Notes under the pieces: generated by a model
What the model saw: the letters and a program-made list of their open reading frames with translations, nothing else
Databases searched by the model: none
What the model was told of the DNA's origin: nothing
In this document: positions 1 through 64,000 of the stretch, one piece after another
How positions within the stretch are numbered: position 1 is the stretch's first letter
Layout of the letters: every line of letters begins with the position of its first letter
Program-made: the position numbers and the translations under genes
From: Cunninghamella blakesleeana
Lineage: Eukaryota > Mucoromycota > Mucoromycetes > Mucorales > Cunninghamellaceae
Direction of reading: 5' to 3'
DNA: 64,000 nucleotides
Assembly (NCBI GenBank): GCA_017871115.1
Contig: JAFCIZ010000005.1
Coordinates: forward strand, 496,001-560,000

Positions 1-565
1 CTACCGTTGCTATTCCTACGTGATTTGTTTCTTGATGCTAATGATGATGATTCACTACTTGTATTCATATCCATGATCATAGGTCCTTCCTGTTGTTGTT
101 GATTCATATCCATTAATCCTCTTTCAATGCCTTCTTCAGTTATATGTCTAGGTACTACTGCATCTTCATATGGCTGTTGTTTAGCGTGTTTATATTTTTA
201 TTTTTTAATATATATATAGTTAGTAGATAAATTCATATTTTATATTATCATTTTTAGTATATATATACAAGGTTTCTTACTGCTCCTAATTGGTTTACTA
301 TTTGATTATCTACAAAAAAAAAGATATAATAAAATAGCATGTTATTATATCGTTAATAAATGATAAATGATATAAATAGTTTTTAGCTTACTTTGCCTGT
401 GATTTTGAAAATGTTGTACAACAAAAGGGATATTGGATTGTACAGCTGGCTGCCTATAATGATTACGCCAATCTTCTAACTATATATATATAATAATAAT
501 AATAGCAATATACAGATATAGAAATAAATGTAAACATTTATTTAAATCGTAATAGTTCTATATTT

Positions 566-603
<38 letters not shown>

Positions 604-1406
604 GTAAATTACCATCCTTTTTAATACAGATGTAGTCCTTGGTGGTGTTAAATGTCGATCAATTGGTTGAAAATCAGATATAGAATTATTTCTATTTACA
701 ATAGCGGCTGTATTTAAATAATCTCGAGGAGAAAGGGTCATAGATTCTTGCTGATTAACCCAGTTTCGTAGTTTTTTTGGGGGCTGAGTATTATTGCCTT
801 CTTCGTCATTTGAAGTTAAAGACATTTGAATTATTTGTGAATAATCATCTGATACAATTGAATTATGAGTTAAAGATTCATTAGCATTGTTCATAAACGA
901 TGGAGACGGTTGACTAATATTAATATTATTGTTATTATTATCAGTATGATCAAGTCGATGTAATGTTATATGAATATTTTGTTCTTGTTGATGAATTGTA
1001 TCTTGAATTTGCCAATTGTTTGGAGGAGAAGATTCTGGGGGTGGTGGTAAATGAGGTGATATCATATTTTGTGTTATAATGTTTTGTTGAATACTATTAA
1101 GGTTGTTATTGTTTTCTTGTATCAAATTCGCTCGGCGCCTTTGGCGTAATAATGGTATATGCTATTGATGAAAAGTAAAAAAAAAAAAAAAAAAAAATAC
1201 AAATAAAAAGGCGTTTTATTCTTATTTTTATTATTCTTATTATTCTTATTACCAATGCTGGATTGGAAGTAGATGGGGTATTGATATTTTGGTTAAATGG
1301 ATCAAAAGGGAAATGAAATTCTTCGGATTGCATGCTAGGCCTACCATTAAACCAAAAATTAATGACAGAATAAAAAAAATTTTTATTATTGTGTTATTAT
1401 TATTAG

Positions 1407-1445
<39 letters not shown>

Positions 1446-2903
1446 ATACATATACATATACATATATATGGATTGTACCTAAAATATTTATTGTCCAACG
1501 TGTTTGAGTGTGCAATAGGATCAACCACAGGAATATTTGACTCACTAATATTGTTATTATCATTATAAGGAGATAAAGGATGATAGTAGTCATTATCAGA
1601 GATGGAATCAAAGGGCTCATTTGGAAAGGATGATGCTTCAATATAAATTGGTTCATTCATATTTACAATAGAGGATTGTCTGGTATTAGTTGTACTCTCT
1701 ATAGCTGTTTGTTGGTGTGACGTTATTGCATGTATGGTTCCATTTTCACCACTATAATTGTTGCTATTGTTTATAGTATACAGCTGAATATCATTATTAT
1801 TATTATTCTGATGATCGTAAGGCGATAAATTTTCATTATTTGAAAATAATCGTTCTGATAATTCATTAGAAATCATAAAATGATGAAGGTCACTGTTTAA
1901 AGTTGTTGTTAATGATGAATTAAAAACTTGTTGTTGAATAGTCTTTAAAATTAAAATTAAAAATAAAAAAAAGTAATAGAAACAAAAAGAAAAAAACATT
2001 TCATACCATTAGTCATTAAATAATAAAAGTATTTATTTACATTTTTGTTTTTATTTTATATTTAAATAGTCTATTACATTGTTTATAGTAAATAGCCATT
2101 CATCGTCTAAAAAATAAGGATTATCTGATAATGTTATTTGTGCCAGCCTATTCAAAAAATATAATTTATTATTAAATAATAAAAGTAAATATAATTTATT
2201 TTTATCATAATCTTATTCTTTATAAAAAAAATTACTTTGTTTCTGATACAGGAAGATCAATGTTTTTATTTTTTTTAGTGCTTATTTCTTTGTGAATACT
2301 TGATAATAATCTTGATGCTTTTACTAAAAAATAATGCAAGTATAAGTATAAGCATAAACTTTAACTAATCATAATGTTAATGAAAATTATATTTGCGTAT
2401 GTATATGTACGGTTTTTTGTTTTTGTAGATTACCATATACATCAGTGCATTTTATTTTATGGATTAGAGTAATACCAACTAATAGACGCGCCAATACACG
2501 AAGGTTCATTTCACTTTGTGCATTTTCCAATTGGGTGCTAATTATATTAGTTAAAAAATAAAATATAATTATGAATGTTAAAAATAAGTATTTATTTTAT
2601 ATGGACGCAATCCAAGTAAATAATAATAATAATTTTAATGGCATTTATGACATGTATTTTAATACTGTAGTAGTGAAAAATCGGTAAAGTTGAGTCGATG
2701 ATGTATTTGATATTTGTTCTTGGATCTTTTTTGTAAAAAGTATGCTGCATTCCTGATATAATAGTAATAATAGTAGCACTTTATGAATTAATAATCAAAT
2801 ATAAACTTGTAGCGTGTTGAATAGCTGTCAATATATATATACTTATTTATTTTTTTTACCATATTGTAGTTAATGCAGTATTATCTCGAGGTAAGCTTTC
2901 CAT
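1..2903 (-). CDS. alpha-kleisin (Rec8/Rad21/Scc1-like cohesin subunit), 3' end outside window
   Basis: Eleven exons can be joined in phase: 2903-2860, 2752-2666, 2537-2434, 2323-2236, 2147-2078, 1942-1479, 1340-1253, 1161-613, 479-392, 309-269 and 173 to the edge. Residues 1-130 resemble the N-terminal kleisin domain that binds the SMC3 neck: LPRDNTALTTIWNAAYF matches the usual LAKKGPLAxxWLAAxx, and LRVLARLLVGITLIHKIK matches the LALRLSGxLLLGVVRIY helix. A long Asn/Ser-rich linker follows, as expected of the separase-cleaved middle part of kleisins. The C-terminal SMC1-binding winged helix must lie beyond position 1. The start is only a few residues shorter than the family norm and lacks the common MFY. 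Whether it is the mitotic (Rad21) or meiotic (Rec8) form cannot be decided here. Family call fairly sure; exon borders inferred. Confidence 0.66.
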
Positions 2904-3098
2904 TTTTTATTTATTTATTTCAAAGATAAAAAAAAGAAATATAAAAAATTAAAAAAGAGAAAAAAAAAATCAATTGTACGTATGTAAAAGCAAAAAGAAT
3001 TTTTTTTAAAAAAATAGACAAGAAAAAGGAAATATTATGAAAAAAAATTGAGATTTATATAAAAATTATCCACCACTAAAATTCATGCAAATCTGAGT

Positions 3099-4783
3099 TT
3101 AATTCAAGTCTATGAGAGATGTGTTGTTTTTTATATTTTCCAAGAGAAGTTGTTCTTTTAGTTCTTGTAATCGTTTGATCTATTATAAAAGAATATAAAT
3201 AAGTTTACAAATATATAAAATATATCAATAAACATAAATTCTATGTTTTTTTTTTTTTTTTTTTAAAAAAAAACATTCATCCGTTATATGCTTATCACCT
3301 CTTGTTCAACATGTTGTGCTCTTAAATTCATTAAATAGGTTGATGGAATAATAGAAGTGTCTACCAATTGTATAATAGACTGTGCATATATGTTAGCATT
3401 GTACATATAATTAAAGTGATTAGGTGAATTTCTAAAATATGTTAATATATATATATATATATAATTAATACAATTATCATGGTTATACATAAATATAATA
3501 TATGTTAAAATCAATTACATATTGTTATAATCATCAATGTTTTGATTGTTATTTTTTGACGGAGAGTCATTACTATTATTATTATAGTTGTGATATTGTA
3601 TTGATTTGGTACATTTATCAAATTCTTTTTTGTATTCTTCATAAATTAAACTTGGGACTTTTGTTAAGCTACGAAGTGTATTAGGAAAAAATGCATTTGT
3701 AGGTTGAATATCTAAAGGGACATGAACTTGTGTCAAGATATTTCGCTCATTTGGTTGTGATTGGAAGCAAATAGTTTGGATTTTATGACTCTAAAAAAAA
3801 CAAATATATAAAAAAGAGAGAAAGAGAAAGAGCGAAAAAAAGGAAAAATTAGCATTTTTATTATATTTATTTATTGACCTTATATTCATGTATATTAAAA
3901 ACTTACATTATCCTCTGATTTATCAAAACAAGAAATTATAATCCCAAAAAAATGTTCGTCCATCATTTGCTGAGAATATTGTGTTTGTAAATCTATACAT
4001 TGGATATATATATATTTAACTTGATCGCTTCCATATTAATTCACTTATTTTATTATATTTTTACCTATATGTGATGGAAATACTGTAATATGAGGATGAC
4101 TATGATACTAATTTAAAATAATTTTAAAAATAATAAAAATGATAAGTATATTTATAAGAAGATAAATATATAATTATATATAGTTTCATATTTATATATT
4201 ACCCAACCAATAACTATACGTGATCTACCAATTTGTTTACTTTCTTCCTATTAAAAATAATTAAGTAGATATATATAATCTGTATTTAGTTCCATATATA
4301 AACAGGAGTAATAGGCTAAAAATATTTCCTCTACTTACTTCAGCTTGTATAGCAGCTAAATGTTGTTGTGTGGATTCTATTTCCACACGGTCAGGCCTTT
4401 TGTCCGATCTTGTAAGTAATGATACTGATTCGACTATGGCTATTTTTTTATCTTTCATAAATGGATTTGTAACTGAAGCTTCCTAATATTAATGATAATA
4501 ATAGTATTGTTTTAAAATGAAATATACTTTTTTGGATTGAGTAATAAATAAATACATAGCTATTTTATATTTATATTTTATTAATATGAATAAATTACAT
4601 TCCAATAACCTAGAAGCATACCGATAACTTCCTCCTATAAATATCAATGATTTAATGTCATAGTACAAACAATCTAATCCAACTATTAGTATTATAGGTA
4701 AACGAACGTACTTTCTCTGTTGTCAAGGCGTGATTCAATAATATTTGGTATACATTTGATGTTAATATGACTTTGGTGAGCAT
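3099..4783 (-). CDS. BRCC3: BRCC36-like K63-specific JAMM/MPN+ deubiquitinase
   Basis: Nine exons (4783-4712, 4634-4599, 4482-4339, 4247-4203, 4107-4065, 3992-3907, 3790-3519, 3431-3299, 3179-3099) give 303 residues, close to the about 316 of animal BRCC36. The catalytic set is complete: Glu in EEVIGMLLG, then HSHPHITVFPSHID, matching the JAMM zinc motif H-x-H-x7-S-x2-D. LLTRSDKRPDRVEI and GIIISCF are characteristic of BRCC36 rather than RPN11 or CSN5. The C-terminus (IKRLQELKEQLLLEN) is the coiled coil that pairs with an Abraxas/ABRO1-type MPN- partner in known complexes. No such partner is visible in this window. The known activity is removal of Lys63-linked ubiquitin, in DNA repair (BRCA1-A) or signalling (BRISC) complexes. 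Confidence 0.85.
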
Positions 4784-5199
4784 AAATGAAAGTATATATC
4801 TTTTTTTATAAACTAAATTTTAAAAAGTGAATTGATTTAATATAGCAATAGATATAAATAAATAGAATATAAATATAAATATATAACAATATCAAAAATA
4901 TGTCTTATAATAAATTAAAGTTAGAGACAAGAAAAAGAAAGGGTATTTTGGAAAAAAAAAAAGCTAAAGCTTTAACCTTTTTATTTCGTGGGCTGGGTTT
5001 GAAAAAATATAAAAATTCTTTTTTCTTTTTTAAAAATAACTATTTCTTTTACTTTCTTCATAATTTGTTGTATAAGCATAAAATAGACACCTTTAACAAT
5101 GCCTGTTGTAAATTAAAAAGTGAATCTAAAAATTAAATTTATTTATAATAAATATAAATGTTGATCTCTATATTTACTCTTTCTTCTCCTTTTCTCACT

Positions 5200-5230
<31 letters not shown>

Positions 5231-5410
5231 CTTTTGATACACACTTTATTTTGATAAATACACTTTTACGTATATCTATACATATACTTTATGAATATTT
5301 ACCAATATTACTCATACGTTTATTGTTATTCCTGTTTTTATTATAATTTGAATGTATATATATATATATGTAATATTTAGGGATTAAAAAAAGAAGATAA
5401 TAGAGAATTA
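4784..5410. other. intergenic, divergent promoter region
   Basis: Lies between the BRCC36-like gene (leftward) and the methyltransferase gene (rightward), so it should hold both promoters. It contains a poly(T)-poly(A) junction at about 5198-5230 and AT repeats near 5355-5370. The open frame at 4900-5136 is Lys/Phe-rich with no family resemblance and is not called. Confidence 0.5.
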
Positions 5411-6420
<1,010 letters not shown>

Positions 6421-7139
6421 AAAATAAAATGTTGGAATTTTTTTTTTTTAATTTACATCAAAGATAACTTGTAATTAAATAGTAATTATGTAGTGTTTAT
6501 TTGAATATATATATCCAGATTTGTTTATTTATATATAAAGTTTAAATTTATTACTAACATGATAAAATGGCTTTATGTTGATTGCTATTTATTCAAAGTC
6601 AGTAGGATAATATTTTTCATGATCATCATTAATTTTTAAATAGAAATAATAACAGTGATTAAATATATATTTATATTTATATTGTTTGTTGAGCAAAAAA
6701 AGGAAAACGAATTAAATTTTTTTTTTTTAAAAAAGTGTTTTAAAATGTCTGTGGTTTTTAAAAATTCTTTTTCTTCTTTTTTCTTCTTCTTTCTTTTCTC
6801 TCTTTTTTATTTAACTTTACTTTTTTTTTTAAAAAAAAAAATTATTTCTTATTGTTACTATTATTTAAAATAGGCAGTATTTCATATTAAATCTTACGTT
6901 ATTTTAGTTTGTTAATATTGCCAAATCTATTTTATATTTCAGGTAAAAAAAATAAATAGATTTCTTTATATCAGTTGGAAACGTGTTAAGGAGAAACCTT
7001 AACGAAATAAAATAAAAAACTTGACCTTTTTGATAACCTATTGCTTTTTTTTTTCTTTTCTGTTTTCAACTTTTTATTAAAACATATAGATCTTTTATAT
7101 ATACTCTTTTATATATATATTTATATATAAATAGCTGTT
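6421..7139. other. intergenic, tandem genes
   Basis: Spacer between the methyltransferase and the LAMMER kinase. It has T-rich tracts and a poly(T)-poly(A) junction near 6820-6840. AT-rich sequence immediately upstream of 7140 may include the kinase promoter. No gene seen. Confidence 0.4.
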
Positions 7140-8248
7140 ATGGCAACTGTTACATCCAATAGAAAAGATGATTGGAGAAAAGAGTTTTACAAAAATGGTT
7201 ATCCTAAAGAAGTGATAGTAATTGAAGATTCACCGACTCCGCCAAAAACACCTGAAAAAGTACATAATAAACCAGTACGACCACCTTCTATTATTACCAT
7301 CAGTGATGGTGATCATTTACCACCAGCTGCTTCTACAAGATCAAAACGTAATAGGCGGGATCTAGACGATAACCAAAAAAATACATCACAACAGAAACAA
7401 AAGCAATATACATCTATACCAACTCCACCAAGTGCTACAACCACTATTAAAAAACGAAGGAAAATAAACCCCAGCCAAAGTAAATATAAATAGTTGGAGT
7501 GAATAGAGAGCAATAATACTATTATTAAAAAATCGGCAGATAGAAGGAGATAGATGCCTGTATTAAATTAACCCTTTATTATCTTTTTTTTTTTTTTTTT
7601 TTTTTTTTCATGCATATCTTTCATACTTTTAATAATGCTATTGTTTTTATCAAATCAATCAAGCTAGAGGAATGGTAACTATTCAAGCACCACCACCACA
7701 GGTAAAAATAAATAATAAAAATAAAATTTATAAACTATAAAAATAAAATAACCTGAACATAATATTAATCCCACATATTTATTATATATTATTTATTTAA
7801 ATAGCGCATGGTAGATGATAAAGATGGACATTACATTGTAAAAATAAATGAAAATTTATCACCACGATGTAAGTATATTATATTAAATAATTCACTAGAT
7901 AACAAAAAAAAAAAGAATATGGGAAGAGTAAAAAAAAAATATAGAAAATGGAGAAAAGTTGGATTATTTATGGTATATAAAACAACTTCTCTAAATTAAT
8001 AATAGATAAAATATTGAGATTACTTGGACAAGGTACTTTTGGAAAGGTGGTCGAATGTTATGATAGGGTAAAAAAACATTGCTATGCCATCAAGATAATC
8101 CGTGCTATCCAAAAATATCGCGAAGCAAGTAAAATTGAAATTCGTGTATTATCAACCATAAAAGAATATGATCCATTAAATCTAAAGTAGGCATAGAAAG
8201 AAAATGATATAATATATATATAACTTTTAATCCTTCTATATTAAGCTA

Positions 8249-8289
<41 letters not shown>

Positions 8290-9634
8290 TAGTAAATGTA
8301 TCCATCTTGTAGAATGGTTTGAACACGAGAATCATATATGCATGGTATTTGATTTACTTGGTCAATCCGTCTTTGATTTTTTAAAGTCCAATCATTTTAA
8401 CCCATTTCCAATGAATCATATCCAACATTTTGCTAAACAAATATTAACTAGTATTGCTTGTAAGTTTATAAATTTATATATAAATGTACAAATGCAAATA
8501 TAAAACATATATATTAATTTATTTTTATTATCCCTATTTCTCTTTAATATTAATAGTTATTCATGGGTTAAAATTAGTACATACAGACTTGAAACCAGAA
8601 AATATTTTACTTGTCGATAATACTGCCGATTCGCATCATGATGTAATTGAAACACATTCTACTAAATAGTATTTTTACTCAAAGTATTAATAATAATAAC
8701 GTTAACCTTATTAATATATTAATACATGTATTTAATTTTATTAGGGAAAATCATCAGATAAACCCATATTTACATTAAAAAATACAGAAATTCGATTAAT
8801 TGACTTTGGGTCAGCTACATTTGAAAAAGATTATCATTCATTGGTAGTATCAACAAGACATTATCGGGCACCAGAAATCATTTTAGGTATTTGTCGTTAT
8901 ATCGTATATATGTATATGTATATATATATTTACAAAAAAACTAAAAAAAAGAAATGACTAAAGAAAATAAACTAAATATTATGTTTTATATATATTGCTT
9001 TGATTTATGTAAACAGGGACAGGCTGGTCCTATCCATGTGATATATGGTCAATTGGTTGCATAATAGTGGAATTTATTACTGGTGATGCATTGTTTCAAA
9101 CACATGATAACTTAGAACATCTAGCAATGATGGAAGTAGCCCTAGGCAAGATACCCAATAAAATGAAACAGCTCTCTATGTAAGAAAGATGGTTAAATTA
9201 TATGTATATATAAATTAACTTATACATATATTTATGATTTTATTATTCATTTTGCCTTATTATTGTTATTACCATGATAGACTTAATGGACAAACTTATT
9301 TTAAAAATAATGACTTACAATATCCAACCAAAGACACAACTAAACAAAGTAAAAAATATGTAAAAGCAATGAAACCAATTGAAGTAAGTCCTTTTTATTA
9401 TTATTGTTACTATTGTTATTATCATTATTTTATTTTATATTATATTTTTGCAAATACATCACATATTCATTAATATTCTATTTTGTTTATAATTAGCAAA
9501 TTCTTTCTAGATCAAAATCAGAAGCCCATTCTCTTTTATTGGATTTACTTAAAAAAATGTTTCAATACGACCCACACTATAGAATCACTGCCACTGAAGC
9601 ACTTCGTCATCCATTCTTTCAAATTAATATCTAA
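7140..9634 (+). CDS. LKH1: LAMMER (CLK/Lkh1/Kns1-type) dual-specificity protein kinase
   Basis: Ten exons: 7140-7479, 7670-7701 (or 7664-7701), 7805-7868, 8006-8186, 8293-8459, 8557-8642, 8745-8886, 9017-9179, 9281-9383 and 9497-9634, giving 471 or 473 residues. A basic, Pro/Ser-rich N-terminal tail precedes the kinase domain. Visible motifs are the glycine loop [13 protein letters not shown], lysine in CYAIKII, the catalytic loop HTDLKPEN, the metal loop [19 protein letters not shown], and the signature [14 protein letters not shown], which names the family (EHLAMMERILG). LAMMER kinases phosphorylate SR splicing factors and, in yeasts, act in stress, flocculation and TORC1-linked control. 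The second intron has three stacked AG acceptors (see finding), so isoforms are possible. Identification is firm. Confidence 0.95.
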
Positions 9635-10142
9635 TTATTGCCTTATACTTAAATCAATAACTTTTAATAAACACCATTCCTTGCTTTAAAATATTACTTT
9701 ATTAGTATTACAATCTTAAAAAAAGTTAATCACAGCTAATTATAACAATGTTGATAATACATATATATATTATTTTATTTTTAATTTTTTTTTTTCTTTT
9801 TCAGTTGCTTTCCGTTATATAATATATATATCATTCAATTTCTTGTCAGCAAGAGTTTCTACTGTTGTTTTGGAGTAAATTATTTCGTAATAAAAATATA
9901 GAAAGAAAAAAAAAAAGCTTGAGAAAGACCATAAATGATTTTTTATAAAATAAATTTTTGTAAAAAAACTATTCTAGTACCACAGTACACTAACTTTTCT
10001 ATGATATAGAATTTTCTCTCTTTATTTTGCTGTTATTTTGGCACTATATATACATATATTTATATTTACTTGTTTGAATCGGATACTAGTTAATATGATA
10101 AATAATAAGAAAATAGATTAATTAACATGATTATATATGGCT

Positions 10143-10204
<62 letters not shown>

Positions 10205-11019
10205 CACCAGGCTTTTATATTTTTATTATTAATGCAATCTAACACAGCTAGTTACAATCAATAAAAAGATCAGCTTTTCGTCAACAAGAAATGGTAATAT
10301 TAGTTTATTGAGAAATAATATTCAAGCCCATTTGAAATTTCTTCATCATTAAAGATATATTTATTGTAATCGATACTGTGTATCCCACTTTATCGATAAT
10401 GCAATAATCGGTATCAGTTTCTTTCTTTTTCCAGAGATCTTTGCATACGCATAAAATCATAGTCGTCTTAAAAAAATTTATAAATTTAAAAGCTTGAATA
10501 CACCTATGATATAATATAAACCCATAATATACATTATTCACTTTTAAATTATTATTTACGGACATATTTTTAATTTCTTCATTATATTCGTGTATATCTT
10601 ATCCAACCAAAAAAAATATTTAGCTTTTGGTAGTTTTTTTCTTTTGAGCATATTTTAGCTCTCATGGTGATAGAGATATAGAATTTTTTTCTTAATTTTT
10701 ACACTGGATTAAGGAAGGGGATCGTCAATATCTTTAAAAGTTTTTAGAATATGATTAAAAAAAATTAATATAGGTTGTTATATAATCATTTGTAAAATAA
10801 TAAGCAATCTATAATATATATCATGATTAAATAATTATAATAAAAATTTCGTTTCTACCATATCGGAGTCAAAAGTGGTCAAAAAATATTTTTAATTTTT
10901 TTTATAAAAAGTCTAAACGCGACGCTACCTCCTCTTTTTCATTATTTATTTTAATCTTTTGATATTATCTACATTTACGTATAATATATATAATCTTATA
11001 TATTTTATAAAGCTTTATA
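9635..11019. other. long intergenic region with a 59-T homopolymer
   Basis: No protein with family resemblance is seen. An 86-codon open frame at 10305-10565 (minus) is judged chance. The region contains the longest homopolymer of the window (10146-10204). The last about 150 bases, with CTAAACGCGACGCTACC near 10911-10927, probably include the promoter of the downstream RSC9-like gene. Confidence 0.45.
10146..10204. repeat. poly(dT) tract, 59 consecutive T
   Basis: Uninterrupted T run counted directly from the sequence. It lies in an intergenic spacer about 0.8 kb upstream of the RSC9-like start. Its true length is uncertain because polymerase slippage and assembly both affect such tracts. 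Confidence 0.9.
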
Positions 11020-11838
11020 ATGACTAAAATACAAATGCCTAGTACTGAAGAATATAATAATTTCATACAACAGTTAAGCCAGTTTCATGAAAAAAAAGGG
11101 TAATTTTATATTTTTATTAAAAATAATCTGTAAAGAAATCAACAATAGAGTATAAGTTACTAAATGATCTTTACTATTATTATTTTTACATTATTCTGCA
11201 GTACTGTACTCCAACCAGAACAAGTTCTTGGTGGGAAACGACTTAATTTATTGGTTATATATAATTCTGTGATAGAAGCTGGAGGTTATGAAAAGGTATA
11301 TTTATCAATTTATTTATCATTTTTTCTTATTCTTTTCATTTCTAAGAAAAAATACATTTATCTATATATATTTAATTTATATAACAGTGTTTAACTTTAT
11401 ATATATTACAATAATCTTTCATTAGGTCACAAATAATCGTGGGTAAGTTTAGCAGAAATTGGGAATGAAGTAAATGTGTTTAAAAAGAGAGAAGATAAGC
11501 AAGCATAATTGGATAGTGGATTGGTAGAAAAAGATATACTCAAATATGAAGAGTATTATTTTTATTGGATGGAATAAAATAAAATTAAAGATATGGACCG
11601 ACAATTAAGAATTACCTCAATGATGAAAATGTATTTTTGGTTTTATAGATGGAAGCAAATCGGTGAACCGTTTAAATTTCCTCCAACTTGTACCAACAGT
11701 GCCTATGTCTTAAAAGCAGTTTATACAAAATACTTGGTAAAACATCAACAGCACTACAGTTATCACCATATAATTTACAACGTATATATTTTGAAAGCAT
11801 TACTTATTTTATTACCATTTCTTTTTTTTAAAAAAAAT

Positions 11839-11899
<61 letters not shown>

Positions 11900-14174
11900 T
11901 ATAGTTGGGTTGGGAGCAAGAAATGCATTGGAAAAGACATTGGACTCCGCCTCCAGAAGAAGTAAAAGGGAAAGGTGTAAATAGTGAAGAAAATATAGTT
12001 AAACCAAAGGACTCAGCAAGGCAAACAGCTACAGGTAAAATATTCTTATAAACTTTTTTTTAAATTTATTATTAATGCTTTTTTAATGCTAAATATTTAA
12101 TAAACTGTTTTATTTTATAATAACTTAGCATTAATACAACCTAGTCAAGATGGACATTTTCGTTCAATAAATAATCAATTTAGATCACAAAATTCGTATG
12201 GTCCTCAATTCGGGTCACCAGGTATATAAATCAATGTTAGAAAGTACATGTACAAATATATAACCACGTATAATTTGGTTTGATATTCAATCTTTCTTAT
12301 TTTTATATTTATTTTACATTTACATTTTAGCACATGTTGATAGTGAGTTTCGCACACGAATTCTTTTAGCATTACAGTCTAAATTACCAAATGAAGTGGA
12401 TTGGGTATTCAACACTCTAGTTAGATTCTCTTATAACTCAGAAAACTTCCATTTAGAAAGCACTCCAACTTTAATAGATCACCTTCTTGTTTTTACTGAT
12501 TCATTTTTTAGCAATGTTATTCAGTTAGATGAAACAATTGATGATGGGAAAACCTTAATCAGTATATTCAGTACAAAATCAGAACAGGAACAATTCGAAC
12601 GTGTGCTTCAAGTGTTTCATATTATACGTAACTTTTCATTTCTAGATATTAACATTCGCTTTTTGGCACATCATCAACTATTACAACAAAGATTATTGAA
12701 AAGTATATCCTTACCACCCAGTTCTTCCTATGCTGAATTAACAAGACACTGTTTAGATATTTTAGAAAATATTGCACCACAAGTCATTTTAAATAAACCC
12801 GATGGTCCTTACTTAACAGCCATGTCCAATCTTCTTTTTTCGAACGATAGAACATTGATCTTGGGAGCCATTCGTTCATTAACACGTCTTGCTGTAACTG
12901 AAGTCAATGAACGCATCCTCTGCGTACCAAATTTAGAGCTGATCCAACGTCTCTTTCAATTCCTTTTAGTAGACGATGAAGAATTAACTGCTGCCACATT
13001 AGAGTATTTTTATCAATATACTGGTCTGCGTGGTGGTGAATTTGCTATAAAAATGATGAAGGAATATCCTGGTAACTTGGTGGGTATTTTAACAGGATTT
13101 TTATCGTATAAATCGACAGTGGTTCCTGCTACACAGCATGTTAATGATACTATTCATGGCATTCCAATTGCTCAATTGATTGCTTCTGAAAATAATAAAT
13201 CACAAACTCCAAATCCACCTCCTGATCTTACAGACTTTATGCATCTAGATGAGCCTTACAGATGTCTTGGATGGTAAATTAAATACGATTTATATAACAC
13301 TTAACTCATATAAATATAATTATAATGTATACAAATTTTTAATAATATACTCATTATCTTATTAGGTTAAAAGAATTATTAAGAAGTAGCGACGAAGGTG
13401 ATACAATTCCATTAAATGATATATACAATAAATACCATTTTATTTTTGGATCAGAAAAACCATTGGAACTTAAGGAACTATATACTGTACTTAAAATTGC
13501 TTTTCGTCAGCCTCCTGAAGTAGAAAAGGCTGCTGCTGGACCAGCGCCTTTAAATGAATTACAACTAAAAAATATTATATATGCACCCGAAAAGGAACTG
13601 AAAGGTAGATATTTAATATATTATAATTTAAAAATAATAGTAATGATAATAGAAGGAAAAGGTATAGGAAATGAAAAAAATTAACCTTCTTTCTTTCTCT
13701 CTCTATACATATCTATTGTATTAATCTTAATTTATAGAATTAGTATGTTATTGGAAAGATTGTCATTTTAAACATCAAGATATGGGTGGATTATTCAACC
13801 ATGTACTAAGTAAACATATTATAGAAGGACAAGAGTCTTATGATTGCCATTGGAGGCACTGTAACAGAAAACAAATTTCAAGTCGTGCAGCGATGGCTGG
13901 ACATCTTAGAACTCATATAGAGCCATCACCAATGTCTACAGCTAAATCAACAAAAAAAAGAAAAATAAATACAAAATTCACTGTGTGTAAACTTCTTGTG
14001 GATGATGCTGAAGTATCTGGTGTCCCATTAACGGCAGCCTTACTATTACGAAATCTGGCCTGGAATAAACGGCTTCATTCTTATTTTATGCCCTATGAAA
14101 TGGAACTGTCATCATTAGCTATGCAACGTCCAAAACTTGCAAAATATATATTAACAGTATTATCAGAGTTATAA
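11020..14174 (+). CDS. RSC9: ARID-domain chromatin-remodelling subunit (RSC9/ARID2-like)
   Basis: Nine exons (11020-11099, 11202-11295, 11426-11442, 11649-11736, 11905-12034, 12129-12221, 12331-13273, 13366-13604, 13738-14174) give 706 residues. The N-terminal ARID runs about 10-110: GGKRLNLLVIYNSVIEAGG, then VTNNRGWKQIG and FPPTCTNSAYVLK. A long helical (ARM-like) middle follows, then an RFX-like segment (WLKELLRSS with YNKYHFIFG) and a pair of C2H2-type fingers (CYWKDCHFKHQDMGG with H-x4-H, then CHWRHCNRK with H-x3-H). This order is that of yeast Rsc9 and animal ARID2/BAF200. These are DNA-binding subunits of the RSC and PBAF SWI/SNF remodellers. Exon 3 is only 17 nt. Intron 4 contains a CA/TA microsatellite. 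Firm family call. Confidence 0.9.
11838..11889. repeat. (CA)n(TA)n microsatellite in RSC9 intron 4
   Basis: A run of CA dinucleotides passes directly into TA dinucleotides, just upstream of the splice acceptor at about 11903. It is likely polymorphic in length. Confidence 0.85.
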
Positions 14175-14917
14175 ATATATTATAATATAGATCATCTATA
14201 TATATGAACACATAATTTTAATAAAATATAATAAAAAGTATGATCATGGAAAAAAGAAATTAATTTTTTAATCCCCGTTTTTTTTTTTTTTTTTTTTAAA
14301 AAAAAATGACGTTGTGAATTTTTTTTATTTCTTTAACTTCTCCCTCTTTTTTTTCGTTCTCTTCCTTTTCTTGATATTTTTTTTCTTAATTTAACTACAC
14401 TATATTGGAAAGTAAAAGAAGAAAGAAGAAAAAAATATATAAAGTTTTTACTTCCTTTTTTATGGTAAGTAATTTCTTTTTATAAACTATTACATTTATA
14501 TTTCATCTATAAGCGATCAATTTTTTTTTTACAAAAATTTATATTAAAAAAAAAATACGTTTTCCATAAATATTTTTGGAAACTAATATAAACAAAACAC
14601 AAGTATAATGATAATTTGCTGATTTCAATACATCTTTATATATATATTTATATATACATATATATCTGATTTTTTTTCTTTTTTCTTTTTTTCTTTATTA
14701 TACATTTACATATATATATATATTTCTTTTGATGGACTTTACTATTAATATCATATATATACTCTTCCTTATATTCCCAGCCTATGGTCAATTACCTTTT
14801 TATAAACAAGATCGTTAAAACAAGAAAAAAGTATTTACCAACACCTAAACTATAAAAACTAAATAAAAGCATAGAACAACAAACATTTTAAAGAATATAA
14901 ATTAAAAATAAATAATT
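14175..14917. other. intergenic, tandem genes
   Basis: Spacer between RSC9 and CCR4. It has a poly(T)-poly(A) junction at about 14278-14306 and long T/C-rich stretches (14330-14390, 14670-14700) typical of fungal promoters. The final 100 bases before 14918 are A-rich and probably form the CCR4 leader. No gene seen. Confidence 0.45.
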
Positions 14918-17523
14918 ATGTCGTTTGATAAAGATAAAGATAATCAAATGAATGGTTATGCTATCCATAATCATCATGCTTTACAACAATTATACAACTC
15001 CTCTTTACAAAATAATTCTCCTGGTATCAATAGTCCTGTAAATGGAGTATCCTCTCCTAATCATATGATGGGAACTCCTACATACCAAATGTATACTAAT
15101 AACAATGCATCAAATAATGGAAGTAACAACAATAATAGTAATGCTAATGGCAATAATAACTCGTTTGCTCGTTATCCTATGATGTCTATGGCACAACAAC
15201 AAAAATTATCTCAACCTTTACCTTCTCATGGTATTGTGAATCATACTTCCTCACCAACAACACCTTCTGAGCTTAATTTAACTTTGGCTTTTGGTAGTAG
15301 TAGTAGCATTGGTGCTAATGGAACTAATACCGGTGGAAGTGGTACACCTACAAACTCAACACATTTATCTAAGCAGCTTTCTTATGCTCAACTTTCTCGC
15401 CAGTCTGCTTCTCCTCATCACCATGCTCGTACAGCTGCTCAAGTGGCGAGAAGTGCTCCTGTTTCTTCTACGGTAACTATTACTGATCCAAATAATCCAA
15501 GCAAATCTTTTTCAAAAACAAATGATAATAATAATGGTAAGTATTATAATAAAATAAAATAATCATAATAAACGATCATAAAAGGAAGAGAAAAAACCAA
15601 TGTAGGTCAAATTAATCAATGTAAAATGTACTATTTTTTAGTATCATCAAATAGTACTTTATGGACCACTTTAGATATGGGTGGTATGGGATTAAAAAAC
15701 CTTACTTCAGCAGTTTGTAATTATACATTTTTAACGGTCCTTTACATCAACCATAATAATTTGACCTATCTTACACCAGCCATTAGTCAACTTAGTCAAT
15801 TAAAAACACTTGACGCTTCTGGAAATAAACTAACTTCAATTCCTCCTGAAATTGGTTTATTGTTCAATTTACGTGAATTGCTTTTATTTGATAATAATTT
15901 AGTAACTATCCCTAGTGAACTTGGTACTTTATATCAGTTAGAGACCTTAGGTTTAGAAGGCAACCCACTCCAAGCGGATTTAAATAATTTATTAATGAAA
16001 GATGGAACACAAGCAGTTATTATGTCCCTACGTGAAAATGCTCCTGGTAAATACGCATTTATTAAGAGAAAATAATAATGTATTATATTTATTCAAAGAA
16101 TCGGTGTAAATTAACATTTAATTTATATACACATTATTATATTTGGTTTAGTTGGTGTACCTCCTCCTCATCGTGATTGGGTCACAATTGAAAATGATAC
16201 TTCCAACAACGACGCAGGTAAAGAAAAAAAAAGGGAAAATAGAAAACCATTTTCCATACATATTAATATGGGTAACAATTTTTCATTTATGAATTTTTAT
16301 TTTAAAAATACTTATATATAGATAAAATCACTGTACTTTGCTATAATATTTTATGTCAAAAACTTGCTAATCCACAAATATACGGTTATACACCTTCTTG
16401 GGCTATACAATGGGATTATCGTAAAGAATTGATTTTATCTGAAATTATTCACTGGAATACTGATATTGTATGTTTACAAGAAGTGGAAATGGGTGAGTAT
16501 GAAGAGTTTATTGGTGAAACCTTAAAGCATCAAGGTAACTATGATGGTGTTTTTTTCCCAAAATCTCGTGCAAAAACAATGTCTGAAAAAGAACGAAGAG
16601 TAGTTGATGGATGTGCCACGTTCTATAAAGCTGATAAGTAAGTTTTAAATAAATATATAAAATAATGGAATAAAATAAAAATGAATTAGAGGATAATATA
16701 TATTAATTTTTTTTCTTTGTTAACTTTTATTTTTATTTATTAAAAAAGATTCAATTTAATTGAATATCATTTATTAGAATATAATCAAACAGCTCTTCAG
16801 AGACCTGATTTTAAAAAGAGTGATGATATTTATAATCGTGTAATGACTAAGGATAATATTGCAGTTATGACAGTGTTGGAACATAAAGAAACATTACAAC
16901 GTATTTTGATAGCCAACTCACATATTCATTGGGATCCAACTTATGCAGATGTTAAATTAGTACAAGTGGGTATGCTTATGGATGATTTAGAAAAATTTGC
17001 AACCAAGCATTTAACACCACAGCCATCTACTACAACACCTTCATCACCAACCAGCAAAGATCGAAAACGACCTACTTATTCATCACCTACTGAATTGCCA
17101 ACTATTATCTGTGGTGATTTCAACTCAACACCTGATTCTGGCGTAGTAGAATTTTTCTCAAAAGGAGCTATTAAACAAGATCACAATGATTTTGGTACTT
17201 ATGTTTATGGTGATTATACAACAGAAGGACTTTCACATCCCTACTCACTTAAAAGCGCCTATGCTGGTTTTAAAGATTTGAAATTTACAAATTTAACCCC
17301 CGGATTTACAGGCATATTAGATTACATTTGGTATACAAGTAATACGGTTGATTCTTTATCTTTATTGGGGCCTATTGATAGTTCTTATTTAAGTAAAATT
17401 GTTGGTTTTCCTAATGCCCATTTCCCATCCGATCACATTCCAATCGCTGCTGAATTAAAAATCAAAACTCCCCGTACCGAAAAATTTGAAAAACCCAATT
17501 TTGGAGCTACTTCTAAACGTTAA
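14918..17523 (+). CDS. CCR4: CCR4 deadenylase (CCR4-NOT catalytic subunit)
   Basis: Exons 14918-15536, 15642-16046, 16152-16217, 16322-16637 and 16749-17523 give 726 residues. The N-terminal 200 residues are Asn/Ser/Gln-rich. Leucine-rich repeats follow (LKTLDASGNKLTSIPPEIG, LRELLLFDNNLVTIPSELG), which bind the NOT1/CAF1 scaffold in known complexes. The C-terminal exonuclease-endonuclease-phosphatase fold contains VLCYNILCQ, the catalytic Glu in DIVCLQEVE, NSHIHWDP, GDFNSTPDSG, LDYIWY and SDHIPI. The enzyme shortens mRNA poly(A) tails in the cytoplasm. A Ser/Thr/Pro-rich insert of roughly 35 residues (PSTTTPSSPTSKDRK) sits inside the nuclease domain, just before the GDFNS strand. Secure. Confidence 0.96.
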
Positions 17524-18140
17524 GTAACTTTTTTTCTTTTAGATTCTTTTTTTTCTTTTATTTTATTCGTACCTTTTTCATATTCTCTTCTCTTTTTATT
17601 ATCCTTTTATTTATCGACATTATGAACTAAGCAGTATATATTGTCGATAACTTTTGCTTTTATTCTTATTTTATCTTTATTATTATTTTTATTATTTTGT
17701 TCCTTTTCTTTTTTTATTGTACATTTTTTTTTTCCTTTCTTTCCTTTTTAAATTTCTTATTTTTTACTATTATTATTATTTCATTATTTTGTTTTTTTAT
17801 AGTTTATTTGTTTATTCGATATATATAGAAAAACTTTTACTTCTTCTAGCCTATCTCAACTTTAAAATATAAATAAATAACAATATATCAAAATAAGATA
17901 TATAAATATATATATTCTGGATTATAAATTCAAATACATTTTGATAAAAGTCCCAAACGTAAAAATGATAAAAAATGAACACACTTTGTATAATTTGAAG
18001 TTAATGCTACTTAATTCAGAGCAAAATAATAAGGTTATTTTTTTAAAATTCAGCTTTTTTTTTTTTTAAAATTCAGTATTTTTTTAAAAAAAAATTTTTT
18101 TCAACTTTTTTTTTTACTTATTTTATATATCATTAACAAT
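17524..18140. other. intergenic, tandem genes
   Basis: The first half is extremely T-rich and its open frame (17654-17872) is a Phe/Leu/Tyr artefact. A poly(T)-poly(A) junction and T tracts at 18056-18115 lie just upstream of the NOM1 start. No gene seen. Confidence 0.45.
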
Positions 18141-21100
18141 ATGGCACCTCCAGGTTCTTTTAAAAAGCCATTAAAAAAAAAAGGATATACACCGACACCT
18201 GGATCAGTACTTCCAAGTAGAATGAAAGAAGAACTAGACGATCTCGAACCTGGTAATAAATAATAATTAAAATTGAGATAAAAAATAAAGTTTTAGATCG
18301 AATAATTTTTTATTGATTTTTTTTTTCATATTCTTTTTAAAACATTATGAACATGTAGACGATAGAAAGTTTTCCAGACGGTATGTAAATAAGGCAACCA
18401 ATAGAAAAGAATTAAGAAAACAGAAAAAGTTGGATAAAACGAGAAAACGACAAGAATATCATGATCATATGCATCAAAGAATCAGAGAAAACAACAATAA
18501 ACGTAAAAATGGATCAATAGAAATGGAAACAAAGACCGCTAATCAACAGCAGCCCAACAAGAAACAAAAAGGAACGGCAACAACAGATAATAACCAAACT
18601 AACAAGAAGAAAGTGACTTTTACTGAGCCAAGCCAAGAAGAAGAAAAGAAAACAACAGCTTTACAAAACAAAAAGAAGCATAAAACCAGTCAACAAGCCC
18701 TTGGCCAACTGGCACGAACCAATCCACATTTATATTCACTTTTAGATGCTGATAATTTAATTGAAGGGAAAAGTGATGATGCATTACACCAGGATGCTTT
18801 CGAAAAGGACGATCGTGATATTGCTTACTGGGAAAAAAAATTAGGCATGGATAAACAAAAGAATAAAAAATATGGTAAAGCCTTTGCTGAGGACGGTTTG
18901 TTGGATATATTGGGTAGTATTGGATCAAACGATAATGATGAAACACATTCTTCAACAATGGATGATGATGATATGGAATACCTTCGTCAAAAGAGGTTAA
19001 AAAGAAAACAAACTCAACAGCAAATGAAAATGGAGCAGGATGCTGAAGATGTAAGTTTATTTTTTATTTACAGAATAAGAATTAAAATGAAAGAAATATT
19101 CAATTATAATTAATTACATTTTAATTTTTAATTTTTTCTCGAAGAAAATGGATAATTTATTTGCTGATATGGATTCTAGTGAAGAAGAAATTGATGATGA
19201 TGATGATGAAGATGAAGACGATGATGAAAATGAGTATGATGAAGATCTCGATATGGTTGACAGTGAAGATGAAGAACAGGAAGAAGATAATGACAATAGT
19301 GATGAAAGTGGAACGGAACCTTTAGAAAATGAGCATAATAAAAAAACAGAAACTAAGGTGGAAATAAAACCTATATCAGAAGCGCCACTTACTACTACCA
19401 CAGTAACTAAATATATCCCACCTCATTTAAGAAAGAAAGCAACAACAAAATCTGAACAACAAATAAGACTTCAAAAACAGCTCCAAGGTCTTCTTAACAA
19501 GCTTAGTGAAAGCAATATGGAAAATATATTATTAGATATTGAAAAATTATATACTGATTATCCCAGAAATGGTAAGTACATACACACGGATGTATATATT
19601 GAGTAAATCTATTATTTATATTAGCAAATGACGTGTATATTAATCATATTATTATTATATTTTATTTCATTTTATGTACCAATCTACTTTAGATGTAAAT
19701 TCAACTGTAACTGAACTCATTTTAAATTCTATTTCCCAAAAGTCAAATTTATTGGATTCATTTGTTATTACTTATGCAACCATTGTAGGCAGTTTATATA
19801 GGTTGATAGGCATAGAATTTGGTAAGTTTTATATATATAAATATATATGAATGTACTAAATATATTTAAATCATAATTTTTTTTATACCTTTTTATTTTA
19901 TTTTTAATTAGCGGCTTATTTTGTGCAAACTCTGGTAGAATCCTTTGAAAAAAACTATAAACAATCTCAACTTTCCATTGCCAATCACGATGATCAAAGT
20001 GATGAAGGACCAGCTGGTGCTAAAGAAACAAAAAATCTTTTAACATTGACTATAGAATTATATAATTTCCAAGTAATTTCTTGTGTATTGGTTTATGATT
20101 TGGTACGATTATTGATTGGAAATTTAGATGAACAAAGTGTTGAACTTTTATTAAAGATTATCAGAAGTAAGTAATTTTAATATACATACATCAAATTGTA
20201 TTTTAGAAAATAATAAATGGTGAACTAATTTTATTATTGTGTATTTCTTATTTATAGCATGTGGACCTCAAATGAGAGCAGATGACCCAGCCTCGTTAAA
20301 AGATATTATTGATGAAATTCAAAAAGAAAGCAATAAGCGTGATCCTTCGACTATAAGGTAATTGCTTATCTATAAAATAAAATAAAAAGGTATAAAAAAA
20401 ATATGAAACAAAAAACTAAATTTATAAATATTATATATATATATGTGTGTGTGTGTGATATAAAGTACTCGACATAAATTTATGCTTGAAACTATTACAA
20501 ATGTAAAGAACAATAAATTCAAAAGTGGTGAATTAGCAGCAAGGCAAAATGATAAAGAAATGGTCATGAAAATGAAAAAGTTCTTAAGCGGTCTTGGAAA
20601 GAAACGTACTGTTCGAAGCGCAGAACCATTACGTGTAAGTCTTGAAGATATTCGTCAAATTGATACTAAAGGTAATGAAAGCGATTATAACAAATTTAAA
20701 ATATAAAATCATTTGATTTTTATTTTTACTAATATCTTTTTATTAAATTATATCCATATTCATGTTATATCATTATTGTTATTATTACTATTTTTTCAAA
20801 CTAGGTAAATGGTGGTTAGTTGGTGCTTCATGGAAAGCTAATTTAGTTGGAACTGAAAGTGAACATGCAAAGAAAAAGAATGTTAAATTGGCTAGTGATT
20901 TAAAGAAAGATCAATCTTTACAAGAAGTTTTACTCAAATTGGCTAGAAAACAAGGTATGAATACTGATATCCGAAGAAGTATTTTTATATCTATTATGGG
21001 TGGTGAGGTACGTTATATACATATGAGTAACCAATTAAAAGTAATAATAACGACGTTAAAAAATAACAATAATAATAATAACATTAATAACAATAACTTT

Positions 21101-21887
21101 TTCTCTCTCTCAAAAATAATATAGGATTATTTGGACGCATTTGAAAAGTTAATGAAATTAGGATTAACCGAAGTACAACAACGTGAAATACCTCGTGTTT
21201 TATTACAGTGTATTGGAAATGTAAGCTTGAAAAAAAGATGGAGAGATGTATTTATTGTATGGTTGCCATTATTATGATTTATATATTCACGCACTTCTTA
21301 TTTTTATTATTAAAAACCTTTTATAGGAAAAAACATATAACCCTTATTATACCTTTGTTAGTCGACGATTATGTGAATACAACCATTCATACAAAGTAAC
21401 ATATCAATATTGTTTATGGGATTTCTTACGTGAAATTGGACAAACAGAAGTTGGAGGATTAGAACGATCACAAAATGAAGTAAAAGGATCTGATATGAAA
21501 AAATCAGTTCGTCTCAGTCGTGTTGTTAATATTGCAAAATGTTATGCCAATTTAATTGTAAACAAAACTTTGTCATTAACTCTATTTAGAACGATCAATT
21601 TTATGTCTTTAAGCAACCAATCACAAATCTTTTTAGATGTCTTATTTTCCAACATTTTATTATCTTTACAATCAAATATGGATGATCTCAAGGATATCTT
21701 TTTAAAAGTAGCTCAATTACCTACTTTAGCTCAAGGCTGTTTATTGCATTTACAAGGATCTTTATTAAAAGGAAATAGAGCTGCTTTAAACGAAGATGAA
21801 TTACAAATCATTCAAAGCCAATGTAAAATTGTGAAAACCATACTTAAATCTTCGCCATCTGCATCATCATCATCATCTCTGTATTAA
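18141..21887 (+). CDS. SGD1: nucleolar MIF4G/MA3-domain protein (NOM1/Sgd1 family)
   Basis: Ten exons (18141-18252, 18359-19050, 19145-19571, 19693-19821, 19912-20166, 20258-20357, 20466-20671, 20805-21007, 21125-21220, 21327-21887) give 926 residues. The lysine-rich N-terminus carries RKEXRKQKK-type nucleolar signals. An acidic Asp/Glu block lies around residues 270-330. The signature YIPPHLRKK then leads into MIF4G helices (LLNKLSESNMENILLDIE; ISCVLVYDLVRLLIGNLDE) and RHKFMLETITNVKNNK. The C-terminus has an MA3-type helical half. The family works in 18S rRNA maturation with the DEAD-box helicase Fal1/eIF4AIII; yeast Sgd1 is essential. Firm call; the acceptor of exon 3 could shift by a few bases. 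Confidence 0.93.
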
Positions 21888-22418
21888 AAAAATTGCAATT
21901 ATTCATTTTTTATTATTATTATTTCAAAATTACATCATGTTTATTTTAAAAATTATACAACGTAGCAATATTCAGACTTTAGCGAACACTAATTTTTGTA
22001 TAAAGCAATATTTTAATTAATATATATATTTACACATTTTACTTAATAAAATATGAAAAAGCATTTATCTTTTCTTCAAAAAAAAAAAAAAAAAAAAAAA
22101 AGCATGATAGCACATTCATATCGTGAATTTTTTATATACATCTTGTCTATTAATGCTCCGATTTTTTTTCTGCAAGATTTTAAGGACAAATTTGAATATC
22201 TATAAAAAATGACTTAAAATTTATTTAAAAAATTAAAGTATTAATTAAAACTTGTATAAATAGAATATTTAAATATTATAGGTATGTGATACTTTTTTTA
22301 AGAAAAAATATAATTATTAAATAGAATACAATAAATATTAAAACTGAAATAGGAAATTAAAATATAGAAAAGTTAAATCGTCAAAAAAGGAATATATTTT
22401 TGTGGGTATGTGCAAAAT
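21888..22418. other. intergenic, convergent gene ends
   Basis: Shared 3' spacer of NOM1 (plus) and the SLM1-like gene (minus). It contains an A22-type tract at 22079-22101 and AT-rich sequence suited to polyadenylation on both strands. No gene seen. Confidence 0.45.
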
Positions 22419-24929
22419 TTACTTGGATGTAGGCTGAATATAATGCGAATTACTGTGAACAATTCTATATGGTTTAGTATTTTTCGTGGAAGGTGAAATC
22501 GTTGCAGTGTTACTACTTGAAGAAGCAAGATTGGTAGAAGATTTCATGGCGGAGGAAAAAGTAGGTGATTTCATTGAAGCAAAAGTAGGCGATTTTAAAA
22601 CATAAGTACCAGGCCTTGGTGTCATAGGATAAGCAATTACTGGAGAGAGAGTACCATGAGATTTGGCCATTTCTTGATGGATGCTTTGTGGAGAAGTAAT
22701 ACCAGCAAAAGGCCCATCTTCGTCATCATCATCAACAATAGGTTGTCTAAATTGTATTTTAGGTCGATATTTTTGAGAACAGTTTGTTAAATGTTCCAAC
22801 CATATTTGCATATCATTCGCACATTTTGCTCTTAAAGTGATGTTTTTTCTTGATCGGTTATTATTTCTCTTGAAAGATTGTTGAAAGGGTTGTAATTCTT
22901 TTTCTCCATTCAAAACTTCTATAGGCTGAGTAGCAGTTGATAATGAAGATGAGGAAGAAGTAGGTTGAAGTTGAAAAGTAAGATCATGGTGATGTACTTT
23001 AGATGATAAGGTTGTTACATTATAGTCTGGTACAAATATAGTAGATGTTGGATGTGATGGATATGATTTTGGATTACGATATTCATGTAAAAATCCAGCT
23101 ATTTTTTTATAAAAAAATAAAAATAAAAAAGTGAATCAATAATTAATGCCATAATTCTTATTTTATTTTTTTTTACTGATGTTACTATTATTATAATCAT
23201 TTTACCTGGTGTTAGTACATAAATATATTCGCTCCAATTATGTAACACAGAGGATCTTCTTTCCATAGAAGCAGCATATAATGGGTGTACCAATGGGTGT
23301 GAATGATTAGGATACTGCAATTTATCGGGATGACGATAAGCAGCATGTTCTGATATTAATTGATTTTTACAATGTTGGGAAAAATAAATCCAATCTTGAT
23401 CATTAGCAACATTATTAACTATTTGTAAAAGTTTTTCCATACCACGATCAACACCTAATGAGCTTTCTTCTCTTAACTTATATAATTCTGTAAAAAAATT
23501 GCGCAACTCTTCTATTATTTGCTTCTCTAATGTCATTACTTCACGCTGTAATATAACAATAGCTTCATGCATTTTATTTTCTTGTTGATATACTTTCATA
23601 ACTTGCTTAACTACGCCTATTTTTTAAAATAAAATAATAATAACAACATAAAAATAAAAGAACGGCGATTTTATTAATATTCTTTTCTTATTGTTTTTTT
23701 CTTATCCTTTTTTTATTCTTTTCCTATCCCTTTTTCTTTTTTATAAAATACATTGTTGATCACTTACGAGTATTTATTAACCATGGATCTTCTTTTGTAC
23801 TACCATTATCAGGATATCTATCAAAATAAGCCAATTGCTGAGCCAACTTGTGTAAACGTCTTGCAGCCTCGTCTTTTAATTTTGATAATGGAGCAATAGA
23901 AAGTCTATCATTTGAGCGGATTGATTTTATAATTGTTTTTAATTCATGTTTTATGTTTGTTAATAATGATAGTCCTTTTGTATGGATAAAAGTAGCATAC
24001 TCAGCATGATCTTTTGCGCTTTTTGTATGATAAGATTGCCATGTATCACATATTTGCCGAATTCCACCAGTTTTACTAAACTGTGCCTGAACTAAACTTG
24101 TATATTGATGATGAGTAGATGATCGACTTTTTGGGAAGCTATTAATATTATCATCTTCAGTATTAGTTATGTCATTGCTATCTTCGTTAATGCTGTTTTC
24201 AATTTGATTGTTCTCATTATTGATAGTATTTACATTATTATTATCATCGAAAATTTTATCAAAATCAAGTACACTGTCAAATTTTTGATATGCTTTTACA
24301 AATTGAACTTCAGCTGCGGTTAATGCTTCAAATTGATTATGCAGACATTTTGTAATATAATCCCAAGTTTCTAAACGCTCTAATAACATTTTGACGGGCT
24401 GTGTTCCATGTAAAACATTAGCTGATTCGGGTATAATATAATCAAAAGTAAAAGGGTATTGAATTTGTTGTGGGCAAGTAAATTCAGGTGGTGGTAGTTC
24501 AATTGTAGTGTTACTATTGTTATTATTACTAGTGCTTCTATTATAAATAAAATCTGAGTTATCGCTTGCAGGTGAAGATGGTGAAACAGGAACGGATGAA
24601 GTAGAACACGAAGAAGCAGACGATGCAGAAGAAGAAGTTAAAGAATAAGAAGAGTCCAAAATATATAAACCATTATTATAACTTGTGTTTTTTGTACTTG
24701 ATAAATTAGTTAAAGTGGTAGAAGGTGGGAGTAGATTGAGCTGTGAGAGAGAAGGGATTAATAGATTAACGGAAGAACTTTGAGGTACTTTTTGGTTTGA
24801 TTTTTGAATAAACTCAGATAATGGTCTTTTATTATTATTACTGGTTGCCGTTGGTGTTGTAGCACTATTGACTGGTGATACAGTCCCACTACGTGAGACC
24901 CAAGATCTTCTATTTAAAAAATTTTGCAT
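22419..24929 (-). CDS. SLM1: SLM1/SLM2-like PH-domain protein (PI(4,5)P2 and TORC2 effector)
   Basis: Three exons (24929-23768, 23616-23206, 23098-22419) give 750 residues. A Ser/Thr-rich N-terminal 140 residues leads to a long helical (F-BAR-like) region: LERLETWDYITKCLHNQFEALT, with the rest of the helix cut here to 20 at most, then EIKHEL-type helices to about residue 530. The split PH domain begins WSEYIYVLTPAGFLHEYRNP, continues with SYPSHPTSTIFVPDYNV and ends NITLRAKCANDMQIWLEHL. This matches the Slm1/Slm2 arrangement in yeast, where the proteins bind PI(4,5)P2 at eisosomes, recruit Ypk1 and are TORC2 substrates. The C-terminal tail is Ser/Pro-rich (SPTFASMKSPTFSS), likely phosphorylated. 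The divergent neighbour is the first cation ATPase, with a 501-bp shared promoter region. Confidence 0.82.
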
Positions 24930-25430
24930 ACTAAAAAAAAAATTAGGGAAAAGAAAAAGAAAAAAAATGTTGCCCTTTAAATTGAATTTAAGAGAATTTA
25001 AATAGGCTATTTTTTAAGAATAAAATTGCATTTTTAGCAGCATTTTAAACATAATAAAATAAAAGTAGTTGGATGATATTTAAATAATAAAAGTATTTCT
25101 TTTTAAATATATATTTATATATATTTATTATTTCTATATTAAAAATATAAAGTATAATTTTAAGTAAGTTTTCATTATTAATAGTATTTATTTATTTTAC
25201 GTACAAAGAATTCAAAATTATATCCTCACAAGCGCATAAATTCTCTTTGATACAGTAAACCTCACAAGATTTAACATCCGAAACAAACTTACTTATTTTT
25301 ATTACGTTATTAAAATAAACCAATGTAAAAAATACCCTTATTATATAAATAATAATAAAAAAAACTTTTTTAACTTTTTTTTCCTTATTATATATATCGT
25401 CATTTTATAAATTTATTATTTTAAAAAAAA
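24930..25430. other. intergenic, divergent promoters (SLM1-like / ATPase 1)
   Basis: Only AT-rich sequence is seen. CCTCACAAG appears twice (25224 and 25260 region), in the part likely to serve the ATPase promoter. A T tract and an A tract directly precede the ATPase ATG at 25431. Confidence 0.35.
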
Positions 25431-28400
25431 ATGAATATAGATTTAATTAAAAAAAAACATTGGCATACCTTGTCTATTGATGAAATAACAACAAATTTAC
25501 AAACATCCTCTGTAACAGGATTAACTACAGAACAAGTGAATCAACGCCGAGAAATTTTTGGATTAAATGAAATATCGTCCGATGATGGACCAAAATGGTT
25601 AAAAATTGCCCTAAGACAATTGGTAGATGTCATGAATTGGATTTTTATCATTTTTGGTGTTGCTTGCTATGTATTATCGGATTACCCTACTGGAACAATG
25701 TTACTAGTTATTGCTATTTTAAATTTTTATTTATCTTTTTCCCAAGAATATGCTGCAGAACAAACCTTGGCTGCTTTAAGAAATTTATCTTCTCCAATGG
25801 CAAAAGTTATAAGGGATGGTCATCCTATTGATATTAAATCAAATGATTTGGTTCCTGGTGATTTATTAATGATTAATCATGGTGATTCTGTTGCTGCAGA
25901 TCTTCGCTTAACAAAGATTTCAAATTTAGAAGTGGATGAATCTCTCTTAACAGGTGAATCTGTGCCAGTGAATAAAGATTTGGCGGTGCTTGAAAATTTA
26001 GGTAAAATATTATTTTTTGATCATTTTAAATTTTTTCTTTTTCTACCTACTTCTTTTTCTACTTCTTTTTCTACTTATTTTTCTTCTTATTTTTTTTATT
26101 TCTATTCCATCACCTTTCTCTTTACTTATTATTATTACTATTTATATTCACCCATATATCCTTATTATTATTTTTATTATTTTTGCTTATTATGATTTTT
26201 TTTATTCTTATTTTTTATTCTCCAAGATGAACCACTTGGTGATAGATTAAATATGGCATACAGTTCAACCGTCATAGCTGGGGGACATGGGCAAGGTATA
26301 GTAACTGCTACAGGAATGCATACTGAAATTGGTCAAATAGCAACAAAACTAAGCCAAGCAAATAAAGAAGGTGATACCACTCAAATCCAAAAATCACTTA
26401 ACAAGATGTATATTGCTCTTATGGTAGCGGCTGTTCTTTGTGTTATTATTGTATTGGCTTCTGTTAAGTTTCAAGCTAACTACGACGTTGGTATGTATTG
26501 TATGACGGCAGCTATGTCTGTACTACCTGCTGGTCTGACAACGGTGATGACAGTTACTCTAGTTATGGGTGGGAAAGAAATGGCTAACCAAAAGGCTGTG
26601 GTACGTAAATTAAAATGTCTTGAAACTCTTGGTTCTGTGACAAATATCTTTTCTGACAAAACTGGTACTTTAACAATGGCTAAAATGGTGGTGGTTCGTT
26701 TCTGGACATTACAAAATGGCTTTTATTATGTAGAACCTAATGGATTGGCTCCTAAAGGCGATGTATATCATACTGATGGTTTAACAGATAAAACTGAAGA
26801 TATTCATTTACACGGTACAAAATTAGATAAGTCATCATCCTCCGCTAATAATAATACTCTCCCTCAAGATATCAGCGATTTGGTTCATTGTGCAGCTCTT
26901 TGTAATATGTCAAGTATTCACCAACGTACACCTAGTGAAAAAAATGAAAGTAGTTCAACTCTTGTTACAAGAGAAAACGATACTGCTGGTGATAATACTA
27001 TTGAAAAAACAAAAAGTAAAACCATGGATAATGATGAAACAGAATCAGATGATTGGATAGCCAGTGGTGCTCCTACTGAAGTATCTCTTCAAGTATTTGC
27101 TCACAAATTTGGTATGGGAAAACCTGATTTATTAAAGAATGGATGGGAAATTATTGCCGAATATCAATTTGATTCTACTATTAAACGTATGTCCACTTTA
27201 TGTCTCAATAATAACAGTAATGATGATAAAAAGCTTGTCTTGTTTACAAAAGGAGCTGCTGAACGTGTAATTACGTTATGTTCGAATTTGGAATCTGATG
27301 CTGTTCGTCAAGAAATATTGAAGAATGTAGATGTATTAGCAGCAAAAGGCTTACGTGTAATGGCTTTAGCTTATAAAAGAATTGATATGGACATGGAAAA
27401 GGCTAAATTAATGAAACGAGATGAGATGGAAAACAATTTGATCTTTATTGGTCTTACTGGTATTTATGATCCTCCAAGAGCTGAATCTCGTGCTGCTGTA
27501 GAAGAAGCTCATCGTGCAGGTATTTCAGTCCACATGTTAACTGGTGATCATGAAATTACAGCCACTGCAATTGCAAAAGAAATCAATATATTAAATGAAA
27601 CTACCATGTCCAAGGAAACTATTCGTAAATTGGTAATGACTGGAACACAATTTGATGCCATGACAGATGAAGAGATCGATCGATTGGAAAGATTACCTTT
27701 AGTAGTAGCAAGATGTTCACCTGAAACCAAAGTTAAAATGATTGAAGCTTCTAAAAGACGTAAAAATATATCAGCAATGACAGGGGATGGTGTCAACGAT
27801 TCTCCTTCATTAAAGATTGCCGATGTTGGGATTGCTATGGGTAAAAATGGAAGTGATGTTGCCAAGCAAGCATCAGATATTATTTTAACAGACGATAACT
27901 TTGCTACGATTATTCGAGCCATTGCTGAAGGAAGAAGAATTTATCAAAATATGCAACGCTTTTTACTTTATTATTGGGTTTGTTTAGCTGGTAGTGCTAT
28001 TGTCGTCCTTATTGCCCTTGTCGTTCGAGACCCATCAGGCAGATCAGCAGCACCACTCTCCACATTACAAATGATTTTAATATATATATGTATCACCCCA
28101 CCTGCTGGCGCCCTTAGTATTCAACCTGCTTCTAAAACTGTGATGATGGAACCACCACGGCCACCTACTGAAAGCTTATTTAATAAAGAAATTCTCTTGG
28201 ACACCTTCTTTTATTCTTTAGCTACAGCATCCATTTGTGCAATAGCCTTTTTTATACCGCTTTATACAGTGAATGGATATGGTGTACAAGGAGTGAATTG
28301 TGATTCCAATTATCAAGTTGGACTTTGTGATACCTTATACCGTGCTAGAGGATCAATGCTGGTTACTTATTTGTTGGCATCTTTGGTTACTATGCCCCAT

Positions 28401-28697
28401 TGTCGTAGTTATCGATCTTTTGAATGGTTTTCGATCGATGGCCTCAAGAAAACGTTCAAAACACGCACATGGTTAGGTACCTTTATCTTTATTATCATCA
28501 CTTTGGTTTTATTTTTATATATTCCAGTTGTAGCTATCAAAGGATTTGGCCAACAAAAAATAACATGGGAATGGGGACTTGATATAGCCTTAGTGTTACT
28601 TTATATTATTTTTGGTGATCTTTACAAACTTTGTAAAAGAAAATACTTAAAACCTTTAGGATACAAAGAACAAAAAGAAAATAAATCTATTGTATAA
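25431..28697 (+). CDS. cation-transporting P-type ATPase, copy 1 (ENA/ACU-like, type II)
   Basis: Two exons (25431-26001, 26227-28697) give 1,013 residues. It has the full P-type II set: N-terminal cation ATPase domain (LTTEQVNQRREIFGLNE), actuator motif LLTGESVPV, phosphorylation site SDKTGTLT, nucleotide-binding KGAAERV, hinge [13 protein letters not shown], and about ten membrane spans. [19 protein letters not shown] resembles fungal ENA Na+/K+/Li+ pumps (type IID). The M4 segment [10 protein letters not shown] differs from the ENA IPSSL motif, so it may belong to the fungal ACU-type K+/Na+ pumps or a related group. The ion is therefore not assignable from sequence alone. Residues about 312-778 are identical to copy 2 (33688-36962); the ends are diverged. 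It has one intron where copy 2 has two. Confidence 0.9.
26589..27988 (+). repeat. 1,400-bp inverted repeat, left copy (inside ATPase 1)
   Basis: Starts at the CAA codon of AAC-CAA-AAG and ends at TTTAGC in the M5 region. Its partner on the other strand is 34391-35790, of exactly equal length. Every residue encoded is the same. Blocks I compared at base level, and an antisense reading of 124 residues, also agree, so silent sites are shared. The bases just outside both ends differ. Confidence 0.93.
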
Positions 28698-29130
28698 TTA
28701 TTTGTATTATTTGTATTTTTCGCGGAATTCTTATTTAAAAAAAAAAAAATTAAATAAATTATATATGCATAACCTGTGATAAAAAAATCATTCTATTTTA
28801 ATGTAATTTAAATATTTAACTGCTATAATTTTGAATGTTTTATTTTAAAATACTATATAGCTATTCTCAAAAAATAATTATGCTAATCTAAAATGCCTTC
28901 AGCCAATTATCTTTTTTATTTACATCCAGATTTTAAAAAAGGTGGTTGCTTTTTTTTTTTACTAACATCCGTCAAAAAAATCAAATTTTAAAAGGCCGCC
29001 AGGTGACGTCCCTGCAATCGAGGGAGGAATTTTTTTTGATTGTTTTTGTTAACGGTCTTTTATTTTTTTTTTCTTCTCTTCCTCTTTTATTTTTTCTTTT
29101 AACCCTTCTCTTTATTACATTATTATCATT
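28698..29130. other. intergenic, COX6B promoter region
   Basis: Holds the 3' end of ATPase 1 and the COX6B promoter. A short GC-richer island (28995-29030, GGCCGCCAGG with TGACGTCC) stands out in otherwise AT-rich DNA. Strong pyrimidine tracts lead to the ATG at 29131. Confidence 0.45.
29004..29010 (+). promoter_or_regulatory. possible ATF/CREB-like half-palindrome TGACGTC
   Basis: TGACGTC lies 120 bp upstream of the COX6B start, in the only GC-rich island of the spacer. bZIP (ATF/CREB) factors bind TGACGTCA-type sites. Assignment is by resemblance only. Confidence 0.25.
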
Positions 29131-29987
29131 ATGGCTGACGCTGGTAAAAATATATTAAAATATATTTTTATTGACATTATTATTTTATTTTAAGGATAGT
29201 CATGTACTAATTTATTTACTTTTAATTTATTATTATTTTGCTATTTCAAATAATATAGCTGATCAAACTTTACAAACTGGTAAAAAATAGCGAAAATAAA
29301 AAAAAAACAACAGCATGTAATATCAGTAAAATTTCATTATATATCAACTAATTTAATCTGTATTGTTATATCTATTATTTAGCTCCCTTTGACGCTCGGT
29401 AATATACTGATATTTTATTATATACTTACCTATATATATTAGTATCACTCTATTGACTGAAAGATTTGTTTTTTATACGCAACAACTAATATATACTTTT
29501 ACTTTTCCTTTCTTATATATATATTACAGTTTCCCTAACACCAACCAAACTAAGCAGTACGTATTATTTTCAATAATAATAATAAAACAAAAAACAAAAA
29601 AGGAAGGGAAGATAATTTAAATATCTATATATAATACTTATTACTGATATAAATATACATTTATTTTGTTTTTATAGCTGCTGGCAAAACTACGTCGATT
29701 ACTACAAGTGTATCGACGCTCGTGGTGAAGACTTTGCTCCTTGCAAACAATTCTGGAGAAACTATCACAGCTTATGCCCTAACTCTTGGGTAAGTTTTTT
29801 TTATAACAATAAAAAAAAAAGAGAGATAAAATATATAAATAAAATATGAGTATATATCGACACTTTATAAGTAACCTAATTAATCATTAAAAAAAACATA
29901 CGATAAATATGATATACATTATAATAGGTTGAAAAATGGGATGCTCAACGTGAAGAAGGTACCAACCCCTCCAACTTTAAAATCTAG
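29131..29987 (+). CDS. COX12: cytochrome c oxidase subunit 6B (Cox12)
   Basis: Six exons (29131-29143, 29259-29279, 29383-29398, 29530-29556, 29678-29789, 29928-29987) join in phase to 82 residues, the normal size. [20 protein letters not shown] and the twin cysteine motif (C-x9-C in [12 protein letters not shown] and C-x10-C in PCKQFWRNYHSLC) identify Cox6B. This subunit is imported into the mitochondrial intermembrane space by the Mia40 disulfide relay and sits on the outer face of complex IV. WVEKWDAQREEG is the conserved C-terminus. The first four exons are only 13, 21, 16 and 27 nt. The gene lies inside the segment flanked by the inverted ATPase repeats. Confidence 0.95.
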
Positions 29988-32422
29988 ATGTTGAAATAAA
30001 GTTTATATAAATTATATATTGCTTTCCTTTTCCCTTTTTTTTTTATGAATTTGATTTCATATATATAAAGTAGAATTATCAAAACGCACATTATCAACTT
30101 CGTTTTTATTATCATTATTATTATTTATTTTTGAAATTGACACCTATATTATAAAAAAAAGCCAAATGGATATTCCTTTTTGTTTGTTATGTTAAATCTA
30201 TTATTTTTTATGTTTTAGTATTGTTTGTTTTAATAAATGAAATCATAATGGATTTTGGAAATCATATTTATCATTCTGTATGTGTTGATATATTTTACAA
30301 TATACATTTTTTTAGTCATTGCAAAAAGAAAAAAATAAGTCATGTTGTTTGCTTTAGTTGGTTGAGTATACTTTATATAAGAGAACATAAAGACTATAAA
30401 TTCATAATAATTAGATATGTAAATTTTTATTTTTATTATTTTTTATTTAATTCGACCTTCATTGAACCTAGAAGAATTGATCAAAGCGCTGGATTGTGTC
30501 CAACTTTTATATTTTTTTTAAAAAAAAGCATGGAGAGTTTGTATTTTTAACGACAAAAAAGGAAACTTTAATGAAACAAACAAATATATATTTTAATAAA
30601 CTAAATTATCAGCTTTACTGTATAAATAAAAATAAATGCAGTATAAATAGTTGATTTGATTTCTATTTTTTTTTTACGAACTAACCAAACGTATCCCAAT
30701 ATCAAACTTTGGAACACGAGTTATCATGCCCTAAACTTATTTATATAATTCTATTCATCGTTTAGGATAGAACAAGGATAGCAAGTATCCACAACTAATA
30801 CTTATAAATAGTTCCTGTCGCGTCAAATCCAATAAAGCATTGTACACCACCCTAGCCATGCAATAAGTTCAATTTTATATCAAGGTTATTACCATTGAGG
30901 AATAAAGAAAGCATAACCAAAACAGTGGGTAGATTCATAATGTAGGTAATAGGAACATTAGTAGATAAATATAGTTATATAACCAGTTATCAATTTTTAT
31001 CATTTTAAACTTTTATATAAATAAAAATATCAAATCTATTATACTATAAAACATATATTTATATACTCCATTAAAATTATGAAAATAAAAAATAAAAGGA
31101 TATTCACCAAGAATGATAAATAGCTTCCACTAGGAATGAGTTATAAGAAGCGTCTTAGAGGGACCATCATAAGGGCAGCACTATAACGCAAATGAGCTAT
31201 AACCTGATTTTTTTTCAAAAAATGCTCAACATTCTAAAATTAAAACTTGATCTATTAAAAAACTGTTAGCCAATAATAATCATTTACACTGTTTGATTTA
31301 CTTTAATAGTATAAAAAACTTTGAGAAAAAAATCATTTTGCATACTTTTTATGTTTTAATTTGTAACACATATGTATTTTTCATAGATTTTACATAAAAC
31401 TCATTCTCCAAGAGAAATAAATATTTCTCTTTTATCAAGTTTTATGTAGTTTATTAAAATACATAATTAAACATGTCTCTATACTAGGTCTTTTAATACT
31501 TAGAGTTTCACTTTCTATTACAGTCAACTACTGTATATAGTAATATTCTAGGTTTAAAATCAGTTAAACTAATATCATGTCTCTATTTTTGTTCAATTTT
31601 TTGGCTGCCTAGTTAAAAATTGCTCTGGCCGACCAACTTTGAACTCTAGTAACTTTTTTTTAGAATAAAAAATGAAAAATTAATTCATAAATATTGCTTT
31701 TAATTATCATATCTATCATATTTGTGGATTATATTTTTATTAAAATAATATTAAGAAAGTTACTATCCTTCAAAAATGTTAAAAATCTGATCATAAGTTA
31801 TTTGCACTATGTCAATTAATAAAGGTAGTTAGTATGAGCCATAAAGTCTGGAATCAGTAATTATAAAACGCAATCAAGAAGGGCTATAATAGATCAGCAC
31901 TAATAATGACAAATAATAATAATTAAATCAATACATAAATTCATTTTGCTAATTCAAACATAAATAGGATTATAAATTAGTTTCTAAATACAACAAAAAT
32001 ATGTATAACAAAAATATTTAGCATAAAAAAAGAAGCACTATATGAAATAATACAATAGAATCTAAATCAAGAAGCAAATCTATCTTATTAATTTAAAAAA
32101 ATATATACGTATTTGAAAGAATAAAATAGCAATTATAATAAAAAGACAAAACTTCAATATAAAAAATATAATCAACTTAATAAAAAGTGGAATAAGAAAT
32201 AAAGGAAAGTAAAACAAAAACAAAGCATTTCACAATTTTTTTGATCTGCCTAATTTTTTTTTTTACCACTTTAATTTATTCTCTCTATCTTATAACAATG
32301 GATTATTGTATTTTAAGTACTAATTAAAAATTATTCTTATTTTATTATATAAATAATTTAAACTATAAATTAAATGAAATTTTAAACTTGATAAAAAATA
32401 AAATAAGTAAAAAAGTATGACT
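29988..32422. other. gene-poor region with decayed repeat-like DNA
   Basis: About 2.4 kb between COX6B and the small secreted protein. The open frame at 30221-30550 has no recognisable content and is not called. A fold-back structure is present around 31285-31555. Other stretches (30690-30860, 31580-31660, 31800-31900) have a base composition less extreme than the surroundings and could be transposon remnants, but no transposase is readable. Confidence 0.45.
31285..31555. mobile_element. candidate degenerate fold-back (MITE-like) element
   Basis: An imperfect inverted repeat is centred near 31418. Inner arms are TACATAAAACT with AGTTTTATGTA, and AAGAGAAATA with TATTTCTCTT. Further out, TATGTATTTT pairs with AAAATACATA. 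The outermost arms are weak: TACACTGTTTGATTTAC at the left against the reverse complement of the ACAGTCAACTACTGTA region at the right. No transposase is present and the ends are uncertain. Confidence 0.4.
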
Positions 32423-32857
32423 TTATCCTTCTAAATAGTTAATAATGAAACGTTGATTTACGTTATTATCATATGGAAGAGATTTAATAATATTTCCCTC
32501 ACCGGGAGTAGAGGTAGCAGTCCATGAGCCACCAACATCTACCATATCAATATGAAACTGATTTTCATTAATAGGAGATAACAAAAAAGATTCAGGAAAG
32601 TCACTAATTAAAACTATTCCTTCGTTAAAGTCTACAGAAGCATAGTTCCCAGGAATATTAGATTCGATTTCATACATATTTGAACCAACAGGGTTAATAT
32701 TCCATATATAAGGTCTGGATCCAAACGTAATAGGACTTCCAATACTTCTAGCAGTTAAATAAGAATTTGGAATATTAGCAGGTAATATATAAGCAGGTCT
32801 AGCAAATACTAGAGTAGGTAAAATGAATGCAAGTAAATTTAAGGATTTCAAAAGCAT
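32423..32857 (-). CDS. small secreted protein, possible beta-trefoil fold
   Basis: A single exon of 144 residues. A clear signal peptide (MLLKSLNLLAFILPTLVFA, cleavage probably after ARP or AFA-like positions) is followed by about 120 residues without cysteine. The pattern IWNINPVGSNMYEIES, then SFLLSPINENQFHIDMVD and NQRFIINYL, with repeating Trp/Tyr/Phe-x-Ile turns, resembles fungal beta-trefoil protease-inhibitor or lectin-like secreted proteins. I cannot name a family with confidence. It is one of few intronless genes here and stands between gene-poor DNA and the ATPase copy 2 terminus. Role unknown; extracellular location inferred from the signal. Confidence 0.6.
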   Translation of the reverse strand: MLLKSLNLLAFILPTLVFARPAYILPANIPNSYLTARSIGSPITFGSRPYIWNINPVGSNMYEIESNIPGNYASVDFNEGIVLISDFPESFLLSPINENQFHIDMVDVGGSWTATSTPGEGNIIKSLPYDNNVNQRFIINYLEG

Positions 32858-33687
32858 TGTTTTTTTTTATAATTTTTCTTAATAAAATTTTCAAGAATAA
32901 AAGTGAAAGAAAAAATGAAAATATAAAAGGAGTTGAATTTTTATTTTTATCTTGTTTTTGAATGTATTATGCAATATCTTTGTTGTATTTTCTTTCCACA
33001 TTAGTTGGTCGGCAAATATTTGTTTGTTTATTTTTTGCCATTGGCGTTTATGCTTTTTTGTTGTGATCATATTCTGTATTCTATAAAAATGAACAGACCA
33101 TTCCAACATAATAATTATAATAATCATTTTAAAAAAAAACGAAAAAGGAAAAAAAAACGCCAAACGAGCTGTACTATGCATATTCACTTTTTCAAATTCT
33201 TTTCAAAAATAAAATATAATTTATATATACATTGGTTAGAATGTGTATAAATTTGAAATATAGGATAAAAAATGTATTTTATAAAAAAAAAAAAAAGATT
33301 AAAAAATTTGAGTTTTCACCAAGAAATAAAATTATTAATATAAATAAGATTTCACTATGCTGTTCAAAGTACATGATTATTATAAAGTTAATATTGAAAT
33401 ATATATCAAAAGAATAACTTTATGTTTCAATCCAAGAGATCTACCATAAAAAATTAGAAAAAAGAAGATAAAAAATTGAATAAAAATTAGTTTATTAAGA
33501 TGGTAATGAATGGAAAAATTAAATAAATATGCATTTTTTTTTTTTTTTTGAAATAATAACAGTAGTAGTAATAATAATAAATGAAATGATATAATATAAA
33601 GTATGCATACAATAAAAAAAACAATTTTTTTAAACATAAAATATAAAATAAAAATCTAAGCTAAAAATAAAAAAAAAAAAAAGAAAT
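32858..33687. other. intergenic
   Basis: The promoter side of the small secreted protein and the 3' side of ATPase 2. Only Lys/Phe/Ile-rich chance frames are seen (32891-33187, 33005-33250, 33232-33417, 33380-33637), together with poly-A/T tracts. No supported gene. Confidence 0.45.
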
Positions 33688-36600
33688 CTATACAACAAAT
33701 TCGTCAGTGGGTTGTCTAATCAAAGGTTTCATAAATCTACGTTTCGTCCATTTATAAAATTCACCAAAAGCAATATAGAGTAAGACTAAAGCAATATCGA
33801 GCCCCCATTCCCATGAGATGGCACCATGGTGGAAACCTTCGAGAGCAACAATAGGTATATACATAAAAATACATAAAAAGACTACATCTGCAATTAAAGT
33901 AATAAAAAGAATCTTTGAAGAAACCGTCTTTTTGATCCCTTCCCAATTCCATTCAGTATTACGATAACTACGACAATGAACCATTACAATTAAACAAGTT
34001 AAACTTGCTACCACTAATAGGGAGCCACGCGCACGGAAGAAGGTATAACAAGCACCAGTATATCTTGAATCAGTAGTATCACAGGCAATACCTTCTACAC
34101 CATTACCTAGGACATATAAAGGAACAAAAAACGAAATGACACATACTACTGCCATAGAAACACCGTAAGCAAATGTATCCATGATGATTTCTTTATTAAA
34201 AATACTTTCAGTAGGTGGTCTTGGTGGTTCCAACATTACAGTTTTAGAAGCAGGTTGAACACTAAGAGCGCCAGCAGGTGGGGTAATCACAATATAAAGG
34301 AATAAGATTTGAATTGTTGATAAAGGAGCAGCTGTTTTATTAGATGGATCACGAATGGATAAACAGACAAGAACTAATAAAGCAATACCGGCTAAACAAA
34401 CCCAATAATAAAGTAAAAAGCGTTGCATATTTTGATAAATTCTTCTTCCTTCAGCAATGGCTCGAATAATCGTAGCAAAGTTATCGTCTGTTAAAATAAT
34501 ATCTGATGCTTGCTTGGCAACATCACTTCCATTTTTACCCATAGCAATCCCAACATCGGCAATCTTTAATGAAGGAGAATCGTTGACACCATCCCCTGTC
34601 ATTGCTGATATATTTTTACGTCTTTTAGAAGCTTCAATCATTTTAACTTTGGTTTCAGGTGAACATCTTGCTACTACTAAAGGTAATCTTTCCAATCGAT
34701 CGATCTCTTCATCTGTCATGGCATCAAATTGTGTTCCAGTCATTACCAATTTACGAATAGTTTCCTTGGACATGGTAGTTTCATTTAATATATTGATTTC
34801 TTTTGCAATTGCAGTGGCTGTAATTTCATGATCACCAGTTAACATGTGGACTGAAATACCTGCACGATGAGCTTCTTCTACAGCAGCACGAGATTCAGCT
34901 CTTGGAGGATCATAAATACCAGTAAGACCAATAAAGATCAAATTGTTTTCCATCTCATCTCGTTTCATTAATTTAGCCTTTTCCATGTCCATATCAATTC
35001 TTTTATAAGCTAAAGCCATTACACGTAAGCCTTTTGCTGCTAATACATCTACATTCTTCAATATTTCTTGACGAACAGCATCAGATTCCAAATTCGAACA
35101 TAACGTAATTACACGTTCAGCAGCTCCTTTTGTAAACAAGACAAGCTTTTTATCATCATTACTGTTATTATTGAGACATAAAGTGGACATACGTTTAATA
35201 GTAGAATCAAATTGATATTCGGCAATAATTTCCCATCCATTCTTTAATAAATCAGGTTTTCCCATACCAAATTTGTGAGCAAATACTTGAAGAGATACTT
35301 CAGTAGGAGCACCACTGGCTATCCAATCATCTGATTCTGTTTCATCATTATCCATGGTTTTACTTTTTGTTTTTTCAATAGTATTATCACCAGCAGTATC
35401 GTTTTCTCTTGTAACAAGAGTTGAACTACTTTCATTTTTTTCACTAGGTGTACGTTGGTGAATACTTGACATATTACAAAGAGCTGCACAATGAACCAAA
35501 TCGCTGATATCTTGAGGGAGAGTATTATTATTAGCGGAGGATGATGACTTATCTAATTTTGTACCGTGTAAATGAATATCTTCAGTTTTATCTGTTAAAC
35601 CATCAGTATGATATACATCGCCTTTAGGAGCCAATCCATTAGGTTCTACATAATAAAAGCCATTTTGTAATGTCCAGAAACGAACCACCACCATTTTAGC
35701 CATTGTTAAAGTACCAGTTTTGTCAGAAAAGATATTTGTCACAGAACCAAGAGTTTCAAGACATTTTAATTTACGTACCACAGCCTTTTGCACTGTCATT
35801 TCTTTCCCACCCAAAACTAGAGTAATTGTCATTACTGTTGTTAAACCAGCAGGCAAAACGGAAAGAGCAGCAGTCATAGCGTACATTCCGGTATCAAAAT
35901 TAGGTTGGAATTTCACAGAGGCCAATACAATAATCACACATAAAACAGAGGCCATCATCAACACCACATACATTTTGTTTAAACTTTTTTGCAATCTTGT
36001 CATATCACCTTCACCGGCTTCATCGATTTTTAAAGCTACTTTACCAATTTCAGTATTCATGGATGTTGCAGTTACAATCCCACGACCACGACCTTTTGAA
36101 ACTACAGTTGAACTATAGCCCATATTGATACGATCACCTAATGGTTCATCTATTTTTTTAAAAAAAAAAAAAAAAAAAATTAAATAAAATAAATAATTAA
36201 ATATAAAAAATCAGTATGTAATTGACTTCATTTCATTGTTATTAATATTAATCACATTTACCTTCTTTTTCTAATACAACTAATTGTTTTGCTACAGGTA
36301 CAGATTCACCAGTTAATAAAGCTTCGTCCACTTCCAAATTAGATATAAAAAACAATCTGGCATCAGCAGGTATAGAATCACCTTCTTTCATCAACAAAAC
36401 ATCACCTGGTACAATACTAATTTTTAAAAATAAAAAAGTGAATAAAGTTAAAGACCAGCTACCATTATTTTTTTTTATTTTAATTTTTTTTTTATGTATG
36501 CTATTAAAATAAATACATATTTATAGAAACTTACTTGCGAGTTGGAATTGTCTGTTCTTTACCATCACGAATCACTTCAGCAGCAGGGGCAGATAAATTT

Positions 36601-36962
36601 TTTAAAGCAGCCAAGGTTTGTTCAGCAGCATATTCTTGAGAGAAAGATAAAAATAAATTGAAAATTGCCAATATGACCAAAAGAGAACCAGTAACATAAT
36701 CAGTTAATACATAAGCAGCTACACCCAATCCAAGAAAAATCCAATTCATTAAATCTAACAATTGTCTTAATAACACTTTGATCCATTGTGGTCCAGAATT
36801 TGATGAAAGTTCGTTGTATCCATAAGTTGTTATTCTATGATCAGCTTCTTGTGTTGTTAAACCATTGGTTAATGATGTTGACAATGCTTTTTCTGTATCT
36901 TCAATGGTTCTTGTATGCCAGATCTCCTGTTGTTGTGGATTTGATTTTTTTGGTACTGTCAT
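33688..36962 (-). CDS. cation-transporting P-type ATPase, copy 2 (ENA/ACU-like, type II)
   Basis: Three exons (36962-36535, 36416-36262, 36149-33688) give 1,014 residues. It has the same domain plan as copy 1: [17 protein letters not shown], actuator [37 protein letters not shown] and M4 [10 protein letters not shown]. The N-terminal about 310 and C-terminal about 235 residues differ from copy 1 at many positions, including the last membrane helices and the luminal loop ([18 protein letters not shown] against GYGVQGVNCDSNYQVG). The central about 467 residues are identical. It points towards copy 1 (convergent), 5 kb away. Its extra intron at 36417-36534 interrupts the segment where copy 1 is continuous. 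Three GCGCCGT repeats lie upstream. Confidence 0.9.
34391..35790 (-). repeat. 1,400-bp inverted repeat, right copy (inside ATPase 2)
   Basis: Reverse complement of 26589-27988 with the same length. Identity stops abruptly: GGTATTGCT follows TTTAGCC here, against TTTAGCTGGTAGTGCT in copy 1. At the other end ATGACAGTG stands where copy 1 has ATGGCTAAC. Confidence 0.93.
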
Positions 36963-37860
36963 TTTTATTTATTTATTTTTATGCAGAAGTTTAATAAAAA
37001 AATAAAAATAAACAAGAAGCCTATTTCTTAATCTGATCCAAAATCAAAATCAAAATCAAGGACCAAAAATAAAAAAATATTAAAAATAAAAAAGTAGAAA
37101 AAAGAAGTGAATCAATGTATAAAAAAAATTTTTTATAGATATATTTTAGCGGTACCTGCGCCGTATTAATAATTATGGATATGCCAGCGCCGTTGGAGGT
37201 TGTCGATTTTGAAGTCAAATTCATTTCCCGGTTAGTGCGCCGTTAAATCGGATCAACTTTTTCATTAGAATCTTCTCACTTTATAAAATGATGATAAAAA
37301 ACTACTATATATGTTTGACAGCGGGTTGATCAGCCGGATTGCTAAAATATAGATTACCAGGGATATACTTTTAGTTCGTCAATCCATTACAAGGAAATTA
37401 CTTCATTTATTTTACCATCTAGTTTTGTTTTATTTTATATTTTTTCACTTAATATATCATATGGTAGGACTTGTCTTGTTTTGGTGATTGATTGTTTCAC
37501 AAACTTGTTTTCCAATAAACATTTATCCATTTCCAATCATTCCATTTTTCCACAAAAAAATATAAAAAATTATATTGGTTATGTATTTCTAAGAGTAAAA
37601 ATCCAGTTTGACTGAATAATTTATTCATTAAAAATATAAATAATAATAATAGTAATAGTAATAGTAATAGTAATAGTATTAATAATGATAATAATAATAA
37701 AGAATAGTATAAAAAAAATTTTTTTTCTTTGTTAATAGGTGTTATATACATATACATATATATATATATATAATATTATCAAAGGATTTGTAATGTATAA
37801 AATAATATTAAACACTTCCAAATAATCACCAACATCCTTTTTTTAACTTTCTATATATAT
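36963..37860. other. intergenic, ATPase 2 promoter region
   Basis: Upstream of ATPase 2 and downstream of the TVP15-like gene. It contains three copies of GCGCCGT (37158-37243), which are rare in this AT-rich sequence, and a TAA/TAG microsatellite at 37635-37700. No gene seen. Confidence 0.5.
37158..37243. promoter_or_regulatory. three GCGCCGT direct repeats upstream of ATPase 2
   Basis: Copies at 37158-37164, 37187-37193 and 37237-37243, all in the same orientation, 196-281 bp upstream of the ATPase 2 start. They make a small GC-rich island. A role as regulator-binding sites is inference. Confidence 0.4.
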
Positions 37861-38811
37861 TCACACTTGACCTGGTCCTCCAGAATACCCTGTACCAACC
37901 GTAGATTGTCCATAAGTGGGTGCTCCAGTACTTGTATTATTACGTTCAGATGCCCAATTTTGTGCTCGAGTTCCTAAACCAGCACCATTTTGAATTGAAT
38001 CGTCCATAGCCTCCCGTTGCATATTTCCAGGTAACTCAATAAATGGAACAAACTGTAATACTACAAATGCTATACCAGCTAAAACAATCTATTTAAGGTG
38101 AGAGAGAAAAAAGAAATTATGCAAAATCAACTAAAAAAATTTCATAGAAAAAAAAATCTTTTTTGATATAAATTAAAACGGCGACGCTTCAAAAATAAAC
38201 TTACAATGACACCACTGGCAATACCAAGGGTATTAGCATTTAATAAGATACAACCAATACTGTATATTTAATATAATAATAATGACGTTTGTTATGGTTA
38301 ATAATGAGGTATCACTATATAAAATAAAAAATAGTTTTATCTTTTTTGTATTTAAATAAAAACCTACAAGATATAGACTATTAAACATATTTATATATAT
38401 AAAAGAAGAAAAAAATTGAGATTTGAATTGGTTAAATATATAATAATGGAATTAATATTAAAATAAAAAGATATACTTACAAATACCACGTCCGATAAAG
38501 GAGAACATAAACGAAACATGTTTACTAATAACAGAAGGTAAACGGAATTCAAATAAAAAGACCATAACACCAAACAAGATACAATATATACCACGAATAA
38601 ATTGTGGAAAGCCTATAATAAAACAAGAAGTAAAATAGAACAGAATATAGAGTTAATATGTTTATTATTTATATCTATGGTTCACATGTATATATATAAT
38701 TAAGTTATATTTACCACCAAGAAGTATAGTCGCTACACCACCAATTATCATAAAACATCCAACAATAATATTAATGACACGAAAGATGATACTTTTATCT
38801 AATTCCACCAT
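37861..38811 (-). CDS. TVP15: TVP15/COPI-associated Golgi membrane protein
   Basis: Five exons (38811-38715, 38612-38481, 38377-38368, 38259-38205, 38088-37861) give 173 residues. Four hydrophobic helices are visible: IINIIVGCFMIIGGVATILL-like (residues 10-32), GIYCILFGVMVFLFEF, the IFIGCILLNANTLGIASGVI region, and VLAGIAFVVLQFVPFIEL. A soluble Gly/Thr-rich tail ends GYSGGPGQV. The arrangement VxNIxVGxxMIxGG, then FxRGIYxIxFGxxxFLxE and FIGRG(I)FYIFIG, matches the COPI-associated/TVP15 family of Golgi-vesicle proteins. The frame between exons 2 and 4 is restored only by a 10-nt exon at 38368-38377, which supplies the expected FYIF. Family likely; function in Golgi traffic is from the family. 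Confidence 0.72.
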
Positions 38812-39262
38812 TATGTAATAAAACTAGTATAGAATAAATATATTGTTTTATATAAATAAAAATAACCTTTAATATTTATATTTAAAAAAGAAAAAAAATA
38901 GTATATTCATTTGTATATACCTAAGTATTTATTTTGTTTCAAAAGGAAAAAAGAAAAGAGAGGGAAAATAAAATTAAACATTTTATTTTAAAAAAAACTC
39001 GCTGGGCTTTAATAAATTCTTCAATACTAACTTTAAAATCTACCAATATGACATAAAACATTTGTAACTTCAAATGTGATCATTCGATAAATATAATAGA
39101 TACAAAAGACATATAAGTTACAATTAATACTTTAAATCAAAAATTATAATAATTTTCTCATTTTAAAAAAAAGAGAAGAAAATGTAATAATCAAAAAAAG
39201 AATTTTTTATTGAATTTTTTTTTATTAACATTTTAAAAAACATGATTGATTATTTAAAAAAT
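38812..39262. other. intergenic
   Basis: The promoter of the TVP15-like gene and the 3' side of eL24. AT-rich with A tracts. No gene or repeat seen. Confidence 0.4.
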
Positions 39263-40342
39263 TTAAGCCTTCTTAGCAGCTTGAGCGGCCTTCTTAGCTT
39301 CCTTGGACTTGGCAATAGCGGCTTGACGAGCAGCAGCACGAGCATCAGGTTTTTGGTTACGCTTAGCACGGATATCTTCCCAAGTAGTACCAGCAATAGC
39401 ACGTTCGTGTTTAACGGTACGACGAGATCTCTTCTTGGCAACTTCTTCAGTTACACCCTTCTTGTTAAGACGACGGTAGATGGTGGTCCATCTGATCTTA
39501 CGGGGGTTCAAACGTTGGAGGAAGTAAGATTCGGCCTTACCATTGATGAAACGGAAAGTCTATTAAAAAATAAAATAAAAATAATATATAAATATATATT
39601 GATCAATGATTTGATTAGGTGTTCTTTTTTTTTTTTATTATTATTATTTAGATTTATCCTATTTATTTTATATATCTACAATTTTTATATACACAGTATA
39701 TGATGATGACTTTTTATATCACACTCTTTTTTTTGCAAGTTGATCGACGTTCTTTTAAATATATTCTCAATTGTTCCTTAATAAATTCTAGTACACTATA
39801 TTTCCATTTGATTATATATACATATATCCAATATAATTTTTAATGCTGTTTTTCGTAATATTCTTCTTCCCCAATAAATATTTTTTAATATCCAATCATT
39901 ATGCCCTTTTTTACATCTTATTGCTTTATACATATACATATACATATATCTATATATATATAATATTTTATATGATACATACTCTAATAAAATAAAAATA
40001 GTAAAATAAAAATTAATTTTTCAGTTTTTTCTTCATATGCAAAATGTAGTATTCAATATTATCATTTTTATTTTTATTTTACCTGTTATCAACACGAACG
40101 TAAGTCTTACCCTTAGCAGGGTAGATTTTGTATCCAGAGAAAGAACAAATTTCGAGCCTATTATATTATTTAAAGAAAAAATATGATATCAATAATTGAA
40201 TATGATGCATAGAGTAACCCATATTTATTTTTTAAAATAACATCTTTTATCGTTTTCTATTTCTTTTATTTTAAAAGGATGGATGGATTGAAGTATATCA
40301 ATAATGGATGGATGGGTGAGTGGATGGATGAACTTACTTCAT
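39263..40342 (-). CDS. RPL24: 60S ribosomal protein eL24, with candidate 1-nt exon
   Basis: Exons 40342-40338 (ATGAA), 40157-40083, 39983 (single base A) and 39559-39263 give 125 residues. The sequence starts MKLEICSFSGYKIYPAKGKT and continues YVRVDNR-TFRFINGKAESY, NPRKIRWTTIYRRLNKKG, VTEEVAKKRSRRTVKHERAI. This is unmistakable eL24, which contacts the 40S through bridge eB13 in the large subunit. After exon 2 (phase AG) the conserved TFRF frame needs exactly one more base. A base flanked by TTATTAG and GTATGT supplies it and makes the Arg expected from relatives. The C-terminus is about 30 residues shorter than yeast or human eL24. The first intron lies straight after the start codon, common for ribosomal protein genes. 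Confidence 0.9.
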
Positions 40343-40561
40343 ATCAATGGATTTATTTATTAAATAAGAGAAGGAGGAATGATAAAAAAATAAAAAATTC
40401 CAATTTGAAAAAATCAAAATGCGGGATTTAAAAATTATAAATTTCTTTGCTCTAATTTTTTTTTCTTTTCTCTTCCTTTTCTTTTCACTATTTTTTTCTA
40501 TCTTTTTATTATTAAGAACGTTTATATTTATAAATATATAAATATAAATATATTATAAACC

Positions 40562-40792
40562 ATGTCGGATAAACCAGCAAAAAAAGGAAAATTATTATTT
40601 AAAGGCGACAAAAAAGAAAAGTAATATATACCATTAAATGATATTCAACATTATATTTAATAATAATCATGAACAATAATAGTAATACATAGTTTATTCT
40701 ATATAGAAAAAGAAAAAGAAAGCACCGTGACGAGGATGAACGCGATAAAGCTGAATTTACACAAGAAGGTTAGATATATAGTTTTATTAATG

Positions 40793-40828
<36 letters not shown>

Positions 40829-41884
40829 AAGAATAAATAAGATAATATATTTATATAAAATAAAGAATAAATAAGATAATATATTTATATAGGTGGATAG
40901 ATATAGTTAGACTGATAGATTCATTTTATTCTATTTTATTTTCATTTACAATATTTTCTTCAATTTATATATATATAGGATGGGTTAGGGTTGATTCAAT
41001 ACAAGATCTAGTTGGACCACTTTTTATAACACACCCAAGTGATCCTACTATATGTTTAACTGTGGATGAAGAAGATCGATTCTTTGCTTATCCTTTACCA
41101 GAACAAGCTTCTACAACGGAACCAATGATTGTCAATCAAGTCTTTGTTGGCGCTAAATTGGTTGGATCTACTACTCGATATACATTTAAATCCTATAACG
41201 GGAAATATTTAAGCAGTGATAAAGTAGGAGTAACGAGTTGTGATCGAGAAGCTATTAGTATGACTGAAGAGTGGGAACCTGTAGTGACAGAAGCAGGTGT
41301 TTGCTTTCAAAATGCCTATCAAAAATTCTTAATGATTGATCAAGTTGCTGATGGTGGTAAATATAAATTATAAAAAGAAATTCATCATTTACAATTATAC
41401 ATATGTATATATATATATATATATATGGAGAGAGAGAATAACTATTAAAAAAACCCCTCTTCTTATATATATATATGTCTATTAATTTAATATTAGGATT
41501 TAAAATTAGAACGGATTCTGATGATATAGGGTTTTGTGAAACTTTTAGAGTATATTGTCAAGCAAAGTTTAAATATAAAAGAAAGAAAGAGGAAAAAGAA
41601 AAGATTAATGCCAATCAATTAGAAATAGAAAACGTGTAAGTTTAAAAGATAAAATAAAAATAAGGTTAGGACTATAATTTCTCACACTGATTATGCATTG
41701 TGTTTGTTTTTATTTTTGTTATTATTTTGTATATAGTAAGAAAAACCAAACTTGGGGCGGTGGAAAATTATATTTAACTCACGAAGATTCCAAAAAATTA
41801 AAAAAGGCTAAATCCGAAGGAAGATTGAATGAGGCTATGTTGGATCGAAGAAGCAAAATGAAGTCTGATCGTTATTGTAAATAG
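40562..41884 (+). CDS. FRG1: FRG1-family protein
   Basis: Five exons (40562-40620, 40707-40768, 40979-41356, 41497-41635, 41737-41884) give 261 residues, equal to human FRG1 (258). It has a Lys-rich N-terminus (KRKRKHRDEDERDK), the beta-trefoil fascin-like middle (TRYTFKSYNGKYLSSD; EEWEPVVTEAGVCF) and the diagnostic end KLKKAKSEGRLNEAMLDRR with KSDRYCK. FRG1 is a nucleolar and Cajal-body protein linked to pre-mRNA splicing and F-actin bundling. It is divergent from eL24, with 219 bp between the starts. Intron 2 carries a perfect 34-bp tandem duplication. Secure. Confidence 0.94.
40821..40888. repeat. perfect 34-bp tandem duplication in FRG1 intron 2
   Basis: Bases 40821-40854 and 40855-40888 are identical (each begins ATAAAATAAAGAATAAATAA). 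They follow a TA microsatellite. A recent slippage or replication event is likely. Confidence 0.9.
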
Positions 41885-42106
41885 TCATTTTTTTATATCG
41901 ATAGAAAAATAATAAAAATATATAATATTGAAAAATATACATGATTTTTATTCAACTTATATACATAAAAATAAACATAATCATAGGAAAAAAAAATTAT
42001 AATAAAGGAAAAAAAAAGGAGGTGGATTTGAAAATATAAATAATATATATAAATATAAATATATAAATAGAAAGATAAAGAAGGAGAAAATTAAAAAAAA
42101 AAAAAA

Positions 42107-43783
42107 TTAAACAGTTTGTTGAACATGTGAAGCTAAAGCATTAGCAGTAATAAGACAAGAACGCAATGGGATAAATTGCTCAGCTTTCCATAAAGAACGC
42201 ATAGCTAAAATAGAAGAAGGAGGAGGATTTGCAGTAATAAACGATTGAATACAATTTGACCAATCTTGATGTGTAATGGTAGTGGTGGTTGAAGTATTAT
42301 TATTATTACTATTATTATTCATAAGATGTTGTTGTTGTTTATAATTTTGTTTGATGGAATGAACTGTATTGGAAGGGCGACCTTGAACAATAAAAGTACA
42401 TATCATTAATAAAGATTGAATTTGAATCCATTGATAAAGTATATTTAAATCCATAATTTGACGATCATAAAGTGTACGTAAAGCTAAAATAGAAGCCAAA
42501 AGTTGATGTGTTGGTTCATCCAATAATTTCATTTGTAAAATATTTAAAGCCACATTTAAAATTTCATTCATTCGTTGTTCAATTTCTTGTGGTTGAATAT
42601 CATCACTATCATAAGAAGAAACTAACCATTGCTGAAGGTAAGTTTGTAATAATGGCCCATGATTTTTTAACAACATTTTAATTTTAGCTGCTATGGGCTT
42701 TCCGCCTTCCATAATTCCATTGAATCGAGGATCCGATTGAATGCAATCAAATAAAAGGTAATCAAAGCTAATAGGCGTATTATTATTATTATTATTATTA
42801 GGTTGATTATGATGAAGATTAGGTTTTTGTAAGAGCCATGAGGAACCATCATCCAATGTACTTGCAAGATAAGCTAATCCTTCTGATACCATAGGTGGTA
42901 GATCATGTTCTAATCCCAAAGAAAAATGAACGATAGGTTGTAATTGAGAATGGATAGATGGTGGCATAGCATTTAAAAAATATTTCATCGTGGCTTCCAT
43001 TCCATATCTCTTAATTTGATCATCAAAAAAGCCAAGATAACTTCGATAACAACTATTATTAGAAAAATAAATAAAAAGTGGAAAAAAAAATATTAGTAAA
43101 AAAAGAATATTAAGAAAGATATATAGAAGGAAAAAAAAAATATGGTTTTTTTTTATCGGATGAATGGGCGATCTTTTTATATATATGTATAAAATTATAC
43201 TATTTTATAATATTTATATTTATTTTTAGGTTAGCAATCGATATATTTACCTTGTGTTACCCAGATGTCTTTGCCAGTTTTCCATATTAATATCAATAGA
43301 TGTACTTATTGGACGAAGCAAATGTAAAGAAGGTAGCATTTGTTGATAAGCTAGCGCTGCTTGATCTTTCCCTCCTATATATAAATATATATGTATGTAT
43401 ATAAAAGATATATAAATTAATTTAATACATGAATAAAAAAAAAAAATCAGATTGAAATGAAACATTTCAAAACATCATCCAATCATTATTATATTATTTC
43501 TATTTTTATTGATTTTTTCTATATTTAAAGCATATTTTATTTTATATATGTATGTATAATAATCATTACCTTCCAATTCGTACATACAAACAAGCACTCT
43601 TGATAAGATATTACTACGATCTTCACACTCCATAGGATACAATGAATGGATATCATGAATAATGTTCATTAAAGATGATTTTGGAATAGTCATATTGTTG
43701 GTACAAGAATCAGTTTCCCCTTTATATTTTGGATAAGTGGTTGTTGGTAATTGATTATTGGATAATAGTGCATTAGAGGTCAT
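42107..43783 (-). CDS. questin oxidase-like protein (DUF4243 family)
   Basis: Three exons (43783-43570, 43374-43251, 43052-42107) give 427 residues. The pattern AALAYQQMLPSLHLLRPIST, NWQRHLGNTSCYRSYLGFF, then PPSIHSQLQPIVHFSLGLEH and VSEGLAYLA matches the questin oxidase-like family (AflY/GedK group). Those members perform Baeyer-Villiger-type ring cleavage in aflatoxin and geodin pathways, but many relatives sit outside secondary-metabolite clusters. The polar inserts (Asn and Thr runs) are probably loops. No polyketide or tailoring genes are nearby, so a role in a dedicated biosynthetic pathway is not supported. Upstream in-frame ATG codons exist (to 43861) but encode a Phe/Leu/Lys stretch, so the 43783 start is preferred. 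Confidence 0.7.
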
Positions 43784-44130
43784 CGTTACTTTTTTTTTGA
43801 GTATTATTTTTTTTAACAAATAAATGGGAAAGTGAAAACAAACAAACAAACAAACAAACAAAATGTAAGAGAAAGAAGGTTAAAAAAAAAAAAGAAAAAA
43901 AAGGTGTTGAACAAATAAAATATATATATAAGAAAAAAAAGGAGAAAAAAAAAAAAAGAAAGAAAGAAAAAGAAAAAAAAAATTAACCTAGGTGGATATT
44001 TTTATTTTTGAATTCAGATTATGGCCTAAATAATATTTATATTAGATGGATACACACAGCTAATCTGATAATGTTAAAAGATAACAAAAAAAGTTAATAC
44101 ATTATCCTACATTATATTTTATCTATTTAT
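43784..44130. other. intergenic, tandem minus-strand genes
   Basis: Spacer between ADA2 and the questin oxidase-like gene. It has purine-rich (AAGA) tracts at 43865-43982 on the plus strand, which are pyrimidine tracts for the leftward gene. No gene seen. Confidence 0.4.
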
Positions 44131-46590
44131 TTATTGTACAATATTATTATTATCATTATTCTTATTATTATACAGTATTATCAATATTATATTCTCATTA
44201 CCTTTTTCATTTATAGTTTCATCCAAAAGAGCAGGTTTTGTTTCTGTAGAAGTTTTTTCAGTGGGTTGAGAAGTTGTATCAGATGAAGATGGCAATGTAA
44301 ATGTAGTTGTCGTAGTTGTTATATCAGGGTTTTTCAAAGAGTCAGCTGTTGTAGTCTGTTCCTGGTTAGGACTATTTGTTTTATCAACTTTATCATTTTC
44401 CTTATCTTCTTCACTTTCGTTAGTTTTATTTGTTGTTACATCCGTAGCTGTATTAGTCATATCCATAGTGTTTAGATCTGTTGAATTTACATCAGGAGGG
44501 CATAAAACCATACTATCATCGATTGCTGAAAGCAATGCTGAGTCATCCGGCAAAAGTGTTGTCATATTTGTATTGACCATATTTTCATCCATTAATTGAT
44601 TATCCCGAAGAATGTCTGTTTCATTATTACTATTATTATCAGTGGAAACCATTGTTGTAGCAGTCATAGCGGCTGTTGCTGCAATAGTATTAGCCATATC
44701 AATTGTAGTAGCTATTAAGGATGATGAAACTGTTGTACCGTCTGTTGTAGATAATAAATCATTATTAATATTAGATGTTAATGTATTAGTAGTAGTGGTA
44801 TTGTCATTATTATCATGATTAGTATTATTATTATTATTGTCATTATTATTAGTTGTAGTGGTTGTATTAGATGAGGAAGAAGTAAATGTTGATATATTAT
44901 TAGTATGGTCATGGTTCAAAAGTATATTGTCATCTATATTCATCATAGTAGTTGTATCAGTAGTAGTGTTGTCTGATGATAATAAATGGGCTGGATCCAT
45001 CATAGCTGCTGCTGCTGCCGCTGCCGCTGCCTCTGCTTGTTCTTGAAGCTGTTGCTGAAATTGCTGAAACTGTAAAAACTGTTGCTGTTGTAGTTCCCAT
45101 TGTTGAGCCGCCAACACTTCTGCTGGATCTTGCCAATATTTAATCCATCCATGTTCCACAAAAAAATCAAAAATTTTATTTGCTTTATTGATATCAATTT
45201 TAATCATATCTTTGAATTGTTTTCTTTTTAAAAACCCTTGTTTTGCATAAGCTTTCAATGCCAAATCTTTAATGACTAAATAAGGACGTGGTAAAATACA
45301 TAAACTTGAACAAATCTCTTTCTCGTCTTTTGTCAATAAATGATACCCATCGGCTTCTATTATATTTAATGCACGCTGTGCTGTTGATAAGGAAGAGGAA
45401 AATTGCTTTTTTTTTACAAGACTAGATTGCTCTAAACACTTTTCTTTATAATAGGCTGCACCAGAACAAGGAGCTAAAGCTTGCATTTGTGCTCTTAAAC
45501 TGCTACGCTGATAAGCACCATTGGCACGATCGTTGGATAAAGCGGCTACTGTCTTTAAATGATTTAATCTCTGTTGTTTATCACGTTCATATTGATCGCC
45601 TTGTCGTAATGTGCTCAGGCCTGCCCGTCTCCATTCCGTTAAAGTTGCCATCCGATCTCTTAAATTTTGTTCCTTAATTAATCCTTGCACAAACATATCA
45701 TAATCCTCTGGTGTTTGTAGTCGACAAAATATCCTCGTTTTATTGTATATTTCCCTTTCTTCACGTTGCCGTTTCCTATCCATAGCCTGTAATCTTTTAA
45801 ATTCCAACCATCCACGTTCAAAAATCAATTGCTTCCTCTCCTGTCGTTTATCCAATCTTGAATTATAAATATCAAGGACCATCACTTTTAAATCAATTTC
45901 TTCTTGGGTATCATCATCATTAAACACCATATCTTTTACATGTTGTTCAGCTTCATTTTCATGTTCTGTTTCAAATTCAAACCGTCGAGGCATATAACCT
46001 TGGATTTCATGATACGTAGGTTGACTTGTCATAGGTTTCCCAGAGGTTACTGGTGGAGGTGGTTTACGAGGCGATCTAGATATTTGTAAACGTTGTCTTT
46101 TCCTTTCAATGCACTCACTTTCTGTCATATTAAATGTACGGTCCATTGGTGGTAATGGCCAATGAGGACTTGATACATAAACATCTAAATAATGTTGTTC
46201 GCATTCTTGTTTATTTCTTGTTCCAACATAATCAGCTATAGCTTGCCAGTTCCCTATCCCGTTCTTTTCCGCTGCTTGAATTAATAAGAGTTCTTCGTCA
46301 GCATCCCAATCTTCACTAAATATAGGAAAACTATGTGGTTTCACGACTCGATACTGATGCCATGTTTTATGCTTGACTGGTTCACTACCACTGCAAAAAC
46401 AAGTAACACACAAATCAAAATCGGGACAATCATTATCAGCACACTTGATACGTACTGTATTGGTGACATCATTACTACAAGCATCACAATGATATTTTGG
46501 TGGTTCTTTATCATCTACTTGTGAAGAGCTGTTTTCTACTGTTGCACTTAGGGCGTTTCCCGTTGATTTAGGCCGATGAGTTATTGTCAT
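44131..46590 (-). CDS. ADA2: ADA2 transcriptional adaptor (SAGA/ADA HAT module)
   Basis: A single open frame of 819 residues. Domains in order: ZZ zinc finger at about 35-85 (YHCDACSNDVTNTVRIKC, CPDFDLCVTCF), SANT at about 92-140 (DWDADEELLLIQAAEKNGIG, WQAIADYVGTRNKQECEQHY), the central ADA domain (GYMPRRFEFETEHENEAE; LDIYNSRLDKRQERK) and the C-terminal SWIRM at about 425-510 (LPRPYLVIKDLALKAYAKQG). ADA2 links Gcn5 and Ada3 and stimulates histone acetylation. After SWIRM there are about 300 extra residues rich in Asn/Thr/Asp, unlike yeast Ada2 (434 residues), which ends at SWIRM. A donor-like GGTAATG near 44196 may mean the last few residues are spliced differently. Confidence 0.94.
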   Translation of the reverse strand: MTITHRPKSTGNALSATVENSSSQVDDKEPPKYHCDACSNDVTNTVRIKCADNDCPDFDLCVTCFCSGSEPVKHKTWHQYRVVKPHSFPIFSEDWDADEELLLIQAAEKNGIGNWQAIADYVGTRNKQECEQHYLDVYVSSPHWPLPPMDRTFNMTESECIERKRQRLQISRSPRKPPPPVTSGKPMTSQPTYHEIQGYMPRRFEFETEHENEAEQHVKDMVFNDDDTQEEIDLKVMVLDIYNSRLDKRQERKQLIFERGWLEFKRLQAMDRKRQREEREIYNKTRIFCRLQTPEDYDMFVQGLIKEQNLRDRMATLTEWRRAGLSTLRQGDQYERDKQQRLNHLKTVAALSNDRANGAYQRSSLRAQMQALAPCSGAAYYKEKCLEQSSLVKKKQFSSSLSTAQRALNIIEADGYHLLTKDEKEICSSLCILPRPYLVIKDLALKAYAKQGFLKRKQFKDMIKIDINKANKIFDFFVEHGWIKYWQDPAEVLAAQQWELQQQQFLQFQQFQQQLQEQAEAAAAAAAAAMMDPAHLLSSDNTTTDTTTMMNIDDNILLNHDHTNNISTFTSSSSNTTTTTNNNDNNNNNTNHDNNDNTTTTNTLTSNINNDLLSTTDGTTVSSSLIATTIDMANTIAATAAMTATTMVSTDNNSNNETDILRDNQLMDENMVNTNMTTLLPDDSALLSAIDDSMVLCPPDVNSTDLNTMDMTNTATDVTTNKTNESEEDKENDKVDKTNSPNQEQTTTADSLKNPDITTTTTTFTLPSSSDTTSQPTEKTSTETKPALLDETINEKGNENIILIILYNNKNNDNNNIVQ

Positions 46591-47058
46591 ATTATTATTA
46601 ATTAAAATATATATATAAATATTTGTGTATGTGTGTGAGCGTTTATGTATGTATCTGCTTGTGTGAGTGTAGGTGTGTGTGTATATGAAAAAGATAAGAA
46701 GAAAAATACGTAAAAGTATATCAAATGAGAGAAAGAGTGTAAAAAAAATAGCGAAGAAAAAAGGTTTTCAAATATAAAATAAATAAATAAATAATAGTAA
46801 TAATAATAATATAGTATATTATATTTATATAATGATAATGATAATATGTCACGTAAGAAAAATAAATATACAAATAAAAATATGAAAGGAAAAGTGATTT
46901 TTATATTATTAACCTTCCAAATTGCAAAAGGCAATAAAAAAAGGGTTAAAAAAAAATAAAAGAAGAGTAAAAAAATAAAAACAAGCGTAAAAATTAAATT
47001 ATAGAAAAAATTAAGCCCCGCATTTTTTTTATTTGTATTTAAAAAGATCTCTATAAAA

Positions 47059-47090
<32 letters not shown>

Positions 47091-47258
47091 ATTTAACATA
47101 TCTACAAAAATAACATTAATAATAATAATTACATATAAAATAAATATATATAAAAAAAAATAGTAATAAGAGTAATAAAAAATATAAACATAATAATAAT
47201 GAAATAAAAAAAAAAGGAATGTATAGGGAAGGAACGAAAAAAAAAAAAAAAAATCATA
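46591..47258. other. intergenic, tandem minus-strand genes
   Basis: The ADA2 promoter region, with TG-rich sequence at 46625-46685 and TAA/AAT repeats (46790-46812, 47068-47092). The long open frame 46602-47099 on the minus strand is Leu/Phe/Tyr low complexity and is rejected. Confidence 0.4.
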
Positions 47259-48107
47259 TTAAAATAAACTAAATAAGTTTGCACTTTCTTCCATTTTAAG
47301 CATTAAATCTTGGTCAAAAGAAGCATAATCATAGGTATTGTTGTTGTTAAAGTCCGTAATTGAAGTTGAAGGTAATCCCGTTTGATTATTACTATAATCA
47401 TTATTACTATTTTTGTGATTATCATCATCATTAAATATAATAGGAGGTAACAACATATTTGTATCCATTAATGATAAATCAAAGGAATCGTTGTTAAAAA
47501 GGCTAGTGTTGCAAGCGTCATTTTTAAATAAAAAGGAATCATCAATTAATTGAGAAGGAGTCATAGAATGAACAGGCGATGCATCAGGAGTACATAATAA
47601 ACTTGTGGTATCAGTCGATGAAGAAGAAGAGAGAGAAGTCTTCAAAGTGGCTATACTTGCTAAATCACATGAATCCGCTATATCATCTGTCCATAAAGAT
47701 GAAGAAGGATTTGAAGAAAAATCCATAGTAGGTGAATGACGATAAGAATGATCGTCATCACTATTCATTGAAAAACAATCTCCAAAGTCCATTGATTCAG
47801 TTGTACCGGTAGTGAAGGATAAAGTAGGTGAATGCGAATGTTGAATGTCTATATGTTTCATAGTATTATCATTTAATTGTGTGTTTAATTCAGGTTTTAA
47901 TTGTTCTTGTTGTTTTTGTTGTAATAAAAGATTATTAATAGTAGATGATAAGGCTTTATTATCAGTTGAAAAATTAGGTGGAGTTCTAGGCGATCTCTTT
48001 CTTGGTGCAAAGGATGGCATAAATTTAATTCGATAAAGATCCAAAGCACGTTGTAATAAATTCATTTTGGATGTTAATTGAGGATTTAACCATGCCTATA
48101 AATAAAA

Positions 48108-48141
<34 letters not shown>

Positions 48142-49383
48142 ATGGTTTTGTTTCATTTTATTTTTATTTATAATTTTTATTATTATTATTTCTAAAAAAA
48201 AAAAAAGACATTTACCAATTTCCAGCCAAGTTCATTACATACAATTTCTTGTTCTTGAATATCCGTTAAACATTGTTGTTGATACTTCATAGCACGAGGA
48301 TAAACACAATTTGATATACGGAACTCCATGTCAATATCATCTACATTCACTTGATCCAAAGTGATTTTGACACGCAATCTTTCATGTTGATCATCTTCCA
48401 TGGTCATTGTTTTTGGTATATTAGGAATCACATCATATTTATTTGTTGTTAAATCTTGTAAATTGATAGTGGATTTTCTTTTTTTAAGTGATCCATCTAA
48501 TAATTTTGCTTGTCTGGCTACTCTTCTTGATCTCATAGTAGGTGTACGATTTCTATAAAAATCTACAGCTCGTTGAATTAAACCACGTTTCCCAGTCAAC
48601 TCTTGATTAATCCAAGCTAATTTCCAACCTAACATATTACATTGGGTTTCGTAGTTCCATCTATTACCACGGTATTCTTCTTTAGGTACATTAGCACGAG
48701 GATATACCTATGAAACAAAGATAGAAAAAAAAAAAAAAGATGTATAGGTAGGTATCTATAATCATCATTTATATATTATTATCACTATTTTCCTTTTTTT
48801 TTTTCATCATCTTTTTCTTATTTCTTTTCTTTATTTTTTTTTTTTATTATCTTTTGCATTACTTTTATATTTATATGCTTACACAATTGTCCAATTGAAA
48901 TTGAACATCTATATTATCCAAACAAATATCATCAATATCAGTACGAATAGTATAACGTTTTAATACACGATTATGAGAGTATACAAATGATACCCATTCA
49001 ATACCATCACGCACTTCAATTACGGGAGGGCCAGATTGAGTGATAGAAGTTGGATTTACACAAGGTTTCTTTTTCTTTGGTTGTTGTGGTCCATTGCTGT
49101 TATCATGATTCATTTGTTTTGCTTTACGTTTCTTGATTTTTTTAAGTGTTTGTTCGATATTGAAAAGCTGATCAATACTCAGTTGATCAAAGATTGGTTC
49201 TACTTTGGAAGGCGCATTAATTAGATCACTAATAGAGACAGAGGAGGATATTCCATTGGTAGCAGTAGTAGAAGAAGTAGAATTAGGCACAGATCGCTTG
49301 TGTAACGTTTCAAAATAACAAGAAGCTACTGGTAATTCAATAACAGGTAAATTTGTCAATGTTGAATAATAATCCATAGTCAT
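47259..49383 (-). CDS. fungal nuclear protein with two tandem GWKLAW-type modules (DUF8032-like)
   Basis: Three exons (49383-48883, 48707-48216, 48095-47259) give 609 residues. Module 1 covers about residues 130-235: IEWVSFVYSHNRVLKRYTIR, NIDVQFQLDNCVYPRANVPK, QCNMLGWKLAWINQELTGKR, LIQRAVDFYRNRTPTMRSRR. Module 2 follows at about 255-345 with the same order: ITLDQVNVDDIDMEFRISNC, VYPRA, NELGWKLAWLNPQLTSKMNL, LQRALDLYRIKF. A basic KKIKKRKAK with KKKKP segment precedes module 1. The C-terminus is Ser/Asp-rich and acidic, like an activation region. I associate this module with uncharacterised Mucoromycota proteins annotated DUF8032. Nuclear and possibly regulatory by composition only; function unknown. 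Confidence 0.6.
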
Positions 49384-49609
49384 AACAAATATAACAATTA
49401 AAATAATATATATTTATATATGTTAAATATAAAAATAGGAAAAAATATATAGAACAATAAAATTAAAGTAATAGGAGAGAGGTGAATTATAATAGTAAGT
49501 AAAGCTTTATAAGTAAATTGAAGTTTAAAGAATCTATATTTTTAAAAAATAAATAAATAAAATATAGATATATGTGTTGAAAAATTGTGTGTGTATGTGT
49601 GAGTATGTG

Positions 49610-49652
<43 letters not shown>

Positions 49653-51100
49653 AAATTTAAATATATTATTAAGAAATATAATAGTATAAAAAATTAAAAA
49701 GTGAAAAAAAGGTGGAGTAAAAAAAAATTTGCTCCAAAGATATACCAAAAATAAAAAAAAATCGGGATTTAAATTTTCAAAAAAAAATAAAGTTAAACCG
49801 GAATGAAGATAAAAGTAAGGAACGATCGAATATTTTATTATTGTATTATTAAAAATAAACGAAAAAGCTACATAATGATCCATGATATATGCTTAGCAAG
49901 GTTTACGAAAAAAAAAAATGAAATTGTGACGTTAATTGTGATTTTGAAGAGAAAAACAATAAAAAAATGATCATGACCAACATTATAGTTTTCCAAGTAT
50001 GGAAATAAGGAAGAAATTTATCCTGAAATTTTGAGTCATTGCAAATTTTTTCTGTGTTCCGTCTAACGCCGAAATATTTTTGATGATTAATATTGTTTAT
50101 GATAGAAGTCTCTTGTTTCCTTTTCTAATATTACTATTGCTATTATTGTTCCTATTAAATTTTAATATATTATAAATATATTTATATTTATATGTATTTA
50201 TATAGAGAACAATCATATTTAATAAATGATGTTATTTAATAATACTATGATTGTATACCTATTTATTTATTTATTTATTTATTATTTACTCGCCTTTTTA
50301 TTTATATTTTCAATACAAAGAGATCATCATCTTTCACTTTATTACAAACCTTACACTCCCACGTGGATGGTGACGATGATGTAACACCTTTTTTTATTAT
50401 TTTCGATTTATTGTACCTCGGAATTTACCGATTGTATTCCAATAATTTACAAAATGAAATGGTTCATTTAATGATCTAGTAAGTACAATAGAGAAAATCA
50501 CAAGGCATAGCATTGAAAGAGTATGTCTACAATCCCGACAGATTACATAATTTATAAATAGTTTATTTTAAAAATAAAGGAAATAAAAATAAAAAACAGA
50601 ATATATGTAAACTATACATACTCTATAATTAGAATATATATTTTATTTATAAATTATTCCAATACGTATAAAAGGTTCAATAATTATATACTCTAGTAAA
50701 AAAAAGTTAATATATACCTCTATATAATATAAAAAAAACAACAGATGATATTAGAATGAATATCCTATATTGGAAATTTTTCATTTTTATTTTTCATTTT
50801 CATTTTTTTAATTAAATCGAATTATATTAAATTTTAAATAAAAGCAAGCGCAATGTCTTTAGTTTAAAGTATGAGCGATATTATTAGTTAATCAATATAT
50901 AGGTGTAGCACTTTTTTTTTAAAAAAAAAAAAAATGGTCGTCGAGGTACTTGTAAAATATTAACAGAGTATATAATAAAAACCCTTTTTAATAAATTTTA
51001 AAATTCAGACCAAGGCATCTGACCAAACATTAAAATTTGTGGAGGCATTTTTTTTTTTTTTTTTTTAGTCTCTTTTTTTCCCAACCTTTTCTTTAAAAGA
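49384..51100. other. long intergenic region, divergent genes
   Basis: About 1.7 kb between divergent starts. It includes a TG/CA microsatellite (49587-49648), an ATTT repeat (50262-50286) and a poly(T)-poly(A) junction at 50911-50934. A CCCACGTGG palindrome sits at about 50358-50366 (E-box core CACGTG). The open frame 49542-49883 is a translation of the microsatellite. No gene seen. Confidence 0.45.
49587..49648. repeat. TG-rich microsatellite
   Basis: TGTGTATGTGTGAGTATG passes into a pure GT run at about 49615-49648. It lies about 200-260 bp upstream of the 49383 start. Confidence 0.85.
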
Positions 51101-52763
51101 ATGGCGAACGTATCAAAAAATAAAAAAACAGCTGCTTCATCTAATAGACTACGTGGTAGATTACAAAAAACCAAAGCAAATAGTCCTTCAAAAAGTAATA
51201 AATAGTTTTTATTTTTATTTTTATTTTTATTATCAGGATGATAATCAATTTATATACTAATATAAAATATAAAACACGCTTTTTTGTTTTCCTTTCACCA
51301 ATATTATTTTAGATCAAGAGGAAGAAAATAAGACGCCTCATTATCGTACTAGAAGAAGAACAGTAAAAAAATACCAGGATGATATGTCAGATGTAGAATA
51401 TGAAAGTAAAATAACAGAAGAAGGCAATAGTAGTGATCAAGAGACGTCCCATAATAAATTAAAAGATATGGAAACCAATAAGAACAAAGATAACACAAAG
51501 GTGGACAAAGAGATAGAAGAAGCCGATAAAAATAAAACTGAAAAAGAAGACGATGGTGATGAAACAGCTAGTGAAAGTAAAATAGAAGATGAAGTAGAAG
51601 ATAATGATGATAAAGCCTACGGTTCCCCAAAAGGAGAAGATGAAGATATTGGCGATGATGGCGAAGAAGAAGATGATGATGATGATTATAATGATGATGA
51701 TGATGATGATGAAAACGAAGACGAAGATGATGATGACGAAGATAGTGATGATAAAGAATTTGAACAAGAAGAAGAGTCGAGTGAAGATGAGTATGGACTA
51801 CCTACTTTAAACCGAAAACGTAAATTAAATGCGGATAAATCTCCTTCTCCTCCACCATTACCATCATTATTAAGTTATCCAAAATCACCACCCAAAAAAC
51901 GTAAACTTCGACCACAAAATAATAATTATATGCCGAAAGTAGCTTTAAATTTGGTGGATGAGGATGATCTTGATTTACAATATAATGAAACAAAATATAC
52001 AAATCATTCTCATTCAAACCATTCTGCTGTCATCCTTGGTTCACCAACAAAGTTAAGAAGCATTGATAAACAGCAACATTTATCCGCCAATTCTGAAACG
52101 ACCCTTGTAGCAACATCGTCATCATCGTCCTCTGATAATTGTAATATTAAAAATAGTACTATTACCAAGGATAAGTCAACTGTGTTAGTAAATGATGTAT
52201 TTGAATCAACTGAAATCAAACATCAGGAAGAAGATAAACGACTACATAAAAAACGCAAAGATATCTCTACTCAAGTATTAGACAAACTTGGAAAACAAAT
52301 AGTTAATGATCAACTGGATTTTAGCCAACATTCATTTATACCCACCCAATATAACTCAATTACTATGCATTCATCCATCACTTCTTCAACAACAAATGAT
52401 ATGAAAGAAAATGATCAATATAATAATATATATAATACTAACGATGATGACATAACAATGGATAGAGTGGATCAAGAAGAGGGTTATTCGGAGTATAAGA
52501 AATCTATAAATATGCAACAAAGGTAAGAAAAGAAAAACGATAAAAAAAAAGAAAAAGAAAAAGGGTGATAATAGATTGTTTCATATTAATTCAACACTTT
52601 TTTTTTTAGTGATCCTCGCTCTGATAAAGAAATTAATAAGAATGCTGATAACTCCGCCTTGTCTAATAATATTCCAAATATATCAGAAAATGGTGAAGAC
52701 AATACTCAACCAAACGAAAAACCTGGCTTCTTTAAAAAACTGTTAAGGTTCTTTTTTAGTTAA
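51101..52763 (+). CDS. hypothetical acidic, probably nuclear protein
   Basis: Exons 51101-51194, 51313-52522 and 52610-52763 join in phase to 485 residues. The N-terminus is basic (SNRLRGRLQKTKANSPSKN, HYRTRRRTVKKY). Residues about 60-180 are a long Asp/Glu/Lys mix with Asp runs. Bipartite basic patches (NRKRKLNADKSPSP, SPPKKRKLRPQ) suggest nuclear import. The tail ends with a striking amphipathic stretch, KPGFFKKLLRFFFS. No known domain is seen, although acidic-plus-basic composition recalls histone chaperones or chromatin factors. The last exon is needed for the FFKKLLRFFF end and keeps frame, which supports the model. Confidence 0.65.
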
Positions 52764-53108
52764 ATATACAAACACGTATAATTACATTTTATTTAAAATA
52801 TTTGTTGTTTTTATATTATCACATACCCAACTCGTTACTGTTTTTAATACTTAATAAATAAATAATAAAAGTGAGATCATAGATATATAAAAATGTTGGT
52901 AAAAATTTATAAGCTAAATGAATTTTATTGGTGGTGGGATTCATTTTTACTATTTTTAGACTTTTAAAAAATAATTACACCTCTAAAATTTTTCTTTTGC
53001 ATTTTTTTTTCCCTTCTTTCTCTTTTTCATTATTGTTTTTTTTCTCTTTCTTTTAAAACTCCTTACTCTTCATCTTCTATATAAATATTACATTCCTTAT
53101 TTTATTTA
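52764..53108. other. intergenic, tandem genes
   Basis: AT-rich spacer with T/C-rich tracts (52990-53060) before the FMP32-like gene. No gene seen. Confidence 0.4.
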
Positions 53109-54598
53109 ATGTTTCTTAGAACTTCACATTGTAAACTAAATTGATATATAAACATATAAAACATGAAGCAATAAAACCTTAAAAGTAATCTCTAACTTGT
53201 CCTATGAACTCTTTTTATTTTATTTTTTGCTTATTTGTTTCACACCCTGTCATTCTCTATAACTAGTATTATCACGATCACAACCTTTTGTACCTGGCCG
53301 ATTATGCAAATATTATGTGACATCTACAATACCTACTGAAAAACCAACTCAGGATATCAATCGATCAGTTCCTTTACCTTCAGTTATACCCATGATGCCA
53401 CCACCCCCTGAATTAATATCATCATCATCATCGCTCCCTTCTTCCTCTTCTACTTCTAATTTAATAGAAGGCGATTTTATTGTACTTGAAGAACCAAATA
53501 TAACATACAATAACGATAATAGTAATATTAATACGATGCTTCAACATAAAATCAAAACAAACCATTCTATGTTACCATCCATTGATTTATCTCCACCAAT
53601 GGGTCATCATTTTGATACGTATGCTTTAGTAGAACACTTGCATACGGAAGGAGGGTTTAGTAGAGAGCAAGCCCGTGTTATAATGGAAATAATGCAATAT
53701 CAAATTCGTGATAGGTATATATAGAGTATAACTTATCAAAATTAATAATAATAATTATAATAATAATAACAATAATAATATATACTGATTCTTTTGTTAT
53801 TATTATCATTGTCATCTCTCTTTTATTATAGAGTACATCATGCAAAAAATGAATATTTACCAAAAACTCAACTAGAAAATGTAAGAATAATAATAAAAAT
53901 AAGATCGAACATTTATTATGAAATACTTTTTTTTTTTTTTCAAAAAAAAAAAATACTTATTTAGGTCTAATTTTCTTTTCATTTTTTCGATTTTTTTTAA
54001 AAAAAAAACAAATTCATCTATATAGGAAACCCAAGTTCTTAATGCAAGTATTGATGATTTAAAAAATAACATAACCGTTCAGCGTAAAAACGACGCAGCA
54101 TTATTAAATGCAGAATTAAGTTCTTTGGCTCGTGAAATTGAAAATTTAGAATTACAATTAAATGAAGATATCCATTATTTGCAAAGTTCTATCGATTTGA
54201 CATTAAATGATTTCCGTGCTGAAATTAGACAAGAACCAAAAAGAAATATGATTGAAACACAGGAAGTAAATCATCGATTAACTGTTTTATTGGCTGATTC
54301 AAACATGTCACTAGAGAGATTGAAATGGGAAACTATTTGGCAAAGTTTATGTAAGTTGTATTTTATATAAATATAAATAATAATGATTAGGATTAGAATT
54401 TTTATTTATTTATTTATTTTTAATTCATATCATTTGCTTTTTTTATCAATATGTATTATAGTAAGTATTATTGCTACTGGTATGGGCTTAAGTGTAATTG
54501 GATATGGACTTTCTTCTATTAGAACAAAGCTTACTCCACCTATTATTCAACAAACTGAATTGGATGAAACATTAACTTTTGCTGATATGGAATTATAA
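53109..54598 (+). CDS. FMP32: mitochondrial DUF1640 coiled-coil protein (FMP32/MCUR1 family)
   Basis: Five exons (53109-53130, 53267-53714, 53832-53880, 54026-54350, 54472-54598) give 326 residues. No in-frame ATG opens the second exon. A 22-nt first exon ending at a GTAAAC donor supplies MFLRTSH, which continues LLSRSQPFVPGRLCKYYV. That is an Arg-rich presequence without acids, as expected for mitochondrial import. The conserved core begins FDTYALVEHLHTEGGFSREQ and QARVIMEIMQYQIRDR, then a long coiled coil (about 150-285) and a C-terminal membrane helix (IIATGMGLSVIGYGLSS). Relatives in yeast (Fmp32) support cytochrome oxidase assembly and proline use; animal MCUR1 is tied to calcium uptake. 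Core secure; first exon inferred. Confidence 0.8.
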
Positions 54599-55492
54599 TT
54601 GATTTATATATACATATTTAATTTTTTGCGCTTGGCTTTCTCTATTAATCTCTTTTATTTAATCATATATATTTTTATTTTAATTACCACTCATTTATTT
54701 ACTTTCACTTCTTTGTTCATATTTATATATTTATTTATTATTATACATTCTCTAGATTATTGAATTCATCCGATTCCTTTTATTCCTTTTTTTACTTTAT
54801 TTTATTAATTTATTATATATATAGCTATCATAGGACTTTTGAATAGCCTTTCTTTTATTAATATGTTTATTTATTTAACTTATACAGCATTTTATTTTTA
54901 AAAATATACCAAATAAAGAATCTATATTTATGATATAAACAATGTACAATGAATCCACTTCGCTTTATTTTATATGCCGTGATTATAAAAATAATATTTA
55001 TATACGCTGTCTCATTTATTTTTTTAACATATGTATTAAAAAATCTACCGTTTAAGATGATAATAAAAAAAAAGAGTATTAGAAATAAATGACTATTATC
55101 TGTATCTTTGCTTAATTTCATATAAAAGTTTGATAAAAAAAAAAAGTGGCAAAATGTAGAGATAAATAGAACATAAGAAACTGTTTGTTAAAATTTATTG
55201 GATAATTACTAATTATTTTTTAAAAATATCTATAAAAAATAACCCTCCAAATAAAAACAATAATAACCCAGCATTTATATAAAATGTATATGTTTATTAA
55301 AAAAGAATCGCTTTTGGTAAAGAAAAATTCAACTTAAATAATAAATGCTTATATGAAGATTAATAGTAGCAACCAAAATAGAAATAAAAAAACAGCGGCG
55401 GATATTAAAATTTTAACGAATATAAAAAAACCTTAAAATTATGGACGCGTATTTTTATTTCCAACTTTTTTTATTTATTTAATATTAAAAAG
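54599..55492. other. intergenic
   Basis: 3' side of the FMP32-like gene and promoter of PRX5. The 84-codon frame at 54867-55121 (minus) is judged chance. An ACGCGT hexamer lies at about 55445-55450, some 45 bp upstream of the PRX5 start, in an otherwise GC-poor stretch. Confidence 0.4.
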
Positions 55493-56035
55493 ATGTTAAG
55501 AACTACTTTCCAACGCATTCAACGCCATAGTTTCCATACTACTATATCAAGACATATCAAATCTGGTGAACCATTACCTTCTGTTGAAGTACATTTAAGC
55601 TCACCTGCTGAAACAGCTAATGTATATGAATTGTTTAAACCTATCAAGAAAGGAATTCTTATTACTGTTCCAGGTGCTTTTACTCCCGGCTGCTCTAAAA
55701 CTCATTTACCGGGTTATATTCAAGAATCTTCACGACTTGCAGCTGAAAAGAATGTTGATTTGATTGCTTGTGTCTCTGTCAACGATGCTTTTGTCATGAA
55801 TGCTTGGGGGAAAGACTTAAAGATTGACAAGGAAGTAACTTTATTGGCCGATCCTACTGGTACTTTTACAAAGGCTATGGAATTAGACGTTGACTTGTCA
55901 AAAGCTTTGGGTAATCATCGTTCTAAACGCTCTGCTTCTATTATTGAAAATGGTATTGTTAAACATCACTTTGTTGAACCTGATAACACTGGTTTAGATG
56001 TTAGCTTGATTAAAAATGTCGAAAAATATTTATAA
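55493..56035 (+). CDS. PRX5: peroxiredoxin-5 type thiol peroxidase, probably mitochondrial
   Basis: A single exon of 180 residues. The start MLRTTFQRIQRHSFHTTISR is an Arg/Ser/Thr-rich presequence that suggests mitochondrial targeting. The peroxidatic cysteine is in VPGAFTPGCSKTHLPGYIQE, the Prx5 (AhpC/TSA) signature P-x3-T-x2-C. ACVSVNDAFVMNAWGKDL and LLADPTGTFTKAMEL are diagnostic for this class. Reduces hydrogen peroxide and alkyl hydroperoxides with thioredoxin or glutathione. No other cysteine sits in the usual resolving position of animal PRDX5, so it probably works as an atypical or 1-Cys enzyme like Aspergillus Asp f3-type relatives (inference). Confidence 0.94.
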   Translation: MLRTTFQRIQRHSFHTTISRHIKSGEPLPSVEVHLSSPAETANVYELFKPIKKGILITVPGAFTPGCSKTHLPGYIQESSRLAAEKNVDLIACVSVNDAFVMNAWGKDLKIDKEVTLLADPTGTFTKAMELDVDLSKALGNHRSKRSASIIENGIVKHHFVEPDNTGLDVSLIKNVEKYL

Positions 56036-56245
56036 TCAATATTTATATATTCATAAAAAATTCGCAATAATTTTTTATTTATTAATGTAATAAAACGATA
56101 TATTTATATATATGTATGTATATGATCTTGATTATGTATATTGTATGCATATATGTATAAATCTTTATGTTGGGAATAATTGTCGATGGGAATATATATG
56201 TATATAACAAAGATTGCATTTTTTTTAATCTAATTATATATGCAT

Positions 56246-58340
56246 TTAAAAATCTTCGTCGTCAGTGTCACTACTAAAAATAAAATAAAAAAGAAAAAGA
56301 AATCTGTTAATATATATGTATTATAATATATTTTATATTCTCTACTATTTATATAAATAGTTTTGACGTACTTTTTGCTAATTGATATTGGTGAATGCAT
56401 GTTTTCGTCTCTTTGCTTTTGTTTTTTTCTTGCCGCACTATATAAATATAGATTAACAGGGAAAAGTTAGTAAAATATAACCATCTTGTTTCTTTTTCTT
56501 TCTATATTAATTACAATTACTCTTATTGTTATTATGAACTTACATTTTTGGATTTACAGCCTTCCTTTTGATTATTGGCGCAATGTTAAATAACTCTTGT
56601 AAATCGTCATCATCATCTCCATTTTGATATCCATTTTCTACACCATTACGATTATGACTATAATCATTTGTATTATTATCAGTACTAGCATTATTCATGA
56701 TATAGCTTGGTTCTTTTTGTTTTTGTTTAAGTTTTTGTTGAGATGTTTGTGATAAATCAATAGATAAAGATGAATTTATGATTTTTGAAGGTAATGTTTT
56801 TTCTTGCCTAGTTATATTTATAGATGATGATAGTGATTGTGATTGTGAAGAAGAAATACTAGTGCTTGGTTTAGGTTGTGATGCTGATGGTTTTTTATTA
56901 TTTTTTTTACTATATTTGTTCAAATGTATTTCAATATATATTAAATATAAATATAAGTACTAGTATGGAAATATTATTATTCATTTATCATTTACATTTA
57001 TATATATATATATATATTTCTTACCTTTTTTTTTCAGATATAGTAGATTCATTTAATTGATTTGGAATTGGATGTACTGTCGATGATTCTAAATATATTT
57101 TTGATTGATATTTTTTAGAATATAAATATATATGTATACTTGTATCATATTATAATATAACACTATTTTAGCTTTACCAAATTTCTTTAATTGTTCTTGT
57201 AGTTTCATTATCTTTCGTTTTTTATTATTTAATAAAGCTATAAACTAATGAAAAAATAAATGAGTAAATAGTTATATATATAAACGATGATGATAATTGT
57301 TATTGTAATTATTTCATACTATACCTTTTCAAATAAAACCTTTTCATTGTCTTGTTTTTCTATTGCGAAATTATTAGCCATAGATTCGCACTCTTTATAA
57401 TTTTTTTCTAATTGACTGTTACGTTCTAATAAGGCCATTTGCGATTCCTAATAATGGAAATAATATGTATATATACATATAAAATGAATAATGAAAAATA
57501 CATTAATTTATTTATTTATATTTTTAACCCAGTAAACAAGTTTGCATAATTTTTATTATTACTTTTAGATTGGCGAATCCTTTTGCTGTATTTTCTAACC
57601 ATTCTTGCCACAACGCTTTATTATTACTATCAGTATTAACTTGCGGAAGAAGAAACGAGCCCACTTGCATCTAATAAATAAAAATAAATGGACAAATAAA
57701 AAAAAAGTTGTTAATGATATATAAATATAAAATTACTGTTAGTTTTAAAAATATACATACTGGTAAAGTATTATTCAAATAGCCAATCAGGGTCATCTAA
57801 TATTATATAAAAAAACAATTTTAATAAAACATAAAACTTGTATGAAACTTACTTTTTCATGTGATAGATGCTATTTTCTTATAAATTTTATTATCACATT
57901 ATCATTACTTTACAACCGTCTTCTGTGAATACTGTTTTCCAATTTAATTCATCGCCCTGATATTCTTGTTCTCCTTGTAAACCTGCTTGAATAACCTTTT
58001 TTAATGTATCTTTTTCTATTTTTCCTTTTTTAAAATCTTCTAAATCTTTACAAGTAACTATTTGTTTTTTTTAAAATAAAGTATAATAATAATAATAGTA
58101 ATCAACAATTAAATAACTTCATTTAACTAACAATAGTAATAATAGATACATGTATATATATATATATATATATTGTCTTTCTTTACTGGTTCCTTTATAA
58201 AAATCGCTGATATTCGTTAAAGTAAGTTGGCAAATAGGTATAGTGACATCGCTAGACTCTAGATCAATTTCATTTAACCAATGACAAGATATATAAGTAA
58301 CAATTCCCTTATACTGATTCTTGTAAAAATAAGAAACCAT
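56246..58340 (-). CDS. XRCC4-like protein (non-homologous end joining)
   Basis: Ten exons close in phase: 58340-58187, 58057-57909, 57796-57761, 57670-57563, 57447-57325, 57244-57178, 57088-57025, 56909-56544, 56437-56372 and 56273-56246, giving 386 residues. An N-terminal beta-rich head (GIVTYISCHWLNEIDLESSD, DLEDFKKGKIEKDT) is followed by a coiled coil: ENTAKGFANLKESQMALLER and VLFEKFIALLNNKKRKIMKL, which parallels the XRCC4 stalk segment RFILVLNEKKTKIRSLHNK. A Ser/Gln-rich tail ends with DDDDLQELFNIAP and SDTDDEDF, acidic as in XRCC4 tails. XRCC4 and Lif1 dimerise, bind DNA ligase IV and bridge DNA ends. XLF or another stalk protein is an alternative. Divergent from the next gene with 322 bp between starts. 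Confidence 0.62.
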
Positions 58341-58662
58341 AATAAGAAAAAGAGTTAAAAATAAAATTAAAGGTGAATTATTGTTTTTTATATAATATAA
58401 AAAAAAAGAATAAAAAAATTGCATTTTTTTTTAATTTATTATGAAAAATTAATTTTAAACTCCGGGTTCTTTTTTAATTTTTGGAGGAACTTTTTTTTAA
58501 CTTCTCTTTTCCTTTATTTTTATTTTTAATATACTTAACCTTTTTTTGTACTTAATCCTTTATACCTTATCTTCTTTTTGCAATTACCTAAATTTATTCA
58601 TCTTTTTTTTTAAAATAAAATAAAATAAAAGATTCTTTATTCATTATTTATTGTTTTTGAAT
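58341..58662. other. intergenic, divergent promoter
   Basis: A short AT-rich region serving the XRCC4-like gene (left) and the unrecognised gene (right). T/C tracts at 58470-58600 and an AAAAT repeat at 58611-58630. No distinct site recognised. Confidence 0.4.
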
Positions 58663-61374
58663 ATGAATAATTTGGATACTGGTAACGATTTAGAGACTAA
58701 TGAAAATGAAAACCTTTCTACAGCTATAAAATCAATCTTTGTTAATGGTTACTCTAATGCCTCACGCGAATTCGAAAGATTTTGTACATTTTGGGGGTTT
58801 ATTGATAGACCTAGAAATAATATGGATGGTTTCACTTTTAGGGTAAATTAGAATAACAAAATAAACTAGAAAAATAAATAAAAAAAATACAACAGTTATA
58901 CTTATTGTTATTACTATTATTTACTTTAAACATATCTTATTTAGGAAAGTGGCCATATCCCTCTAGATCAATCAACAACAGCAACAACAAATGATGATGT
59001 CAACCAGATTAATCAACAAAATTCTTTTACTCTCTCTCGTTCATACAATAACAAGTATTCTCAACAAACTAATAATCATGATAATGATAATAGCGAAGGA
59101 ACCATTTATGAACGTGTTATTCCTGATACATATCGATATCAAGGTCGACAACAAAAACGCTCAACTTCTTCATTGTTAGAAAATAATATAAATATGGACA
59201 TAGGATCATCATTGCCATCTTCACCATCAAATGAAAATAATAATAACAATGACCACCTGACAAAAAGAACTAAATATACATATGATTCATATAGTAACAA
59301 TTTATCAACAAAAAATGATGATGATAATAATAACAATGAAGATACTAGTTTATATTTAAATTATAATAATAGAAAGCGCCCACTCGAAATCAACACCATC
59401 AAAAATGATAATAATGATTCCTTTGATCAAAACAATTCTTCTCGTTATAAAAAACTCAAACTAACAGAATCACTAGATACAGATAGTAACACAGCTCCAT
59501 ACTCTAATATTCAATCTTTAACCAATCGAAATACATCACCCATTTTATCTTCTTCACATTTACCTTCCAATGAAGATACTACTATGGCTAAGTATGATGG
59601 ATATGATCTTGACCATGACAGGTTAAGAAAAGATAGACAAGATAAACTATCCACTTTTTCCACTATCCATCCTACACCACATTCTATTCATGCTTCACCT
59701 ATATTACAAAATAAACATACTCTACGCCAATATAATTTTAATAATGGCGGAGGAAGAAGAGTCTCAACTTCATCATCTTTAATGACTTCATCATCAGCAT
59801 CTCATTTATTATTCCTTGAAGAAGAACGGTTGGCAAGATTAGAACAGGAAGTACACACTCTTCAATCCCAGGTAAAAAAATAAAATATTATTTATATAAA
59901 AAAAATAAAATAAGTCGGGCTTATTTATCATATTTTTATTATTGCTATTACTATTATTTTATTAAAATAAAATAAAAAAACCAGGTACACAAATTTAAGG
60001 ATTCACCATTTTTATTACAGCAGCAGCATGATAATTACTCTTCATTAAAGAAGAGAAGAGACATCAGTCACTCAACACAGCCATCTTCTTCACCCACTTC
60101 TTTAACAAAATCATCTAAATACCAATGGCCACCATCCACTGATTCTGGAAAAACACCAATAAAAGCAAACGCTATTCGACATTCAATAGATACTGCAGTC
60201 ACTTCAACTTATCCTGTAAATATATCAAAACAATCACAATTACCACAACAAAAAACAGTAATATTAACTCCACTTCATACTTCACCATCAAAAGGCGCTG
60301 TACATATTCCTAAAACATCACCAATAAAAAAAAGAGCTACACTTTTCACTTCTAATGATAATGATGATAATGATGATAATGATGATAATGATGATATTGA
60401 TGATAGTGACGATATTAATGATATTAATGATATTAATGATATTAATGATAATAATAAAAAACAAGTATTGCCAGAAAAAAAGCAAGTGATCTCATCACCT
60501 CCATCCATGTATCGTACACCTAATCCTATTAATTTTACGCCCTCAAGGATGTCAGCAGCAACAGCAACGACAAACTTCGTTCAAAAACCACCTTTACCAA
60601 CATTAAACATCATTTCCTCTTCCTCTTCACCTACATCTGCTTCTTTTACTATAAAACCTATTTCACCCTCATCACCTACCCCTTCTACTCCCTCCACTAC
60701 CACCTCTTCTTTTATTGTTGATCAACCTCGTCCTAAATTAGATTTAAATGAAATTAGAAATCATAGACTAGTACAAAAACAAAAAATAACAACAAAAGAA
60801 TCACCATCGACATCAGCATCAGTGTCAAAGTCATCATCAACGTCTATTGAAGAAAAAATAGCTTCTCATCGGCAACTACCAGTATCTAAACCTGTTTTAC
60901 CCTCAACTCATTCTGGTAGCACATTAAAGGTAAAAATGAATAATTATGTAAATGTAAATAAAGTATAAATATACTTTTTATCTTTTTTTAAATTGAACAT
61001 GATTTTATTTATTAATGTATTTATTTAATTTGTTTTCTATCTACTTTATACGTTTATATAGCGTATTGATTCTAATGAAAAACATAAGGATACCATGAAT
61101 AAGATTATACATCAAATTTCAAAAGTAAAATTAAGAAAGACAGATATGATTAGGTAAAGCTTATAAAAAAAATAGATACAAATAAATGGAATGAAATGAT
61201 TATATATTTGTGGGTATATAAGTCCATGGGAGGTGTATTGTTTTTATATTTATTAAATATTTGTTATTTATTTATTTCTGAATACATTTATGTATTATTA
61301 TATTTTATAGGGGCCCTGATGGAAATATGTACCGGAATCCTATTTGGCACGAAATATACAAGAACGGCAAATAA
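58663..61374 (+). CDS. unrecognised, largely disordered protein with conserved-looking ends
   Basis: Five exons (58663-58842, 58945-59871, 59985-60929, 61062-61153, 61311-61374) give 735 residues. The start LSTAIKSIFVNGYSNASREF and FCTFWGFIDRPRNNMDGF looks folded. The middle is Asn/Ser/Asp-rich, with basic patches (NRKRPLEIN, RYKKLKL), a short heptad-like helix (FLEEERLARLEQEVHTLQSQ) and a run of Asp/Asn/Ile repeats from a 9-nt minisatellite (60355-60452). SP/TP sites are frequent. The C-terminus KLRKTDMIRGPDGNMYRNPI-W is compact and likely a binding motif. Nuclear location and cell-cycle phosphorylation are guesses from composition. I do not recognise a family. Confidence 0.62.
60355..60452. 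repeat. coding 9-nt minisatellite (Asn-Asp-Asp / Asn-Asp-Ile units)
   Basis: Units AATGATGAT and then AATGATATT repeat in frame within exon 3 of the unrecognised gene. The reading frame stays open through the block. Length variation among strains is likely. Confidence 0.85.
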
Positions 61375-61991
61375 TTTCTTACACTTTGCAAGCGACAATT
61401 TTTTTTTTACTTTTATTTTTATATCATCTTTGTTACAAAAATTACATAAACATAAATAGCTCCTGTACTCTCAATAATAATAATAATATCTTTCATTGTT
61501 ACTAATATCTAGTCAATAAAAATAAATACTTTGTACTTTATAAATTTAATTAATAACTATTTAATTTTATGCAATAAGAAAATACAATTAAACATTTCAT
61601 TTCATTTTATATTATACTCCATAGCATCAGCAAGTTGATAGAGTGATTAATAGGTGTTTTTTAAAAAAAAAAAAAATGGCCCAATATGATATAATGAATT
61701 CATAAATATATATATATATATATAAAAGGGTATTTCTGTGGCATAATATTTGATTAAAAAAAATGGAAATACTTTTCTCCCAGATTGTTAATTATTAATA
61801 TTATTATTCTTAAACCAATTTTTTTTTTTTTTTTGGCTCTGTTTTAAATCGTATCATTCATTGTTCATATGGCGGAATTTTCATTGAATTTATAGTCTAC
61901 GGGTGATTATTTTATTAATTGTATCTAAAACATTGGTGGTTATCTATATTTTAAGTTGTTATATCATAATAAATAGTATATATAAACATAT
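61375..61991. other. intergenic, convergent gene ends
   Basis: Shared 3' spacer of the unrecognised gene and the MPV17-like gene. It has poly(T)-poly(A) at 61657-61674, a TA run at 61705-61725 and a T tract at 61819-61834. No gene seen. Confidence 0.4.
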
Positions 61992-63035
61992 CTAGGATTC
62001 TATGATTGTATTATTTGTTGTAGTCGTGGATGATGATAAACTAGTAGAGGAAGGATGGGTTATCACATGGGTATCATTTTTTTTAGTAGTAGTTGTTTGA
62101 AGTAAAGAATTTTGATTCAAAATAGATAAATAAGTATTCCATCCAAGTGAAAAGGTAGTATTTACTAAAGGTCGATAAACAAAAGGTACCATACTAAATA
62201 CAAACAAATTTGCAAATGGCCAAAATCGATATGCGTTTGTTAATCCATTGATATAACTCTATAATACATTTAATAAAAGGATAAAAAATAAATAAACCAT
62301 CTATTTATCATATTTACTTTTATTTATCTATATATCATCCTCTTTTTCTTTTTTCGTTTTTTTTTTGTAAAAATAAAATAAAACTTACATTTTCAAACTT
62401 TTGTCTAATTTCATCCTTGGATCGTCTTTCTAATAATGACATACTAAGCATAAACGTTCCAAGAATGACTGGAGTAAATAGAATTTGATCCATTGCCGTT
62501 CTTGCTAGAGCAGCTCCAAATCGATTTTGAATGGTAACAGCTCTATTCACAAAAGAAAACCATGTGCCTAATGAATATATCCAATGATAATAATAATGAT
62601 GTATAGTGAGTATTTCATACTACCATTATCATTACCATCATAATATATATATATATATATATTCTATAAAATTAGTTGAATAAAGTACCTACGACCGGTC
62701 CACTGATAAAAATACCATAAATAAACATACGTCCTGTTCTCCATATATCATGTTGTTTTCCATTTTTTTCTATAAATTGCTGTGCTACGACATCACCTAA
62801 CAATTGCATAGATCCTTTTATATTAAAAGAAAAAGAAGAAGAGGGAAATGGAGAGAGAAAGGAAAAAAAAAAAAAATTAAGTTTGAGTAAAAATAGATAT
62901 ACTTTATCTTTATTATTAATATAATATATATTATTAAAAACTTTATTTCTAATAGTCCTTACCAGATTGAATAGCAAATGTACGTATAGGTCTTTCCAAT
63001 ATATTACTTTGATATCGTTGAACCAAAGCCTGCAT
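61992..63035 (-). CDS. SYM1: MPV17/PMP22 family membrane protein (SYM1-like)
   Basis: Four exons (63035-62963, 62814-62689, 62576-62389, 62258-61992) give 217 residues. Family marks are in order: MQALVQRYQSNILERPIRT, GSMQLLGDVVAQQFIEK, RTGRMFIYGIFISGPVVGTW, the TAMDQILFTPVILGTF helix, and YINGLTNAYRFWPFANLFVF with the VPFVYRPLV segment. WPxxNFxxFxxVPxxxR is the diagnostic motif of the family. Yeast Sym1 and human MPV17 are inner mitochondrial membrane proteins needed for mtDNA upkeep and stress tolerance; related members are peroxisomal. The last 40 residues are a Thr/Ser-rich extension. Divergent from the Zn2Cys6 gene. Confidence 0.9.
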
Positions 63036-63680
63036 ACTTTCTTATTTATTATTACTTATTTATTCGTATATAAATGGATAGGTGATCATAAATATTTATA
63101 TATATAAAAGAAAATATAAAAAAGAAAGAGAAGTGAAGAAAAAGAGAGAGATCCCAAAAGAAAAAAAGGGGGATTAAAAAAAATAATTGAAAATTGATTG
63201 GCGGAGAAATCTTTAACCATTATTTCCTTTTACAAATATTTGCACCAAGTGAGAGAGCGGCTACAAATGTTTTTAAAAATATAAAAACACAGACAGTGCA
63301 GTTGCCTTTTTAAAAGAAAGAAGCTTTTTTTTTTATTGTATCTTTGTTATCGAGTAAAAGAAGAAATAATTCTGGGTTTTAAAAATTAAATTTTGCAAAC
63401 TGACCTTTCATTTGTTGGTTTCATTTTTTTTCACTAATTATTTTTTTTCCTTTTCTTTCTTCTTTCCAATTTTTTTTTAAAAAATATATATTCTTTCCTA
63501 CATATCTTTTTATAAATTGTAATTAGAATATGAAAGATTAATTTATAATAAACTTATAAATTCTTTATTATTATCTATTACTACCATTATTATTACTTTT
63601 TATTATAAATATTATTACAATTTACTGTTTTTTTTTTTAAAAAAAAAAAAAGAATATAAAAAAAAAAAGTAGATTCAAAG
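63036..63680. other. intergenic, divergent promoters
   Basis: Between the MPV17-like start and the Zn2Cys6 start. It includes purine-rich sequence at 63115-63170, T/C tracts (63425-63480) and a poly(T)-poly(A) junction at 63629-63652 close to the ATG at 63681. No gene seen. Confidence 0.4.
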
Positions 63681-64000
63681 ATGCTTCACAGTGACACTAA
63701 ACAAAAAAGAAACAAACCATGTAAGCGTTTAAATATATTTTTTATTATTATTTTTACTATTATGAATACTATCATATATAAATATGTAGTTCGTATGCAG
63801 TATTAATAATATATATATTAATATACTTTCCTTTTTTGTAGGTGAAAATTGTCGGGCTCATAGAAGAAAATGTATTGTCAACGAAGATAAAACGATCTGT
63901 GAACGGTGTTTACGTATGTCTATTCCATGCCTATTCAAATTCTCCACCAAACCTATTATACCCAAAAAATCAGTCTCTACTTCCAAAAAGAATCGGTTAT
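63681..64000 (+). CDS. Zn2Cys6 fungal transcription factor, 5' end only
   Basis: Exon 1 is 63681-63720 and exon 2 runs from 63842 off the window. The zinc cluster is complete: C-x2-C-x6-C-x8-C-x2-C-x6-C in PCENCRAHRRKC and TICERCLRMSIPC, with the expected Arg/Lys-rich first loop. A basic stretch (KPIIPKKSVSTSKKNR) follows as the linker. The first Cys codon spans the intron (T|GT). Such proteins bind CGG triplets, commonly as dimers. The target pathway cannot be inferred because the rest of the gene lies outside. Confidence 0.88.

Follow-up and report, generated by a model that had tools for sequence, protein, structure and literature searches.

How does a gene encode a complete ribosomal protein eL24 when its recognizable exons cannot be joined in frame? 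The question is raised by a locus of Cunninghamella blakesleeana in a stretch of 64,000 nucleotides (hereafter the window), where the eL24 gene occupies positions 40342-39263 of the minus strand and a gap of 523 nt separates exon 2 from the last exon. An earlier note on this DNA had claimed that the end of exon 2 (AG) and the start of the last exon (ACT) are one base short of each other and that joining them directly breaks the frame; a coordinate check bore out the former and confirmed the latter. The last exon is in phase 0 and begins ACT-TTC-CGT after TTAATAG. Direct reading of the DNA revealed that exactly one base is required for the in-frame join of the neighbouring exons in both eL24 copies of the genome. 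The explanation that we favor, with a probability of about 0.93, is that the eL24 gene of this Cunninghamella carries a constitutive one-nucleotide exon, the A at 39983, flanked by ordinary spliceosomal introns, one of 99 nt and the other of 423 nt (Table 1).

Structure of the eL24 gene

Addition of one base results in a complete eL24 protein of 125 residues, in which the A at 39983 would make Arg 27. The protein contains the full Ribosomal_L24e domain (Pfam PF01246, 104.9 bits, 1-66/66), its PDB eL24 match is collinear over residues 1-125, and there is no gap at the junction in the three PDB eL24 alignments displayed. It was found to be 100% identical to entry P0001 of Cunninghamella echinulata, which has Arg at the junction, and the RLP24 protein of this genome is likewise 100% identical to the C. 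echinulata entry P0121, while the remaining entries named C. echinulata are less alike (P0007, 94%; P0177, 97%).

Table 1. Features of the eL24 gene in the window, in transcriptional order.
Feature	Position	Strand	Basis
eL24 exon 1, coding part ATGAA	40338..40342	-	join yields MKLEIC..., Pfam PF01246
eL24 intron 1, GTAAGT...ATAATAG	40158..40337	-	sequence reading
eL24 exon 2, phase-2 end GAT-AAC-AG before GTAAAA	40083..40157	-	sequence reading
Putative intron 2a, 99 nt, GTAAAA...TATTAG	39984..40082	-	splice sites of the kind found in 19 reference introns
Candidate one-nucleotide exon A, completing AGA (Arg)	39983..39983	-	second copy and Mucorales predicted proteins
Putative intron 2b, 423 nt, GTATGT...TAATAG	39560..39982	-	position equals that of the RLP24 phase-0 intron
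Last eL24 exon, TFRFING...AAKKA, stop TAA	39263..39559	-	sequence reading

Every in-frame single intron with GT-AG or GC-AG ends was tested, provided that it measured at least 30 nt, had its donor in exon 2 or in the gap and left a product of at least 105 residues. Six such solutions were obtained for the window copy and two for the second copy, and the full protein was not restored by any single GT/GC-AG intron, the best product being four residues short. In the window the longest product has 121 residues (donor GTTGAT, score -1.0), followed by one of 119 (GTTCGT, 1.4); in the second copy the sole join giving more than 113 residues yields 119 (GTCCGA, 3.5).

Some further features of the locus and its sequence were observed. 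The coding part of exon 1 (40338-40342) consists of five bases only, and an odd N-terminus is present in many public models, including those of Mortierellales. On the plus strand, at 40562-40622 and approximately 220 bases from the eL24 start, a divergent ATG with a short lysine-rich frame, MSDKPAKKGKLLFKGDKK, was noticed by eye and is possibly the first exon of a gene with a common promoter region. A decayed piece of the last eL24 exon (L010, G000:C5:143619-143715) matches it at 84% over 97 nt and resembles what is left of a pseudogene. No hits were obtained when the window was scanned with Rfam and for tRNA genes, the latter on the bacterial code.

Candidate bases and the second eL24 copy

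The gap contains four AGNGT sites, which could supply A at 39983, T at 39795, A at 39725 or T at 39723. Scored against a reference of 19 introns, the site at 39983 is the best (10.3), followed by 39795 (6.9), 39723 (6.7) and 39725 (4.0). The earlier note had preferred 39983 and listed the T at 39795 and a T near 39723 as alternatives; both are present and score lower, but the list was incomplete, given that the A at 39725 also completes Arg, albeit with the donor GTGTGA. The A at 39983 has TTATTAG upstream and GTATGTAT downstream.

The splice model was built from 16 introns of ubiquitin-conjugating, proteasome and RLP24 genes, obtained from 20 exon pairs after four pairs without a solution had been dropped, and from three introns added by hand, namely the first introns of both eL24 copies and a second RLP24 intron. 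Selection relied on an iterated score whose seeds were GTAAGT/GTATGT-like donors and TAG acceptors. Among these reference introns GTA donors were found in 19/19 and TAG acceptors in 17/19, and all four introns flanking the one-base candidates match, a consensus that is partly built in because GTA and TAG sites had seeded the selection score. A TAG acceptor and a GTA donor, the usual kind for this genome, flank the base in both eL24 copies. Intron lengths would be 99 and 423 nt for the window copy, against 141 and 165 nt for the other copy, compared with 92-263 nt for the 16 reference introns, every one of which is exceeded by intron 2b. A YTRAY-like branch motif lies no more than 60 nt from the acceptor in all four introns, which is weak evidence in AT-rich DNA.

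Taken alone, the window locus is weak evidence, because its donor GTATGT is middling (4.3 vs. a reference range of 2.9-8.2 in a small set), 8 of the 214 AGNGT sites in the window (both strands, 39983 included) score at least as high as 39983, and the word AGNGTA is common by chance, arising in 1520 of 5000 randomisations of the gap that resampled neighbouring-base frequencies rather than shuffling exactly. A recursive splicing site is a zero-length exon, with AG directly followed by GT; at 39983, as at position 1668 of the second locus, one base stands between AG and GT.

The second eL24 copy is located on contig C1 (L009, C1:4113.8-4114.6 kb) and has the same exon phases, with a gap of 307 nt. 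The two copies differ in one residue and in 42 nucleotides over 126 codons, with 40 of these differences falling on third positions. The sole AGNGT of the second gap is TAG-A-GTACGTAT, with the base at L009:1668, and it outscores all 214 AGNGT sites of the window. Over the 12-mer TAG-A-GTAYGTAT the gaps match at 11/12 positions, in the only placement reaching at least 9/12 (next best 8/12), and an 11/12 match to it was reached in 2 of 5000 randomised gaps. Within 15 bases on either side of the site 14 of 31 positions agree between the copies, 11 of them inside the 12-mer, and among the matches listed no word longer than nine bases was seen in both gaps beyond simple AT runs and T-rich sequence leading up to the last exon. 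Conservation between the copies is confined to the splice sites. The site is kept in this copy of the same genome despite otherwise dissimilar introns.

The pattern TAGAGTAYGTAT, composed after both copies had been seen, has 18 matches in the 31.9 Mb and 12 contigs of the genome (both strands), while the backwards pattern has six. Two of the 18 are the eL24 sites, and a quick look using open frames of at least 70 codons found none of the remaining 16 clearly between frames needing one base. Another TAGAGTATGTAT is present within the window on the minus strand at 50614-50625, where the DNA is AT-rich and shows no obvious exons that it could connect.

Predicted proteins of other species and rival explanations

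The eL24 paralogue RLP24 provides a control. In this genome one intron, of phase 0, interrupts it at the corresponding position (DSK|TFRF), and this junction is exact in 48 of 50 Mucorales and Umbelopsidales models, the two inexact ones (P0177 and P0212) both being without the part before the junction. The RLP24 rows are the best 120 of 5355 matches, while the eL24 rows were drawn from the best 120 of 403 matches and the best 120 of 1235. Each row represents a 90%-identity cluster, with related strains and gene copies counted separately, which makes Fisher tests on these counts overstate their independence, and proteins without a species name (P0025, P0032, P0246, P0150, P0208 and others) were left out of the counts. 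For Mortierellales 15 of the 16 listed rows were counted, Podila P0248 being left out. The order of each row is what we take it to be from the species name, Umbelopsidales and C. echinulata alone having been looked up.

Among the predicted eL24 proteins the junction is exact in 19/59 for Mucorales, 0/6 for Umbelopsidales and 15/15 for Mortierellales; some exact models may stem from transcripts or homology. The 40 inexact Mucorales models comprise 9 without six residues (of the KTY|TFRF type), 12 with extra residues, 7 otherwise altered and 12 classed as having no exon 2 frame, one of which (P0034) in fact has exon 2 and loses four residues. The six-residue loss is also found in 2/6 Umbelopsidales models. 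A model from Thamnocephalis sphaerospora (P0260), a species that we take to belong to Zoopagales, shows a six-residue loss as well (KTY|SFRL), and the frame gap may extend outside Mucoromycotina or this model may simply be wrong.

Extra residues after Asp-Ser occur in 14 eL24 models, i.e., the 12 with an insert together with P0069 and P0111. Eight of these (P0017, P0021, P0022, P0031, P0039, P0060, P0069 and P0111) continue with R-V-R, R-V-C or R-V-S, and they span six species in five genera: Absidia glauca, Mucor fragilis, M. circinelloides (two), Rhizopus stolonifer (two), Rhizomucor pusillus and Lichtheimia ornata. A Val behind Arg needs one base followed by GTN, and these residues would correspond to AGR followed by GTA-CGT, GTA-TGT or GTA-AGT, as if a one-base exon had been read through its donor. 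Read-through of the first donor gives AGG and a codon beginning with T, a pattern that fits P0015 (R-Y-V-P) and P0059 (R-Y-A-Q), while P0016, P0019, P0033 and P0072 fit neither; P0072 reads S-V-L, is compatible with a pyrimidine one-base exon and was left uncounted. In Rhizopus arrhizus P0269 (DSR-LSVSST, i.e., R-L-S-V-S-S-T) the residues are those expected if ACTTTCCGTTTC (ACTTTCC) followed the AG directly and were read in a frame shifted by one base.

The eight models therefore point to a probable AG-R-GTANGT site in other species, and the predicted proteins suggest that a one-base exon with the same exon phases is present in other Mucorales. Orthologous DNA of relatives was not encountered in scans of genome contigs and viral contigs. 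Evidence that is weak for the single locus becomes strong with the second copy and the gene models of relatives. The proposal that the A at 39983 is a one-base exon is supported by this copy and by Mucorales gene models that decode to the same layout.

One long non-canonical intron, either GT...TA before GACT or TA...AG after CAGG, would give AGG-ACT (Arg-Thr) and an identical protein. The letters permit it in both copies, because a G follows exon 2 and a G precedes the last exon, and the Arg of the exact public models is compatible with AGG from such an intron as well as with AGA from the one-base exon. However, the TA acceptor scores -7 and the TA donors -5.7 and -10.5 under a model trained on GT-AG introns only, and a non-canonical intron leaves unexplained both the TAG-A-GTAYGTAT kept between otherwise dissimilar introns and the R-V-R/C/S of the eight models from other species. 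We consider it highly improbable.

A true protein that is shorter by six residues (donor TAC|GTTCGT) or by four (CGT|GTTGAT) and is produced with one canonical intron is very unlikely. In both copies the loss of six residues preserves the frame and leaves 119 residues; it recurs in the Mucorales and Umbelopsidales models counted above, and the four-residue loss recurs in P0034. But all 15 Mortierellales models, the 19 exact models from Mucorales and the three displayed PDB eL24 alignments retain these six positions. Moreover, GTTCGT (1.4) and GTTGAT (-1.0) fall below the weakest of the 19 reference donors (2.9), and GTCCGA of the second copy exceeds it at 3.5, yet all 19 references have GTA.

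Homopolymers and AT-rich runs nearby could have favored a sequencing error in which the assembly lost one base at a junction, but the second copy, on a different contig, is also short by one base and many predicted proteins of other species fail at the same place, so this explanation has a negligible chance of being correct. Equally hard to credit is a direct exon join with a ribosomal slip of -1 at AAC-AGA-CTT: slipping after AGA would yield the right residues, but synthesis of a major ribosomal protein would hinge on it, ACAGACT holds no slippery heptamer, and the conserved AG-A-GT would be left unexplained. Finally, the letters of both copies allow a [D1,2] stwintron, in which an inner GTAAAA...TTAGAG leaves G beside TATGT and the outer donor GTATGT is rebuilt; it was rejected on frame, exon 2 becoming one base shorter (AACA + ACT) and the frame two bases short.

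Comparison with known one-base exons and possible origin

The earlier note had cited a plant APC11 gene as a known case of the very rarely documented single-nucleotide exon, which is too narrow: according to the available text of the respective reports, VPS55 (PMC8831610) and Fusarium CYP621A (PMC12940212) are also in print. The latter is described there as the first fungal case, with an identical candidate exon in 24/24 genes examined and RNA reads in support from two species (PMC12940212). As far as that text goes, eL24 resembles CYP621A in being a fungal nuclear gene in which a base between AG and GT is needed to join incompatible phases within a conserved motif, but CYP621A is a P450 gene whose exon is a G at the second position of a Gly codon (PMC12940212), whereas the eL24 exon would be an A at the third codon position. 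Furthermore, CYP621A was reported from Fusarium (PMC12940212), while the signs for eL24 come from two Mucoromycotina orders and were read from DNA and predicted proteins.

From the portions available, the APC11 exon is constitutive, conserved and missed by annotation, as the eL24 exon would be (Arabidopsis, PMC4674806; other land plants, PMC8831610). Successive removal of the flanking introns was proposed for APC11 (PMC4674806), as it is for eL24. APC11, in contrast, is a plant cell-cycle gene that was tested with reporter constructs (PMC4674806); the eL24 exon is predicted from the letters of the genome and from predicted proteins. VPS55 of land plants is similar in the deep conservation of a one-base exon and its splice sites, in having been overlooked in annotations and in the existence of a duplicate gene (PMC8831610). 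In the available text, however, only one clade of copies has the exon in flowering plants, whereas both eL24 copies keep it, and Selaginella and non-vascular plants transcribe VPS55 with and without the exon (PMC8831610). One-base exons between fungal mitochondrial introns (PMC12308204) and in a placozoan mitochondrial gene are also in print, to the extent that these sources are available. Fungal stwintrons, in the descriptions available, are comparable in that two introns at almost one position need successive removal, but there an inner intron splits an outer splice element, whereas in eL24 one coding base would stand between two complete introns. No report of a one-base exon in eL24 or in Mucorales was found in a literature search that had most subscription papers outside its scope. 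The eL24 one-base exon would stand out by the kind of gene that carries it and by how old it seems to be.

Under the one-base exon, the A at 39983 would join the AG of exon 2 to form AGA, the codon of Arg 27, and introns 2a and 2b would be spliced out successively through intron definition, since an acceptor and a donor one base apart could hardly be occupied together. Either order is possible, because exon 2 also ends in AG and AGA precedes the second donor before and after removal of 2a. Intron 2b would be the older one, given that RLP24 has an intron at that phase-0 position, and the one-base exon probably arose before the split of Mucorales and Umbelopsidales. A new intron may have been inserted one base ahead of the existing one; alternatively, a base may have been lost at the old donor (e.g., AGG|GT to AG|GT) and compensated by a one-base exon within the intron. 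Base loss at an old donor followed by rescue is also the route suggested for CYP621A in the available text (PMC12940212).

We regard as doubtful the further idea that the ancient exon was kept in this highly expressed housekeeping gene because difficult stepwise splicing is useful, with skipping giving a frameshifted mRNA and inclusion acting as a possible dosage switch. Under the favored explanation, a ribosomal protein gene found across all eukaryotes would contain a one-base exon, and apparently a very old one; the explanation also offers a reason why 46 of 65 Mucorales and Umbelopsidales eL24 models are inexact at the same place. For studying how exons too small for two-sided binding are defined, eL24 would be a naturally recurring substrate, with RLP24 as a built-in one-intron control.
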